From NCBI GenBank assembly GCA_029573725.1, contig JAKQDQ010000117.1, positions 1-64,000 on the forward strand: a DNA stretch of 64,000 nucleotides, read 5' to 3'. Origin of the DNA: Verrucomicrobiota bacterium. GTDB lineage: Bacteria > Verrucomicrobiota > Verrucomicrobiia > Limisphaerales > JADLHS01. Shown here piece by piece: positions 1 to 64,000 of this stretch (within the stretch, counting starts at the first letter, position 1; each line of letters starts with the position of its first letter). The notes under the pieces are model-generated. The model did no database searches. It was not told the DNA's origin and saw nothing but the letters and a program-made list of their open reading frames with translations. The position numbers were made by a program, and so were the translations under genes.

Positions 1-1
1 G

Positions 2-1261
2 ATCGGCGCGTACCGCGGCAGCACCGGCACGGTGAACTTCCAACCGGCCGTTCTGGACTCCAATCCCACGCTGTTGCTGCGCGGCATTGACGGCGTCAGT
101 CGCGTGACCACGGTGGGCATCGGAGACAGCATTGAATGTACAACCGACGGTAATTCCGCCGCGTCCCGATCGGCCACCGGAACGCTGGACCTGACCGGCG
201 GCACGGTGGACGCGTTGGTGAACAATCTGATCGTGGGTCGGAACATGGGCAGCGGCAATACCTCCCGGCGTGGCGACGGCACGGGCACACTGACTTTCAC
301 CGCTGGTACGATTGACGCCACAACTTTGAACATCGGGTTGCAGGAGGTGAACAACCGCGGCAGTGCCACAGGAACGGTCAACGTCCAGTCAAATGCCGTG
401 CTGCTCGTCGCCGACATGACCATCGGTGGCGACGCGGGCGGTGCTGACGGAACAAGTAGCGGCACCCTCAACATCACTGACGGTGGCCAGGTGACGGTGG
501 CGAATAATATCGGGGAGAACAATTTTGACGGCGCCGACGCCACCAGCAGCATCAATCTTGACAACGGCACGCTCACGGTGGGGGGCACGCTCACGGTGGA
601 TACGCTCAATGTGGACAGCGGCACGGTTGACAATACCGGAACGGCCACGGTGGGCTCGCTCATGGGCAACGGCACCATCCTTGGTCCGGTGACGGTGTTA
701 ACAAGCCTCACCCCCGGCTCGGCCATTGGGACACTGAGCGTCAGCAACAGCCTCTTGCTGGACAGCGGGAGCACCAGCACATTTGAGGTGGACTTGAACA
801 ACTTGTCAGGAGACCAGGTCATTGGCTTAACCAGTGTCACCTATGACGGCACGCTGACCGTGCTCAACGTCGGCGGCACCGGCGCGGCAACCAACGGCGC
901 CGTGGTGAAGCTGTTTGATGCCGCGACCTACAACGGCTCGTTCACCGCGACCAGTCTGCCAGCGCTGCCTATCGGACTGGCTTGGGACACGAGCGGTCTG
1001 GCAAATGGCACGATTCAGATCATTCAGTCGTCAATCAACACGACGCCGACAAATCTGACCTGCTTAGCAACAGGGGATCAGTTGGATATTTCCTGGCCGG
1101 CGGATCAAATCGGCTGGCGGCTGGAAGGCCAGACCAACTCGCTTGATGTGGGTATGAGCAGCAACTGGTTCACCGTGCCTGACTCGACCACCACAAATCG
1201 CGTCATCATGACCATAGATCCGGCCAATGGCGCGGTGTTTTACCGCCTGGTTTATCCCTAG
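2..1261 (+). CDS. Secreted beta-strand-repeat (autotransporter-passenger-like) protein, 5' truncated
   Basis: The reading frame is open to the left edge, so the N-terminus lies outside the window; the GTG at 32 is internal. The visible 420 residues are rich in Gly, Thr, Asn and Val and repeat a pattern of the type GTGTLTFTAGTIDATTLNIG, typical of passenger-like parallel beta-helix proteins with PEP/autotransporter-associated strands. The last ~80 residues, with SWPADQIGWRLEGQTNS and a terminal FYRLVYP, match a C-terminal beta-sandwich module frequent on secreted Verrucomicrobiota proteins. Likely exported to the cell surface. Function unknown; no catalytic motif is visible. Confidence 0.75.
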   Translation: MGAYRGSTGTVNFQPAVLDSNPTLLLRGIDGVSRVTTVGIGDSIECTTDGNSAASRSATGTLDLTGGTVDALVNNLIVGRNMGSGNTSRRGDGTGTLTFTAGTIDATTLNIGLQEVNNRGSATGTVNVQSNAVLLVADMTIGGDAGGADGTSSGTLNITDGGQVTVANNIGENNFDGADATSSINLDNGTLTVGGTLTVDTLNVDSGTVDNTGTATVGSLMGNGTILGPVTVLTSLTPGSAIGTLSVSNSLLLDSGSTSTFEVDLNNLSGDQVIGLTSVTYDGTLTVLNVGGTGAATNGAVVKLFDAATYNGSFTATSLPALPIGLAWDTSGLANGTIQIIQSSINTTPTNLTCLATGDQLDISWPADQIGWRLEGQTNSLDVGMSSNWFTVPDSTTTNRVIMTIDPANGAVFYRLVYP

Positions 1262-1816
1262 CCACCTGTCGGAAATTGGCCGAAAGGCTTATGGTAGCGC
1301 TTTGAATGCGCAGGCGGGTTTGAGACTTGGTGAGGTCTGTTCGCAGACCTCGCCAATCTCGACCGGCCGACGCGGATACCCCTGCCTTGCGCCCTCCGCG
1401 TAGGGATGCCCGGGGGGACGGGTCGCCCATTTCCTTTTCGATGCCATCGAGCCGTTGCCCCTGGCCTGCTTCCACACAATCATTGGGGCACCCGCAGGAA
1501 ATGATTCGCGTCCAGCCCTTGCGCCAGTTCACCGGCACGCCCGACGGAGCTCGCGCCGGGCACGACCCGCGCCCGTGAGTTCTCACCAAACAACCCGCCA
1601 TCCATTGCTTGCGCGATGATAAGACTGGTTGGCCCCAGGCGTGCTCAAGGCAAATCACCCGCCGCACCCGGCAAAAAAGTCAGGGTGGACGCATCCAAAT
1701 GCAGGCGCGTTGTGGGATTGACGAAATGTCGGACGGCGCGCTGGAACGGGGGAGAGCACGCGTTGGCAGTGCGCTTGGAGCATTTCCATTAACCATGTAG
1801 CGCTGTTTCACCCGCC
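1262..1816. other. Intergenic region without a supported gene
   Basis: Several frames are open here on both strands, but none has a ribosome-binding site, recognisable domain or typical composition. The only clear structure is a hairpin at 1329-1354. The stretch separates the surface-protein gene from the 153-bp repeat and the GntR operon. Confidence 0.6.
1329..1354. repeat. Hairpin of 11-bp arms, REP- or terminator-like
   Basis: Arms GGTGAGGTCTG and CAGACCTCGCC around a TTCG tetraloop; 10 of 11 positions pair by Watson-Crick rules and the other as G-T. It lies 68 bp after the stop codon at 1261. No T-run follows, so it is either a factor-dependent 3' end or a dispersed REP-like palindrome. 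Confidence 0.6.
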
Positions 1817-1969
1817 GCCCCTCGCCCCGTCCCTCTCCCCATCCGATGGGGAGAGGGTGGACGATAGGCCGGGTGAGGGGACGACGAATGGTTTGGAGCT
1901 TCATCATTCCTGGAAATGTTCCAGGGCGCGGATTGTCCAAGCACAGCCATTTTTGATACGTTTGCCCTG
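1817..1969 (+). repeat. 153-bp dispersed repeat, copy A
   Basis: Nearly identical, over exactly 153 bp, to 7132-7284. It opens with a perfect inverted repeat (CCCTCTCCCCAT / ATGGGGAGAGGG, 1831-1857) and ends in TTTGCCCTG. The body contains a second short palindrome, GGAAATGTTCC. No protein is encoded. It sits just upstream of the promoter of the GntR operon. Confidence 0.9.
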
Positions 1970-1981
1970 GCAAAAAAAGTC

Positions 1982-2020
1982 TTGACCGCCTGGGCGAACT
2001 GTCATAGTGTCCTATGACAG
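1982..2020 (+). promoter_or_regulatory. Promoter and GntR operator of the ABC operon
   Basis: A TTGACC -35 candidate (1982-1987) is followed after 17 bp by a weak TAGTGT -10. A perfect palindrome, CTGTCATAG-TGTC-CTATGACAG with 9-bp arms (1999-2020), covers the -10 region. The start codon at 2030 is only 9 bp further and no Shine-Dalgarno sequence is visible, so the mRNA leader is probably very short. The position suggests autorepression by the GntR protein (inference). Confidence 0.65.
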
Positions 2021-2029
2021 CAAACAGCT

Positions 2030-2425
2030 ATGCTGCTGCATATTGATTTCAAGACCGGCAAACCGCCCTATCTGCAACTGGTGGATCAGGTGCGTTATGC
2101 GGCGGCTTCGGGCGCCTTGCGTGCCGGCGAGGCGCTGCCGTCGGTCCGGCAACTGGCCGAGGAACTCCGCGTCAATCGCAACACCATTGCCAAAGCCTAC
2201 GCAGAGCTGGAAAGCCAGGACATCATTGAAACCCTGCCGGGCAAAGGTTGTTTCCTCAAGAATGGCCACACCCCATTCACCAAACCCGTCCGCCAGAAAC
2301 TCCTGCTCAAGGAGATTGATGAGGCGGTCGTCACCGCCTACCACCTGCAGGTCGCGCGGGCCGATTTTCTCGCCCTGGTCAAAGAACGTCTGGATTACTT
2401 TGAGAGCAAGCAGGAGAAACCATGA
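2030..2425 (+). CDS. GntR-family transcriptional regulator, YtrA subfamily
   Basis: 131 residues. The N-terminal winged helix (about residues 10-75) has the GntR signature ALPSVRQLAEELRVNRNTIAKAYAELE; the C-terminal part is short (about 50 residues), as in YtrA-type members that lack a large ligand domain. Such regulators normally repress a linked ABC transporter and respond to cell-envelope antibiotics or metabolites. The gene overlaps the ABC ATPase gene by 4 bp (ATGA), which supports one operon. A palindrome over its promoter (1999-2020) is the likely binding site. The start at 2030 is preferred over an overlapping frame at 2007 because only this frame carries the HTH. Confidence 0.93.
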   Translation: MLLHIDFKTGKPPYLQLVDQVRYAAASGALRAGEALPSVRQLAEELRVNRNTIAKAYAELESQDIIETLPGKGCFLKNGHTPFTKPVRQKLLLKEIDEAVVTAYHLQVARADFLALVKERLDYFESKQEKP

Positions 2426-3327
2426 ATGCGACTCCCGTCATCGAAATCAACAACCTGGTCCGTCGTTATGGCCGGCACGAGGCCGTGAACGGTCTGAGCC
2501 TGCGGGTGCTGTCCGGACGCTGCTACGGCTTCTTCGGTCGCAACGGCGCCGGGAAAACCACGACCATCAAATGCCTGCTCAATCTCCTCCGGCCCACCAG
2601 TGGCGGCGTGCGGATGTTCGGATTGGACCCGCAGCGCGCGGAAGTGGCGGTGAAATCCCGCCTGGCCTACGTGCCGGATGCCGTGGCGTTTTATCCGTGG
2701 ATGACCGTGCGTGGCACACTGGACTACCTCGCCTCGTTCCGGGCGCACTGGAATCGCGAACTCGAAGCCAGCTTGCTCCGACGTTTCGGCCTCAAGCCGG
2801 AGCAGAAGGCCGCGGCGTTGTCCAAAGGGCAAAAGACGCAGCTCGCGCTCATCGGGGCCATTTGTCCCGAGCCGGAGTTGCTGCTGCTCGACGAGCCGAC
2901 CTCCGGCCTGGACCCCATTGTGCGACGCGAGTTCATTGAAACAGTGATTGGCGCGTATCAATCCGGCGACCCCGGCAGCCGCACGGTTTTTGTTTCCACG
3001 CACCTGATCTCCGAGTTCGAGGGGCTGATTGACGAATTCACCATCATCGAGGAAGGCCGCGAGTTGTTGACGATGGAAGCCGACGTCGCGCGGGATCGTT
3101 TCAAGAAGATTCGCGCGCGTTTCGCCGCGCCGCCCGCAAAACTGGACCTGTCCGGCGCCTTGCGAGTGAAGCAATCCGGGCGCGAGATTGAAATCCTCGC
3201 CAATGGCGACAGCGACGCGCTGCTGGCAAAGCTGAAGGGCCATCAACCCGAGGAACTGCAAACGGAATCGTTGAGCTTGGAGGAAATTTTTGTCGCGTCA
3301 AAAACACTCACCTCTCTGAAGGCATGA
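2422..3327 (+). CDS. ABC transporter ATP-binding protein
   Basis: 301 residues with the full ATPase set: Walker A GRNGAGKT (39-46), signature LSKGQ (133-137) and Walker B LLLLDEPTSGLD (153-164). The signature has K where most have G (LSGGQ); LSKG is common in the CcmA/NatA-like exporter class. The last ~70 residues form the small regulatory tail of ABC-2 type ATPases. It overlaps the regulator upstream and the permease downstream by 4 bp each, so the three are translationally coupled. Partner of the permease at 3324; substrate unknown, with drug or lipid export most likely. Confidence 0.95.
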   Translation: MNATPVIEINNLVRRYGRHEAVNGLSLRVLSGRCYGFFGRNGAGKTTTIKCLLNLLRPTSGGVRMFGLDPQRAEVAVKSRLAYVPDAVAFYPWMTVRGTLDYLASFRAHWNRELEASLLRRFGLKPEQKAAALSKGQKTQLALIGAICPEPELLLLDEPTSGLDPIVRREFIETVIGAYQSGDPGSRTVFVSTHLISEFEGLIDEFTIIEEGRELLTMEADVARDRFKKIRARFAAPPAKLDLSGALRVKQSGREIEILANGDSDALLAKLKGHQPEELQTESLSLEEIFVASKTLTSLKA

Positions 3328-6107
3328 ATGAGTTGTTGCGCAAGGAACTCCGGCTGCTGCTGCCCGCGTGGCTGGCGGCGATGGGAATGTGTGTGCTGCC
3401 GTTCCTCTCCACGGCATTGAACGGTTTTGCATCCGACTGGCGGGAGCACCTCGAATTCACAGTTTATGCCGTGCCGGTTGCCTGTGCGGTAGTGGGAATC
3501 TCCGTGTTTGGACGGGAATTTTCCGGCGGCGCATTCTCATTGTTGCTCGCCCAACCATGTCCGCGCCGCGAATTCTGGAATGCGAAGCTGTGGGTGTTGG
3601 GCGGAGCGGTGCTCACCCTGTTGTTGACGGCCGGAATCACGAGTCTGCCGTTCCTTCCCTGGCGTGAGGGCAAAATGTGGCTGGGGTTGTGGACGCTGTC
3701 CGCACTGGCGGCCGCTTCCGGCGCGTTGTGGCTGACGCTGTTGCTGCGGCAGTTGCTCGCGGCCTTCTGGCTGTCGCTGCTGCTGCCACTGGCGCCAACG
3801 CTACTCATCTCCACTGCGGTGGATGCCACGCGGCGGGAATGGTGGATCGCCGCCGTGCTGCTGCTCTACTCGCTGGTGAGTTTCCTCGCGGCCCGGAAGC
3901 TGTTTCTCCATGCGCAAGATGTGGCGTGGACGGGTGGGGCGGTGACGCTGCCCGCGCTTTGGCACCGGCGCACCAACCAGTCCCCGGCCGCAAGACGCCG
4001 CGCGCACCCGACCGTGGCGTTGTTGAGCAAGGAATTTCAACTTCAGCAGGTCACCATGATGTTGGCGGCGCTTTTGTTTGTCGTGAACATCGCAGTGCTG
4101 GGATTTCAGAAGGTGGCCACCGTCGAGCGCGACAGCCTGTGGAATATAGCCTTCGAGGGATTCTCGCTACTTTGGTTCCTCATGCCGCTGATGATCGGGT
4201 GCGCGGCGGTGGCGGAGGAACGCCGGCTGGCAACTTTGGAATCACAACTGTGCCTGCCGGTGTCTCGGGTGAGGCAATTCCTGATGAAGGTGGCCAGTGT
4301 CGGCTTGTTCGCTTTGTTGCTGGGCGCGCTGCCGATGGGCCTGATCCACGTGCTCAAGTCCGCGTTTGGCCTGCCGGTTGGCGGTCTTCTGGTGGGGGTG
4401 GACAACGTCAGCCTTGCTCTCGGTTGTGTGCTCATCACCCTCATTGCGCTCTACGCCTCGACGCTGAGCCGGCACTTCTTGCAGGCGTTGGCCATTACCA
4501 TTGCCTTGGGTACGGCAGTGGTGTTCTTGAGCCACTGGTTGCTGATCCGTCCACCCACCATCGGTGGCTACACTTTGTGGGAAGGAAGCATCGGGTTGCC
4601 GGCCGCCGGAGCCGTGAGCTTGGTGTTTGCGTTTGGCCTCCTCGCGTGGCGCGGGCGGTGCTGGCTGGCGGTGGCACTGATCAGCGGTTGGCTTCTGCTT
4701 CTGTTCACCGGAACCGCATTGGTGCAGGCAAGCCGACCGTATGTGTTCGCGATCCTCAGCCTCATGCTCGGAGCGCTTTTCCTGTTGCTGGCGATTTCGT
4801 TCCGCAACTTCCGTCACGTGCGATCGGGCGCAAGTTTATGGCGAAGCAATCTTCTGGTTTGGAGTGCGGGATACTTGCTCACCGCCGCTCTCGCCACCGC
4901 GTGTTATCATCGAGTCTGGGAGCTGGCGCTGCGCTTCGAACCGCCAGCCGGCGCGGCCCGTTTGAGCGGGAAGGTTCGCCCGGTAATTGCCGCGGATGCT
5001 CGCAGCGGCTGGTTGCTGGCATTGTTGCCGGATGGACGCCTGTGGACGCTGCGTGAGTCAGAAACCGAACCATACGTGGGTGAATGGACTGGCAAGGAAT
5101 GGGGCTGGAAAATCACAAAGATTCACCATCCACACGCTGAATTCCTGGGCTCGAACTGGGTGGACCTGGCGCTGTCACAGTACGACGGGGCGGGTGTGAA
5201 AGGCGATGGCTCCTTGTGGCGGATCAGTTGGTGGGAAACAGAAGGAGCGAATGCCTGGGTTCCGGCGGGAGCGGGTAATTGGGTGCTCAAAGGACACAAG
5301 CTGCGGCAAACGCCAATGACGCTGACCCGACTGAGCGAAGTCGCCGACTGGGCGATGGTGGCGGCCGGTACCACCCATTTCCTGGCGCTGAAACGTGATG
5401 GGACGCTGTGGGGCTGGGGTGAGAATCGCTATCAACAGTTGGGTGACGGGCTACCGGAATCCGTGGATGCACCGGTCCAATTGGGCCCGGACAACGACTG
5501 GGATTTTATTGCCGCGTTTCCTTCGGGATCTTTAGCCGTGAAGCGCGACCTCAGTGTTTGGAAGTGGGGACGGGCTTATCCCATCACCAGCCACGGCGTC
5601 GTCAAGGGTTACATCCGTGGCCAGCCGCAGAAGATTGCGACGCTGCCGGCAAAGCCCGAGCTTATTCTGAGCGAGTCCTACAGCGATGTCTTTGCGTGTG
5701 CCGATGGAACCGGCTGGGGATTGGGATATCTGAGAGAAAACTGTCTCGGGGCAGACAACCAATCCACGAAAATCACCGAATTGCAGAAGCTTTGGGAAGG
5801 CGGAAAGTGGACGGTGCTGGACAGCGAATATTCGATTCGCACCTTGGCCATCCGCAAGGATGGATCACTCTGGAGGCAGGGTACGGTCCACGCCCGCCGA
5901 CCTAGCAACTCCTACCCAATGACCCGAATTGGCGCGCGTCAGGATTGGATTGCGGTTCGTGTTCGTTCCTACGACGATACGACTTATGCGCTGGCCCGGG
6001 ACGGCAGGCTGTGCCGATTTGGTGGCGGGAGTTATCTGTCGCCAGAACTCATCATGCCCACGAGCCGCGTGACCTGGAGCGTCAATGTGTTGGATTCGGT
6101 GAAGTAA
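3324..6107 (+). CDS. ABC-2 type permease fused to an RCC1-like beta-propeller
   Basis: 927 residues. Residues 1 to about 530 are a membrane part with roughly a dozen hydrophobic segments in two halves, separated by a basic stretch near residue 220; this is like two ABC-2 permease units in one chain. From about residue 555 to the end the protein is soluble and repeats blade motifs of the type HFLALKRDGTLWGWGENRYQ (around 684), with further DGRLW, KGDGSLW and RKDGSLW turns, as in RCC1/BNR-like propellers. The propeller would lie outside the membrane if the last helix (about 511-530) leads outward. ABC-2 permeases of this operon type normally end after the membrane part, so the fusion is unusual. 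Start ATG overlaps the ATPase gene. Confidence 0.88.
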   Translation: MNELLRKELRLLLPAWLAAMGMCVLPFLSTALNGFASDWREHLEFTVYAVPVACAVVGISVFGREFSGGAFSLLLAQPCPRREFWNAKLWVLGGAVLTLLLTAGITSLPFLPWREGKMWLGLWTLSALAAASGALWLTLLLRQLLAAFWLSLLLPLAPTLLISTAVDATRREWWIAAVLLLYSLVSFLAARKLFLHAQDVAWTGGAVTLPALWHRRTNQSPAARRRAHPTVALLSKEFQLQQVTMMLAALLFVVNIAVLGFQKVATVERDSLWNIAFEGFSLLWFLMPLMIGCAAVAEERRLATLESQLCLPVSRVRQFLMKVASVGLFALLLGALPMGLIHVLKSAFGLPVGGLLVGVDNVSLALGCVLITLIALYASTLSRHFLQALAITIALGTAVVFLSHWLLIRPPTIGGYTLWEGSIGLPAAGAVSLVFAFGLLAWRGRCWLAVALISGWLLLLFTGTALVQASRPYVFAILSLMLGALFLLLAISFRNFRHVRSGASLWRSNLLVWSAGYLLTAALATACYHRVWELALRFEPPAGAARLSGKVRPVIAADARSGWLLALLPDGRLWTLRESETEPYVGEWTGKEWGWKITKIHHPHAEFLGSNWVDLALSQYDGAGVKGDGSLWRISWWETEGANAWVPAGAGNWVLKGHKLRQTPMTLTRLSEVADWAMVAAGTTHFLALKRDGTLWGWGENRYQQLGDGLPESVDAPVQLGPDNDWDFIAAFPSGSLAVKRDLSVWKWGRAYPITSHGVVKGYIRGQPQKIATLPAKPELILSESYSDVFACADGTGWGLGYLRENCLGADNQSTKITELQKLWEGGKWTVLDSEYSIRTLAIRKDGSLWRQGTVHARRPSNSYPMTRIGARQDWIAVRVRSYDDTTYALARDGRLCRFGGGSYLSPELIMPTSRVTWSVNVLDSVK

Positions 6108-6223
6108 CCGCATCCGCGCACTGAACCGTCGTACGGCTTTCCAGGCGCTGGAGCGCCGGCCTCCTGGCCCGAAGTTGAACATGGCTGGCCAATTACTAAA
6201 TCGGAGATCGGCATTCCGCCCGC

Positions 6224-6684
6224 TCACCACACCCGCTCGATGCTCCGGCGCTGCCAGAGGAACTCGAACATGTTGCCCTCGTGCGGTTGATCCCACGAAA
6301 TCTTCATGGTGGAAACCGGGCCAATGTTTAAGCGCTCGATGTGCGGATAGGCCATGACCTGCGCCACGAATGCGGGGTCTTTCGTGATGACAGTGGCGGC
6401 CAGCGTGTAGCCAATCTGCTTGAGCATGTCGGCCTGCGGCACGGGCACCACGCTGGCGTAGGGACAAAGGAACTCGCGATTGGCCAGCGGATGCGCAAAC
6501 GAATCGCAGTGGACAATCGTGGGTCGGACGAACGTGCCGCCGTCCTGCGTCACTTTGCGCGGACCGCCGCGATACTTCGCCGTTGCCTCAATCGCTCCCG
6601 GTGTCCGCAATCCCTCCTCGATGGCGCCGTCAATGAAGTCCGCCATCTTGGGATTCGCAAAACCGGACAACCGCGTGTTCGGAC
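6224..6684 (-). pseudogene. 3' remnant of an aldehyde dehydrogenase gene
   Basis: The minus strand encodes only the C-terminal ~150 residues of an aldehyde-dehydrogenase family protein: the substrate-pocket region around TFVRPTIVHC and ASVVPVPQADMLKQIGYT, and the family C-terminus ending in NMFEFLWQRRSIERVW. The catalytic Cys/Glu part and the NAD fold are absent. Homology ends near 6684, just before the unrelated plus-strand fragment that starts at 6692; the frame runs on only into sequence antisense to that fragment. Not functional as an enzyme. Confidence 0.75.
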
Positions 6685-6691
6685 TTTTGCG

Positions 6692-7126
6692 ATGAGTCAG
6701 GCCGTGGGCACCAAGCCGTTGCCACCGTTGCAAGCCGTGGATGGGGTGTGGCTCACCGGCACTTACGGCCACACAGCCAACCAGCCTTGGCGCACCTACG
6801 GAAGATTCGCGGACATGGTCAAGCCCGCGCCTTCGGATCTGTGGGTTCTGCTTGATGAGGATGAGCATAGCATCAACGACGCGCAGTTCGCGGTTTCGAT
6901 GCGGATTCCGACCCATTGGGTGGACGTGCCGGGCACGTATCACAACTTCGCCTGTGGCATCGCCTTCGCGGACGGCCATTCCGAGATTCACAAGTGGACG
7001 GATCCGCGAACGGCAGTGGGCGCAAAGATTCAGCAAAACGGCAGCCGCGGCCAAGCCGGGAACAAGGACATTCTATGGTTGCAGAAGCGGACGTCGTCAA
7101 ATGTGGTGACGGGGGAGCCGAATTGA
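6692..7126 (+). pseudogene. 3' remnant of a pseudopilin-like H-X9-DG protein gene
   Basis: 144 codons. The segment HNFACGIAFADGHSEIHKW is the H-X9-DG motif of prepilin-processing-associated proteins that abound in Planctomycetes and Verrucomicrobiota, and the preceding text (VDGVWLTGTYGH, SDLWVLLDEDEHSIND) is the usual C-terminal half. The N-terminal type IV pilin-like helix with its cleavage site is missing. It starts 7 bp from the head of the aldehyde dehydrogenase remnant on the other strand, so both genes lost their 5' parts at one breakpoint. No ribosome-binding site is seen before the ATG at 6692. Confidence 0.65.
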
Positions 7127-7131
7127 GTGAG

Positions 7132-7284
7132 GCCCCTCACCCCTTCCCTCTCCCCATCGGATGGGGAGAGGGTGAACGATAGGCCGGGTGAGGGGACGAC
7201 GAATGGTTTGGAGCTTCATCATTCCTGGAAATGTTCCAGGGCGCGGATTGTCCAAACACAGCCATTTTTGATGCGTTTGCCCTG
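7132..7284 (+). repeat. 153-bp dispersed repeat, copy B
   Basis: Same length and order as 1817-1969, with about ten differences, including ATCGGATGGGG for ATCCGATGGGG at the centre of the palindrome, which stays inverted-repeat in both. It begins 5 bp after the stop of the H-X9-DG remnant and ends 44 bp before the small zinc-ribbon gene. No coding capacity. Confidence 0.9.
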
Positions 7285-7328
7285 AAGGGAAAGCTTGGCG
7301 CGATTGACGCTCGTTGTAAAATCAACTC

Positions 7329-7630
7329 ATGAGTGTGGCGACCCGACATTGCTGGAAGTGCGGCGCGGAGTATCCGAACCGCAGTTCGCCCGGCGCTCGG
7401 AGACGTGCGATTGCGGCGCGAACCTCAAGGTCTGCCTCAATTGTGTGAGTTACGATCCGACCGTGGCCTACAAATGCCGCGACCGCCGCGCCGATCCCGT
7501 GGAGGAAAAACACCTTGCCAACTATTGCGAATGGTTCGAGCTGGCCAAACTCGTCTTCGTCGCGCCCGCCGAGGAAAAGTTCCGCGCGAACAAAGCCCAG
7601 GACCAGTTGAAAAAATTACTGGGAGACTGA
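7329..7630 (+). pseudogene. Small cysteine-rich zinc-ribbon protein gene with a frameshift
   Basis: The ATG at 7329 opens MSVATRHCWKCGAEYPNR with a CxxC knuckle. The rest of the domain (RRSETCDCGANLKVCLNC, then YCEWFEL) lies in another frame that ends at 7630. Together the two pieces give one small protein with three or four CxxC-like pairs. The join must fall near 7380-7395 and looks like a one-base loss (or two-base gain). If read straight from 7329 the product ends near 7446. A real frameshift, a sequencing error and recoding cannot be told apart here. An alternative start at 7295 keeps the second frame but loses the first CxxC. Confidence 0.55.
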
Positions 7631-7707
7631 GTCTGACCGGCGGGCTGGCCATTGCCCTCCGCAGTTCCCGCGCAATCCCGGCCGGATAAATTTGCCGGAG
7701 AATTTGC

Positions 7708-7750
7708 TTGCAAGACTACAAGTGTAGGCTTATACGCTTACAATTGTAAG
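7708..7750 (+). promoter_or_regulatory. blaI promoter with two BlaI-type operators
   Basis: TTGCAA (7708-7713) and TTATAC (7730-7735), spaced 16 bp, form a plausible sigma-70 promoter. Two TACA-N2-TGTA palindromes flank the -10: CTACA-AG-TGTAG (7716-7727) and the perfect CTTACAATTGTAAG (7737-7750). Their centres are 22 bp apart, about two helical turns. This is the known BlaI/MecI operator type, so BlaI at 7753 very probably represses its own operon. Confidence 0.8.
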
Positions 7751-7752
7751 CC

Positions 7753-8157
7753 ATGAGTGCAAACCCGATTCCCCGCATTTCAGAAACCGAGTGGGAGGTG
7801 ATGCGCGCCGTGTGGGCCGGCCACCCGGCCACCGCCAGCGAAATCATCGAACGCCTCGCCGCCGCCGATCCTTCGTGGCATCCCAAGACCGCCAAGACGC
7901 TGCTGGCGCGGCTTGTCCGCAAAGCGGCGCTGGACTACGAAGCGCAAGGCCGCCGCTACGTCTATGAACCGTTGGTGACGGAGCGGGAGTGTGTGGCCGC
8001 CGCCAGCGCCTCGTTTCTCGAACGGGTGTTTGGCGGCGCGTTGAAGCCGATGCTGGCGCACTTTGTCGAGTCGCGGCGGCTGAGCCGGGCTGAGTTGGCG
8101 GAACTCCGGCAATTGCTGGAACGTGAAACGCCAGAATCGAACCGGAGGAAGTCATGA
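7753..8157 (+). CDS. BlaI/MecI/CopY-family transcriptional repressor
   Basis: 134 residues with the family layout: an N-terminal winged helix (ISETEWEVMRAVWAGHPATA, then TAKTLLARLVRKAALDYEAQGRRYVYEP) and a C-terminal dimerisation helix bundle (about 85-130) that is the usual proteolysis target. In the classical system the membrane protease BlaR1 inactivates BlaI when an envelope signal is sensed. The gene overlaps the M56 gene by 4 bp (ATGA), confirming the pair. Twin operators lie directly upstream. Confidence 0.95.
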   Translation: MSANPIPRISETEWEVMRAVWAGHPATASEIIERLAAADPSWHPKTAKTLLARLVRKAALDYEAQGRRYVYEPLVTERECVAAASASFLERVFGGALKPMLAHFVESRRLSRAELAELRQLLERETPESNRRKS

Positions 8158-11100
8158 ACCTGGAACTTTATCTGACCACTCTGGGCCGCGTCTCGCTGCA
8201 AGCCGGAGTGCTGGTGGTCCTGGTGCTGGCGGTGCAATGGCTCTTCCGCAAACAACTCCCGCCCCGCTGGCGCTGTGCATTGTGGTTGCTGGTCGTCGTC
8301 CGGCTGTTGCTGCCATTTTCACCCGGCAGCGCGGCCAGCATTTTCAACCTGCTGCCTCGGTGGAAACCGATCGCTGTTGCGCCGGCCACCGCGCCGGGCT
8401 CGACCGTCCAATCTCCTTTGGTTTCTCCGCCGGTTGCCCGGCAGGATGGGGCTGGTCCGATCGTTGCGTCGCCGTCCCTGGCGCGCCCCGCTGTCGAAAC
8501 CGCAGTTACATCTCAAAATCAACCAACCTCCGCGCCGCGGATGGAAACCTCATCGCTTCCGGCATCTCCGTCGCAACCGGCGGCGCAGATTTCCTGGATG
8601 CGCTGGCTCTTTTGGATCTGGCTGTCAGGCGTCGCGGCTTTGACCGGTTACGTGCTGATCTGTTCTCTCCGGCTTGCCTGGCGGTGTCGGCGTTGGCGAC
8701 CCAACACCGACAGCGGTCTGCGCGCGTTGCTGGAGGAATGTGCGGCCCGATTGGAGGTCCGGTCCCGACTGGAAATCATTGAGAGCGCGGAAGTGTCGAG
8801 CCCGGCGCTGTTCGGCTGGTTCCGCCCGCGCCTGCTGCTGCCGGAAAATTTTGCCGCGAACTTCACACCCCAGGAACTGCGTTTCGTCTTCCTGCACGAA
8901 CTGGCGCATCTCAAACGGCGCGACCTGCCGCTCAACTGGCTCATCACGCTGCTTCAGATCGGGCATTGGTTCAATCCACTCATCTGGCTCGGCTTCGCTC
9001 GCTGGCGCACCGACCGTGAACTGGCCTGCGACGCCCTCGCGCTCGAAGCCGCCGGAGGCGATCAGAGTCGCGAGTATGGCCGCACCATCCTGCACCTGTT
9101 GGAACACTTCACCCATCGCGCCACCGCGCCGGGACTGGTCGGGATTCTCGAAGACAAGCGTCAGTTGCGCCAACGCATTCGCATGATTGCCAGCTTTCGC
9201 CCCGGCAAACGCTGGGGCGGACTTGCGCTGGCGTTGATCGTCGGACTGGCGGTGATTGGCTTGACCGACGCGCAAACTGCCAAGCCAGCGAAATCAACGG
9301 GTGGCGCGGATGGTTCCGGGAACAAGAGTCCGGCGGCGCAAGAGATGACACTCCGCACTGGGGCCGACCCGCAACCTGAGCCGCTCAAGCCAGGACTCGG
9401 GGTCCGGTCGCTTACGGTGACCGTGCTGGACCCTGACGGGAAGCCGTTGCCCGGCGCGGAGGTTTATGCGCCGCACCTCAGGAGATGGGATCAACCACAA
9501 GTCAAAGGTCTGACTGACACGAACGGCCAATTCATTCTGCGGTTTCCGGAGGCTCCCGAGTCATCCCGCCGCGAAATGAGTAACTTCGGTGTCTCGGCTT
9601 CCCACCCAAACTTTACCCAACGTGCCATGATGTGGACCTCGTCCGCGGGGGATGTCCATGCCGGGTTGCCCGAAGCGGTGACCATCAAACTCGAACGCGG
9701 CACGAGCATTGGCGGCACGGTGCGGGACCAACGCGGCGCGCCGCTCGCCGGCATCCGTGTGCTACTCTTCGGTTCCACCTACCGTGGATTCACCCTGGGC
9801 AACACGGAGCGGCTCGCGCATGAATACTCTGAATTATCCGAGCGTGATCCCCAATCCCCGGCCGCCACCACTGACGCTTCGGGACACTGGAGTTTTGATC
9901 GTTTTCCGTCCGACTTGCAAAAGGTCGAAGTCACGTTCGTCCGGCCGGATGATTCGCGAGAAGTATTTTCGACCGACGCGGACGACCCACTGAATCGTCG
10001 TCCCGTGGTGGCGCTTGCGGAACTCCAGGCGGGCATGGCCGTCACCCAACTCCGCGACGGCGTCACCGTGCGCGGACTCGTGGTGGACGAAACCGGTCAG
10101 CCGCTGTCGGGTGTCACGATCAACGAAGGTTACGGTCACGGCAACATCGTGCGGGTGGGGCAATTTACCAATGACGCCGCCGGCAAGTTCGAGCGGCCCC
10201 ATCGGGCGCCGCGCCAATGGATTTACACCGCGTCGCGCGCCGACCGCGCCACCACCTCGGTCGTCGCCCAGGTCGCACCCGGCATGGCGGAAGTGCGGAT
10301 CGTTTTGCCGCCCGCCAAACCTTGGACCGCGCGGGTCACCGACGAGTCCGGCCAGCCGCTCCGCGACGTGGAATTCCACATTGACCTCTACCGAACCCCG
10401 GCCCAAATCCTCGATTGGACCGGCAAGACCGATGAAGCCGGCCGTATCGTATGGAGCAATGCTCCGTTGCAAACCGTCACCGCCTACGCCAGTTCGCTCT
10501 CGCTGGGAGCGAACCTGAAAATCAAGCTCGCCGGTGGACAGCCGGAACAAACCATCGTTCTGAGCAAAACTGCCGCGCAAAAGATCCGTGTCCACGTCCG
10601 GGCCGTGGACGCCGGGACCCGCGCTCCGGTGAAAATCCAATCGGTGGCTGTGCGATTGGCGGGCGCGGCTCCACCCTTCAAGCCGCTGGCAACGCCGGAG
10701 CGAGGTGAATTCACCGGCGAAATTCAGCGGTCGGATTTCCAGGTTGGCATGTATCCGAGCTATCAGCTCAAGATCGAAGCCGACGGCTACGAGTCGCTCA
10801 TCACCGAATCCATTGACTTTGATTTCGGCCATCAGGATTTGGAACTCGCGCTGCACCGCACCACTGGCACCCGCGAACTCACGGTGTTCCAACCCGACGG
10901 CCAACCCGCCGCCGGGGCGCGGCTCTGGACGCGCGCCGCGCCGGACGATGGCAGCCTGTTCATCAACGCGCCCAATCGCTACTACGGCGATCGGTTGGAA
11001 AAGGAACAGGCCGATGCCGAAGGCAACCTCACACTCCCCAGCGTGCCGGCGGACGCTCCGGTCGTCATCGCGTACACCAACGGTTTCCTCGAAAGCCCCA

Positions 11101-12302
11101 TGAGTGATCTTCGCCGTTCGGGCCGGGCGCAGCTCGCTGCGTATGGCGTGGTCGAAGGTCGTTTGCTTGTTGCTGGCAAACCACGGCACGGGGTGAACAT
11201 CATGCTGACCACGCTGGCTTGGTCGCGAGAGATCGGGTACCACCTCAGTTACAACACTACGAGCGATGCGGAGGGGCGGTTTAGGTTCATGCAGGTGCCG
11301 CCAGGCACATTCAAGCTCTACCGTTGGGTACAACCCAAACACCGCGACACGTCGGGCATGCCCATCACCGAGACGTACCAGATGCCGATTGTCGTCGCTG
11401 CCGGCCAGACCAATCGTGTCGAATACTACACACCCGGTCGCGTCGTCACGGGGCAGGCGGTTCCGGCACCGGCCGATGTCGCGGTGGATTGGTTCAGGGA
11501 CATTCACACGCTCTCCCTCAGGTTGCCGATGGCGGCGACGCGCGGTCGCGTGAATCGGGAAGACTACGCCACCCTCGAGGCCTTTGCGAAAGCCAATCGG
11601 GCCTCTTATCAAGCACAGCAACAAGCGGACACTGCCCGCCGTGCCCGCACCTACGGTCTCACTTTCGAGTCCGACGGGTCGTTCCGCGTTGAGGATGTGC
11701 CCCCGGGCACGTACGAATTGCGCCTCCGCGTCACCAAGCCGGATGACAAAAACCGTCGCCATCAGTTCGGAGATGAACCGGAGCTTGGTTCGCTGGTTCG
11801 TGAAGTCGTCGTGCCCGAGGGGGATGGTCCGCTCGATCTCGGCACGCTTGCCGTGGCTTTCAAGGACGCGGCTCCGGTCAGGAGTTCGCCGCCGGTCAGT
11901 TTCCGCGCCGTAACTCTCGACGGCCAGCCGTTCACGCTCGAGAAGGTCAAGGGCCGGCATGTGCTGCTCGTCTTCTGGGCGGCGTGGTCCGAGCGCAGCC
12001 GGGAATTTTTCGCCACCCTGCAAAAGTTGCCGCCGCAATATGCTTCCGACCCACGCCTGGTTATCGTCGGGGCGAGTCTCGATGACCATCGGGATACGGC
12101 GCGGCAGATCGCGACCGCAGAGCATTTCAAGGGCACCCAAACCTGGCTCGACGCTGAAAGCCGGGCCAAATTCAGCGCGGAGTTTGACCTCACGACCCTG
12201 CCCGCCGTCTTTCTGCTCGACCCGGAAGGCCGCATGGCCGCCCGCGATCTCGAAGGCGAACGGCTTGCCACCACGCTGCACCGGGCTCTTGCCCGGAAAT
12301 AA
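8154..12302 (+). CDS. BlaR1-like M56 metallopeptidase fused to Ig-like repeats and a cysteine-less thioredoxin fold
   Basis: 1382 residues. Membrane segments lie at about 8-30, 40-55 and 150-171, then the zinc peptidase site HELAH (248-252) with Glu289 in DRELACD as third ligand, an amphipathic stretch, and a last helix at about 355-371. Residues ~400-1240 are a long exported-looking chain of carboxypeptidase-regulatory/prealbumin-like beta modules (DPDGKPLPGAEVY, DETGQPLSGVTI, DESGQPLRDVEF). Residues ~1250-1382 are a TlpA/redoxin-type fold, but the active site reads WAAWSERS: Ser1279 and Ser1282 replace the CxxC cysteines. M56 proteins linked to BlaI are sensors that cleave the repressor; the extra domains probably form the external sensing part (inference). 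Confidence 0.9.
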   Translation: MNLELYLTTLGRVSLQAGVLVVLVLAVQWLFRKQLPPRWRCALWLLVVVRLLLPFSPGSAASIFNLLPRWKPIAVAPATAPGSTVQSPLVSPPVARQDGAGPIVASPSLARPAVETAVTSQNQPTSAPRMETSSLPASPSQPAAQISWMRWLFWIWLSGVAALTGYVLICSLRLAWRCRRWRPNTDSGLRALLEECAARLEVRSRLEIIESAEVSSPALFGWFRPRLLLPENFAANFTPQELRFVFLHELAHLKRRDLPLNWLITLLQIGHWFNPLIWLGFARWRTDRELACDALALEAAGGDQSREYGRTILHLLEHFTHRATAPGLVGILEDKRQLRQRIRMIASFRPGKRWGGLALALIVGLAVIGLTDAQTAKPAKSTGGADGSGNKSPAAQEMTLRTGADPQPEPLKPGLGVRSLTVTVLDPDGKPLPGAEVYAPHLRRWDQPQVKGLTDTNGQFILRFPEAPESSRREMSNFGVSASHPNFTQRAMMWTSSAGDVHAGLPEAVTIKLERGTSIGGTVRDQRGAPLAGIRVLLFGSTYRGFTLGNTERLAHEYSELSERDPQSPAATTDASGHWSFDRFPSDLQKVEVTFVRPDDSREVFSTDADDPLNRRPVVALAELQAGMAVTQLRDGVTVRGLVVDETGQPLSGVTINEGYGHGNIVRVGQFTNDAAGKFERPHRAPRQWIYTASRADRATTSVVAQVAPGMAEVRIVLPPAKPWTARVTDESGQPLRDVEFHIDLYRTPAQILDWTGKTDEAGRIVWSNAPLQTVTAYASSLSLGANLKIKLAGGQPEQTIVLSKTAAQKIRVHVRAVDAGTRAPVKIQSVAVRLAGAAPPFKPLATPERGEFTGEIQRSDFQVGMYPSYQLKIEADGYESLITESIDFDFGHQDLELALHRTTGTRELTVFQPDGQPAAGARLWTRAAPDDGSLFINAPNRYYGDRLEKEQADAEGNLTLPSVPADAPVVIAYTNGFLESPMSDLRRSGRAQLAAYGVVEGRLLVAGKPRHGVNIMLTTLAWSREIGYHLSYNTTSDAEGRFRFMQVPPGTFKLYRWVQPKHRDTSGMPITETYQMPIVVAAGQTNRVEYYTPGRVVTGQAVPAPADVAVDWFRDIHTLSLRLPMAATRGRVNREDYATLEAFAKANRASYQAQQQADTARRARTYGLTFESDGSFRVEDVPPGTYELRLRVTKPDDKNRRHQFGDEPELGSLVREVVVPEGDGPLDLGTLAVAFKDAAPVRSSPPVSFRAVTLDGQPFTLEKVKGRHVLLVFWAAWSERSREFFATLQKLPPQYASDPRLVIVGASLDDHRDTARQIATAEHFKGTQTWLDAESRAKFSAEFDLTTLPAVFLLDPEGRMAARDLEGERLATTLHRALARK

Positions 12303-12322
12303 ACCACCCCCCCGTCATCATT

Positions 12323-13657
12323 ATGAAACCAATCCTCTCCTGCCTTCTCTGCGCCACCGCTCTCGCGTTCAGTTCGCGCTTCGCTCCTGCCGACACGGCC
12401 CGACCGGATCTTCGCGGTCGCGTCCTGTTTGAAAACGCCACGCCCGTCACCAACGCCACGGTCTTCATCTACACCGCCGGCCCCCGGACCGGCTCGGCAG
12501 TCGTTTGCCCCTCGTGCTACCCCGATTGCGGCAAGAGCGCCCGGACCGGGGCGCAGGGCGAGTTCACCATAGCGGCATTGGATCCCGGCCTCCTCTTTCG
12601 TTTGCTCGTCGTTGCCCCTGGTTGTGAATCCAAGTTCATGAGCAAGACGGACCCCGCCTCGGGCGAAATGAAAATCACCCTCGCGCACCTGAGTGCGGCG
12701 AAACTTGAATCTCCGACGCGCATCACCGGCATGGTGATGGACGCAGCGGGCAAGGCGCTTGCGGGAGCCACCGTCAGCCCCGAAGGAGTCAGCTACGGCA
12801 CTGGCAGTTCGTGGGGTGGCACGGATCGGTTCGTGGACCCGCTGGCGGTGACCGATGAGCACGGCCAGTTCTGGCTTTATTGCACCAACGGTGTTGACCG
12901 CGTGCATGCGACCGTTGAAGGCCGCGGGGTCGCCAAGCGCTGGGTGGACCTCACCCCCGGTGGAGATCATCTGGTGCGGATGCAGGAAGGTGTCACCGTC
13001 ACCGGGAAGATTTTCCGCCACGGCCAGCCCGTCAAAGACGTCGTCATGGGGCTGGTCACCAAGGAACGTCAGTACGGCGCATTTCTGCGCGGCGATGAAC
13101 TCGCCACCGACAAGGACGGTTTCTTTCTCCTGCCGAATGTTCCACCCGGACTGGAATTTGTCCTCTATGCCAAGATGGATTCCCTCGCGGGTGGCGCCGT
13201 GCCCATGAAGTTTTTTACCACCGGCGCCACCGGGAGCACGCTCAAGCTCGGCAAGCTTGAAGTCCAACCCGCCTACCGCGTCGCGGGGCGCGTGGTGCTG
13301 TCCGACGGCAAATCCGTTCCCGCGCAGACCCGGTTGTTCCTCGGACGCGAAGTCGCCTGGGATCACACCGAAGCCGTGCTCGATGCCGAGGGCCGGTTTG
13401 AATTTCGCGGTGTGCCGGCCGAATCCGTCGGCCTGAACGTGCGGGTGCCCGGCTACAAATTGTCCAAACGCAACCTCAGCCTCGACTGGCTCAACGGGGG
13501 GCTCGTTGGGCGGGTGGAGGGCGACATTCCTGACCTGGTGTTGTTGATGGAACCCGGCGTCTGGCGTTTCAACGGCGACGAAGGCGATGCGCCCAATGGC
13601 GACAGCCAGCCACGCGACAAGCCGCTACGGGGAATTCCGTCGCTGGTGCAGCGCTGA
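12323..13657 (+). CDS. Secreted carboxypeptidase-regulatory-like domain protein
   Basis: 444 residues with an N-terminal signal peptide (MKPILSCLLCATALAFSS, cleavage near residue 25). The mature part has repeated Ig/prealbumin-like modules resembling the middle of the preceding M56 protein: ENATPVTNATVFI, DAAGKALAGATVSP, HGQPVKDVVMGL. Four cysteines occur near residues 60-72 and 93. It begins 21 bp after the M56 stop on the same strand, so it is probably the third gene of the blaI operon and arose by duplication of those modules. No catalytic motif; role unknown. Confidence 0.8.
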   Translation: MKPILSCLLCATALAFSSRFAPADTARPDLRGRVLFENATPVTNATVFIYTAGPRTGSAVVCPSCYPDCGKSARTGAQGEFTIAALDPGLLFRLLVVAPGCESKFMSKTDPASGEMKITLAHLSAAKLESPTRITGMVMDAAGKALAGATVSPEGVSYGTGSSWGGTDRFVDPLAVTDEHGQFWLYCTNGVDRVHATVEGRGVAKRWVDLTPGGDHLVRMQEGVTVTGKIFRHGQPVKDVVMGLVTKERQYGAFLRGDELATDKDGFFLLPNVPPGLEFVLYAKMDSLAGGAVPMKFFTTGATGSTLKLGKLEVQPAYRVAGRVVLSDGKSVPAQTRLFLGREVAWDHTEAVLDAEGRFEFRGVPAESVGLNVRVPGYKLSKRNLSLDWLNGGLVGRVEGDIPDLVLLMEPGVWRFNGDEGDAPNGDSQPRDKPLRGIPSLVQR

Positions 13658-13872
13658 AAATTTGCAGTGACAAAGCGGACATGACAAAGCGGAGCGGGCG
13701 GGACGCATGGTTGCACATGGACACGGGTTTGTTATCTTCCAGCCGCGCCGTTCTCGCCAGCGGTGATGGGGCGAGTGCGGAAATACCGGGACTATTGACG
13801 TTCATGGCTTCACAACCCACGGAAGCACTCTTGTTTGATCTGAACTAAACGCAACCAACTGAACATCCAGTC

Positions 13873-14490
13873 ATGACAAAACTCCTCGTCCTCTACTACT
13901 CCATGTACGGCCACATTGAAACCATGGCCAACGCCATCGCCGCCGGTGCCCGCGAAGCCGCCGGCGTCCAAGTCACCTTGAAGCGGGTGCCGGAAACCAT
14001 TGCAACTGAACGCGCGCAGGAATTGGGGGTGAAGCTCGATCAAATCGCCCCCGTGGCCGATCCCAAGGAGCTGGGGAATTACGACGCCATTCTCTTCGGC
14101 ACCCCCACACGCTTCGGCAACATGGCCGCGCAGATGCGGAATTTTCTCGATCAGACCGGCAGCTTGTGGGTCAAGGGGGGTCTGGTGGGAAAAGTGGGCA
14201 GTGTGTTCACCAGCACCGGCACGGGCGGCGGCAACGAAAGCACCATCATGAGCTTTGTGAACACCCTCATGCACCATGGCATGATCTACGTCGGGCTGCC
14301 GTACTCCTGTCCGGAATTGACCGATCTCAGCGAGATCCGCGGCGGCTCCCCCTGGGGTGCGGGGACGCTTGCCGGCGCGGACGGCACCCGGCAGCCCAGC
14401 GCGAAAGAACTCGCCATGGCACGGTTTCAAGGCCGGCACGTCGCCACCATTACCGCAAGACTGTGTTCGTATCCTGAAGAAAAACGGTAG
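13873..14490 (+). CDS. wrbA: NAD(P)H:quinone oxidoreductase, WrbA type
   Basis: 205 residues, the usual WrbA length. Flavodoxin fold with the FMN phosphate loop [12 protein letters not shown] (residues 8-19), the WrbA-type segment [20 protein letters not shown] (about 75-94), and the later [14 protein letters not shown] and GLPYS loops. It catalyses two-electron reduction of quinones with NAD(P)H, which avoids semiquinone radicals. It stands alone; neighbours on both sides are more than 200 bp away or on the other strand. Confidence 0.95.
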
Positions 14491-14857
14491 GGCTGTGGAT
14501 ACCGCGTTCCTGCAGAGCGGTCGCATGGATGCGGAGCGTGATGCCTGGGATGGCCGAGGTGCAACGCACCGCGAGCGATTCGCAACGTCTGTCTGTCGGG
14601 ACTTTCGTGGAAGTTGATTACCAGGAGAGAGCGCGGGGTGGAATTGGTCGTGGTGGGGTTGTGCGCCAGCCTCAAGGTCTTGCCGCCTTTGCGCAAAAGC
14701 GGTTTGCGTACCGTTCGCACGCCGGGGTTGGAGGGCCATCGTTGGGACACGCCCACGCAATGTTTCTGTGGGTGCGAAGCACTTGATCGAATGCGAGTCA
14801 TCAGGCGCTTACGACACTGCCGGCCCGCCGCCATCCCTCGCTTCACCCCATTCCCCT
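14491..14857. other. Intergenic region, nothing recognised
   Basis: The 367 bp between convergent wrbA and the end of the respiratory operon contain short open frames without domains. No strong hairpin with T-run was found, although some 3'-end signal is expected here. Confidence 0.5.
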
Positions 14858-15487
14858 TTAGGGGGCCTTCATCAAATCTTCCGCCGTAAAGTAGCCGGAA
14901 TGATCCTTGATGCCAGCGCGGACGGCTTCCGCATGATCGGGTTTCACCACGCCCGGCAGCTCACCAAAATGGCGGCGCACGTAGGAGGCAATCGCCGCAA
15001 TCTTCGCTGATTTTTCCTTTTCGTCGCCCGGCAACGAGTCGCCCACGGCCAACATTGTGCCAGTATTGTAAACCTTGCCATTCACCGTGATCGGACCGGT
15101 CAACCCCCTGGAAATGAGCATGATCATCCGGTCGGGCGCCTCATGGTGAACCCATTCCGAATCAATCAACGGCGGGCAACCGTTGGCCGGGTTGCCCACG
15201 CCGGTTTCCATGTGACAAACCGCGCAATTCTCGCTGTACAGCTTTTTGCCGAAGGCGACGAAATTAGCATCCGGGTCACTGTTGGGCTGATACCGCGCCA
15301 GATCCGGCACCGAGCGATAGGGCGCATAAACCCGGGCATCGAACCAACCGCCGTACAGATCGAAATACCACGCGCCGAAAAACAACAGGACAAACAGCAA
15401 GGCCATCAGCCACACCGGAATGGCGGTCATGGTCACGGTGGGCTCGATTTCGCCCGTCCCGGTCGGTTGGGAAGTTTCAGTCTTCAT
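14858..15487 (-). CDS. Membrane-anchored monoheme cytochrome c
   Basis: 209 residues. One N-terminal membrane helix (about 23-45), preceded by a cytoplasmic tail, then a periplasmic cytochrome c domain with heme site CAVCH near residue 90 (FGKKLYSENCAVCHMETG) and a later MLAVGD stretch that could supply the axial Met. By position and size it resembles a one-heme CcoP or cytochrome c partner. It is the last gene of the ACIII operon and overlaps the CcoO-like gene by 4 bp (ATGA). Likely a carrier between ACIII and a terminal oxidase (inference). Confidence 0.88.
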   Translation of the reverse strand: MKTETSQPTGTGEIEPTVTMTAIPVWLMALLFVLLFFGAWYFDLYGGWFDARVYAPYRSVPDLARYQPNSDPDANFVAFGKKLYSENCAVCHMETGVGNPANGCPPLIDSEWVHHEAPDRMIMLISRGLTGPITVNGKVYNTGTMLAVGDSLPGDEKEKSAKIAAIASYVRRHFGELPGVVKPDHAEAVRAGIKDHSGYFTAEDLMKAP

Positions 15488-16356
15488 TTCGTGGCCACCG
15501 CAACGCCATTGGTCGCCGGCGCGGGGGGCGGAGTTACTGGCGATTCATACAACGGCGCATCCGCGCGCAGGCTCAGGAGATACGCCACCAACGCCTGCGC
15601 CTCCTCGGTGGGGACCACTTCGTGCCCGTCCGGCGGCGCGAATGTTCCCGACAGCGGCAACGCGTCAGGCGCCGGGGTTTTTCCGATTTTCCGTTCCACA
15701 AACAGAAAAGGGTAACCGGGCATGGTCGAATCCGGCACCACCGTTTTCGGCGCATACAAATGCAACAATTGCCATTCTGCACTCGCGCGCGTCGCGCCCG
15801 CGTCCGTCAGGTCCGGCCCGAAGCGACGGATGCCCGGCTGCACCACGGGATCGTAGAGATAATCCTGCGCCACGCTCCGGCGGCGTCCCCAACGCCGGCG
15901 GATGTCCGGACCGTCCGGCAAAATGGCAACCGTGGCTTCGCCGCCGGCTTCCGCAATCGCCGTGACCGCGTCATCCGCCAGCGCCGTATCCGCCACCTGC
16001 CCCAGCACCTGCGGCACGCTGGCCAAGGAGGCAGTTGCCGCCAGATGCGGAGCGGCTTTTTGAATGGCGCTGAGGACATTGGCGGCATTCGTTCCGACAC
16101 TCGTCAGCGTGACTTCCACCGTCGTGCCCTGCTGCCCGATTTGGCGGCTGTGGCAATAGACGCAACCGAGCGAGCGATAAACCTCCGCGCCCTGCCTCGC
16201 CTGTCCCGAACGCGCCACGGGATAAGCGTCTCCGGCAGGCACCGTCTTGGCCGCCTCCAGACGCCCCAGTTGCAATTGCGGCACCAGCACGAAGCCGGTC
16301 CAGGAAAAGGCCAGCGCGACAAACGCCGTGAGGAACACCAGGCTGCCGGATTTCAC
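15484..16356 (-). CDS. CcoO-like membrane-anchored cytochrome c
   Basis: 290 residues from a GTG start at 16356, which overlaps the stop of the CcoN-like gene (GTGA) and follows a good GGAGGTGA ribosome-binding sequence. One N-terminal helix (about 5-25), then heme site CVYCH in YRSLGCVYCHSRQIG, as in CcoO of cbb3 oxidases. A loop with MPGYPFLFVERKIG matches the family's conserved MPxYP Met-ligand region. A long insert of about 100 residues between heme site and Met loop contains Ala-rich sequence. The frame stays open far upstream of 16356, but there it is antisense-like shadow of the CcoN gene. Confidence 0.88.
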   Translation of the reverse strand: MKSGSLVFLTAFVALAFSWTGFVLVPQLQLGRLEAAKTVPAGDAYPVARSGQARQGAEVYRSLGCVYCHSRQIGQQGTTVEVTLTSVGTNAANVLSAIQKAAPHLAATASLASVPQVLGQVADTALADDAVTAIAEAGGEATVAILPDGPDIRRRWGRRRSVAQDYLYDPVVQPGIRRFGPDLTDAGATRASAEWQLLHLYAPKTVVPDSTMPGYPFLFVERKIGKTPAPDALPLSGTFAPPDGHEVVPTEEAQALVAYLLSLRADAPLYESPVTPPPAPATNGVAVATK

Positions 16357-17777
16357 GACTTCACCTCCACGGGTTGCCAGGCCAGCGCATCGGTCATTTC
16401 CCGCTTCAGCAGGGCGCGGTAATGGCTCAAAATCAGCCAGCCAACATTGGCCAAATACACCAGCGCTCCCAGCGCAATCAACGTCTCGCCCAGCGTGCTG
16501 ATCCGCACCCACAGCACGGCGGCGCGGGCGGTTTCCTGAAAGGGCACGGCGGCATCCGCCAGCCGTAATCCCTGCCGCACCCCGCCCGCCAGCAGTGGCA
16601 ACGCCAGCAACAAACTTCCCGGCATCGCAAGCCAGAAATGCGCGCGGACGCGGCGCGGACTGATCTCCCGGCCCGAAATGCGCGGCAGAATGTGATACAC
16701 TGCGGCAAACAGGGTCATCGCAAAGAAACCGTAAAGTCGCAACAGCACCTGCCCCTCCGTGAACCAGGTGAACTCCGTCACGCGCGCCATCACCGGACAG
16801 GCCGCCACCGCGGCGAGCAGCGTGGCCAGGATCAACATGAACGCCCCAAACTTGGCAAAACAAAGTACGCCGCCGAAGCAGGGCGGCTGGTCGCCGCCCC
16901 CGCTGGTTTTCACCACCAGGATCCCCAGGGCCAGCGCGGGCACAACCATTAACGCCGCGGCGGTGCTGCTGAAGATGCCCATCCAGGCCGGCAACGGCGC
17001 CTGCACCGGCATCCCCGTCCATGAACCGAACAGGGCCACGGTTACAAAAATGAACAGCGCCAGATAATAGCTGTGCAGCGGTTTGCCGCTGAGTTTCGGC
17101 AGCACATAAAACGTCACGGCCAGACCCGCCAGCGGCAGCCAGACGTTCAGCAGATTGCCCGCAAACCACCAGGCCACCGCCGCCTGCACCACGCCGCGCA
17201 CCGGATGCATTTGCAATAAGAACACCGCCGTGGAGAAAATCCAGATGAACCAGAAGACCGCCGCCAGGACAAACCATTGCGACGGATAAAGCCGGGGTTC
17301 CGCGCGCCAGGAAAAGGTCATGAACAGCCACACCGTCATGAGCATGAAGGCCAGAAATAAAATGACGGCGGCGTAACGCGGCAGTTCCAGCCACTCGAAG
17401 CCCGAACTGTCCCCGGTGACAATGCCCAGCAATCCCACCAGCACCCCGACATGCCATAATTTGGCGCCCACAGTAATCAAGGCCGGATTCATCGCCTTAA
17501 TCCGGCCCAGGCGCGCCAACAGCCACAACCCCGCACCCAGGGCGGTGGGAACGCCGAACCCATAGATGAACAAATGCGCCCAGGCCGGATAGGCCCGGCC
17601 AAAGGTAAGCACCGAACAACCCGCCAACAATGCCGGATTATGAAAGGTCATCGCCGCCGCCAGGCCGAACGCCGAGCTCAGTGCCAGCCAGCCGGCGGCA
17701 CCGCCGAACAGGGCAAACAAGGGCGAGCGGCACGACCGGTCAATCGGGCCGGGCGATGGAAGGGTAGTCGCGGTCAT
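16353..17777 (-). CDS. CcoN-like membrane protein lacking all heme and copper ligands
   Basis: 474 residues, about 12 membrane helices, alignable along its length with cbb3 oxidase subunit I: WWFAGN (203-208), YVLPKLSGKPLHSYYLALF (224-242), YHILPRISGREIS (361-373), VRAHFWLAMPG (377-387). Every catalytic ligand of CcoN is replaced. The low-spin heme His is Trp66, the CuB His of WWYGHN is Gly207, the CuB His pair of GPHHLHY is gone (GSWTGM at 251-256), and the heme His pair of GHVH reads GQVL (Gln343, Leu345). It cannot bind the heme b/b3-CuB centre in the known way. Intact frame, coupled start and stop, and conserved fold indicate a retained protein, probably a structural partner of ACIII or of the CcoO-like cytochrome (inference). 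Confidence 0.88.
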   Translation of the reverse strand: MTATTLPSPGPIDRSCRSPLFALFGGAAGWLALSSAFGLAAAMTFHNPALLAGCSVLTFGRAYPAWAHLFIYGFGVPTALGAGLWLLARLGRIKAMNPALITVGAKLWHVGVLVGLLGIVTGDSSGFEWLELPRYAAVILFLAFMLMTVWLFMTFSWRAEPRLYPSQWFVLAAVFWFIWIFSTAVFLLQMHPVRGVVQAAVAWWFAGNLLNVWLPLAGLAVTFYVLPKLSGKPLHSYYLALFIFVTVALFGSWTGMPVQAPLPAWMGIFSSTAAALMVVPALALGILVVKTSGGGDQPPCFGGVLCFAKFGAFMLILATLLAAVAACPVMARVTEFTWFTEGQVLLRLYGFFAMTLFAAVYHILPRISGREISPRRVRAHFWLAMPGSLLLALPLLAGGVRQGLRLADAAVPFQETARAAVLWVRISTLGETLIALGALVYLANVGWLILSHYRALLKREMTDALAWQPVEVKS

Positions 17778-17795
17778 CGAGACAGGAACCGGGAG

Positions 17796-18182
17796 TTATT
17801 CAAAGTCACTGGGCGGCGGCGGCGGCGGCGGCGGCACGTAAAAGGCCTTTTCCACCCGTTCGAGCAAAATCGCCCGGGCCTGGGCGGGGTTTTGCCATTG
17901 GCGCTCGGCCAGCCTCATGGCTTCGGCAATGGGCAGACGGACGATGCCCTTGGCTTGATCCACCCAGCCCACATGGTTGAGGGCCTCGGCCTCCGCACCG
18001 CGCAATTCGGCCAGCGCCGCGGCGCGTTCGGCGGCGCGGTGGGCGTCCAGCGGAACGGGGGTGGTGTATTGCCGGGTCTTCCACACGAGCGCTGCGAAAA
18101 TCAGGCAGGCGCCTACCACCGCGAGGATGCGGGGCAAATTCTTGCCGCAACCGTGTCCTTCAGATTCGTAAGCCTCGTCCAT
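17796..18182 (-). CDS. Small single-helix membrane protein with polyproline tail, ACIII operon
   Basis: 128 residues. One membrane helix (about 18-35: LPRILAVVGACLIFAALVW), then an Ala/Glu/Arg-rich helical region (45-110) and a C-terminal run of eight prolines before SDFE. The region around VGWVDQAKGIVRLPIAEAMRL resembles short membrane proteins encoded beside ACIII and caa3/cbb3 genes, but I cannot name a family. Its ATG overlaps the actF stop (TGATG), and the CcoN-like gene starts 18 bp downstream. Probably an accessory subunit. Confidence 0.75.
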   Translation of the reverse strand: MDEAYESEGHGCGKNLPRILAVVGACLIFAALVWKTRQYTTPVPLDAHRAAERAAALAELRGAEAEALNHVGWVDQAKGIVRLPIAEAMRLAERQWQNPAQARAILLERVEKAFYVPPPPPPPPSDFE

Positions 18183-19474
18183 CAGTTGGTTCCTCCGGTG
18201 CGCGCCGTAGCCCCTCCCAGTCCGCTCCCGGAAGCGGCCCCGCCGACCAGCGGCGCATGGTACAAGCCCATCGCCTCAATCAGGCGCGGGTCTTTTTGTG
18301 GGAAGGGTGCGGTGCGATGAAACTCCTTCAAAAATTTCAACATCAGGACTCCGATCATGCCGGCCGTCAAACCCAGGGCCACCACGCCCCACCCCACCGG
18401 GAAGCCGGCACGAAAATGCGGCGGAAACACGCACCAGATCATGTCCACGAAATGCATCAATCCGGACCACAGCGCCAGCGGGACCATGATGGCGAAATTG
18501 CTTTTCACATCAATCCGCAGCAGGGCCAGGAACGGCAGGAAGAAGTGGCCGAAAATAATCACCATGCCCACCCAGAACCAGCTGCCCTTTTCGCGCACAA
18601 CGAAGTAAAAGGTTTCCTCCGGCATGTTGGCGTTCCAGATGATGAAATATTGCGAGAAGGTGACATAGGCGTAGAACACCGTGAACGCCAGCAGCAACGA
18701 CCCAAGAAAGTAGTATTGGTGTTCATGCAGGACATCGGAAATGATCCCCTGCCGGTCCAGAATCATCGTGATCACGTAAACCACCGCCAGGGCCAGCCAG
18801 ACGCAACCGGCGAAATAGTAAACCCCGTACATGGTGGAAAACCAGGCCAGCTCCAGTGCCTTCATCCACATGATCGCGCCGAAGGTCAGCGAAAAACCGT
18901 ACAGAAAAATCCCGATGCTCGCCGTCACCCGCAGCTTGTGCGTCCAATGCGCGGCCCCGTCCTGATCCTGACTGACCGACAAGGCCCGCAGCCGCCAGGA
19001 CAGGAACCAGAGGATGGCCAGCGTCCCGACCGAGACGAGCCAGAAACCGGTTGTGGTGAAGACAGGTTGTTTGGCGTGCAGCGCATGATTCAGCTGCGGA
19101 TTCCAGCTCAACCACGGATAAATCTTTTTGGCGAAGATCCCGATCGGGAGGAAGAATCCCGGCGCCAAACTGAAGACTGCGACGGAAAGATGCTCGCAGA
19201 ACCGGCGGATGGGCACCGACCAGCCGGCATCAAACAGGTGATGCACCAGCACCAAAAACAACGCGCCAGCCCCCAGGCTGAGCAGGAACATGAACGCGAC
19301 CACATACGCCAGCAGAAAACTGGTGACGGCTTTCCCCGCCGCGGCCGCTCCGAGCCCGATCAACCCGATGAGCAGGCCTCCGGCGATCAACTGCAGCGGC
19401 AGGTGGCGCCAGCGCGCCAGATTCAGCGGCCGGGCAACCGGATCAACATTGGAAAATTCGTCTTGTTGGCTCAT
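18182..19474 (-). CDS. actF: Alternative complex III membrane subunit ActF
   Basis: 430 residues with about ten membrane helices; NrfD-superfamily polytopic subunit, homologous to ActC but shorter, matching ActF (quinol:cytochrome c oxidoreductase). Recognisable stretches include MHFVDMIWCVFPPHF, HEHQYYFLGSLLLAFTVFYA and FSQYFIIWNANMPEET. The start at 19474 (MSQQDEF) was chosen because it is 4 bp behind the actE stop; an in-frame ATG at 19528 lies inside actE. Together with ActC it forms the membrane core of ACIII, which oxidises menaquinol. Confidence 0.93.
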   Translation of the reverse strand: MSQQDEFSNVDPVARPLNLARWRHLPLQLIAGGLLIGLIGLGAAAAGKAVTSFLLAYVVAFMFLLSLGAGALFLVLVHHLFDAGWSVPIRRFCEHLSVAVFSLAPGFFLPIGIFAKKIYPWLSWNPQLNHALHAKQPVFTTTGFWLVSVGTLAILWFLSWRLRALSVSQDQDGAAHWTHKLRVTASIGIFLYGFSLTFGAIMWMKALELAWFSTMYGVYYFAGCVWLALAVVYVITMILDRQGIISDVLHEHQYYFLGSLLLAFTVFYAYVTFSQYFIIWNANMPEETFYFVVREKGSWFWVGMVIIFGHFFLPFLALLRIDVKSNFAIMVPLALWSGLMHFVDMIWCVFPPHFRAGFPVGWGVVALGLTAGMIGVLMLKFLKEFHRTAPFPQKDPRLIEAMGLYHAPLVGGAASGSGLGGATARTGGTN

Positions 19475-19478
19475 ACGC

Positions 19479-20123
19479 TTACTGAAGTTTGGCCCGCAAT
19501 TCCGGCGCAAGATCGTCCACGCTGCCAAGCCGGCTCAGTTGCAGCGCCCGCAAATAACCGGTGATCGCCCAGCGATCGGGGACGGCAATTTGTGACGCAT
19601 ACCCCTGCATCACGCCCTTGCCCTGGCTGATGACGTGAAAAATTTCCCCGTCGGTGAATTCGACGATGCGTTTGTCGTGCAAATTGGCGACCACGGCCAT
19701 GGCTCCGATTTTTTTGGTGATGCCCGTGCCTTCCCCGGTCCGGCCGTGGCAGGGAGCACAATAGATGTTGAACTCGCGCTCGCCGCGGGCCAGGAAGCCG
19801 CCCGTGATCGGGAAGGGATTGAGCGCAATGAAATTGGTCGAGCCGGTTTGCCGGCCGGTATTCACCGGTGCGTCCTCAAACGAATACACCGCCCGGCCTC
19901 CCACGGTCAGCGGCTGTTCCTGGGCGATGGTCCCCTCCGGCGGCAGTTGCGAACTGAAGCCATTGGGAAAAAAGCCGTTGGCCGTCTGCGGCCGCAACTT
20001 GGCCTGCCGCTTCATGTCCGGGAAGATCTGCATGGGACGATTGCGCGAGAGATCGCCGCGCCGTCCGGCAATCAGCACCACGCCCAGGATGAGGATGCCC
20101 AAAGTGATGATAAAGTAGCGCAT
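19479..20123 (-). CDS. actE: Alternative complex III monoheme cytochrome c ActE
   Basis: 214 residues: N-terminal membrane anchor or signal (MRYFIITLGILILGVVLIAG) and a cytochrome c domain with heme site CAPCH (FNIYCAPCHGRTGEGTG) and a probable axial Met in GKGVMQGYASQI. ActE carries electrons out of ACIII to soluble or anchored cytochromes. The segment PLTVGGRAVYSFEDAPVNTG before the heme is typical of ActE. Start codon overlaps the actD stop by one base (TAATG). An upstream extension of the frame to 20561 is inside actD and is not used. Confidence 0.93.
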   Translation of the reverse strand: MRYFIITLGILILGVVLIAGRRGDLSRNRPMQIFPDMKRQAKLRPQTANGFFPNGFSSQLPPEGTIAQEQPLTVGGRAVYSFEDAPVNTGRQTGSTNFIALNPFPITGGFLARGEREFNIYCAPCHGRTGEGTGITKKIGAMAVVANLHDKRIVEFTDGEIFHVISQGKGVMQGYASQIAVPDRWAITGYLRALQLSRLGSVDDLAPELRAKLQ

Positions 20124-20662
20124 TATTCCTCCACCATTTCGATGCGCTTGCTGCCGGCCGCCTCGAGCAGTTTGCGGGTTTCCGTCTCGGAATACTTGGG
20201 GTCGGAGGTTTCGATCACCACGAAGAATTTGTCGTGCGTCGCCAGCGCGAACCGCCGGTGTTTCAGCAGGGGATGATGCAACTTGGGCAGGCGGTTCAGA
20301 AACAACATCCCGCCCAGCGCCCCGAACGCGCCGAACAGAATCGTCAATTCGTAGGAGGGCGGAAACGCGCCAAACGGACTGAACATCGGCTTGCCGCCGA
20401 TGAGAATGGGGTAGTCCACCGCGTTCATCCACCAGATCATCAGCATGCCCGTGGTGTAGCCGGTGACTCCGCCCAGAAACGCGAACCAGCCCACCTTGGA
20501 ATTTTTCACGCCCATGGCGCGATCCATGCCGTGGATGGGAAACGGGGTGAACACGTCCCATTTGCGGAAGCCGGCGTCGCGGATTCTTTCCGCGGCGTGC
20601 AGTACCGTCGGCGTCGTGTCGAATTCAGCCAGAAGGCCAAAGGCTTTTGCGTGGGTGCTCAT
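20123..20662 (-). CDS. actD: Alternative complex III subunit ActD
   Basis: 179 residues. Soluble N-terminal part (FGLLAEFDTTPTVLHAAERI, KWDVFTPFPIHGMDRAMG), then two membrane helices (about 55-80 and 100-125) and a soluble tail with HDKFFVVIETSDPKY. This is the two-helix DUF3341 layout of ActD. The start at 20662 was chosen because it overlaps the actC stop by one base; the frame upstream runs antisense-like within actC. Required for assembly or proton pathway of ACIII in known complexes. Confidence 0.93.
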   Translation of the reverse strand: MSTHAKAFGLLAEFDTTPTVLHAAERIRDAGFRKWDVFTPFPIHGMDRAMGVKNSKVGWFAFLGGVTGYTTGMLMIWWMNAVDYPILIGGKPMFSPFGAFPPSYELTILFGAFGALGGMLFLNRLPKLHHPLLKHRRFALATHDKFFVVIETSDPKYSETETRKLLEAAGSKRIEMVEE

Positions 20663-22080
20663 CAAGAGTGTCCTCCGGTCGCGCCCGCCTCGGGATGATG
20701 GGGGTCCGCCTGGGGCGTGACGCCCTTGATTTCCGAGACGGCAATCATGGGGAGAAAGCGCATGAACAACAAAAACAGCGTAAAGAACAAACCGAACGTG
20801 CCCAGATAGGTGCAGACATCCACCCAGGTCGGCTTGTAGTAATCCCAACTGGACGGCAGGAAATCCCGGTACAGGCCCACCACCACGATCACGAACCGCT
20901 CAAACCACATGCCGATGTTCACAAAAATTGAGAGGATCCAGACCACGACCAGGTTCTGGCGGATCTTCTTGAACCAGAACAACTGGGGCACGAGCATGTT
21001 GCAGCTCATCATCATGACCCAGCCCCACCACATCGGGCCCAGCGCGCGGTTCATGAAGTGAAACCGCTCCATCGCCGAGCCGCTGTACCAGGCGATGATG
21101 AATTCCATAATGTAGGCATAACTGACAATGCAACCCGTCGCCAGCGTCACTTTGCACATCACATCAATGTGCCGTTTGGTGATGATGTCCTCCAGGTGGC
21201 ACATGCTGCGCAGCGGGATCAGCAGGGTGAGCACCATGCCGAATCCCGAGAAGACCGCACCGGCCACGAAGTACGGCGGAAAGATCGTGGTGTGCCAGCC
21301 CGGCAGCTGGGAGACCGAAAAGTCCAGGGACACGATGGAGTGTACCGACAGCACCAGCGGGGTGGAGAGTCCGGCCAGGATCAAATAGGCCTTTTCATAA
21401 TTGCTCCAGTGCCGGTTGGAGCCCGTCCAGCCAAAGGAAAACAGCCCGAAAAGAAACTGCTTGAGTTTGGTCTTGGCGCGATCGCGCAGCATCGCCAGGT
21501 CGGGTATCAGTCCCACGTACCAGAACAGCACCGAAACGGTGAAGTAGGTGGAGACGGCGAACACGTCCCACATCAACGGGGAACGGAATTGCGGCCAGAG
21601 CCCCTGGTAGGTGGGAATCGGAAACAGCCACCAGTCAAACCAAACACGGCCAACGTGAATCGCCGGATAAATGCCCGCGCACATCACCGCAAAAATGGTC
21701 ATGGCCTCCGCGGCGCGGTTGACGGCCGTCCGCCACTTCTGTCGCAACAGGTAGAGGATCGCCGAAATCAGCGTTCCCGCGTGGCCGATGCCGATCCACC
21801 AGACGAAGTTGACAATGTCCCAGCCCCACATCGTGGGATGCTGGTTGCCCCAGACCCCCACGCCGGTGGCAATCTGGTAATACAACATGGCCCCCAGCAA
21901 CCCCAGCAGACAAAGGCTGGGCACAAAGGCCGCCCACCACCATTTGGGGGTCTTCCCCTCGGTGACGGCGCTGACGCGGTCCGAGATCCAGCCGAAGCTG
22001 CGTTGGTTGGCGACCAGGGGCTCCCGCATCAACTCCAGCGGAGTGGCGGGCACTTTGGTGTGCGTGGCAACTTCAGACAT
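20662..22080 (-). CDS. actC: Alternative complex III quinol-oxidising membrane subunit ActC
   Basis: 472 residues, about ten helices, NrfD/PsrC family. Typical ActC text: [87 protein letters not shown] and [19 protein letters not shown]. The HAGT and DFS/PGWH regions belong to the quinol site in solved ACIII structures. The ATG overlaps the actB stop by one base. The longest-conserved member of the operon. Confidence 0.95.
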
Positions 22081-25000
22081 CAGTGCGCTCCTTCCGGGCT
22101 CCCGGCGCTGGAATGTGACGAGGTTTCACTGTCTCCATGCAGAAAAGGGTTTCCATTCTTTGATTCAAACTCCTCGAACGTAAACGGCGCCTCCGTGTAA
22201 TCGGGCATGGCCGGATTCGGGTTGCGCACCTTGGCCAGATACGTGGTGCGCGGCTTGGTCTTCAAGAAGTCCAGCACCGTGTAATTGCGCTGCTGCGCCT
22301 TGAGTTTCGCCACCCGGCTGTCCGGGTCGGCAATGTTGCCGAAGACAATCGCCCCCGCCGGACAGGCTTGTTCACAGGCGGTCTTGATGACCCCATCCGG
22401 CACGACCACGTCGCCCGATTCGCCCGCTTTGACCTTCTGGGCGATCTTCGCGGCTTCGATGCGCTGCACGCAGAACGTGCATTTTTCCATCACGCCGCGC
22501 ATGCGCACCGTGACGTCCGGATTCTTGAGCATGCGGATCAAATCCCACTCCTCTTCCGAGCGCATGCCGGATTCCGGGTTGCGCCACCAGCGTTTCAAGT
22601 CCCACTCGTCGTCCGTGGTGTGCAGCAGTGCGGTGGCGTAGAACGGGCCTTTCAACTCCGACAGCGGGCGCTTGTTGTAATCCAGATAATTGTACCGGCG
22701 CACCTTGTACGGGCAGTTGTTGGAGCAGTAGCGCGTGCCCACGCACCGGTTGTACACCATCACATTCAGCCCCTCGTGGTCATGCACCGTGGCGTTCACC
22801 GGGCAGACATTTTCGCAGGGGGCCGCCTCGCAGTGCTGGCAGAGCATCGGTTGATTGACCGCCTGCACGTTGTCAATCCACTCGTTGAATTGCTGATCCT
22901 GATCGCGTTTGTACGTCTCGTCCTTGAACCATTCGCCCCAGGTGTGCTGCCGGGCACTGGCGGAGAAATACCGGTCAATCCGCATCCATTGCATCTCGCG
23001 GCCCCGGGCCACCAGGTCCTTGCCCACGATGGGAATGTTGTTTTCCGCCTGGCAGGCGATGACGCACGCGCTGCACCCCACGCAGGTGTTCAAATCAATC
23101 GCCATGCCCCACTGGTGCAGCTTCGAACGCCGTTTGGGATCGTCGAACGGATTGGGATACATCGGCGATTCGTCCGGCGCCTCCGGCGCGTTCATCCTCT
23201 GCGCGAAATCCGGATGCGCCTTGAACTGCTGCAAATTGGCCTCCCGGACAATCGCCCGCCCTTCCATGCTCCAATGAGTCTGGGTGCAGGAGATGGGATA
23301 CTTGTGCCCCAGTCGCCGCACTTTGGCCCCGGCGGCGAGATAACCAGTCCGGCTGTGCAGCAGTGGGTAGGCGTCAAAACCCGCCCCCAGACCAACCCGG
23401 CCCGCCTTGCGGCGCCCGTAGCCCACGGCCATGCCCAGTGAGAAATCCGCCATGCCGGGCTGCGTCCAAATCGGTCCAACCACTTTCCGGTCGCCAACCG
23501 ACACTTCCACCACCTCGTTGTTTTGCACTCCCAGTTCGCGTGCCGTCTTGCGACTCACCAGGATCGCGTTGTCCCAGGTGATCTTCGTGACCGGATCCGG
23601 CAACTCCTGCAACCAGCCGTTATTGGCGAACCGACCGTCATCCACCTTGGCATCCCGGTAGAGGATGACTTCCAGGTTCTCCTTGCCGGCCACCGTGCCG
23701 GCCGCGCCGCTGACCGCTTCCCGGAGCACCGCGGCCTCCAGACTGGCGCGGACCGGCTGCCACGCAGTGCCCGCGGCGAACCCATCATGGAGAAATTTGT
23801 TCCAGGCGGCCTCGGAGGCGTCCCCCGTGAGGCCGGCAAACGTCGCGCGCACGATGCGGTGCGGATTGGTTTCCGGCAACCCGGCGAGGCGCGACAAAAA
23901 TTCCAGGTCCGTCACGCCGCCAAACAACGGCGCAATCAACGGTTGAATGGGCACCAAAGTGCCATCATTGGTGCGGGCGTCGCCCCACGATTCCAGATAA
24001 TGCGCTTCCGGGAAGTGCCAGTCGGCCTGCTCTCCCGTTTCATCCTCGTAATAGCCCAGGCGCACGACGGTCCCCGCCTTGCGTTGCGCGACCGCCCAGT
24101 TCAAATCCGCCGGCGCGTTGTACACTGGATTGGCGCCAAGGATGGCCAGGGTTTCCACTTCGTTGCGCTGCAGCGACTGCGCCAGCTCGCCGAGTCCGGC
24201 GAAAGGGGTGGCCGGCACGGCAACCAGCTCCAGCGTCTTGCCGATCGCCCCGAGTTTTTCGTTGATTGCAGCGGCGAGCAGATGCGCGGCCAACGGTTGC
24301 CCCACGCCCACGACCACCAGCGCCCGGCCCGCGTTTGCCTGCAAATCCCTGGCACATTCCGAGATCCATTTCGGGTCCACCTGTGACCTGGCCGTTGCCG
24401 CCAGATCGCCCGCGTCAATCCCCAGCTCCGCCGCGAGCGCGGCCGCAACGGGCAGAACCAAACCCGCCGGGACGCGCAACCGGTGATCGGCGTTCATGCC
24501 GGTCACGGTAAACAGCGATTCCACCACGTAGAGCCGGTTTAACTTGTCGTCGGGTGATGAGATTTTGCGGCGGCGGGTGAACTTGCGGATGCTGCTGAAG
24601 GCTTCATCTTCGTTCCCCAAAAAATCGCAATCGAGCGACAGAATCGTGTCGGCCGCGTCATAATGGAAAACCGGACGCACGGGCCGGCCAAACGCCCGGC
24701 TGGCGGCACGCTGGGGGAGGTCCGCGTCAATCGCGTCATACCGGTACCATTTGGCCTGCGGCAATTTTTTGCTGATTTCCAGTTGCAGGCGCTGCCGGGA
24801 GGGGGAGTGGCTGTGCTCCACCAAAATCGCCAGCCCCTGTCCCTGGTTCGCGCCAAATTTGCGCGCCTGCCCCGCCAAAAATTCCGTGGCCTCACTGGCG
24901 GTCACCACCGCGCGGTTCGCGCCGGCGCCCTTGGCAAAGCGCATGGCCCGATCCGGGTCGTACAAATTCAAAATCGACGCCTGCGCAAATTGATCCGTGC

Positions 25001-25406
25001 CGCCATTGCCGCCAGGAAACTGCGGATTTCCCTCCAGCTTGATGGGCCGGCCTTCGTACGACTTGGCGACGAGAGGAACGGCCCCGCTGCGTGTCGGCAT
25101 GGCCGTGGCGAAGTATTGGGAGGTGCCGTGGGTGTAATTTTCCGGCGCCCTGCCAAACGGCATCAGCTTGTCCTCGGGACGGCGGCAACCCGTGGTGCCC
25201 AGGCCGATGCCGGCCAGTGCCAGGGAGGCCGACATGATTTTGACAAAGTGACGCCGGGAAACCGGATCGGAAAAATCATCGGAATTCGCGGGAAATTCCC
25301 GCTCGAGGAACTCCTTGAACTCGGGAGTTTCGGACAATTGCTCCAATCCGCGCCAGTAATGGCGGCCGGACTGGAGTTGACGCGCGGAAGCAGGAGGGGT
25401 TTTCAT
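22080..25406 (-). CDS. actB: Alternative complex III iron-sulfur protein ActB (fused MopB-like and FeS domains)
   Basis: 1108 residues. An N-terminal twin-arginine-like segment ([16 protein letters not shown], Arg51-Arg52) ends in a lipobox-like TTGC cysteine. Residues ~70-720 are a molybdopterin-oxidoreductase-like fold that, in known ActB, binds no molybdenum. Residues ~765-1060 carry the ferredoxin-like domain with four cysteine clusters: [12 protein letters not shown] (near 774), [26 protein letters not shown] and CTFCVQRI plus CEQACP. Electrons from quinol pass through these clusters to the cytochromes. The start at 25406 overlaps the actA stop (ATGA); an in-frame ATG at 25520 lies within actA. 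Confidence 0.95.
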
Positions 25407-26071
25407 CGGTGGCAGGCGGAACAGTTGTTCATGGACTCGATGCGAAAATCGTGGACGTATTTTTTGCCGAACGCCTCCTGCCGCTTGGCGGCTTCGTTCG
25501 GATCTTCGCTGGGAGTCCAACCGAGATCGGTGATTTTATCCGCCGGACGCACTTTCGAGGCCGGATCATTGTGGCAATCCAGACAGAACGACATGCTCAA
25601 TGATTTGGCGTGATACACCTCCTCCATTTGATCCACGCGCCCGTGGCATTCCACGCAGCTGATGCCGCGGTTCACGTGAACGGAGTGGTTGAAATACACG
25701 AAATCGGGCACGCGATGAATTTGCACCCACGGAATCGGTTTGCCGGTGGCCGCGCTCTCCCGCACCAGGGCCAGCCGCGGATCATCCTTCAACACCTGAT
25801 TGTGGCAGTTCATGCAGGTGGAGCTGGAAGGGATGTTCGAAAACCAGGATTTCTCAACCGTGCTGTGGCAGTAGCGGCAGTCCATGCCCAGCTGGCCGGC
25901 ATGCGTGGCGTGGGAAAAGGCCACCGGTTGGATGGGTTGATAGCCAACTCGAAAATATTTGGGCGTGAAGTAATACCACACTCCCGCCGTGACAGCCCCG
26001 GCTGTCAACGTGCCGCCTATGATGATCATCAACGGCAGCTTATTGGTCCACTTCGGAAAAATGGCTGACAT
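25403..26071 (-). CDS. actA: Alternative complex III pentaheme cytochrome c ActA
   Basis: 222 residues with one N-terminal helix (about 12-32) and five heme sites: CRYCH, CMNCH, CVECH, CLDCH and CSACH, the last only two residues from the C-terminus. Five hemes and this length are standard for ActA. Other His residues (HATHAG, IHRVPDFVYFNHSVH) fit distal axial ligands. It is the first gene of the ten-gene minus-strand operon ending at 14858, all of whose junctions are overlapping or shorter than 20 bp. Confidence 0.95.
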   Translation of the reverse strand: MSAIFPKWTNKLPLMIIIGGTLTAGAVTAGVWYYFTPKYFRVGYQPIQPVAFSHATHAGQLGMDCRYCHSTVEKSWFSNIPSSSTCMNCHNQVLKDDPRLALVRESAATGKPIPWVQIHRVPDFVYFNHSVHVNRGISCVECHGRVDQMEEVYHAKSLSMSFCLDCHNDPASKVRPADKITDLGWTPSEDPNEAAKRQEAFGKKYVHDFRIESMNNCSACHR

Positions 26072-26129
26072 CGCAAATCGCTTTCAGTCCGTCGCAACAA
26101 CAAATGAATACAAAACAAAACGCCCCATG

Positions 26130-26155
26130 AAAAAATCGGCTTAACGCCAAGCCGA
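26130..26155 (-). terminator. Terminator-like hairpin upstream of actA
   Basis: On the minus strand the arms TCGGCTT and AAGCCGA enclose a 6-base loop (26136-26155) and are followed directly by TTTTTT. This is an intrinsic terminator in the direction of the ACIII operon, 58 bp before the actA start. It may end transcription from the sialidase side, or act as an attenuator in the operon leader if the promoter lies further up. Confidence 0.6.
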
Positions 26156-26493
26156 CTTTCCAGGAAAAATCGCGGTGGAGGAATAATTCAACCCGACCCG
26201 CTCCGCAACGGAAAAAGGTTTTACTAACTCATCCCTCCCACTGCAAGACTCTTTGTGAAATTTTTCACTACTTTTCGTCGCGGTTAATGCAGGGCATAAG
26301 TTGCCGCCGCGCCGGCCGTCGTGGTCCATCTCCAATAAAGCCGCTGCCGGAACGACCGCGGCGGATTGCAAAATGGCCGCGCCCGGAGCCACGGAAAGGC
26401 AAACGCCGGGCAGCGGGCCGGGACGCATTTCCTTGCCCGGGGTCCCCGTCCCCTCCGTCCGGCCGGCGCCACGCCGGCGCCCCGGCGCCGCCC
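26156..26493. other. Intergenic region, nothing coding recognised
   Basis: 338 bp between the sialidase-like gene and the hairpin. The part at about 26455-26495 is extremely GC-rich with nested GCCGGCGCC palindromes just past the sialidase stop, which may be its 3' hairpin. The lower-GC part near 26156-26290 may hold the ACIII promoter, but I could not fix a convincing -35/-10 pair. Confidence 0.4.
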
Positions 26494-27771
26494 TCACGGC
26501 AGTTCCACGCGATAACGATAGTAATCCGCCACCATCCATTCCATTTCGCTCACTTCCCCATAGCGCGACAGAAAGATGACGAGATCTCCGGTTTCGCGGT
26601 CCTGATAGAAGCGGAAATTGGACATCTGCACCCGCGGCGAGTCGTTGTAGTTGCGTTCATCCACCGCAAAGATGGTTTCGCGCTTGAGTGCGAAAGGCGT
26701 CTCCTGCACTTCCACCAGGCAGAGCGGCGAGCGCGGCCAGTTGCCATTGGCGCGTTCACCGCGCAACGCCAGATTGCCCAGCCAGTAGAGTTTGCCATTC
26801 TTGAGGGATCGAAACAGCGCCGAACCATTGGCGCCGGATTCAAGCGGCGGCCCGCCCGTGGCCGGCAACGGTTCGGGCGCGGACCACGTGACCCCGTCGT
26901 CACGGGAAAAACTCAGCCATTTGTAACCGGGCTTGTCCGGAAACGCGCTGTTGTCCCCGCGGCACACCGCCGCAATCCGTCCGTCCGGCAATTCAAACAG
27001 GGCATTCTCATCCAGCCCGCGCGAGCTGCGTTCCGGCGCAATGTTCAACGGGTGTCCGAGTCGAAACGTCAGTGCTCCGTCAGGGGTCCATTGCCCGATC
27101 ACCGTGACCACCTCGTCCACCGGCGCCCACGTGTTCTGGTAATGTACGGCCCGCCCCGCGGCGTCAAGGGTCTTGCGCATGCCGGGAAAGAGCAGTTGTC
27201 CACGGGTGGTTTTGAGCGGAAACGAGAAGCTCATGGCCGGTGAGCGTTGACCGGGAAATTTCAATTCGCGCCGTTCCGTCCACTCGCCTTTGGCCGGATC
27301 GTAAAGATTCAGCTCGAGCGTGTATTCAGCATCCACGTTCAGTTTGTCCTTGGGATACAGGGTGTGATCAATCAGCACGATGAGCTTTTCCTGGTCCGGA
27401 TCAAAAAACGCCGCCGGCTCCGCGTAGCGCATCCGGCCTTCCGGCACATTCGTTCCCCGCCAGCGCAGCTCGGGCTTCGACCAGGTCCGCCCGTTGTCCG
27501 TGCTGATCTGCACCGCGAAATCGTCGTAACCATCCGAATAATCTTCACGGCCGAAACAGTGCATGAGCACCGGCTGCGTCTTGCTGATATAGGTGACGAA
27601 GCCCGTGACCGCCGGACGCCCGCGGTCGTGACGGATGAAAACCTCCCTGGCCAGCACCTTGGGACGCGCTGCCCATCGGGCAGTGGTTGATTCCGCCGCG
27701 GGCAGGGACGCGATCCCACAAACCAGCAACGCGGCGCCCAGCGAGCGTTCCATCGTCAAACGTGAAAGCAT
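26494..27771 (-). CDS. Secreted sialidase-like (BNR/Asp-box) six-bladed propeller protein
   Basis: 425 residues with a signal peptide (MERSLGAALLVCGIASLPAAES, from Met7). Two clear Asp boxes, STDNGRTWSKPE (about 87) and SRDDGVTWSAPE (about 285), and repeated blade patterns indicate the sialidase superfamily. An Arg-rich start (FIRHDRGRPAV) may supply part of an anionic site, but a full sialidase triad cannot be confirmed. Such proteins in Verrucomicrobiota are mostly exported glycan-binding or glycosidase-like enzymes. The second ATG at 27753 is an alternative start and gives the cleaner signal peptide. Confidence 0.8.
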   Translation of the reverse strand: MLSRLTMERSLGAALLVCGIASLPAAESTTARWAARPKVLAREVFIRHDRGRPAVTGFVTYISKTQPVLMHCFGREDYSDGYDDFAVQISTDNGRTWSKPELRWRGTNVPEGRMRYAEPAAFFDPDQEKLIVLIDHTLYPKDKLNVDAEYTLELNLYDPAKGEWTERRELKFPGQRSPAMSFSFPLKTTRGQLLFPGMRKTLDAAGRAVHYQNTWAPVDEVVTVIGQWTPDGALTFRLGHPLNIAPERSSRGLDENALFELPDGRIAAVCRGDNSAFPDKPGYKWLSFSRDDGVTWSAPEPLPATGGPPLESGANGSALFRSLKNGKLYWLGNLALRGERANGNWPRSPLCLVEVQETPFALKRETIFAVDERNYNDSPRVQMSNFRFYQDRETGDLVIFLSRYGEVSEMEWMVADYYRYRVELP

Positions 27772-28011
27772 GGCGGCAGTCTGGACCGCATTGCGTCAGA
27801 AATCCAGCCGTGTTTGCATGCCCGTCCCAACGAGCCCCACGCCCGCCCCATTCAGGGTGAAGGGCACCAACCCATGATGCTGCGCGATCGTGCCGCCGGA
27901 ACAAGCCGTGCTGCTGGTGGACAGGGCAACACCGGCGATTCCCGCTCCGGGGTTCGGGCAACGCAATCGGAGGCTTGCCGGACGGCCTCCATCACCGCCA
28001 TGCTGCTGTGC

Positions 28012-29682
28012 ATGCAATCCGAACGCCGCCACGACTGGAGTCCCCTCACGAGGATGATGGCCGGCTGTGCGCTGCTCGGCGGTGTCCTCCCCTGGTTGGC
28101 GGGCGCCGGCGATCTCGAGCGTCTGGCCCAACCGCAGGAAGGTCGCTCCATGCGGTCCACCTCCACGATGCGCGTGGGGGAAAACCGGCGCGACGGTGGC
28201 GAGAACCGGCATGATCCCAAGGCGGCGCCACGCGGGGACCGGAACGAGGCAAGCAACTATGACAATTTTCGTGTGCCGCCGGGTGCCACGCACGTCCTGC
28301 TGGAGGAAGACGGGCCGGGCGTCATCACGCACATCTGGCTCACGTTTCTCGGACCGGAGCCGCAAGCCTGGGCTCGGGAAGGTTCGGCAAATCATCAGGA
28401 ATTGCTGCTGCGCATTTACTGGGACCATGATCCGCGCCCGGCCGTCGAGGCGCCGGTGGGGGATTTTTTTGCGAATTGTTTTGGCCGCCGTCGCGAAGTC
28501 ATCAGCACCCCGGTCATCGTGGAAGATGGTGATTCCTACAATTGTTTCTGGCGCATGCCCTTCCGCAAGGCGGCGCGTGTCGAAATCGTCAATCAAAGCG
28601 AGAAACCGCTCAACCTGCTCTATTACAACATTGACTGGATCAAGTTAAAGCGGCTGCCGAGAAACACCCCTTACTTCTATGCGCAGTACCGGCAGGAGTA
28701 TCCGGCCACGCCCGGCCAGGACTACGTGGTTTTGGAGACGCAGGGCAAAGGGCACTATGTCGGCACGGTGCTGGCCGTGCGGACCCGCAGCCCGGCCTGG
28801 TTCGGTGAAGGCGACGAGAAGATTTACATTGATGGCGAAGCCCAGCCGTCCATCTGGGGCACGGGCACGGAGGATTATTTTCTCTCGGCCTGGGGCTTGA
28901 AAACCACCAGCACACCGTACTTCGGAGTGCCGTATTTTGATCAGTGGGGCATCGTGGGCGGACACACCAGCGCCTACCGGTGGCACATTCACGATCCGCT
29001 GGTTTTCAACCGGGGGATCAAGGTAACGTTCGAGCACTTCGGCTGGATTTCTCCCGACGAAAATCCACAGCACAAGTCCACCAGCTGGAACGAGCGCGAG
29101 GACGACTACTCCAGCGTGGCGTTCTGGTATCAAACGGGCACGCCGACGTTCAGCGCCCGCGCGCCGGACGCCCGGGCACGAGCGTTGCCCAGTTTGGAGC
29201 GGCTGATCGTCCATGCGCGCGACTTCGCCGATGCGCGGCACCACGGCGCAGGGGCGGCGGTCCGCCAGCCGCTTGATTTCTACGAGGGCCCGCAACTCTT
29301 TTATCGCCCGCCATCCGCGGACAACGCCTGGGTCGAATTCAGTTTTGCCGTGCAAAAACAAGAACCGCTGCGCCTGCTCCTCCGGGCCACCAGGGCGGAG
29401 GATTACGGAAAATACCAGGCCCTCCTCAATGGCGTGAAACTGGGCGAGCCGCTGGATTTTTACGGCGACAACCTCGCCGATCACGAATTTCACCTGCTCG
29501 ATTTCTGGCCGACCCCGGGGAACTACACGCTGCGTTTGGAATGCGTGGGCAAAAACCGGTTGTCTGCCGGCCATTACTGCGGCATTGAGTCCGTCCGCCT
29601 GCGCGAGCGCCGCCCGCGCGTGACCGAATACGGATTCGACAAGGACAAGGACTGGAGGCAGAATCCGCGGCTCTACAAGTGA
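28012..29682 (+). CDS. DUF2961 protein, probable exported glycan-active enzyme
   Basis: 556 residues from 28012. Residues ~30-370 match DUF2961: GVITHIWLTFLG, LLRIYWDHDPRPAVEAPVGD, YNCFWRMPFRKAARVEIVNQ, IWGTGTEDYFLSAWGLK and SAYRWHIHDPLVF. DUF2961 includes fructan/arabinan-type fold members with hexameric ring architecture. A C-terminal ~140-residue beta-sandwich follows (WVEFSFAVQKQEPLRLLL). The start is uncertain: ATG codons at 28000, 28012, 28054 and 28057 precede the hydrophobic MMAGCALLGGVLPWLAGAG signal; frames further up to 27814 are open but look non-coding. Confidence 0.8.
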   Translation: MQSERRHDWSPLTRMMAGCALLGGVLPWLAGAGDLERLAQPQEGRSMRSTSTMRVGENRRDGGENRHDPKAAPRGDRNEASNYDNFRVPPGATHVLLEEDGPGVITHIWLTFLGPEPQAWAREGSANHQELLLRIYWDHDPRPAVEAPVGDFFANCFGRRREVISTPVIVEDGDSYNCFWRMPFRKAARVEIVNQSEKPLNLLYYNIDWIKLKRLPRNTPYFYAQYRQEYPATPGQDYVVLETQGKGHYVGTVLAVRTRSPAWFGEGDEKIYIDGEAQPSIWGTGTEDYFLSAWGLKTTSTPYFGVPYFDQWGIVGGHTSAYRWHIHDPLVFNRGIKVTFEHFGWISPDENPQHKSTSWNEREDDYSSVAFWYQTGTPTFSARAPDARARALPSLERLIVHARDFADARHHGAGAAVRQPLDFYEGPQLFYRPPSADNAWVEFSFAVQKQEPLRLLLRATRAEDYGKYQALLNGVKLGEPLDFYGDNLADHEFHLLDFWPTPGNYTLRLECVGKNRLSAGHYCGIESVRLRERRPRVTEYGFDKDKDWRQNPRLYK

Positions 29683-29739
29683 CCGCGCGGGGCGATCCCC
29701 GGCCCCGCCGCACGCCACCCCGGAGGGCGCGCGGTCCGC

Positions 29740-31008
29740 TCACATGTGAGCAATGATGTTGTCCCCAAACGCGGAACACTTGATCTCGGTGCCCCCGTCC
29801 ATCAAACGCGCAAAGTCGTAGGTGACTTTTTTGGAGCTGATTGCGCCGTTCAAGCCCTGGAGGATCAAATCCGCCGCCTCGATCCACCCCAGGTAGCGCA
29901 GCATCATTTCGCCGGACAACACCACGGACCCCGGGTTGACCATGTCCTTGCCGGCATATTTCGGCGCCGTGCCATGCGTGGCTTCAAAGATGGCGTGGCC
30001 GGTCAGGTAATTGATGTTGCCGCCGGGCGCGATGCCGATGCCGCCGACCTGTGCCGCCAGGGCGTCGCTGAGATAATCGCCGTTCAGGTTCAGGGTGGCA
30101 ATCACGTCAAAGTCCGTCGGCCGGGTCAGCACCTGTTGCAGCGTGATGTCGGCAATGGCGTCCTTGATGACGATTCCCGCCCCGGGTTTGCCTGCAGGGA
30201 TCTTACACCACGGACCGCCGTCCATTTCCGCCGCACCAAACTCGCGCCGGGCCAGTTCATAGCCCCAGTCGCGGAAGGCCCCCTCCGTGAACTTCATGAT
30301 GTTTCCCTTATGCACCAAGGTTACGCTCTGGCGTCCGTTGGTGATGGCGTATTGAATGGCCGCGCGCACCAGGCGCTCCGTGCCCGGTTTGCTCACCGGT
30401 TTGATGCCCAGGCCCACGGCGTCCGCCGCCTCGCCGCCGAACCGGATTTTCTTGAAGGCCGCGGGCAGTTCCTGTTGCAGCAGGGCCAAAATCTTTTTCG
30501 CCTCCACCGACCCGGCCTGATAATCAATGCCCGCGTAAATGTCCTCGGTGTTCTCGCGGAAGATCACCATGTTCACCTTTTCCGGATGCTTCACCGGACT
30601 GGGCACGCCCTGGAAATACTGCACCGGCCGCAGGCAGACGTAGAGATCCAGCATCTGACGCAACGCCACGTTCAGCGAGCGGATGCCACCGCCGACCGGC
30701 GTCGTCAACGGCCCTTTGATGCCCACCAGATAATCCTTGAACGCGGCCACGGTGTCGTCGGGCAACCAGTTGTCGAATTTGTGCTTGGAAGCCTCGCCGG
30801 CATACACCTCGAACCAGGAAATTTTCCGCGCTCCGCCGTAGGCCTTTTGCACCGCGGCATCAAAGACCCGCACGCTCGCCGCCCAAATGTCCGGTCCGGT
30901 CCCGTCGCCGCGAATGAAGGGGATGATCGGGTCGTGGGGCACGGTGAGCTGGCCGGCCTTGATGGAGATTTTGTTGCCGGCGGGTGGAGTGAGGTGTTGA
31001 TAGGCCAT
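29740..31008 (-). CDS. icd: Isocitrate dehydrogenase (NADP-type)
   Basis: 422 residues, standard for prokaryotic dimeric IDH. Visible are the N-terminal [14 protein letters not shown] loop, the substrate-binding [18 protein letters not shown] (Ser and Arg ligands of isocitrate), [15 protein letters not shown], the metal-binding [15 protein letters not shown] region and the C-terminal cofactor part [11 protein letters not shown]. It oxidatively decarboxylates isocitrate to 2-oxoglutarate in the TCA cycle. Start at 31008 (MAYQHL) chosen by family alignment; an in-frame ATG at 31098 adds a non-conserved 30 residues. Confidence 0.96.
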
Positions 31009-31190
31009 GGGTGCTTCAGTGTGATTCAGAATTTCAATTGAGAATGCGAACGCAAAACCAACGCCGCTCAGGGTTAAAGGTTGCCGTCGGAAATTCAAGG
31101 AAAGAAATCACCAGAACCGTTAATTCACTTGATAAGCCGCCACGCGCCGCCGCCCGGCCGGCAATGCGGAGCGTCATCGCGGTTCGCCGG

Positions 31191-32621
31191 TCACAACGCT
31201 TCCGGTTCGCGTTTGTGTGACAGTCCGAACTCCTTCAGTTTCTCGCGCACTTTCAGCCGGGTTACGCCCAACCACTGGGCCGCCTTGGTGATGTTGCCGC
31301 GGGCGCGTTGAATGGCCTGCGCGTACAGCTCAGGTTCGAGGTCGGCCAGCATTTTACTGAACGCATTGTGAACTTCTCCGCGCTCGACCTGATCCATCAA
31401 GGCGGTCACATAGGCGGCATGCGACTGGGCGGAGACCGCCGCCGGGGCGCGCGCCCTGGCGAGCACGCCTTTGACGTGTTCCAGGCTGATGGCGTAATCG
31501 CGCGCCGTCAACAGCGCCTTGCGCACGGTGTTTTCCAGTTCGCGCACGTTGCCCGGCCAGTCCTGGCTCTGCAGGTGCGCGATGGCTTCCGGAGTGATGG
31601 CGGGCGAAGCCACGCCCGCTTCCGGCCCGTAACGGCGCAGAAAATAGCGGACCATGTCGGGAATGTCCTCCTGGCGCTGCTGCAGCGGCGGCAGCTTGAT
31701 CGTGACCACGCTCAACCGGTAAAACAGGTCTTCACGAAACAAGCGTTCGCGAATCGCCGCTTCCAGGTCGCGGTGCGTGGCGGCGATGATGCGCACGTCC
31801 ACGGCAATGTTTTCCCGTCCGCCCACGCGTTGAATCGTCTTGTCCTGCAGCACCCGCAGCAGTTTCGCCTGAAGGTTGGCGTCCATGTCGCCGATCTCGT
31901 CCAGAAAAATGGTGCCGCCATTGGCCTGTTCAAAGCGGCCGATGCGCCGCGCGTCAGCGCCGGTGAACGCCCCCCGTTCGTGACCAAACAGCTCGCTCTC
32001 CAACAGGGTCTCCGGAATGGCGGCGCAGTTGATGGCGATGAACGGGGCGGCGGCACGATTGCTGTGTTGATAGATCGCGCGGGCGATCAATTCCTTGCCG
32101 GTGCCGGTGTCGCCACGAATCAGGACCGTGACGGAGGTGGCCGCGACGCGGCCAATCTCCTTGTAGATTCCCTGCATGATCCGGCTGTTGCCAATGATCG
32201 CCGTGCGCCCCGGGACGGCCTCCCCCATGTCCACCGGCTCGGACATCAGGCGGCTGCTCTCCAGCGCTTTGGCAATCAAGTCCAGCAATTCCTCGACTTC
32301 AAAAGGTTTCGGCACGTAATCGAAGGCGCCCCATTTGGTGGCCTCGATGGCCACCTCGGTGGAACCGTGCGCGGTGATGAGGATAATGGGCAATTTCGGT
32401 TTGACCTGATGCAGCCGGCGCACCAGTTCCAGCCCGTCCAGGCCCGGCAATCGGAGGTCCGTGATGACCACATCAAAGGCCTGTGCGATGGCCTGTTCCA
32501 GGCCGGTGTCCCCCCGGCTCAGCGTGGTGACCTCGTAGCCGTTGGCGCGCATCACCTTTTGCAACCCGGAGGCGATGTTTGTGTCGTCCTCCACCAACAG
32601 AATTTCAGGCTTGGCTTTCAT
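31191..32621 (-). CDS. NtrC-family sigma-54-dependent response regulator
   Basis: 476 residues in three parts. Receiver 1-120 has acidic pocket E11-D12-D13, phosphoacceptor Asp55 (VITDLRLPG) and Lys105 (PKPF). The AAA+ part at about 140-380 has Walker A GDTGTGKE (170-177), the sigma-54 contact loop GAFTGA (217-222) and Walker B IFLDEIGD. The C-terminal Fis-type HTH is NITKAAQWLGVTRLKVREKL. It activates sigma-54 promoters when phosphorylated by the kinase encoded just upstream; their genes overlap by 17 bp. Candidate target promoters with GG-N10-GC lie at 34217 and 36940. Confidence 0.97.
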   Translation of the reverse strand: MKAKPEILLVEDDTNIASGLQKVMRANGYEVTTLSRGDTGLEQAIAQAFDVVITDLRLPGLDGLELVRRLHQVKPKLPIILITAHGSTEVAIEATKWGAFDYVPKPFEVEELLDLIAKALESSRLMSEPVDMGEAVPGRTAIIGNSRIMQGIYKEIGRVAATSVTVLIRGDTGTGKELIARAIYQHSNRAAAPFIAINCAAIPETLLESELFGHERGAFTGADARRIGRFEQANGGTIFLDEIGDMDANLQAKLLRVLQDKTIQRVGGRENIAVDVRIIAATHRDLEAAIRERLFREDLFYRLSVVTIKLPPLQQRQEDIPDMVRYFLRRYGPEAGVASPAITPEAIAHLQSQDWPGNVRELENTVRKALLTARDYAISLEHVKGVLARARAPAAVSAQSHAAYVTALMDQVERGEVHNAFSKMLADLEPELYAQAIQRARGNITKAAQWLGVTRLKVREKLKEFGLSHKREPEAL

Positions 32622-33645
32622 GATCCGCCGCGAGCGGCAGCACGATGCTAAAAGTGGTGCCGCGGTTCAATTCCGTTTGATAGTGGATAGCGCCGTCATG
32701 CTGCTCAACAATCCGGGCCGCGATGCCCAACCCCAGACCCGTACCGCTTTCCTTGGTGGTGAAAAACGGATCGAACATCCGGTTCTGAACCTCCGGGGGA
32801 ATGCCCCGGCCCGTGTCGCTGACCTCCAGCACCAGGACCCGGTCGGCGCGCCCGTTCCGCGCGCGCTTTTCCACCCGGGTGCGCAGCGTGATCGTGCCGC
32901 CGCGTTCCGTGCTTTCCGCCGCATTCTGAATCATGTTGATCAACACCTGCTTCATCTTGTCCGCGTCCGCCAGCACCGTCCCCTCCGTGCCCAGCTCCAA
33001 CTGGAGCTGCAATCCGCGCTTGGCCAGATCCGCGGACAACAGCGCCGCCGCATCCTGCAACAGCCGGGTGGCGGCCACAGGTTGCAGTTTGGGCTCGGTG
33101 GGCCGCGCGAACTGCAGGAAGTCCCGGACGATCCGTTCCAGCCGATCTATCTCGTTTTCGATGACTTCCAGGTCTTCGTGATCCGAGGCGGCGACGTGCG
33201 CAGATGCCTTCAAACTGAAAACGCGCACTTTGATGGCCGTCAGCGGGTTGCGGATTTCATGCGCGATGCCGGCGGCGAGCACGCCCAGTGACGCCAGTTT
33301 TTCCTGACGTTCGATGATCGCCCGGCTTTCGGACAGGTCGGTGCGCAGGGGCGTAATCATACGGCGGTAAATCAAAATCAGAATGACAGTGCCGCTCACC
33401 AGGAGGCCCACCAAGGAAAGCAACAAAAACTGCCGCACCCGCGCCAGCGCCGAGTGGGTTGCGGCGACAAACTGCTCCGTGGCCGCGGAGTCGGCCGTCA
33501 CTTGCGCGAGGTGGGCGGGGGTGATTTCCGCTCGCAGTGCGCCGATTTGCCGCCAGGCAAGCCGTTCCGCCCACACAAGCGCGAGGATGATGGCCGCTGC
33601 AAGGAGCAACAATTCCGTGAGTCGCGATGGAATTCTGGCGGGCAT
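32605..33645 (-). CDS. Membrane sensor histidine kinase, NtrB-like output
   Basis: 346 residues from 33645 (MPARIPSRL). Helix 1 (about 8-28), a short ~50-residue periplasmic loop (WRQIGALRAEITPAHLAQ), helix 2 (about 75-95), then HisKA with the phosphoacceptor in LGVLAAGIAHEIRNPLTAIK and HATPase with N box INMIQNAAEST, G1 DTGRGIP and G2 GLGLGIA. No PAS domain. Its loop is too small for a large ligand domain. Encoded between the membrane winged-helix protein and the NtrC-type regulator, so it forms a cognate pair with the latter. Confidence 0.95.
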   Translation of the reverse strand: MPARIPSRLTELLLLAAAIILALVWAERLAWRQIGALRAEITPAHLAQVTADSAATEQFVAATHSALARVRQFLLLSLVGLLVSGTVILILIYRRMITPLRTDLSESRAIIERQEKLASLGVLAAGIAHEIRNPLTAIKVRVFSLKASAHVAASDHEDLEVIENEIDRLERIVRDFLQFARPTEPKLQPVAATRLLQDAAALLSADLAKRGLQLQLELGTEGTVLADADKMKQVLINMIQNAAESTERGGTITLRTRVEKRARNGRADRVLVLEVSDTGRGIPPEVQNRMFDPFFTTKESGTGLGLGIAARIVEQHDGAIHYQTELNRGTTFSIVLPLAADHESQA

Positions 33646-33673
33646 CAACCGGTGGCGGGAGCGTAGCCGAGGC

Positions 33674-34201
33674 TCAGATTGCGCGCAAAGCAGAAACAGG
33701 GGCGGGACGTCCGCCCGCCGCCGGGGCCGTGGCCCGCGCCTCCAGCAACGCCTGGAGGCGCTTGCCCGCAATCGTCAGCTCCCATCGCCCCCGCTGGGAC
33801 GCCACCAGGCCGGCGCGTTTCAAAATCAACGTCACCTGCCGGAGCGCCGGGACCGGCAGTTCGCGCCGCCGCCGGCCGCGCAATTGCCGGTTCACCGTTC
33901 CCTGAAGCTCCGCCTCCAGCAGCCCGCCGCCCGGCTCCGCCAGCACGGCCAGAATTTGCCGGGAGGCGACGGACTGTTCAAAATGGAGCAGCAAGCTTTC
34001 GCACAAAGTTTCATCCATGGCGGCGCCCACGGGAAAGTTCCGGTTTTGCTGCTCGTCCGCCGCGGGCTCAATCAAACTGTCGAGCAGGCTGGCCGTCCAT
34101 TGATCATGCCGATGGGGCGCCACCACCAAACGCACAACGATATCCACCACGATGACAACGGCGAGTGCCACAACTCCAATAATCAATCCAAACCCGATCA
34201 T
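33674..34201 (-). CDS. Membrane-anchored winged-helix protein of the kinase operon
   Basis: 175 residues. A strongly hydrophobic N-terminal helix (GLIIGVVALAVVIVVDIVV, 5-23) is followed by a soluble part with two helix-turn-helix-like regions: ILAVLAEPGGGLLEAELQGTVNRQL (about 82-106) and LPVPALRQVTLILKRAGLVASQRGR (115-139) with a wing and final helix. The second resembles a winged helix. Its stop lies 28 bp before the kinase gene. The family is unknown to me; it could tether DNA to the membrane or act as a protein-binding module of the signalling complex. Confidence 0.7.
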   Translation of the reverse strand: MIGFGLIIGVVALAVVIVVDIVVRLVVAPHRHDQWTASLLDSLIEPAADEQQNRNFPVGAAMDETLCESLLLHFEQSVASRQILAVLAEPGGGLLEAELQGTVNRQLRGRRRRELPVPALRQVTLILKRAGLVASQRGRWELTIAGKRLQALLEARATAPAAGGRPAPVSALRAI

Positions 34202-34216
34202 GATGCATCACTCCCT

Positions 34217-34232
34217 AGCGGGCCATGTGCCA
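34217..34232 (-). promoter_or_regulatory. Sigma-54-type promoter candidate before the kinase operon
   Basis: On the minus strand TGGCACA-TGGC-CCGCT reads GG-N10-GC, with an almost ideal -24 box and a poorer -12 box (CCGC for TTGC). It ends 16 bp before the ATG at 34201, so transcription would begin only about 5 nt upstream of that codon. This suits autoregulation by the operon's own NtrC-type activator, but the short leader is a caveat. Confidence 0.4.
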
Positions 34233-35346
34233 ACCCGACGGTGGCTCGACGCGGTAACGGCTCTGGAGTCAATACCCGTCATCGGCAACCTCCGAAAGCC
34301 GCGTGAACCCGTGAAAATCCTGGCGGGAGTCCCCTGCCCTGCTCCGGGGCCGCCGCACGCAGTCCGGATAAATGTGGCTTCAAGCTGCCGGAGCGGGTGA
34401 AACAAATCAGACCATCCGCGGAACGAAATCGCCCAGGCCGACCGCCGGGCACGCGAAATTCTCACACGATCGTGGGACGCGGATGCGAGCGGTTCTCTGG
34501 CACGCTCCTGGCTGGCCACCCCACGCGACGTCCAACACCCGCTTGGCGCCGCAACCGGCAGCCGTCATGAAAATCAATCCAGTGATAACCATATCCCGGA
34601 AGAACAACTGCACGTCGCCAGTTCGGAAAGTGCAGGTGTCACCTTGGCGTGAGGAGCGCATGGACATCGTGATTCGTGAGGCCGGACGCCCGTCCCCTCC
34701 GTGGAGAACCCGGCGCAGGCGGCGCGTCTCCGCAACAGGCCAATCGCTCCCCCTCGCGGAATGATTGACGCCCGCCGACGTGGTCACGAAACCCTCCGCC
34801 GCGGCGGACGGTCCTCATCCACTCGCCGTTGCTGAAGTCCGTTTCCGGGTCGTCCGGGTATAAAGCGCGCGTTGCCCGGGTGACGCAGTTTTCGACGGCG
34901 AATGGCAAACGGGAACGTCCGGGCGAAAATTTTCAAAATGTACGAGACACACCCCGGAGCGGAACTTATAATGCGCCTGCAAGCTGCGTGGGGATGCGCA
35001 ATCCCGGAACTTCGGTTGCCGCGTGGAATCGTTCCCCCGCCCACGGTGTAATTCGAGCCAACGGTGCCGCTGCGAAACAACGGACGCGCCCGGCCTGCGC
35101 GCGCGGGCGCATGGTCGCCACGGTGGATGCAGACGGAAATCGAACGGACCGGATTCACGGTCGGGGCTGGCTCGACGGGACCTCATCGCCAGACCGCCAC
35201 GTGCCAGTCGCGCGCTTCAAGGAGTACGCCGCGGGTTGGACGCCGGACAATGAACCGCCCCGGCGCGCGAGGGCGGCAAGTGACAAGCAAAGGTGATGAA
35301 ACTCAAATTCAAATGAAAACTCGAATGGTCGAAATCGTAATCCGAC
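34233..35346. other. Long intergenic region without a supported gene
   Basis: 1.1 kb. Frames are short and mutually overlapping. The one partial resemblance is on the minus strand near 34700-34900, where EWMRTVRRGGGFRDHVG looks like the GGSWRD core of formylglycine-generating-enzyme-type domains; it is too short and isolated to call. The region may be a decayed gene or a long regulatory zone. Confidence 0.5.
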
Positions 35347-36750
35347 ATGGCTAAGAGCTCCGCACCCGAAAAGAAAAATCTTCACAGTGTCAAACCGCTC
35401 CGCTCCGCCAAGGCCGCCGGCCGCCCGAGGCGTTTGATGTCCCGGCGGACGACCGGACAAAAATCCAGGCGGGCCGACCGGATCGACGGATCTTTTGGCT
35501 GGCCAGACCAGCGAACGGGGGCGACCGCACGACAGCCGCAGGTATTGATTTTGGGGGCCTCGGGGCATGTGGCGCAGGCCTTTCTGCTGCGCATGGCGGC
35601 CCGGCGGAATGATTTTGGCCAGTTGGTGCTGGTGGATCCCAGCGACCGGGTGACGCGCAATCCCTACCTGGATCACGGGACGTTGCGCTATGAATTCATC
35701 CAGCGGGCCTTTCAGTTTCCGGAGGACACGGCGGCGTACCACGAATTATTGCAGCAAAAGCGGATCAACATTGTGGTGGACCTGACCGATCTGGACACCC
35801 TCCCGATTTTGGCGGCCACGGACGAGCTGGGCGTGGCATACGTCAACACCGCGTTGAATGAGGTGAAGCGCGGGATCGCCGAGGTTGTGGCCGACGCGCA
35901 ATTCACCCGCAACCGGCCCCGCAAGGCCCCGCACATTCTCAGTTCCGGCATGAACCCCGGGGTGGTGAACCTGTGGGTGTGGCACGGATTCCAGAACTAC
36001 GGCGCGCCGACAGAAATCATTCATTTTGAATACGACACCTCCGTCCCCGCCTCGGGCTGGCAACCCATCATCACCTGGTCGCGTCAGGAGTTTCTGACCG
36101 AGGCGGTGTGGGACCGGACCGGACAGGTGGTCAACGGCACATTGCAAATGCTGCCCGGAAACTCCCTGCAACACCGCGAATCGCTGGCGTCCGTGATGGA
36201 ACCCGTGATGAAACTGCCGGATTATCCGCACGGCCTGCTGGTCCTGCATGAAGAAAACGTCAAGCTCGGGGCCCGACTGGGGGCCTCCTCGAAATACGTG
36301 TACGCCATCCACCCCAGGACCATGGCCTACTTGGAGCAGAAACATCGTTCCCAGGCCCGGGTGGAGATCGGCGACCTGCTGATCGGCAACAACACCACCA
36401 TGCCGCTCGAGGGCGAGGACACCATCGGGGTCTGCCTCGAGTATCCGGACAAGCGGGTGTACTACCTCCACAGCCTGGCCAACAACCAGGTCACCGGCAC
36501 CAACGCGACATGCGCACAAGTCGCCGTCGGAATGGATGCCGCCCTGTTTGCGCTGGCCTTTGAACGGCTCGCGCCGCGCGTTCACTTTGCCAGCGACCTG
36601 TATGACACGGTGTATTCCGACGTCGCTTTCGCCGCGCTGCGCGTCGAGCACTCCATCTTTGACAAGACGAGCCGCCGCCTGGTGCGCAACCGGCATGAAC
36701 CCCGATTGCGCCCTCATTCGCCGACGGGAGAGAACTCGTTGCCCATCTGA
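35347..36750 (+). CDS. Saccharopine dehydrogenase-family protein, homospermidine-synthase-like
   Basis: 467 residues. A basic, unconserved N-terminus (1-60) precedes a Rossmann nucleotide site VLILGASGHVAQAFLLRM (about 65-82), then VDLTDLDTLPILAATDE and the characteristic SSGMNPGVVNLWVWHGFQ, as in homospermidine synthase and carboxynorspermidine dehydrogenase. Those enzymes make polyamines through NAD(P)-dependent condensation. Late motifs QVTGTNATCAQVAVGMD and FASDLYDTVYSDVAFAAL complete the domain. A downstream ATG at 35437 would shorten the odd basic leader. The exact reaction cannot be told from sequence alone. Confidence 0.8.
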   Translation: MAKSSAPEKKNLHSVKPLRSAKAAGRPRRLMSRRTTGQKSRRADRIDGSFGWPDQRTGATARQPQVLILGASGHVAQAFLLRMAARRNDFGQLVLVDPSDRVTRNPYLDHGTLRYEFIQRAFQFPEDTAAYHELLQQKRINIVVDLTDLDTLPILAATDELGVAYVNTALNEVKRGIAEVVADAQFTRNRPRKAPHILSSGMNPGVVNLWVWHGFQNYGAPTEIIHFEYDTSVPASGWQPIITWSRQEFLTEAVWDRTGQVVNGTLQMLPGNSLQHRESLASVMEPVMKLPDYPHGLLVLHEENVKLGARLGASSKYVYAIHPRTMAYLEQKHRSQARVEIGDLLIGNNTTMPLEGEDTIGVCLEYPDKRVYYLHSLANNQVTGTNATCAQVAVGMDAALFALAFERLAPRVHFASDLYDTVYSDVAFAALRVEHSIFDKTSRRLVRNRHEPRLRPHSPTGENSLPI

Positions 36751-36939
36751 GTTCACCGGCCGTGCGCACCAGCCCGGCTTCCCCCGGCTGACACGAATCC
36801 AAACTGCCGTGCCCGGGGGGATCGACTGGCACAAATCCAACCGGCACTGGTGGCGAATCAACCGCTGGATGGCGTCCGACGGACTGCGCGTTGCTAAAAT
36901 TTCCCCGTAATTTCACCCGTTGATTCCACCGCGCCGGTC

Positions 36940-36956
36940 TGGCACGAACCCAGCTA
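36940..36956 (+). promoter_or_regulatory. Sigma-54 promoter before the receiver genes
   Basis: TGGCACG-AACC-CAGCTA has a perfect -24 box and GC at -12 with exact GG-N10-GC spacing. The expected start is near 36966, giving a leader of about 38 nt to the ATG at 37004, which has an AGGAG ribosome-binding site. It would drive 37004-38294 and could be controlled by the NtrC-type regulator at 31191. Confidence 0.6.
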
Positions 36957-37003
36957 TACCCGGAGCAGCGACGCTGCGGCGCCGCCGACACAGGAGAACC
37001 AAC

Positions 37004-37219
37004 ATGAAAACAAACCACCATCACGACCTGGCCGCGCTGGGGTTCCCTTTGACCGCGCGGCATGCACAAACCGCTGAATTCCCGCCGCCTGGTCCGGCCC
37101 GGTTCAGCCCATTCAAGTTCCGCATCCATGTGCGCCCCGGACGCCAGCCGCACCTGGTTCATCGCGGCATGCGGAAGCCCTGGAAACCGGATTTTATCGA
37201 AACCATAACTCACAACTGA
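37004..37219 (+). CDS. Small basic, His/Pro-rich protein
   Basis: 71 residues: an HHH run near the start (MKTNHHHDLAALGF), a Pro-rich middle and a basic end (RKPWKPDFIETITHN). Supported by an AGGAG ribosome-binding site 7 bp before the ATG, its place right behind a sigma-54 promoter, and the next gene only 12 bp downstream. No known domain; could be a short regulatory peptide or a spurious frame. Confidence 0.45.
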   Translation: MKTNHHHDLAALGFPLTARHAQTAEFPPPGPARFSPFKFRIHVRPGRQPHLVHRGMRKPWKPDFIETITHN

Positions 37220-37231
37220 AAAGGTGAAGCC

Positions 37232-37672
37232 ATGAAAATCAATCCTGTTGGCCATCGGGTTCTGGTGGTCAGTAACGACTTTACCGTTCGCGAATCCTTG
37301 GGCGGGATTCTGGACGCGGCGGATTTCACGGTGCTGCTCGCAGCGAATGGCCGTGAAGCCCTCAAACTGGTGCGCACGCAGCCGGTCAAGGCCATTGTCC
37401 TGGATTACCGCGCGCCGGCCGAGGCCAAAGGAGGCACCCCCCGGCACTCCAACCTGCTGGAGGCGCTGACCGATTTGGACCCGTTCCGGCCTGTGATCCT
37501 GACCTGCAAACCCGAGGTGAAACTGGACTACCGCTCGCGGCTCATGGCGGATCTGATTCTGCACCATCCGCTAACGCCAGCCGCCCTGCTGGACGGACTC
37601 AGGCTGCTGCTTTCCGAATCCTTGCGTGAGCGGGCGTTCCGCAAATCCGAACTGACCACCATGGCACGCTGA
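37232..37672 (+). CDS. Degenerate stand-alone receiver-domain protein
   Basis: 146 residues with a CheY-like fold. The phosphoacceptor Asp58 is kept (AIVLDYRAP) and Thr91 too (VILTCKPE). But the acidic pocket reads SND (14-16) rather than DD, and the switch Lys is replaced, with HHP (111-113) where KP is expected. There is an insert after the phosphorylation site (AEAKGGTPRHSN). No output domain. An AAGGTGA ribosome-binding site precedes the ATG. It may work by protein contact without normal phosphorylation switching. Confidence 0.8.
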   Translation: MKINPVGHRVLVVSNDFTVRESLGGILDAADFTVLLAANGREALKLVRTQPVKAIVLDYRAPAEAKGGTPRHSNLLEALTDLDPFRPVILTCKPEVKLDYRSRLMADLILHHPLTPAALLDGLRLLLSESLRERAFRKSELTTMAR

Positions 37673-37727
37673 CCCACAACCAATGCGCCACATGCCCCCA
37701 CGAACCAAACAACCAAAGGCAAATGTT

Positions 37728-38294
37728 ATGAAATCCAAAATCCTGGTGGTAGATGATGACCAATCAGTCCGCGTCTCGCTGGAAAAACTGCTCGAAGCCC
37801 AGGGCTACGAAGTCTTCTCCGCGCGCGACGCGCGCGATGCGACGGAGATATTCCGCGCACAATCCATTGACCTGATTGTGCTCGACATCAATCTCGGCTC
37901 GGACAACACCTGGGCGCTCTTCGACACCCTCGCCCTGACACAGCCGTTTACGCCAACCATTGCCATCACCGCAGAGTGGGGACAACACGAGGAGGCCGTG
38001 GCCCGCGGTGTAGAAGGGCTGATCGAGAAGCCGATTGATGTGCCCGAGTTCCTGAAAATGATCCGGGAACTGCTGGAGGAAACCAGGGTCGCCGGGCTCA
38101 GACGGGTGCGGGGCGACGAGGCCTATTGCCGCTATGTGAGCCGCCATTACGAGCCGTATCTGCGCATGTTGCAACAACGCTACGCCGCGCCGTACCGTTC
38201 AGATGCGGATCCAGTCCCGCCCCGAACCGGATCGGAGGAGAAATCCCCGACCTGGCCCGACCTCGTACCGGCGGGAACCGTGGCGCATAATTAA
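37728..38294 (+). CDS. Single-domain response regulator with C-terminal extension
   Basis: 188 residues from 37728 (MKSKILVVDDDQS). Complete receiver: acidic pocket D9-D10-D11, Asp53 (LIVLDINLG), Thr (AITAEW) and Lys in LIEKPID. After residue ~122 a 65-residue tail (RYVSRHYEPYLRMLQQRYAAPY, then Pro-rich) has no known output domain. It follows the degenerate receiver by 55 bp on the same strand, probably in one operon. A start at 37683 is possible but adds an unconserved Pro/Lys-rich leader. Confidence 0.85.
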   Translation: MKSKILVVDDDQSVRVSLEKLLEAQGYEVFSARDARDATEIFRAQSIDLIVLDINLGSDNTWALFDTLALTQPFTPTIAITAEWGQHEEAVARGVEGLIEKPIDVPEFLKMIRELLEETRVAGLRRVRGDEAYCRYVSRHYEPYLRMLQQRYAAPYRSDADPVPPRTGSEEKSPTWPDLVPAGTVAHN

Positions 38295-38442
38295 GTCGCG
38301 GCCGCCCGCCGGATCCGACGCGGGACCTGCCCGCGCCTCCGCCCCGGATTGATTTGAAAAGCCGGGGTAAAACCGGGCTGAAGTTCGCGCCGTCGGGTCC
38401 GGCGCAGGGGCGACTGCACCGCCGCCAGGGCTGGAGGCCGGT

Positions 38443-39594
38443 TCAACCGGCTGCAGCCCCGGTTTGGCGCCGACGTCGGCGCTGCATCCGCAGGGCGGCG
38501 GCCCCCGCCAGGACGAACCCCAGGGCCATGTTCAACAGAAACAAGCCCACCGCCACCGCATTGCCCGCTGCGCCCCAACCGCGCCAATCGGCGCGCCCCG
38601 CCAGATCCCCCCACAACCTTACTCCGAGCGACAGGTGCAATGCCACCAGCGGAACATACGCCGTCCACCGGTACTGTACCGGCAACCCCAGTACCGCCGG
38701 AAAAATGACCGGTGCGTGGCCGAAGATCATGGAGAAAACGAACCCGAGAAAAAACGAATGCAACGTGGCGTCATAGCTGACACCACTGCTCTGCGGCCAG
38801 CGGAGCGCAATCAAAATTCCGGTCAACGTCAGCCAGGCATGCCCGCTCAACAGGCAAATTGCCATGAAACGCGGCAGCCCGGGATGCCGGATCGTGCGCC
38901 AGGCCAGATCGAAGCGCAATAGCCACCCCGCCAGCACCAGCAGCCCCGCTCCCGTCACCAGCCCGCCCGTCCGTGGGACCGCACCGCCCAGCACCAGCCC
39001 GATCCCCAACCACACCAATGCGACCACCAGCCACGGCCGGGCGAGCGGGGAGGGTTTTTGAAACCGCGACAATTCCAGCCGCTCCGCCACAATGACCAGC
39101 AAAAGAAACGTCAGCCACCACAGCACCACCTGCGGGATGCTTTGCCCCAGAGCCCAAAGCAGATTGCCCACCGTCCACGCCACCGCCCCCAACCCCATTA
39201 CCGTGTTGGAGAGGTTCGGTTGAATCTGCAAAATCCGCACTGTCACGGCCACATACACCCCGCTCGCCGCGATCAACAACCAGCGCGGCCACGGCGCCAA
39301 CACGCCCGCGGCCAGAGCGCCGCCCCCCACGCAGGCGCACAGCGGCGCAAGAAAAGTCCACAACGCGCGCAAGCCCACGGCCCGCTCCAGGCTGATGACC
39401 GTGCCCAGAAACCCGCAGACCATCATTGGTCCGTGGAAGCTGATCCAATTGGCATGATCCACCGGCAAAGGCAGCCGCAAAGGCACCCGCAGCAAGCCAC
39501 CCCAGATGCCCGTGAACAGACAACTGATCGCCAGCAGCAACAAGGCAACCCGGCCCAGCCGACTGCGCGGTTTGGTTGTGTGAATGGAAGCCAC
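38443..39594 (-). CDS. NnrS-like polytopic membrane protein
   Basis: 383 residues, about 12 hydrophobic helices. Conserved-looking polar spots inside helices, ANWISFHGPMMVCGFLGTVISLERA (about 46-70) and SYDATLHSFFLGFVFSMIFGHAP (about 275-297), resemble the His-containing helices of NnrS and related heme-copper-like membrane proteins. NnrS proteins are tied to nitric-oxide tolerance. A basic Arg-run closes the protein. It stands alone and diverges from the DUF1553 gene. Confidence 0.65.
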   Translation of the reverse strand: MASIHTTKPRSRLGRVALLLLAISCLFTGIWGGLLRVPLRLPLPVDHANWISFHGPMMVCGFLGTVISLERAVGLRALWTFLAPLCACVGGGALAAGVLAPWPRWLLIAASGVYVAVTVRILQIQPNLSNTVMGLGAVAWTVGNLLWALGQSIPQVVLWWLTFLLLVIVAERLELSRFQKPSPLARPWLVVALVWLGIGLVLGGAVPRTGGLVTGAGLLVLAGWLLRFDLAWRTIRHPGLPRFMAICLLSGHAWLTLTGILIALRWPQSSGVSYDATLHSFFLGFVFSMIFGHAPVIFPAVLGLPVQYRWTAYVPLVALHLSLGVRLWGDLAGRADWRGWGAAGNAVAVGLFLLNMALGFVLAGAAALRMQRRRRRQTGAAAG

Positions 39595-40085
39595 GAATCC
39601 CCGGTGAATACATTGAAACGGCTGCAGGCGGGTGACAAGAGAAATAGCGACCTCCCTCCAACATCCGACACCGCCCAGACCTTATCGGCATATTGCAACC
39701 ACGACGAATCCGGCACCCGCCTTTGACGTCGGTCACGGCTCCATCCGGATATCCCGGTTATCAGCAGCGCACATGGATGGCAACCAACGTGGCGGCATCA
39801 TGTCCAATAAGCGAGCTTTTCCGGCCAAGCCCGGGGGAACCTCCCAGTTCGGCTGGAAACACCCCTGGCTGGGGGATAACCCTCCGCTCAAACATCCCGC
39901 AATCACTCATACCCCATTCGGACGCCAGGAATGGAAGCCCGCGACAGCCGGTATCGCGGTCTGTCCCGGCCATCCTCGCGGCGTGGCGACACTTCCAATC
40001 AGAGTCCGGGTTCAAAATTCATTTGAATCCAGCCATGCAGAAATTATGCTGGTATTCGTTCCGTTTCTTTAATGAATAATGCCGC
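39595..40085. other. Divergent intergenic region with a promoter candidate
   Basis: 491 bp between divergent genes. A sigma-70 candidate for the DUF1553 gene is TTGAAT (40023-40028), 16 bp, TATGCT (40045-40050), 35 bp before its ATG. An inverted repeat TTCAAA-N5-TTTGAA overlaps the -35. The rest holds only short open frames without domains; no promoter could be fixed for the minus-strand gene. Confidence 0.45.
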
Positions 40086-43217
<3,132 letters not shown>

Positions 43218-43219
43218 CC

Positions 43220-44689
43220 ATGTCGCTCCCGCATCTCCATCCCATCAGCCGTCGCCATTTTTTCAAGTCCGCCGGCATCGCGACGGGCCGCATCGCACTG
43301 GCGGGATTGCTCTTTCCCGAACTGGCCCGTGCCGCCACGAAGCCTGCGGTCGCCGCGCATCCGCATCCGGCCCTGCCGGGACTGCCGCACTTCGCACCCA
43401 AGGCGAAGCGGTTGATCTATCTCTTCATGAACGGCGGGCCGTCGCAGATGGATTTGCTCGATTACAAACCCGGCCTGAAGGAAATCTATGACACGGATTT
43501 GCCGGACTCCATTCGCATGGGGCAGCGGCTGACCACGATGACCAGCGGGCAGTCGCGATTTCCCATCGCGCCCTCGAAGTATTCCTTCAAGCAATACGGC
43601 CAGTCCGGGATCTGGTTCAGCGAACTGCTCCAGCACACCGCCAGGGTTGCAGACGAGATTGCGGTGATCAAAAGTGTTCACACGGAGGCGATCAATCACG
43701 ACCCCGCCGTCACTTACATCCAGACTGGCAATCAAATCCCGGGCCGGCCCAGTCTTGGTTCGTGGTTGAGCTACGGGCTGGGCAGCGAGTGCGACAACCT
43801 GCCGGCGTTCGTCGTGATGACTCCGCGCTGGTCCGCCAAGCGGGATGCCCAGGCCTTGTATCAACGGCTCTGGGAGGCGGCGTTTCTGCCCACCAAGCAC
43901 GCGGGCGTCGCGTTGCGTTCCCAAGGCGATCCCGTTTTGTATCTCAACGATCCCCCCGGCGTGGACCGCGAAACGCGGCGGGACATGCTCGACACCCTCG
44001 GCCAGTTGAACGGACTCCAGCATCAAAAGCTTGGCGATCCCGAAATCAACACCCGTGTGGCGCAGTACGAGATGGCGTTCAAGATGCAGGCGTCCGTGCC
44101 GGACCTGGTGGACATCTCCGGCGAATCAAAGGCCACCCTCGAACTCTACGGCCCGGAGGTCACCCAGCCGGGCACGTTCTCCCACAGTGCGCTCATGGCG
44201 CGGCGGCTGGCCGAGCGCGGCGTGCGCTGCATCGAGATTTTCCATCGCGAATGGGATCATCACGGCGATCTCCCGCGCGATCTGCCGCTCCAGTGCCGCG
44301 ACGTGGACCACGCCTGTTACGGCCTGATCACCGACCTCAAAAAGCGCGGCATGTTGGACGAGACACTGGTGGTGTGGGGAGGCGAGTTTGGCCGCACCGT
44401 TTATTGCCAGGGCAAACTGACCAAGGAAGATTACGGTCGCGACCATCACCCGCGTTGTTTCACGATGTGGATGGCCGGCGGCGGCGTCAAAGGCGGCACG
44501 GTCTATGGCGAGACCGACGACTTCAGCTACAACGTGGTGAAGGACCCGGTCCACATCCGCGACATCAACGCCACCATCCTGCATTGCCTCGGCATTGATC
44601 ATCGCCGGCTGACGTACAAGTTCCAGGGACTCGACACGCGACTGACCGGTGTGGAGGAGGCGAATCCGGTCAAAGGCATCCTGGCCTGA
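43220..44689 (+). CDS. DUF1501 protein (alkaline-phosphatase/sulfatase-like fold)
   Basis: 489 residues with a Tat-type signal ([20 protein letters not shown]). Family text: [102 protein letters not shown] and [19 protein letters not shown]. The His/Asp sites match metal-binding positions of the alkaline phosphatase superfamily. It is the obligate neighbour of the DUF1553 gene 2 bp upstream; the two products probably act together outside the cytoplasm. Confidence 0.95.
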
Positions 44690-44753
44690 ACCAACGCCCG
44701 ACTGAAAGGCTGGGCAGCCTCAGTCCTCCGGACCGTAATCCGCAGATCCGTTG

Positions 44754-45104
44754 TTATCGTCGCCCCCGAGGGCGGCTGCCGGCCTTGCGCCGGGCAGGAG
44801 AGGAGCGAATCATCGGACGCCTGGGCGAGGGTTTGGATTGTCGGAGCGGCAACTTCGAATGGGGATGCTGCCGCCGTGAAATCTTGGGTAATGCCCGGTG
44901 GACGTGACCAGCCGATCCTTTGTCGCCGGCGCGTGCGAGGCGAAAGTCCACCTGCTTCTTGAAACTGTCCACCTTCGCGATTTGCACTTCGATCTTGTCG
45001 CCGAGCCGGACCACCCGGCGGTGGCGGCGACCGGTAAGCTGCCCGCGGGTCGCATCGAAATCATAGAAGTCGTCGGTGATGCCGGAGAGATGGAAAAGCC
45101 CGCT
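44754..45104 (-). pseudogene. 3' remnant of an RNase R gene (C-terminal S1 domain)
   Basis: The minus strand encodes GLFHLSGITDDFYDFDATRG, then VVRLGDKIEVQIAKVDSFKKQVDF and a basic tail SPARRKAGSRPRGRR. This is the S1 RNA-binding domain and tail of RNase R. The exonuclease catalytic domain is absent; upstream of 45104 the frame loses all similarity. No start codon or ribosome-binding site is in place. A full rnr gene should exist elsewhere. Confidence 0.7.
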
Positions 45105-45225
45105 TGTGGGTGGGCACGGCGTCGGAAGCCTGACTCGCTGACGTTCGCGGGGTGGAAACCAAAGTCCACGCGGCGAGAGACCATCCGCGCACGCGGGACG
45201 GGCCGGAGGGCGGAAGCAGCGTCCG

Positions 45226-45666
45226 ATTCTGGACTTCATCACGGAGGACGCGCGGGCCATGCAGCGCCGGTTTGACGCCGCCGACAAGGACAAACTGGAT
45301 CAATATCTCACCGGCGTGCGCGAACTCGAACTGCGCATCCAACGCAGCGAGCAATTTGGGGCCGCGCAGGATCCCAGCGCCCAGACGCCCACCGACATTC
45401 CGGCCAGCTATGCCAAACATGCCAGTTGATGTTCGACCTGCTGGTGCTGACCTTCCAGACCGATTCGACGCGCGTCGCGACCCTGTTGCTGGCGCACGAC
45501 GGGAGCAATCGTTCGTTCAAGGACATCGGCATTTCGGATGGCCATCACGAATTGTCGCATCACATGGGTGACGCGGAGAAAATCCGGAAGATTTCGGAGA
45601 TTGACCGGTGCTACGTCGGCCAACTGGTGAAGTTCCTCGAAAAATTGAAGGCGACGAAGGATGCGG
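45226..45666 (+). pseudogene. Frameshifted 3' remnant of a DUF1552 gene
   Basis: ILDFITEDARAMQRRFDAADK through PASYAKH in one frame ends at a TGA near 45427; the family continues directly in another frame as QLMFDLLVLTFQTDSTRVAT, LLAHDGSNRSFKDIG and HHELSHHMGDAEKIRKI. A two-base gain or one-base loss near 45420 explains the break. The N-terminal two thirds and the last part of DUF1552 are missing; similarity ends near 45666. DUF1552 proteins are exported and co-occur with DUF1592-type cytochromes in this phylum. Confidence 0.8.
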
Positions 45667-45807
45667 CCGGCAACGCGCATCCATCCGCGCCATCCCTTGC
45701 CTGTGTGACCGCCGTTCGCAGCCACATCCAATGCGGCTTTCAGGAGCCCCGCACTGGAGCGCGTAAATGTTTTTGAATTCCTGACGGGTTTCGGGCACGA
45801 TGCGCGC

Positions 45808-46746
45808 ATGTTCACCAAACTGACTGCCGTAATGATTGGCTGCTGCCTTTGCTCCCTCGTCCTGGCGACCGAGCCTTTGCGCGTGATGACGTGGAACGTG
45901 CAGCGCGGCGCGAAGCATTTCGACGATGGCCCGGCGAAAACGGTCCGCGTGATCCGCGATTCGCGCGCGGACATCGTGTTGATGCAGGAGAGTTACGAGA
46001 ACGATGCGTTGGGATCCAAGCTGGGCGCCTGGGTTGGGAAACAGCTTGGCTGGCAGACCCACCAGGGCGACAGCCCGCACCTGTGCATTTTGAGTCGTTA
46101 CCCCATCACGGAAACATTCTCCCACGCGCCCTGGCATGGTGTCGGCGCCAAGATTCGTCTGCCGGGAGGGCAGGAAATTCTGGTCTGGTCCTGCTGGATT
46201 GATTACCGGGCGTTCATGGGGCAGCGGCTCATTGACAAACCCGGGAGCACGGATGCGGAGTTGCTGGCGTGCGAAACCACGGATTCCGGCCGCGCACAGC
46301 AGACCCGGGACTTGCTCGCCCGGCTGAAAGCGCTTGGGCAACTGGAATCGAAACTGCCCCTCCTGGTGGGCGGTGATTGGAATTGCCCGTCTCATCTGGA
46401 TTACACCGAGGCAGTGAAAGACCTGCATCAGGGAAGAGTGCTGCCTCTGCCCAGTTCGTTGCTTTTTGAAAAGGAAGGGTTCACGGATGCCTACCGCGTG
46501 GTGCATCCCGACGTGAGAAAACATCCAGGCCTGACCTGGTCACCCTTGGTGAAAGTGAACGACGAATCGCGAAACGCCGAAGCTCAGGATCGCATTGACC
46601 GGCTGTACCTGCGCAACGGCGGATTCCATCCGGTGGCGGCAACCGTCTTCCCGGTGAGGGAGGAGGATTCGGCGATTCCCCAGTCGAAACGCATCTTTCC
46701 GAGCGACCATGCCGCCGTGCTGATTGAGTTGGAGTACCGGAAGTGA
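45808..46746 (+). CDS. Secreted endonuclease/exonuclease/phosphatase-family protein
   Basis: 312 residues, signal peptide MFTKLTAVMIGCCLCSLVLA. EEP-fold motifs in order: LRVMTWNVQRG (Asn metal site), DIVLMQESYEND (Glu), VGGDWNCP (catalytic Asp/Asn pair), DRIDRLYLR and the C-terminal PSDHAAVLIEL (Asp-His). All catalytic residues of the fold are present, so a metal-dependent phosphodiesterase or nuclease activity is likely; the substrate is open. It stands alone after the DUF1552 remnant. Confidence 0.9.
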   Translation: MFTKLTAVMIGCCLCSLVLATEPLRVMTWNVQRGAKHFDDGPAKTVRVIRDSRADIVLMQESYENDALGSKLGAWVGKQLGWQTHQGDSPHLCILSRYPITETFSHAPWHGVGAKIRLPGGQEILVWSCWIDYRAFMGQRLIDKPGSTDAELLACETTDSGRAQQTRDLLARLKALGQLESKLPLLVGGDWNCPSHLDYTEAVKDLHQGRVLPLPSSLLFEKEGFTDAYRVVHPDVRKHPGLTWSPLVKVNDESRNAEAQDRIDRLYLRNGGFHPVAATVFPVREEDSAIPQSKRIFPSDHAAVLIELEYRK

Positions 46747-46772
46747 GCGCCGGTCTGCAACTGTAACGCGAT

Positions 46773-47138
46773 TCACCCGGTTTTATCAGACCCGGAGTCC
46801 GTGCCGGTCGAAACGCCTGCGGGTGGAGTCGGGGATGACGCCTTGTTCGCGGCCAGCCGGTTGGCGCGGCGGTTCCAGCAACGAGCGAACACACCGTGCA
46901 AAGCCAGATCCACCGCCATGGCGATCGCGAAGAGGGCCAGCCATGCCTTCAACTCGACCTGGCCGCGCATGGCATAAAGCAATGCGCCACCGACCGCCAG
47001 TCCCGGGAGCGCCAGCACGATGCTGCTCAGAAGAATGTAGGGCAGGCCGATGGGACGGTCCTTCCTGGGCCGCAGCCATCCGAACCCGCCCCACGCGGCA
47101 TCGCTGTCCGCGAGTCGCAATCGGAGGGTTTGATACAC
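46773..47138 (-). CDS. Small membrane protein of unknown function
   Basis: 121 residues from a GTG at 47138 (VYQTLRLRLADSDAAWGG). Two membrane helices: GLPYILLSSIVLALPGLAVGGALLY (about 31-55) and LKAWLALFAIAMAVDLALHGVFA (about 63-85), with a basic cluster (WNRRANRLAANKAS) after the second. The upstream frame runs into the LuxR remnant, which shows that the longer frame up to 47477 is not one gene. No family recognised; the GTG start is a guess supported by where composition changes. Confidence 0.5.
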   Translation of the reverse strand: MYQTLRLRLADSDAAWGGFGWLRPRKDRPIGLPYILLSSIVLALPGLAVGGALLYAMRGQVELKAWLALFAIAMAVDLALHGVFARCWNRRANRLAANKASSPTPPAGVSTGTDSGSDKTG

Positions 47139-47297
47139 TTTATGCGGCCATGGTCTCCAATCCGCGCCCTGACGAAGGGAAACCCTGTCGCGAGGTGGGC
47201 AGATTATACCGGGGTTTGTCTTGGAGGAGCGCGCTCCGGCAGGCATGGACCGCCGGACAGGTCCCTTGAGCTGCCTCCGGAAAGGAGTTCCCGCGGG

Positions 47298-47466
47298 CAG
47301 ATTGACACCGAGGGGGTTCGCGATTTCCTTGTAGAGATAACCTTGCCCGAGGCGTTGCAGGACTTCGCATTCGCGGGCAGATGCCCGGCCTCGCTGATCT
47401 GCGAAAGCCCCTTGCGGGCGACGTTGGCGACCATCGGTGCGCGGCCGCTGTTGACCTCGCGCAGGG
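47298..47466 (-). pseudogene. Remnant of a LuxR-type response regulator
   Basis: On the minus strand LREVNSGRAPMVANVARKGL (end of a receiver plus linker) is followed, after a frame change near 47381, by SARECEVLQRLGQGYLYKEI, the start of a GerE/LuxR helix-turn-helix. The recognition helix after GVNL is no longer recognisable. The receiver domain is missing. A decayed NarL/FixJ-family gene. Confidence 0.6.
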
Positions 47467-47527
47467 TTGTTGATCAATGTAGCGCGGGGCGTTTGCTTGA
47501 GCAGACAACCGGCACTTCCCGCGGCGG

Positions 47528-48139
47528 ATGCGCTTGGCGCGGGGCGGCGTCTGCGATTTACTTGACTCCGTGCTGATTGCGTTCAACAAGCCTTACGGAG
47601 CCCTTTCCCAATTCACCCCGGACGACTCCCGCCATCGCGCGCTGGCGGAATTTAATTTTCCACCTCGCGTGTATCCGATCGGGCGGTTGGATGCCGATTC
47701 GGAAGGGTTGCTCTTGTTGAGCGATGAACCCCATTGGAACGCGCAACTGCTCCGGCCCGAACACGCGCATCCCCGGGAGTACTGGGCGCAGGTGGAACGC
47801 ATCCCCGACCGCGCCGCCCTGGACCGGCTGGAGGGCGGGGTGCTGATTCAAGGACGCAAGACCCGGCCCTGCCGGGCATGGCGGTTGCCCGAGCCGCCCC
47901 ACTTCCCGCCCCGCCAGCCACCCGTTCGCCATCGCCAGAATGTGCCGGATTGCTGGCTGGCGTTGGAGCTGACCGAAGGGAGGAATCGGCAGGTGCGCCG
48001 CATGACCGCCGCCATCGGCCATCCCACGTTGCGCCTGGTCCGGGTGCGGATCGGCCAATTCTGGCTGGGCGAACTCGCCGTCGCACAATGGCGCATCCTC
48101 GGCCCGACGGAGCGGCGGCAGGTGAACGCCGGCGCCTGA
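47528..48139 (+). CDS. rluE: 23S rRNA pseudouridine synthase, RluE/RluF-type (RsuA family)
   Basis: 203 residues. VLIAFNKPYGALSQFTPDD opens the catalytic domain, which lacks an S4 domain as in RluE. The catalytic Asp is in YPIGRLDADSEGLLLLSDE, followed by HPREYWAQVERIPD and the late LELTEGRNRQVRRMTAAIGHPTLRLVRV signature. RluE modifies U2457 of 23S rRNA in E. coli. The GTG at 47570 aligns best with the family start; the ATG at 47528 adds 14 residues. The short central HFPPRQPPVRHRQNV insert is also common in this group. Confidence 0.9.
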   Translation: MRLARGGVCDLLDSVLIAFNKPYGALSQFTPDDSRHRALAEFNFPPRVYPIGRLDADSEGLLLLSDEPHWNAQLLRPEHAHPREYWAQVERIPDRAALDRLEGGVLIQGRKTRPCRAWRLPEPPHFPPRQPPVRHRQNVPDCWLALELTEGRNRQVRRMTAAIGHPTLRLVRVRIGQFWLGELAVAQWRILGPTERRQVNAGA

Positions 48140-48166
48140 ATTCTCGTGCGTCAACGCGCGGCGGCT

Positions 48167-50536
48167 TTACAGCGTCAGAAATTTCAAAATCTGCACCTCC
48201 CGCTTCAGCACCAACAGCAGCAGATTGTCATGCATTTGAACATCCCACGCGCCACGCGGCTGGTAATAATCCCAGATCACGCGCCCGTTTTTCGGGTTGA
48301 GCCGGCGGATGTTCAAGTGCGGCGCGGCTTCCAATCCCCACGCCGCCCAGGTTTGCTGGTCGGCATCGCCCTCCTCGCGCGGAGGCGTGTAATCCACCGC
48401 GTAAAGATACCGCCCGGCAACATAAGCCAGCCAGCCGCCCCCGGCATACCGCCACCGTTCTCGGCCAGTGTTCGCATCCAGTTTCAACGTCAGATTTCCC
48501 GTGCGCTCATTCACGTCAATTTGCCGCGCGTACTGGATGCGTTCCGGGCTTGCGGTGGTGGTGTTGACGTAAAGCGCACCCGCATCATCGAAAAACACGC
48601 CGGTCACCCCCACGGACGGCAGCCGCCAGCGCGCCGTCCCCGTCGCCAGATCAAACGCGCTCAGCACGCCTTGATCGAAGACGTACAACGTCTGCCCGTG
48701 CTCCACCACCGGGCCCGATCCGTACCGTCTGACGGAGCGGCTTGCGGCAACAACGCCGGCCTCCGCGATCGGATACATCAAACGGCTCTCCCATCTCAGG
48801 TGGTTGTGTTGATCCAGGACGATTAGCGACGTCCCCGCAATCAGCACATTGACCGTGGACTGCGGATACAATTCCGGCGCGCCCGTCACCTCCCCCTCCC
48901 AATCCGGCACGGCGCCGGCGGCAAAGCGATGGAGGCGAACCCGGTAGCGGCTTTGATCCTCCTCGACCTTGTCCTCGCCGGCATTTCGCGCCATTTCATT
49001 CAGCAATTCATTGGCGGCGTCGGCCGTTGCGCCCGCGCTCAACTGGCCGTTCAGCGCCGACCTGGCCGGGGCCGCCCGCATCGCCGAACGCGAGACGATG
49101 TTCCGTTGCAACAACCGCACCGTCATCCCGATAAACCCTGTTCCGGCGGGCAACACGGTGACGTCCCCGGTCAGCGCCGGCTCGGGAGTGGAGCCGACCG
49201 TGTGGTTTCCCGCCCGCTGCCCGTCGTCGTCCCCGGCCAGGAGCCGGTCGGCCTCTTGCTGGCGGCGCGCCACGGCGATGGTGGCCGGGGCCGCGAGCTT
49301 TCCCGGAGTTGAACTGTCCGCCACCCTGCCGCCGAGTTCCTGTGCGCTGAGGGGAGCGGAAGCCGTCCCGACGGCGGAGGCGGTGGCTCGCGGCGATTCC
49401 CCGGACGTCGCGGGCGCAGTTGCCGATCCCCGCCCTGCCCCGGTTGCGACGGTGCCGATTTGTTCCGTGGTCAGTTTCCCGTCCACCAAATCCAGTCGTG
49501 TTACTTGCATGGCCGCCGCACCCATGGCCTGCGCAATTTCCAACTGCCCATTTTGCAGCCGGGCCTCATTGAGGTTGCCGGCAAAAGCCACCTCCCGCCG
49601 CACCCTGCCCGTGGCCCAATCGAATTGCCGCGCTGACCCGCCATTGCCCACCCAGATGCTGTGTCCGAACACGCGCAATTCTAACGCCCGTTCCGCGGCC
49701 CGACGCCGATCCTGAATTCTTTGATCCAGCGACGGGATCGTGCCGGAAGCTTGTCCCTCCGCTGCCATCGCCTGCATCCCGCGGATTTCTTGCTCCGCCT
49801 GGTCCCGAATCGCTTTCTCGTCCAGCACGGACTGCCGCCAGACCTGAGTTTTGGTCGCCAGATCGCACCGCCCCAATTTCGAACCATGCAGGAAAATCAC
49901 CTGTTGCTCCGCGGCCAACACGCTCGTCCCGGCACCGGCGGGGTCATCGTCAAAGCGGAGAGTGAGCATGGGTCGCGGCCGTGACCCCCACCCGACATAC
50001 CAAAGCCAGGCCCCCAGAATCAACAGGACCAGGAACAGTCCCAGTTTGACCAGCAGCGCGAAACGCCGTCGCCGGCCTGACTTGGCTCCGGCGCCTCGTG
50101 CGCCCGCGTCCCCTTCCCGACCGGACAACCCGGCTCGCGCTTTGCACAAGGGGGAACAGCAGCCATCGAACAGCCTGGCGCATTTCGCACAGAGTCCCTT
50201 GCCACAGACGCAACATTGTTGCGTGATCGCCTCCGCCGGATGACGCGCACAACCGCGTCCGACCGGCGCGGGAGCGACTGGTTGCGGCGAACCGGTTGGC
50301 GACGGCAATTGAATCCGCAACGGAGGCCGCTGCGGAGTTGGGGAAGGCGACGACACCGCTCCGGCGCCAGCCGCCTCCTCGTGTTTCGGAGCGGCGAACC
50401 CGTCGCGGATGAGCTGGTTGATCCGCCCGGACAAATCCCGGCCGCAGTTGGGACAAGTGAATGTCACCGGCGAATGCCGGTTGTCTTCGGTCACGTCGAA
50501 GGCGTACTTGACTCCGCAATCACAGACGATCTTCAT
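48167..50536 (-). CDS. Zinc-ribbon, B-box, single-helix and PQQ-like propeller protein
   Basis: 789 residues. N-terminal zinc ribbon (CDCGVKYAFDV, then CPNCGRDLSGRI), a Pro-rich linker, a B-box-like cysteine/histidine cluster (CARHPAEAITQQCCVCGKGL and CAKCARLFDGCCSPLCK, about 97-135), one membrane helix (ALLVKLGLFLVLLILGAWLWY, about 165-185) and a ~590-residue exported part with PQQ-type blade repeats (QVIFLHGSKLGRCDLATKTQ; TLYVFDQGVLSAFDLATGTA; LTLKLDANTGRERW). A coiled, Glu/Ala-rich stretch (AIRDQAEQEIRGMQAMAAEG) interrupts the propeller. It starts 6 bp after the pseudopilin gene, so the two are probably one operon. Function unknown. Confidence 0.8.
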   Translation of the reverse strand: MKIVCDCGVKYAFDVTEDNRHSPVTFTCPNCGRDLSGRINQLIRDGFAAPKHEEAAGAGAVSSPSPTPQRPPLRIQLPSPTGSPQPVAPAPVGRGCARHPAEAITQQCCVCGKGLCAKCARLFDGCCSPLCKARAGLSGREGDAGARGAGAKSGRRRRFALLVKLGLFLVLLILGAWLWYVGWGSRPRPMLTLRFDDDPAGAGTSVLAAEQQVIFLHGSKLGRCDLATKTQVWRQSVLDEKAIRDQAEQEIRGMQAMAAEGQASGTIPSLDQRIQDRRRAAERALELRVFGHSIWVGNGGSARQFDWATGRVRREVAFAGNLNEARLQNGQLEIAQAMGAAAMQVTRLDLVDGKLTTEQIGTVATGAGRGSATAPATSGESPRATASAVGTASAPLSAQELGGRVADSSTPGKLAAPATIAVARRQQEADRLLAGDDDGQRAGNHTVGSTPEPALTGDVTVLPAGTGFIGMTVRLLQRNIVSRSAMRAAPARSALNGQLSAGATADAANELLNEMARNAGEDKVEEDQSRYRVRLHRFAAGAVPDWEGEVTGAPELYPQSTVNVLIAGTSLIVLDQHNHLRWESRLMYPIAEAGVVAASRSVRRYGSGPVVEHGQTLYVFDQGVLSAFDLATGTARWRLPSVGVTGVFFDDAGALYVNTTTASPERIQYARQIDVNERTGNLTLKLDANTGRERWRYAGGGWLAYVAGRYLYAVDYTPPREEGDADQQTWAAWGLEAAPHLNIRRLNPKNGRVIWDYYQPRGAWDVQMHDNLLLLVLKREVQILKFLTL

Positions 50537-50542
50537 GCACCG

Positions 50543-51172
50543 TCAAGGGTTGGGATTCAGCAGGACCACACCGGCGGCCAGCGGCAGGTCCACCGCCGCG
50601 CGCGGTGGCGAGGTGAGCGTGTCGCCGGTGAATCCCAACAGGTTGCCGCCATCCTTGGCATGGTTGTTCCCGGGCTTTTCGCCGGTCTCAGAAAAAAGCA
50701 AATCCCCGACGCGTTTCGCCCGTGTGTTCACCTGCCAATCAGTCAGGAGGAAGCCGGCGGGCGCCGTCTGGCGGTGGCCCTGGTAATACGAGTAACTGAT
50801 CCGCCCCTCGCGCAGCACCCGGTCCGGGGCTGGCGCCGTCTCCGTGCGCCCCGGACACACCAGGATCGTTGGGTCTGCCGTGTAACGCGGCACCAAGGCC
50901 ACCAAGGCCATTCCCGCACCGGTGGCGTTGGTGGCCTGTGGAAACCAGCCGTCGTGGTCATTGGCAAACAACTGCAACGCCACGAATGTTTTTTGCAGGT
51001 TTCCCTGGCAGCGCAATCTCGCCTCCGTCCGGCGACTGCTCGTGCCGGCACCAAAAAACATCGTGAACAAGAGGAGAAGGATCACCACGGTCACGAGCAG
51101 TTCAATCAGCGCCAGGCCCGGCGCCCGCGGTCCGCGTTTCAGGAGGCCGGCCGGGTGCGGGAGACAGTTCAT
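50543..51172 (-). CDS. Type IV pilin-like / type II secretion pseudopilin
   Basis: 209 residues. A basic leader of 19 residues ends in Gly19, then LALIELLVTVVILLLLF, with Glu at +5 as needed for prepilin peptidase cleavage and methylation (the family's usual GFTLIE reads GLALIE here). The rest is the short globular part of verrucomicrobial/planctomycete DUF1559-like pseudopilins (RCQGNLQKTFVALQLFANDHDGWFP; GLLLTDWQVNTRAKRVGDLLF-type strand). Operon with the propeller gene 6 bp downstream. Confidence 0.85.
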   Translation of the reverse strand: MNCLPHPAGLLKRGPRAPGLALIELLVTVVILLLLFTMFFGAGTSSRRTEARLRCQGNLQKTFVALQLFANDHDGWFPQATNATGAGMALVALVPRYTADPTILVCPGRTETAPAPDRVLREGRISYSYYQGHRQTAPAGFLLTDWQVNTRAKRVGDLLFSETGEKPGNNHAKDGGNLLGFTGDTLTSPPRAAVDLPLAAGVVLLNPNP

Positions 51173-51299
51173 GTTTCGGTACTAACCGAGCCAAGCCGCA
51201 CGGGCAATGGGAAATCTTAAGTCTCCCCATTGACCCGCAGCCGCCGCGGGGCCCGAGCCTCTCAAAGCGGGGCCCTGCTGGTTGGAACGCGGAGCCGCC

Positions 51300-51540
51300 C
51301 GGTTGATTTCACGCCGGCGCCCCGGCGGGACGGAAGGTGCCGCTTCCGACGGAGCTTGAATTCATGGGCACACGGTTTTCTACCATGATGTCGCGCCGAC
51401 GGCACCGGGCCGCGGAAATTTTCGCGCGCATCGGCCTGACACAGCGCCGCCGGCGCTTGCGAATGGTCATCCACTGGCCGGGGAGACAGCGGAGTCGCGC
51501 GGCGCCGGCCACCGCAGCCCCGGACGTTGCGCGCCACCGG
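51300..51540 (+). repeat. Diverged copy of the 53-kb intergenic repeat
   Basis: The run from CGCCCCGGCGGGACGGAAGG through ACGGAGCTTGAATTCATGGG to GATGTCGCGCCGACGGC follows 53187-53270 with many substitutions, and the GC-rich part after it (about 51410-51520) still parallels 53281-53400. Same orientation as the copies beyond the oxidoreductase gene, so this gene is flanked by direct repeats. No gene in 51173-51577. Confidence 0.7.
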
Positions 51541-51577
51541 GAACATGTCCGCCCACTGATGGCGTGGCGCGTATAAT

Positions 51578-52957
51578 TCAAAACCCACCCGTGCTCCAAC
51601 CCTGGCGATACTTGCGCCGGAGGAATTTGTTGGCGTCCGCGAGGTTCGTCACCTTCATCGGTTCGTGATTCCATTCCAGCTTCTGGCCGGGAAGCCGAAT
51701 CGCCACCGTGCCGAGCAGAATGGATTCCGTCATCGGGCCGGTCTGCGCGAAGAAGGATTCCGTCTTCGTCAACCCCAGACAGGCGTCCACGAAATGATGG
51801 TAATGATCGCGCGGCTCGAATTTGGGCCGCTCCAGTTTTTCAAACTTCGCCTCCGGCAGCAGCGTGGGACTGCGACCGAGTTGATACAACAACGCGCCCT
51901 CCGTACCGATGAGCATCGCCGACTCCGGCGGATAATCCTCCAGCGAATACAACGCGCGAATGTCCTTCGGCGGATAAAACTCGCCATCGAACCATTCGAC
52001 CGTCAGTCCGCTGCCGGCAATCAAATCGTTCCCCGGGAAGGTCCAGGTGATGTGGTTGGCCTGCGGCCAGGTATCGGCGCGCCGCGCCGGAGATTTTTCC
52101 CAGGACGACTGCACTTCCGCCTGCACGGTGAGCGCGGGTTTCAACCCCAGCCCTTTCCAGGTCGCATCGAAAATGTGACAGCCGATGTCTCCGGACCAAC
52201 CCGTGCCGAAGTCCTGCCACGCGCGCCATTTGGTCGGGTGATAAATGTCCGGCGCAAACGGCCGCATCGGCGCCGTGCCGGTCCACAGCTCCCAGTTCAA
52301 ACTGGCGGGCGGCGACTGTCCGGAGGCCGGCCGCGGCCCCAACAGCCGGTACGTCTCCACCGCGCCGGGACGATTCGAGCACAGATAGGCGTGCTTGATC
52401 TTGCCGACGACGCCGGTGCGGAGCCACTGCACCGTGGTGCGATCGCCGATGCCGGCAGCCATTTGCGTCCCCAGTTGCGTGATCACGCCCTTTTTGATCG
52501 AAGCCTCGGTGAGCGCGCGCACCTCCGCGACGTCATGGCACAGCGGTTTCTGACAATAAACATGTTTGCCCTTCTCGATCGCGCTGTGGGCGATGGCAAA
52601 ATGCATGTGGTCCGGCACGGAAACATTCACCGAATCAATCCTGTCTCCCTCCTGCGCCAGCAACTCGCGCCAATCCGAGTAGCATCGCGCCCCCGGCACC
52701 GCTTGGGATGCCTTGGCGAGATGATTCGCGTCCACGTCGCACAGCGCGACGATCTGCAATCGCGGATGCTGCAGGAACGAGTTGAGGTCATTCCAACCCA
52801 TCCCGCCCACGCCGATGCAGGCATGATTGAGTTTGGAATTGGCCGATGCCCCGTGCAGCCCGGCCGGCACAACGAACGGCGCCGCCGCGCCGGCCAGCAC
52901 GGTGGTCTGCAAAAACTGACGGCGCGTGAACCTGGCGACCGATGCGTGAGATGTCAT
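51578..52957 (-). CDS. Exported Gfo/Idh/MocA-family oxidoreductase
   Basis: 459 residues from 52957. Tat signal (TRRQFLQTTVLAGAAAPFVV), Rossmann nucleotide site ACIGVGGMGWNDL (about 44-56), acidic strand end IVALCDVDANHL, the family's cofactor/substrate motif YCQKPLCHDVAEV (EKP variant with Gln) and a C-terminal alpha/beta domain with WRAWQDFGTGWSGDIGCHIFD. Such secreted members (NAD(P)-binding) are abundant in this phylum and act on sugars or in carbohydrate catabolism. The frame extends to 53236 through the repeat region, which is not coding. Confidence 0.92.
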   Translation of the reverse strand: MTSHASVARFTRRQFLQTTVLAGAAAPFVVPAGLHGASANSKLNHACIGVGGMGWNDLNSFLQHPRLQIVALCDVDANHLAKASQAVPGARCYSDWRELLAQEGDRIDSVNVSVPDHMHFAIAHSAIEKGKHVYCQKPLCHDVAEVRALTEASIKKGVITQLGTQMAAGIGDRTTVQWLRTGVVGKIKHAYLCSNRPGAVETYRLLGPRPASGQSPPASLNWELWTGTAPMRPFAPDIYHPTKWRAWQDFGTGWSGDIGCHIFDATWKGLGLKPALTVQAEVQSSWEKSPARRADTWPQANHITWTFPGNDLIAGSGLTVEWFDGEFYPPKDIRALYSLEDYPPESAMLIGTEGALLYQLGRSPTLLPEAKFEKLERPKFEPRDHYHHFVDACLGLTKTESFFAQTGPMTESILLGTVAIRLPGQKLEWNHEPMKVTNLADANKFLRRKYRQGWSTGGF

Positions 52958-53032
52958 GCGGCGATAATAGCCCGTGGCATCAGGTTTCGACAGGATTAAA
53001 AACACCAGCCAGCTACGTTCCGCACCCGCAGC

Positions 53033-53281
53033 ACGCGCCGCGCGCGGCTCAGGCGTTTTCCTGCGAAAACGATCAAGCCGGACCATAGCCCCGTCAGGGG
53101 CGGAATCTTTGTAGAACTTGGCGACGCATAGCCCCGTCAGGGGTGGAATCTTTGTAGAACTTGGCGACGAATAGATTGAAAGCCCCGGAGGGGCGGAAGA
53201 GGTCGCTCCTGACGGAGCTTGGGTTCCTGGGCGCACGGTTTTCTACAACGATGTCGCGCCGACGGCGCTGGGTGGCGGGAA
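53033..53281 (+). repeat. Intergenic repeat unit 1 (with tandem 43-bp subrepeats)
   Basis: 249 bp, near-identical to unit 2 at 53387-53590 apart from an extra 43-bp element. It contains CGCGCGCGGCTCAGGCG, two tandem 43-bp copies beginning TAGCCCCGTCAGGGG (53086-53128, 53129-53171), and AGCCCCGGAGGGGCGGAAG ... ACGGCGCTGGGTGGCGGGA. GCCCCGTCAGGGGC and GCCCCGGAGGGGC are short palindromes. Confidence 0.9.
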
Positions 53282-53386
53282 TTTTGGAGTGCGCCGGCAA
53301 AGCGCAGCGGCGACGGCGCTTTCGGACGATCCTACGCCGGCCAAGGTCAAAGCGGTGTCGCGCTTCGCTTGCCACCGCAGTCCAAG

Positions 53387-53590
53387 ACGCCGCGCGCGGC
53401 TCAGGCGTTTTCCTGTGAAAACGATCAAGCCGGACCAAAGCCCCGTCAGGGGTGGAATCTTTGTAGAACTTGGAGCCAAATGAATTGAAAGCCCCGGAGG
53501 GGCGGAAGAGGTCGCTCCTGACGGAGCTTGGGTTCCTGGGCGCACGGTTTTCTACAACGATGTCGCGCCGACGGCGCTGGGTGGCGGGAA
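53387..53590 (+). repeat. Intergenic repeat unit 2
   Basis: 204 bp direct repeat of unit 1 with one instead of two 43-bp subrepeats. The 105 bp between the units are low in structure and also parallel the diverged copy near 51410-51520, so the original unit is probably about 350 bp long. Confidence 0.9.
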
Positions 53591-53770
53591 TGGGTCTTAC
53601 CCCAAAGGGGTAATGTCGTTCAGCCCAGGGTTGCGAGGAACGAGCTACCCTGGGTTGGCGAATCAAAATCATCATCAACCCCAACGGGGTTGCATCAAAT
53701 CCGTGCGACGAGGATGCAACCCTTTCAGGGTTGGGAAATGTTTACGAACCGTTACCCAGGGTAGCCTCGC
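53590..53770 (+). repeat. Cluster of five short hairpins upstream of mod
   Basis: Consecutive palindromes: TACCCC-AAA-GGGGTA (53598-53612), CCCAGGGT ... ACCCTGGG (53624-53654), CAACCCC-AAC-GGGGTTG (53676-53692), CAACCC-N5-GGGTTG (53717-53733) and TACCC-A-GGGTA (53753-53763). This CCCAGGG/GGGGTTG style is known as dispersed repeats in Verrucomicrobiota and Planctomycetes. Frames open through it (for instance from 53613) are not coding. Confidence 0.85.
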
Positions 53771-53873
53771 GGACTCGGCAACCCGGCACGCCACGGCTCG
53801 AACCAAGCGCGCGCAACCGCAGCAACAAGTTGATGACGCGGACGGGCTGATTCGCTACGCTGACGGCGCTTCT

Positions 53874-56579
53874 ATGGCAAAGCAAAGCACAGCTTCAAAA
53901 AAGCGACCCGTCGAACAATACGACCACAAGAAGGACAAACGCCCCAACAACCCGCCCGTCGGCCTTGTGGACGCCAAATCCGACGCCGTCGAAGGGAAGA
54001 AAACCTACGCCTACGACCCGCACCTTGACCCGACGCTCGTCTGGGCCGGCAAGGCCGAGCGCACCAGTTTCGAGATTCCCACCGTCTCGCTGCACGTCCA
54101 CGAACGCATTGATCCGCGTTCCATCATTGAAGCCGTCCGCAAAAAGAACGGCAGCGATTACGAGCAGATGTCCCTGTTCAATTCCAGGGCGGAAAATCCG
54201 CCGTTGCGCGAGGCCATCGAGTTTTACCAGCACGCGCACAACTGGAGCAATCGCCTCGTCGCGGGCGACAGCCTGCTGGTGATGAATTCGCTGCTGGAAA
54301 AGGAGGGCCTGGCCGGGCAGGTGCAGATGGTCTATTTCGACCCGCCCTACGGCATCAAATACGGCTCGAACTTCCAGCCCTTCGTCAACAAGCGCGACGT
54401 GAAGGACGGCAAGGATGAAGACCTGACCGCCGAGCCGGAAATGGTCAAAGCCTTCCGCGACACCTGGGAACTGGGCCTGCACTCCTACCTGAGCTACCTG
54501 CGCGACCGCCTGCTGCTGGCCCGCGAACTCCTCCACGAATCCGGCTCGGTCTTCGTGCAAATCTCGGATGAGAATGTGCATCATGTCCGGGAAATTTTGG
54601 ATGAGGTGTTTGGGGCACATAACTTTGTCAGTCAGGTCGTGTTTGAAAAGACTACAAGCGCAAGTTCTGAAAACTTGTCTGGTGTCGCTGATTTTCTCCT
54701 TTGGTATGCGCGTGATTCAAAAGTATTAAAATACCGCGCGCTTTTCCGTGAAAAGATTTTAGGAGAGGTCGGCACGACGCAATACATCTGGCTTGAGTCA
54801 CCGGACGGAAAGACCGAACGAAGGATGACATCGGAAGAAATTGAGGACTCGACGAAAATTCCAACAGGCTGGAAAGTTTTTGCCTGTGACAACTTAACGA
54901 GTCAGCGCCCTCCGCAAGGCACAGACGTCCGCACCTACAATTTTGAAGAACAAGATTTCGCACCGGGAAAAGGCACTTTCAAAACCGACAAGAAGGGACT
55001 CGATAGCCTTGCAAAAGCGCGGCGGCTCAAGCCTATTGGCAATTCTCTCATGTACAAGCGCTACCTGTCGGATTTTCTGGTTTCGCCCATTGCTAATGTG
55101 TGGTCAGACGTGAAAATGACGGGTTTTTCAGAGGACAAGCAGTATGTCGTCCAGACGGGAACACGAGTGATTCAACGCTGTCTCCTGATGACCACCGACC
55201 CCGGCGATTTGGTGTTGGACATCACGTGCGGCAGCGGCACGACGGCTTACGTGGCAGAGCAATGGGGACGCCGCTGGATCACCTGCGACACCTCCCGCGT
55301 CGCGCTCACGCTGGCCAAGCAGCGGTTGATGACGGCGGTGTTCGATTACTACCAGCTTGCCCACGACGCCGAGGGCGTGGACAGCGGCTTCCGTTACAAG
55401 ACCGTCCCGCACGTCACGCTCAAGAGCATCGCCAACAACGAACCGCCGGAGCAGGAAACGCTTTACGACCAGCCGCTCGTGGACAAATCCAAGGCGCGCG
55501 TGACCGGCCCGTTCACGGTGGAAGCCGTCCCCGCGCCGATGGTGCGGCCGATTGATGACGTAGCGGCAGGCTTCCAGCCTGCCGTAGAGCCGGGCTTCCA
55601 GCCCGGCGGAACTTCGGCCACGACTCCGGCTTCGTCTTCCAAATCCGGGCGGCAGGATGCCGCCCTCTACGGCAGGCCGGGAGGCCCGCCGCTACCTGCC
55701 GACAATTCGGTGGCCCGCAGCGGCGCGACGATCCGGCACGAGGAACTGCGCAGCGAGCTGCTCCGCGCCGGCATCCGCGGCAAGGGCGGCCAGATGATCC
55801 GTTTCTCCCGCGTCGAGCCGCTGTCCGGCACGCGCTGGCTGCACGCCGACGCGGAAACCAAACCGAACACCGACGGCCCGGCGAAATTGCGCGACGGCGC
55901 GGCGAAGGAGATTCAGCGCGTCGTGATTTCCTTCGGCCCGGAGCACGCGCCGCTGGAGCAAAAGCAGGTGGAACTGGCGTTGGAAGAAGCCCGGAAGCTC
56001 GTGCCGCGCCCGCAACTGATCGTGTTCGCCGCGTTTCAATTCGACCCGGAAGCGGCGAAGGACATTGATGAATTGAACTGGCCCGGAGTGACCACGCTCA
56101 AGGCGCAGATGAACGCGGATTTGCTGACGGAAGATTTGAAGAAGAAGCGAACCAGTAATGAAAGTTTCTGGCTGATTGGCCAGCCGGACGTGCTGCTCCG
56201 CAAATCCAAAACGAAGCCCAAGGACAAAAAGGACAAGACGGAGCTTTGGGAAGTGGAAGTAAAGGGATTCGATTATTACGACACGAAGACGGGTCAGATC
56301 GTCTCCGGCAGCGCACAACAAATTGCGGTCTGGATGCTCGACACCGATTACGACGGGCGGAGTTTGTTTGCCCGGCAGGTGTTTTTCCCGATGGCCGGCG
56401 AAAAGGAAGGCTGGTCCAAGCTGGCAAAGAACCTGAAGGCGGAGATTGATGAAAACCTGATCGAAGCCTATCGCGGCACGGTGTCACTGCCGTTCGAGTT
56501 GGGCAAGCACAGCCGCGTGGCGGTCAAGATAGTGGATGACCGGGGGATAGAGAGTTTGAAGATATTGGAGATGGTTTAA
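53874..56579 (+). CDS. mod: Type III restriction-modification DNA methyltransferase (Mod)
   Basis: 901 residues from 53874 (MAKQSTASKKR). N6-adenine methyltransferase of the beta class: DPPY motif in QMVYFDPPYGIKYGSNFQPF (about 157-176), a long target-recognition region (about 240-430: TTSASSENLSG, SQRPPQGTDVRTYNF) and then the AdoMet loop ITCGSGTTAYVAEQWGRRWI (about 448-467). It modifies adenine in a non-palindromic site and is needed by Res for cleavage. Residues ~563-607 are encoded by an inserted palindromic repeat. A ~290-residue C-terminal extension follows, with an ELWEVEVKGFDYYD element. Typical Mod proteins have 550-700 residues. No ribosome-binding site is evident at the start. Confidence 0.92.
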   Translation: MAKQSTASKKRPVEQYDHKKDKRPNNPPVGLVDAKSDAVEGKKTYAYDPHLDPTLVWAGKAERTSFEIPTVSLHVHERIDPRSIIEAVRKKNGSDYEQMSLFNSRAENPPLREAIEFYQHAHNWSNRLVAGDSLLVMNSLLEKEGLAGQVQMVYFDPPYGIKYGSNFQPFVNKRDVKDGKDEDLTAEPEMVKAFRDTWELGLHSYLSYLRDRLLLARELLHESGSVFVQISDENVHHVREILDEVFGAHNFVSQVVFEKTTSASSENLSGVADFLLWYARDSKVLKYRALFREKILGEVGTTQYIWLESPDGKTERRMTSEEIEDSTKIPTGWKVFACDNLTSQRPPQGTDVRTYNFEEQDFAPGKGTFKTDKKGLDSLAKARRLKPIGNSLMYKRYLSDFLVSPIANVWSDVKMTGFSEDKQYVVQTGTRVIQRCLLMTTDPGDLVLDITCGSGTTAYVAEQWGRRWITCDTSRVALTLAKQRLMTAVFDYYQLAHDAEGVDSGFRYKTVPHVTLKSIANNEPPEQETLYDQPLVDKSKARVTGPFTVEAVPAPMVRPIDDVAAGFQPAVEPGFQPGGTSATTPASSSKSGRQDAALYGRPGGPPLPADNSVARSGATIRHEELRSELLRAGIRGKGGQMIRFSRVEPLSGTRWLHADAETKPNTDGPAKLRDGAAKEIQRVVISFGPEHAPLEQKQVELALEEARKLVPRPQLIVFAAFQFDPEAAKDIDELNWPGVTTLKAQMNADLLTEDLKKKRTSNESFWLIGQPDVLLRKSKTKPKDKKDKTELWEVEVKGFDYYDTKTGQIVSGSAQQIAVWMLDTDYDGRSLFARQVFFPMAGEKEGWSKLAKNLKAEIDENLIEAYRGTVSLPFELGKHSRVAVKIVDDRGIESLKILEMV
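55560..55695 (+). repeat. Palindromic repeat inserted in frame inside mod
   Basis: Bounded by GTAGCGG and CCGCTAC. A first 30-bp arm (55560-55589) is the near reverse complement of the 31-bp arm at 55665-55695, and each arm is itself a hairpin (GGCAGGCTTCCAGCCTGCC in the first). The element is read as AAGFQPAVEPGFQPGG and GRQDAALYGRPGGPPLPA. It keeps the frame and contains no stop codon. Confidence 0.88.
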
Positions 56580-56725
56580 CCGCAGAGAGCGCAAAGAACA
56601 CAAAGAATTTAGGGAAGGAAAATGAGCCAGCCACAAAGAAGGCAAAAAATACAGGGAAAGCTCCACACACGTTCCTTTCCCGTCTCGGTGCTCTTTGCGT
56701 TCTTTGCGGCTAAAGAAAGAACCGC
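56578..56725 (+). repeat. Imperfect inverted repeat 5' of the GxxExxY gene
   Basis: AACCGCAGAGAGCGCAAAGAACACAAAG-type sequence right after the mod stop is answered by CTCTTTGCGTTCTTTGCGGCTAAA at 56690-56714. Comparable sequence at 57103-57192 lies at the other end of the GxxExxY gene. Such CGCAGAGA / CTCTGCG pairs habitually frame GxxExxY genes in many genomes. Confidence 0.8.
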
Positions 56726-57196
56726 ATGAAGGACATCAAGGCGTTGTGCGATCAAGTGCGGCAGACAGCGTATGACATCCACGTGTATCACGCGCACGGG
56801 CATTTGGAGAAGGTTTATGAGAACGCGCTGGCCCATCGCCTGCAGAAAGCGGGCTCGGACGTGCAACAACAGCAGCCGATCCAGGTGTATGACCAGGACG
56901 GCACGCTGAGCGGGGATTATCTGGCGGACCTGCTCGTGGAAGGGGTGTTGATCATTGAACTGAAGACGGCCAAGGCCCTTGCGCCGGAGCATGAGGCGCA
57001 AATTCCCGGCTATTTGAAATCGGCTCGGCTGGAACACGGGCTGTTGACCAACTGCGGCTCTTACCAGTTTGAAATCCGCAAATCTGCGTGGTCGGAACAA
57101 CAACCACAGAAAGCGCAGAGAGCGCAGAGAGTACAAAGATTTGTTGGATTACGGTTCTCTGTGTTCTCTGCGCTCTTTGCGGTTAAATCGTCATGA
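56726..57196 (+). CDS. GxxExxY protein (PD-(D/E)XK-like fold)
   Basis: 156 residues. The name-giving motif is GHLEKVYENAL (about 26-36), followed by QQPIQVYDQDGTLSGDYLADL, LIIELKTAKALAPEHEAQIPGYL and GLLTNCGSYQFEIRK. The D...ELK arrangement fits a restriction-endonuclease-like core, but activity of the family is not known to me. The last ~30 residues (QPQKAQRAQRVQRF...) are encoded by the flanking repeat. It lies between mod and the RhuM gene and overlaps the latter by 4 bp. Confidence 0.88.
   Translation: MKDIKALCDQVRQTAYDIHVYHAHGHLEKVYENALAHRLQKAGSDVQQQQPIQVYDQDGTLSGDYLADLLVEGVLIIELKTAKALAPEHEAQIPGYLKSARLEHGLLTNCGSYQFEIRKSAWSEQQPQKAQRAQRVQRFVGLRFSVFSALFAVKSS
57103..57192 (+). repeat. Inverted repeat at the 3' end of the GxxExxY gene
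   Basis: ACCACAGAAAGCGCAGAGAGCGCAG-like sequence pairs imperfectly with TTCTCTGTGTTCTCTGCGCTCTTTGCGG further on. It overlaps the last codons of the GxxExxY gene and ends at the RhuM start. Related to the element at 56578-56725. Confidence 0.75.
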
Positions 57197-58209
57197 AGCA
57201 GCCAACACCCCCACCCGGCGGCGAAATAATTCTTTATCAGACCGAGGACAAGCAAACGCGCTTGCGGGTGCAATTGGACGGCGAGACGGTTTGGCTATCG
57301 CAAGCGCAGATGGCGGAGCTGTTCCAAACGACGAAGCAGAACGTCAGCCTGCACATTCGGAACATCTTCACGGAAGGCGAGTTGCGCGAGCCGTCAGTTG
57401 TCAAGGAATCCTTGACAACTGCCGCCGACGGCAAGAGCTATGCGACCCAGTTCTACAATCTCGACGTGATCATCTCGGTCGGCTACCGGGTGAAATCGCA
57501 TCGGGGCACGCAATTCCGCATCTGGGCGACGCAGCGGCTGCGGGAATACATCATCAAGGGTTTCGCCTTGGACGACGCGCGCTTGAAGGAAGGCAAATCG
57601 GCATATTTCGACGAGTTGCTGGCGCGCATCCGGGACATCCGCTCCTCCGAGAAGGAATTCTGGCGCAAGGTGCTGGACCTCTACGCAACGAGCGCCGATT
57701 ACGATCCCAGCGCGGAGGCGTCGCAACGGTTCTTCGCCACCGTGCAAAACAAGATGCACTGGGGCGCGCACGGCCACACGGCGGCGGAGATCATCCATGC
57801 CCGCGCCGACGCCACCAAACCGAACATGGGATTGACGGCCTGGCTCGGCAGCCGTCCGCGCAAGACCGATGCCCTGGTCGCAAAAAATTATCTCACGGTT
57901 GATGAGATCGAAGCCCTGAATCTCATCGTGTCCCTGTATCTCGATTTTGCGGAGCTTCAGGCAAAAAGTCGCAAGCTGATGACCATGCGGGATTGGATCG
58001 CCAAACTGGATGATTTCCTGCGCTTGAGCGACCGGCAGATTTTGACGCACGCGGGCAAGGTGTCGCACGAGGTCGCCGCGGCAAAAGCCGGCGCGGAATA
58101 CGGGAAGTTTCGCGTCCTTGAGGATGCCAGGCCCAGCGCCGTGGAGAAGGACTTCGAGGAAGCGGTGAAGAAACTGAAACCGCCGGCCACGAAGCGCAAG
58201 AAGCCCTGA
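57193..58209 (+). CDS. RhuM-family protein
   Basis: 338 residues. Typical RhuM text: GEIILYQTEDKQTRLRVQLD, VWLSQAQMAELFQTTKQNVS (KilA/HTH-like, about 36-55), HIRNIFTEGEL, ATQFYNLDVIISVGYRVKS and FRIWATQRLREYIIKGFALD, then the helical C-terminal half (AEIIHARADATKPNMGLTAW, NLIVSLYLDFAELQAK). RhuM proteins are found in pathogenicity and restriction islands; the N-terminus is DNA-binding-like. Start overlaps the GxxExxY gene; Res follows after 4 bp. A perfect 27-bp palindrome lies in codons 68-77. Confidence 0.93.
   Translation: MKQPTPPPGGEIILYQTEDKQTRLRVQLDGETVWLSQAQMAELFQTTKQNVSLHIRNIFTEGELREPSVVKESLTTAADGKSYATQFYNLDVIISVGYRVKSHRGTQFRIWATQRLREYIIKGFALDDARLKEGKSAYFDELLARIRDIRSSEKEFWRKVLDLYATSADYDPSAEASQRFFATVQNKMHWGAHGHTAAEIIHARADATKPNMGLTAWLGSRPRKTDALVAKNYLTVDEIEALNLIVSLYLDFAELQAKSRKLMTMRDWIAKLDDFLRLSDRQILTHAGKVSHEVAAAKAGAEYGKFRVLEDARPSAVEKDFEEAVKKLKPPATKRKKP
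57395..57421 (+). repeat. Perfect 27-bp palindrome inside the RhuM gene
   Basis: Arms CAGTTGTCAAGGA and TCCTTGACAACTG around one A, all 13 pairs exact. It codes for the SVVKESLTT segment and is clearly richer in A+T than its surroundings. Confidence 0.9.
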
Positions 58210-58213
58210 CCGC

Positions 58214-61030
58214 ATGACGACCAAAGGCATCACCCATCTCATCGTCAACTCGCCCTACGACGAGCCGAAGCACCATTGGCATTATCACCGGGAGACGCAG
58301 AAGTTTTCACTTGAATCAGGGCGGCGGCCGGCGGGTTACGTCATCGCGTCGGAAAGTTCCCGGTCGTTTGATGATCCCGGACGGTTCATCCCGATTGAAC
58401 TGGTGAACCAAATCCGTCCGCGCGTGAAGGCGTGGCGCGAGGCGGGTTATCCCGGCGTGTCCGGCATCACGCGGCGCTTGCTGGAACATTGGAGAGGTTC
58501 GGAGCGCTACGAGCGGCAGCGGTTTTTCTTCTGCCAGTTTGAAGCGATGGAAACTTTGATATGGCTCACGGAAGCCCCGGCGTCGGAGCGCGTGGGCATT
58601 GCCATCCCGTCGGACGGGGGCGCGTTTCAGCGGTGGTGCTGCAAGATGGCAACGGGCAGCGGCAAGACAGTGGTAATGGCCATGCTGGTGGCGTGGCAGG
58701 TGTTGAACAAGGTGACGTATCCGCAGGACGACCGTTTCTCGAAGCACATTTTCATTGTCGCACCGGGCCTGACGGTCAAGAACCGGCTGCAAGTGCTTCT
58801 TCCCGCCGGGCCGGGAAACTATTACGACGAGTTCGACATTGTGCCCGCCGGCCTGCGGGAACAGTTGCGGCAGGGCAAAGTGGTGGTGCGGAACTGGCAT
58901 GTCCTGAACTGGGAGACGGAGGAGAAGCTCAAGAAGAAGCGCAGCGTGGACAAGCGCGGGGCCAAGAGCGACGAGGCATACGTCCGCGAAGTGCTGGGCG
59001 ATCTGGCGAAGGTGAACAACATCGTCGTCATCAACGACGAGGCGCACCACGCCTGGCGCGTCAACCCGGAGTCGAAGAAGGCGAAGATTGACCGGCAGTT
59101 GATCGAGGAGGCAACGAAATGGGTGGGCGGGCTGGACCGGATTCACAAGGCGCGGAAGATTCTGCGTTGTTTTGATTTCTCGGCGACGCCGTTTTCGCCC
59201 AGCGGCAAGCAGAGTTCGGAGGAATCCCTGTTTGGCTGGATTGTCAGCGATTTCGGGTTGAATGACGCGATTGAAGGCGGGCTGGTCAAGACGCCGCGCG
59301 TCGTGGTGCGCGACGACGGAATGCCGGACGTGAAGAATTACAAGTCGAAGCTCTACCACATTTACGAGCACGTCCGGGATGATTTGAACCGGAGCGCGGA
59401 AAGTTTCGAGCCGTTGCCCGACCTGGTAATGAACGGCTATCTGCTTTTGGGCAAGGACTGGCTCGCCACGTATCAGGACTGGCAGAAGCTTGGGTATCCG
59501 ACACCGCCGGTGATGATCACGGTGGCCAACCGCACCGAAACCGCCGCGCGGGTGAAGAATGCCTTCGACAAACGGAAGGTGTTGATTGATGAATTGTGCA
59601 AACCGGAGTTGACGCTGCACATTGATTCCAAGGTGCTCGACCTGGCCGAGGCGAAGGAGGAAGAAGGCGCGTCGCAACAGGATAGCGGCACCGGTAACGA
59701 CGACGACGAGCCGAAGCAGAAGAAGCTGACCAAGGCGGAACAGGCGGAAAGGCTGCGCAAGACGGTGGACACGGTCGGGAAGGTCGGCGAGCCCGGCGAG
59801 AAGATTCAAAAGGTGATCTCGGTCGGGATGTTGTCCGAAGGCTGGGATGCCAAGACCGTGACGCACATCATGGGTTTGCGGGCGTTTTCGAGCCAGTTGC
59901 TGTGCGAGCAGGTGGTCGGGCGCGGCCTGCGGCGCACCAGTTACGACGCGAAGAAAGTGCCGCATCCGGTCACGGGGGAGGAAGTGGAATTGTTCGAGGC
60001 GGAATACGTGAACATCTTCGGCGTGCCGTTCACGTTCCTGCCGCACGAAGGCGAGAACGGCCCGCTGCCTCCGCCACCGCCGAAAATTCGGATCGAAGCG
60101 GTACGGGACAAGGTGGGTTTGCTGATCAGCTGGCCGAACATCATCCGGATTGACCATGTTTACCGGCCCAAACTGGAGTTGAACGGCGCGCAGCCGCTGG
60201 TGCTGGATGCGACCGACAAGATCGAGAACGCGGAAATGGCCGCGGTCGTCGCCGGGAAACCCAACCTGGCGGTGCTGACGGAGATTGATTTGCAGGCATT
60301 GGCGGAGCGGTTTCGTTTCCAGAAGATTGTGTTTGAGGTCGCGCGGGACATTTACGACCAGATGCAACCGGGCTGGCGTGGGAACAAGCAAAACCTGCTG
60401 GCACAAGTCATCCGGCTGGTCGAGAAATTCATCGCGTCGCCGAAACTCGAAATCAATCCGCCGCTGTTTTATCAGGACGAAATGCGGCGGCGGGTGATGC
60501 TCACACTGAACATGGGGCGGATTGTGCAGCACATCTTCGGGGAAATCCGACAAGCGAACACTGAAACGCTGGAGCCTGTCTTCGACACCAACAAACCGAT
60601 TCGCTCCACAGCCGACATGCTGCCCTGGTTCACGGGCCGCCCAGTCGTGGCGGCACACAAATCCCACATCAATCTCTGTGTGGCGGATTCGACCTGGGAA
60701 GCACAGGCGGCGTATGAGCTCGACCACAATTCCAGCGTGGCCGCCTGGGCCAAGAACGACCATCTAGGCTTTGACATCACCTACATTTTCGCGGGCGTCT
60801 TTCACAAGTTCCGTCCCGACCTGCTCCTCCGCCTCACGAACGGAACGAATTTGATAGTCGAAGTGAAGGGGGAGAACACGCCGAAGGACGAGCGGAAGCG
60901 CGAATACCTCGACGAATGGGTGCGGGCAGTGAATGAACACGGCGGATTTGGGAAGTGGAACGCGGCGGTGTGTTTGCATCCATCGGACCTGCCGACTCTG
61001 ATCCACAACGCCAACGCGAAACCGAATTAG
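58214..61030 (+). CDS. res: Type III restriction enzyme, helicase-nuclease subunit (Res)
   Basis: 938 residues. SF2 helicase: Walker A WCCKMATGSGKTVVMAML (about 145-162), motif II VINDEAHHAW (DEAH), motif III FDFSATPF, and motifs V-VI in VISVGMLSEGWDAKTVTHIM and LLCEQVVGRGLRRTSYD. The C-terminal nuclease of the PD-(D/E)XK type is FRPDLLLRLTNGTNLIVEVKG (about 874-894). Together with Mod it cuts unmodified DNA after ATP-driven sliding. It resembles the group annotated as BPTD_3080-family restriction endonucleases. It lies 4 bp after the RhuM gene, so the four genes form one operon. Confidence 0.95.
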   Translation: MTTKGITHLIVNSPYDEPKHHWHYHRETQKFSLESGRRPAGYVIASESSRSFDDPGRFIPIELVNQIRPRVKAWREAGYPGVSGITRRLLEHWRGSERYERQRFFFCQFEAMETLIWLTEAPASERVGIAIPSDGGAFQRWCCKMATGSGKTVVMAMLVAWQVLNKVTYPQDDRFSKHIFIVAPGLTVKNRLQVLLPAGPGNYYDEFDIVPAGLREQLRQGKVVVRNWHVLNWETEEKLKKKRSVDKRGAKSDEAYVREVLGDLAKVNNIVVINDEAHHAWRVNPESKKAKIDRQLIEEATKWVGGLDRIHKARKILRCFDFSATPFSPSGKQSSEESLFGWIVSDFGLNDAIEGGLVKTPRVVVRDDGMPDVKNYKSKLYHIYEHVRDDLNRSAESFEPLPDLVMNGYLLLGKDWLATYQDWQKLGYPTPPVMITVANRTETAARVKNAFDKRKVLIDELCKPELTLHIDSKVLDLAEAKEEEGASQQDSGTGNDDDEPKQKKLTKAEQAERLRKTVDTVGKVGEPGEKIQKVISVGMLSEGWDAKTVTHIMGLRAFSSQLLCEQVVGRGLRRTSYDAKKVPHPVTGEEVELFEAEYVNIFGVPFTFLPHEGENGPLPPPPPKIRIEAVRDKVGLLISWPNIIRIDHVYRPKLELNGAQPLVLDATDKIENAEMAAVVAGKPNLAVLTEIDLQALAERFRFQKIVFEVARDIYDQMQPGWRGNKQNLLAQVIRLVEKFIASPKLEINPPLFYQDEMRRRVMLTLNMGRIVQHIFGEIRQANTETLEPVFDTNKPIRSTADMLPWFTGRPVVAAHKSHINLCVADSTWEAQAAYELDHNSSVAAWAKNDHLGFDITYIFAGVFHKFRPDLLLRLTNGTNLIVEVKGENTPKDERKREYLDEWVRAVNEHGGFGKWNAAVCLHPSDLPTLIHNANAKPN

Positions 61031-61056
61031 CCTTCGAGAGTATTCCTCCCGCCAAG

Positions 61057-61452
61057 ATGGCAGGCATGGTGAAGCATAGCACTCGCAGCAAGCGCAAGGG
61101 CCGAGCGCCAAGACGATCGAAGCCCCGCCGAGACCAGACGCGGTTCATCACACGGGCGCTGGCGCGCCGGCAGGCGGAGCGGCATGTCCTCAAGCGGATG
61201 TTCCGGGGCGCGACGGTCCGGGACGGCGCGGAAGTGCGGCTGGGGATTTATGCCCGGGGCAACTGGACGGCCAAGGATGTGCGGGTGGTGTATAAGAACC
61301 CGGAGGAGATCGCGCTCAAGTCGGCGGAGGTGGTGTTGGTGTCCAAACGCACGGGTCGCGTGGTTTATGAAGGCCCGGCGGGCGACGAAGGGCAAACTCG
61401 CGCCGCGCGGTTTTTTGTTTCAATCATTTCACGCGCCGCGCCGCCGTGGTGA
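61057..61452 (+). CDS. Small basic protein downstream of res
   Basis: 131 residues. A basic N-terminal third (HSTRSKRKGRAPRRSKPRRD) is followed by a beta-rich part (AEVRLGIYARGNWTAKDVRV, KSAEVVLVSKRTGRVVYEGP). No known family. The ATG at 61057 is 26 bp after the res stop; 61069 is an alternative. Could be a DNA- or RNA-binding accessory of the island or a chance frame. Confidence 0.45.
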   Translation: MAGMVKHSTRSKRKGRAPRRSKPRRDQTRFITRALARRQAERHVLKRMFRGATVRDGAEVRLGIYARGNWTAKDVRVVYKNPEEIALKSAEVVLVSKRTGRVVYEGPAGDEGQTRAARFFVSIISRAAPPW

Positions 61453-61522
61453 CGATTCAAATTGATGCAGGCCGTTTTGGCGGTGCCCGACGTGAAAACA
61501 CTCAGAATTCCGAGGAAAAGAA

Positions 61523-61599
61523 TGGCGGGAGCGGCGGGGCTCGAACCCGTAACCTCTGCCGTGACAGGGCAGCGCTCTAACCAATTGAGCTACGCCCCC
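61523..61599 (-). tRNA. tRNA-Asp (anticodon GTC)
   Basis: Minus strand. Acceptor GGGGGCG pairs with CGCTCCC with one G-T pair; D arm GCTC...GAGC; anticodon stem CTGCC/GGCAG with loop CTGTCAC, anticodon GTC; T arm with TTCGAGC loop (one mismatch at the base of its stem). The discriminator is G and CCA is encoded (61523-61525). It lies 70 bp beyond the last gene of the type III island. Confidence 0.95.
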
Positions 61600-61847
61600 G
61601 CGTGGGAGAGTGACGTTAGGCAAACCGTCCGCCGTGGTCAAGCAGAAGCTGGAAAAATTCGGGCAGCAGACGCCAAGGAGGTGGGGGTGGGGAACCCCGC
61701 TGAAGAAACGTGCTGCTGCCCGAATACCGAATACTTGAAGATGGTCCGAAAAATGTCAATCCCCGCCGCCGGCAAATCATCCGCAACCATTGTCGGGTTT
61801 CTCCTGTCCCCATTTCGGAGGACCGACCGCGGCGGAGCGCGCGCAAA

Positions 61848-62810
61848 TCACTCCAGGCCGCTTGCGCGCCGGGCGCGATGCAGCACACCTGTCGCCTGCG
61901 CGCGCGCGCGCGCCGCTCCCTCCCGCAGCACCTGGTTCACATAATCCAGATTGGCGCTCAATTCCGCGCGTCGGGCCCGGGCCGCCGCAAAGTGTTCCCA
62001 ATAGACCTCAAACAGCTTCTTTTTCAGATCGCCGTAACCCAGGCCGCCAGCGCGCAATTTTTCCTCCCACTCCCTGCCGACATCCGCATCAATCACCTTG
62101 AGCAACTGAATGGCGAGGTTGTGTTCCGCATCCGGTTTCGGCGCGTCCGGAGTGCGGCTGTCCATCTTGAGCGACATGACTTTTTTGCGCAGCACTTTTT
62201 CGTCGCCGAAAATCTCGATGGTGTTGTTGTAACTCTTGGACATTTTTTCGCCATCCACACCCGGCACTTTGGCGGTGTCCGCCTTGATTCTCGGCTCGGG
62301 AATCACGAAAGTCTCGCCGTAGGCTTCGTTGAACTTGATGGCGATGTCCCGCGTCATCTCGACGTGCTGTTTCTGGTCCTGACCGACGGGCACAATGTTG
62401 GAATCGTAGATCAAAATATCCGCGGCCATCAGCACCGGGTAGGCGAACAATCCGTGGTTCACAGGAATGCCTTTCGCGGACTTGTCCTTGAATGAATGGG
62501 CGCGTTCCAACAAACCCATCGGCGTCAGCGTGGAAAGCATCCACGCCAGTTCGCACACCTCAGGCACGTCGGATTGCCTGAAGAAGACGGTGCGCTGGGG
62601 ATCCAGACCACACGCCAGGAAGTCCAGCGCGACGTCCAATGTGTTTTGCCGCCGGCGGGGCGCGTCGAACAGCGACGTCATGGAATGGTAATTGGCAATG
62701 AAATAATACGCCTCCCCCTGCTCCTGCAGCGCCAGGGCGGGGCGCATCATGCCAAAGTAATTGCCGAGGTGCAACGTGCCCGACGGCTGGATGCCTGACA
62801 AAATCCGCAT
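61848..62810 (-). CDS. trpS: Tryptophanyl-tRNA synthetase
   Basis: 320 residues, close to the bacterial norm of about 330. Class I synthetase signatures: SGIQPSGTLHLGNYFGMMRP (HLGN, HIGH-type) and GEKMSKSYNNTIEIF (KMSKS). Also IADYH-like YFIANYHSMTSL and the Trp-pocket VPVGQDQKQHVEMTRDIA. It charges tRNA-Trp. Start at 62810 fits the family exactly. Confidence 0.97.
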   Translation of the reverse strand: MRILSGIQPSGTLHLGNYFGMMRPALALQEQGEAYYFIANYHSMTSLFDAPRRRQNTLDVALDFLACGLDPQRTVFFRQSDVPEVCELAWMLSTLTPMGLLERAHSFKDKSAKGIPVNHGLFAYPVLMAADILIYDSNIVPVGQDQKQHVEMTRDIAIKFNEAYGETFVIPEPRIKADTAKVPGVDGEKMSKSYNNTIEIFGDEKVLRKKVMSLKMDSRTPDAPKPDAEHNLAIQLLKVIDADVGREWEEKLRAGGLGYGDLKKKLFEVYWEHFAAARARRAELSANLDYVNQVLREGAARARAQATGVLHRARRASGLE

Positions 62811-62953
62811 GCGCCCAAGTTAAACGAAATGGCGCAACGGCAGAAAGCACAGAATCACCGCGCGCGTCAAACCGCCGTGCTTTCCGGCGGCGTTTGCGCA
62901 CGGGGCGGAATGAACCGCTGTCGCGAACCAGCCTGGCGATCCGTTGGGTGCGC

Positions 62954-63490
62954 CTAATCCTGCGCCTCCTTGTGCTCGAGGTATTGCGGATGGCTCGTCA
63001 GGTTGCGCGAAAGATAGACGTGCTTGGTTTCATGATTGAAACCTTTCTTGCGGAAAAAAGCCAGCGCATCGTCGTTCCCTTCGTCGGTGTCCACCAGCAT
63101 GATCCGGGCATCCCGTTCGATGAACATCTCCGTCAACCGTGCCAGCAACCGGCTCGCCACACCATGACGTTTGTAGCGCGGTTCGATGCCGAGCCATTCC
63201 AGCCAGCCATAACGCCAGGCATTCCTCGGCTTCTCCATCATCGCCCCCAGGGCGAATCCCACGATCCGCTCCTCCACCTCCGCCACCAAACACGTCTCGC
63301 CATCCGAGCCGAACAGCTCCACCACTTCATCCTCATCCCACGAGCGGTAGAGCGTCGGAAGCTTTTCTGCGGTAAACAATTTCTGACCCAGTTCAAAAAC
63401 CGGCGGCAAATCAGCCAGCTCCATCGGACGGATCTGCATCGAAGGCGGCCCCTTGAGCCGCCGTTTTACACTCTTCATCCTGCGTTCCAT
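62954..63490 (-). CDS. GNAT-family N-acetyltransferase
   Basis: 178 residues. IRPMELADLPPVFELGQKLF starts the fold; ETCLVAEVEERIVGFALG is the central strand pair, LGIEPRYKRHGVASRLLARL the acetyl-CoA pyrophosphate loop (RxxRHGVA variant of Q/RxxGxG/A), and DALAFFRKKGFNHETKHVYL the C-terminal motif B. RimI-like overall, but the acceptor is unknown. In-frame ATGs at 63478 and 63439 are alternative starts; the latter begins nearest to the conserved fold. Confidence 0.9.
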   Translation of the reverse strand: MERRMKSVKRRLKGPPSMQIRPMELADLPPVFELGQKLFTAEKLPTLYRSWDEDEVVELFGSDGETCLVAEVEERIVGFALGAMMEKPRNAWRYGWLEWLGIEPRYKRHGVASRLLARLTEMFIERDARIMLVDTDEGNDDALAFFRKKGFNHETKHVYLSRNLTSHPQYLEHKEAQD

Positions 63491-64000
63491 AAAAATTTAG
63501 CCCGCCATCAAACGTGCGGGAGGTTCATCCTCCTGCGGATGGTTTCATGGCAGGCAACCGACCTGAACTTTCCAAGAGTCATTCCGATCGTCAAGCCTGA
63601 ACCCGGTCAAGCCACCTCCCCAATCGCAGGCAAATCCATTTTTGCAACCTCCTATACAATAACATGTTGTATATGCGTTCAACAAATCCGACGCGTCCCA
63701 GGCTGCGACTATTCCCGCCCATAATCGTGAACGGTCTGGCAATTAGGATTTCTCAAACCGCCCTGGGTAGTCAGGAAACGTTCACGGCAATGACTCAAAA
63801 TGAGGGAGGCCGGCCCTCGACTGTGGAAAACTCCGGAACGCTCGGGAGCGATCGGGGATGATATGCCTGCTTCAGCCGTGGCGTGGCCGACCTGCACGGC
63901 AGTTGCGGAGGTGAAGCGGCCGCCGGAGCAAGGTGGCTCTCCTCCGTTTGGAGGCGGGATCGAGCCGGTTCATACTGCTTTCTGCTTGCCAATCATCCCT
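63491..64000. other. Intergenic region to the window edge
   Basis: No supported gene in the last 510 bp; the frames present have no domain or ribosome-binding site. A palindrome at 63653-63673 (TATACAA-N7-TTGTATA) is the only structure and could be an operator of a gene reading off the window. Confidence 0.5.
63653..63673 (+). promoter_or_regulatory. Operator-like palindrome TATACAA-N7-TTGTATA
   Basis: Seven-base arms, perfect, A+T-rich in a GC-rich genome. Such sites usually bind a dimeric repressor. No regulator gene or dependent gene is in view, so the assignment is only structural. Confidence 0.35.

Follow-up and report, generated by a model that had tools for sequence, protein, structure and literature searches.

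Why does the alternative complex III (ACIII) operon of a Verrucomicrobiota bacterium end in genes resembling those of a cbb3-type oxidase, and what role could the oxidase subunit I play there if the residues that bind haem and copper are gone? The question is posed by the DNA presented above, a stretch of 64,000 nucleotides to which we refer as the window. The original prediction placed in it a homologue of CcoN that had lost all its haem and copper ligands. The reading frame has exactly the coordinates first given for it, and it is on the minus strand (Table 1). We call its product N, and the products of the two genes behind it O and P. Copies of N that lack the ligands are termed gutted, and copies with all six ligand histidines intact.

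In the window, the gene order is ActA, ActB, ActC, ActD, ActE, ActF, Small, N, O, P. The presence of the ActA-F set in order identifies the locus as an ACIII operon; ActF was named from its position and its conservation in the ACIII operons of other phyla. The whole arrangement, from ActA-F through Small to P, is kept in nearly all fetched loci. The stop of N overlaps the GTG start of O by 4 bp, and O overlaps P by the same length. Both cytochrome c partners of a cbb3 oxidase, CcoO and CcoP, have counterparts in O and P, with one CxxCH motif each; canonical CcoP is usually di-haem. Small has no match in Pfam or NCBIfam and is conserved in most relatives. At L121, L136, L142 and other loci of family f64, Small went undetected, an extra cytochrome-c-like ORF takes its place and the axial Met of O is a Cys. 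Inspection by eye of the surrounding DNA revealed a BlaI-like regulator (7753-8157), followed by a 1382-aa ORF (8154-12302) with what looks like an M56/BlaR-type N-terminal part, carboxypeptidase-regulatory-like repeats and a thioredoxin-like end. A WrbA/flavodoxin-like quinone oxidoreductase (13873-14490, also assigned by eye) is convergent with the ACIII operon.

Table 1. Genes of the ACIII operon in the window, in order of position.
Feature	Position	Strand	Remarks
P: membrane-anchored mono-haem cytochrome, CcoP-like	14858..15487	-	CxxCH and Met145 invariant in the family
O: CcoO/FixO-like mono-haem c-type cytochrome	15484..16356	-	GTG start; CVYCH, Met212
N: CcoN-like subunit, 474 aa	16353..17777	-	without the six haem/copper ligand His and the active-site Tyr
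Small: 128 aa, one apparent TM helix	17796..18182	-	between ActF and N
ActF	18182..19474	-	start by eye: first Met of ORF 18182-19528
ActE-like mono-haem cytochrome (CAPCH)	19479..20129	-	start approximate
ActD	20123..20662	-	start by eye
ActC, NrfD-like quinol-oxidising membrane subunit	20662..22080	-	
ActB, molybdopterin-type/iron-sulfur subunit	22080..25409	-	start by eye
ActA, multihaem cytochrome c	25403..26071	-	

The claimed homology with CcoN was borne out by profile matches and by structure prediction alike. N matches the COX1 family (PF00115) in Pfam with an E-value of 7e-38 and the NCBIfam ccoN model with an E-value of 1e-25, its 90 bits falling far under the curated cut-off of 583. 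Matches to CcoN chains in the PDB extend across ~375 residues. The structure predicted by AlphaFold from a 36-sequence alignment (pLDDT 94.2) superimposes on P. stutzeri CcoN (3mk7) with a Z-score of 48.4, at 1.9 Å over 443 residues; NO reductases (Z 40-42) and A-type oxidases (Z ~35) score lower. N therefore has the subunit I fold of the C-type (cbb3) haem-copper oxygen reductases, and it has invariant structural residues (G60, G73, G126, P133, F244, P263, W265 and G430). It resembles CcoN (3mk7, 8smr) in fold, in PF00115 membership and in having CcoO- and CcoP-related partners. In contrast to CcoN, it lacks the six metal-ligand His and the active-site Tyr, is only ~20% identical and sits with other ACIII-linked N proteins in a clade of its own.

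The ligand columns, read in the numbering of 3mk7, are altered throughout, as the original prediction had stated. His60 and His347, the ligands of the low-spin haem b, are replaced by W66 and L345, and the haem b3 ligand His345 by Q343. At the positions of the CuB ligands His207, His257 and His258, N has G207, a Pro and a gap, the pair of histidines falling in a motif that is shorter by two residues (GSWTGMP--V). The cross-linked active-site Tyr251 is a Gly. Together, the alignment columns and the superposition on 3mk7 lead us to conclude that the fold of CcoN is kept while its active site is gone. The same alignment shows six of six His in the canonical cbb3 CcoN or fused CcoNO of related genomes, so a misplacement of the columns, which could have overturned the claim, is not what we see. 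The ligand set is missing in all fetched members of the genus and family, and in almost the whole order. Read frameshifts or assembly errors, the other way in which the histidines could have been hidden, are rejected as the source in view of the number of independent genomes with the same loss. We also looked for a conserved set of alternative ligands (His, Met or Cys) in the pockets of N and found none, and hidden ligands are rejected on this ground: the replacements vary between members without a conserved substitute. One His, His46 close to the end of helix 1, is shared by 76% of the order, but it stands alone. From its sequence, N would be expected to be haem-free in vivo.

The gutted subunit is not confined to the window. 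N has a match in 83 of 96 relatives, a few of these being canonical CcoN only. Across 388 surveyed genomes from the phylum, the N-O-P slot of the ACIII operon was found throughout the order of the window and in much of the class. ACIII-type N is gutted in 132 genomes, intact in 30, and present in both forms in one, so that the ligand-less paralogue, along with its CcoO-like cytochrome, recurs in ACIII operons. The number of ligand His per protein is 0-3 or 6, and never 4-5; intact copies keep Tyr251 as well. Intact N occurs even within the order of the window (L190, L191, L269, L271 and L272). Beyond Verrucomicrobiota, where our view is a sample of loci found through ActC, the matches listed include one ACIII-linked N of this clade, an intact copy in a Gemmata-labelled MAG (L234).

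Several loci depart from this simple division. In family f67, His60 and His347, which form the low-spin haem b pair, are the only ligands left. ACIII-linked N with these two His but without the b3 and CuB ligands is seen at L126, L078, L081, L199, L201 and L203. Such proteins possibly represent a half-way state and, to judge by the retained pair, may still carry one haem b. Genome G050 carries two N-O-P cassettes, one intact (L272) and one gutted (L073), the intact one at a contig end that cuts off any ACIII genes beside it. In Chthoniobacter flavus Ellin428 (L220), N is spread over two reading frames, reflecting a frameshift, a sequencing error or decay. At L116-L118, in the Opitutaceae-like family f66, a stand-alone intact CcoN on its own long branch is followed by an ORF that matches both the CcoO and the CcoP models.

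How did both forms come to occupy the same slot? Intact and gutted ACIII-linked N form a single clade (support 100) apart from canonical cbb3. On host trees of ActB and ActC the two states interleave, with 7 and 10 unordered changes, or 18 losses if regain is barred. The O tree tracks the hosts and requires 6 changes, and the N tree, on which most gutted sequences group together, requires 3. Parsimony gives no proof of the direction of change; we assume that it ran from intact to gutted, the joint recovery of six His and a Tyr being improbable. In related lineages an intact CcoN occupies this position of the operon, so what was lost would be a real oxidase site, and it was probably lost repeatedly. 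At least three independent losses is the safest statement, and there were probably more. Part of this pattern has a rival explanation, compatible with any function of N, in which two ancient cassettes were swapped between operons. The clustering of most gutted sequences on the N tree and the presence of both forms in G050 would fit such an exchange, as would L125 and L155, where N is 36% identical and ActC 94% in close hosts. However, long branches can pull gutted N sequences together, and the O tree, which is free of ligand sites, sets gutted next to intact operons in line with their hosts. L126 and L127 are gutted, yet group with intact N, and holding all gutted N as one clade is rejected (p-AU 0.003). 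We therefore regard cassette exchange as unlikely to account for the mixed states, though it merits consideration ahead of the other alternatives discussed below.

A second alternative is that N has no function and is a decaying remnant carried between needed genes. Its ligand columns are unconstrained, its branches are long, dN/dS reaches about 0.7 in some comparisons and the C. flavus copy is split across two frames. Against this stand the frames of N, which are open in 132 survey genomes, its invariant structural residues, and its retention after several independent ligand losses. In addition, dN/dS from simple Nei-Gojobori counts, with many other dS values near saturation, is 0.15-0.19 for close Methylacidiphilum pairs, 0.10 for L174/L176, 0.15 for L179/L182, 0.19 for L146/L149 and 0.29 for L167/L180. 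Intact N pairs with measurable dS give 0.075-0.157. In close pairs, gutted N is thus under purifying selection (dN/dS 0.10-0.29), and decay is an improbable explanation. The partner cytochromes are likewise maintained. CxxCH is found in O in 94 of 94 gutted operons and in P in 95 of 95 (105/105 and 106/106 when intact operons are included). The axial Met of P is invariant. That of O is kept in 80 of 105 operons and is a Cys in 17; all 25 operons without it are gutted, which suggests that the electron-transfer role of O may differ among lineages.

Could N instead serve ACIII in energy conversion while carrying no haem, either by translocating ions or by binding quinone? Its multi-helix membrane fold is intact, and proton pumping by ACIII is a matter of debate (PMC8498564). 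On the other hand, N has no conserved acidic or basic residue in a buried position, Tyr251 is lost, and the charged residues that are conserved (D13, R17, R61, R89, E131, R158, R194 and K/R232) are placed by the model at helix ends or in loops, all of which makes such a role rather doubtful. Least probable is that N assists in the assembly or regulation of a canonical cbb3 oxidase encoded at another locus: fused CcoNO (720-850 aa) does occur in many of the genomes surveyed, but the genome of the window has gutted N and no canonical CcoN that we could find, no clear canonical CcoN was seen in Methylacidiphilum, and the synteny is with ACIII.

We are close to certain that N is conserved as a subunit and is non-catalytic. 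The retained subunit that was originally predicted is supported by the synteny, the open frames, the purifying selection, the ligand loss itself and a separate oxidase. This oxidase is encoded on another contig of the same genome, where an intact aa3 oxidase comprises ctaD, ctaE, ctaC with a CuA motif, and Sco. This genome also has a NorC/NorB-like pair, and it gave no match for cytochrome bd. Of the genomes with gutted N in the order survey, only five lack a second PF00115 match. An A-type ctaD directly follows P in Methylacidiphilum, families f64, f69 and f77 and some others; in many gutted operons, including those from the order of the window and from the Opitutaceae-like f66, none was seen directly downstream. 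Three gutted genomes that are at least 93% complete (G026, G051 and G079) have cytochrome bd and no other haem-copper oxidase that we could find, which implies that the acceptor is not always an A-type oxidase. At L074 (2515-8448), CRISPR-Cas-like genes, a helicase and its neighbours, were noted by eye beside the aa3 oxidase genes.

With moderate confidence, and on the evidence of the genes, we propose that N-O-P acts as an electron outlet of ACIII in which N is the holder. A C-type (cbb3) oxidase would have been incorporated into the verrucomicrobial ACIII operon to form an ACIII-oxidase unit. N would then have shed its sites for low-spin haem b, haem b3 and CuB in the lineage of the window, and repeatedly elsewhere, leaving a haem-free multi-helix platform that holds O and P beside ACIII. 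Quinol electrons would pass from ACIII via ActA/ActE to O/P and on to a separate acceptor, in most cases an A-type aa3 oxidase. N-O-P would be physically part of ACIII, in keeping with the synteny and gene overlap. Docking of ACIII to the CcoO-like cytochrome or to a true oxidase, as first surmised, would be the best-supported role of N.

The ACIII-aa3 supercomplex of Flavobacterium johnsoniae was reportedly described by Sun et al. in 2018. In ACIII-caa3/aa3 superoperons and in this supercomplex, as cited in PMC8498564 and PMC8361435, oxidase genes follow ACIII and electrons pass from ACIII to the oxidase; in N-O-P operons, by contrast, a C-type cassette whose subunit I is non-catalytic comes in between. 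The ACIII-adjacent gene of Methylacidiphilum is annotated and discussed as a cbb3 oxidase (PMC6688271, PMC8498564, PMC11102522), and the accounts of this cbb3, in their available portions, make no mention of missing ligands. In M. kamchatkense Kam1, the co-location of ACIII with the cbb3 oxidase has been tied to a high O2 affinity (PMC6688271). The 'cbb3' beside ACIII in Methylacidiphilum and Opitutaceae, as presented in PMC6688271 and PMC8498564, consists of the same genes in the same slot as N-O-P. The copies fetched from Methylacidiphilum and from records titled Opitutaceae, Opitutus or Cephaloticoccus lack the ligands, although several Opitutaceae-like f66 genomes keep the six His. In Kam1 (L105), the six ligand columns of N read S, E, S, H, F and V. 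The other PF00115 proteins of Kam1 are two long A-type-like ones, one of 568 aa and one of 472 aa, the last being probably the NorB reported in PMC6688271. In M. caldifontis, the ACIII genes enclose a nos cluster (PMC11102522), which agrees with ACIII feeding several acceptors. The original prediction knew of no description of this subunit. The gene itself had been discussed, as cbb3 in Methylacidiphilum, and here the statement falls; it holds for the missing ligands, as our literature search, chiefly of freely readable papers, found no published description of a ligand-less CcoN.

The description of the Methylacidiphilum gene as part of a cbb3 oxidase thus needs revision. The high O2 affinity of Methylacidiphilum has been tied to an ACIII-adjacent cbb3 (PMC6688271) whose subunit lacks the haem b3 and CuB residues. 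Family-level annotation will count gutted N genes as oxidases in genome and metagenome surveys, and published genomes already do so. The genes also form a large natural set of haem-copper oxidase subunits in which fold and partners have survived the loss of all cofactor ligands. Since intact sisters occupy the same slot, the set amounts to a natural experiment on what in an oxidase still matters after catalysis ends. For Verrucomicrobiota, our findings suggest an ACIII with a built-in cytochrome outlet. It is fairly likely that the complex is larger here than is known, comprising ActA-F together with Small, N, O and P, and that a former subunit I would now serve it as a haem-free structural component, having arrived there through repeated, parallel loss of the active site.
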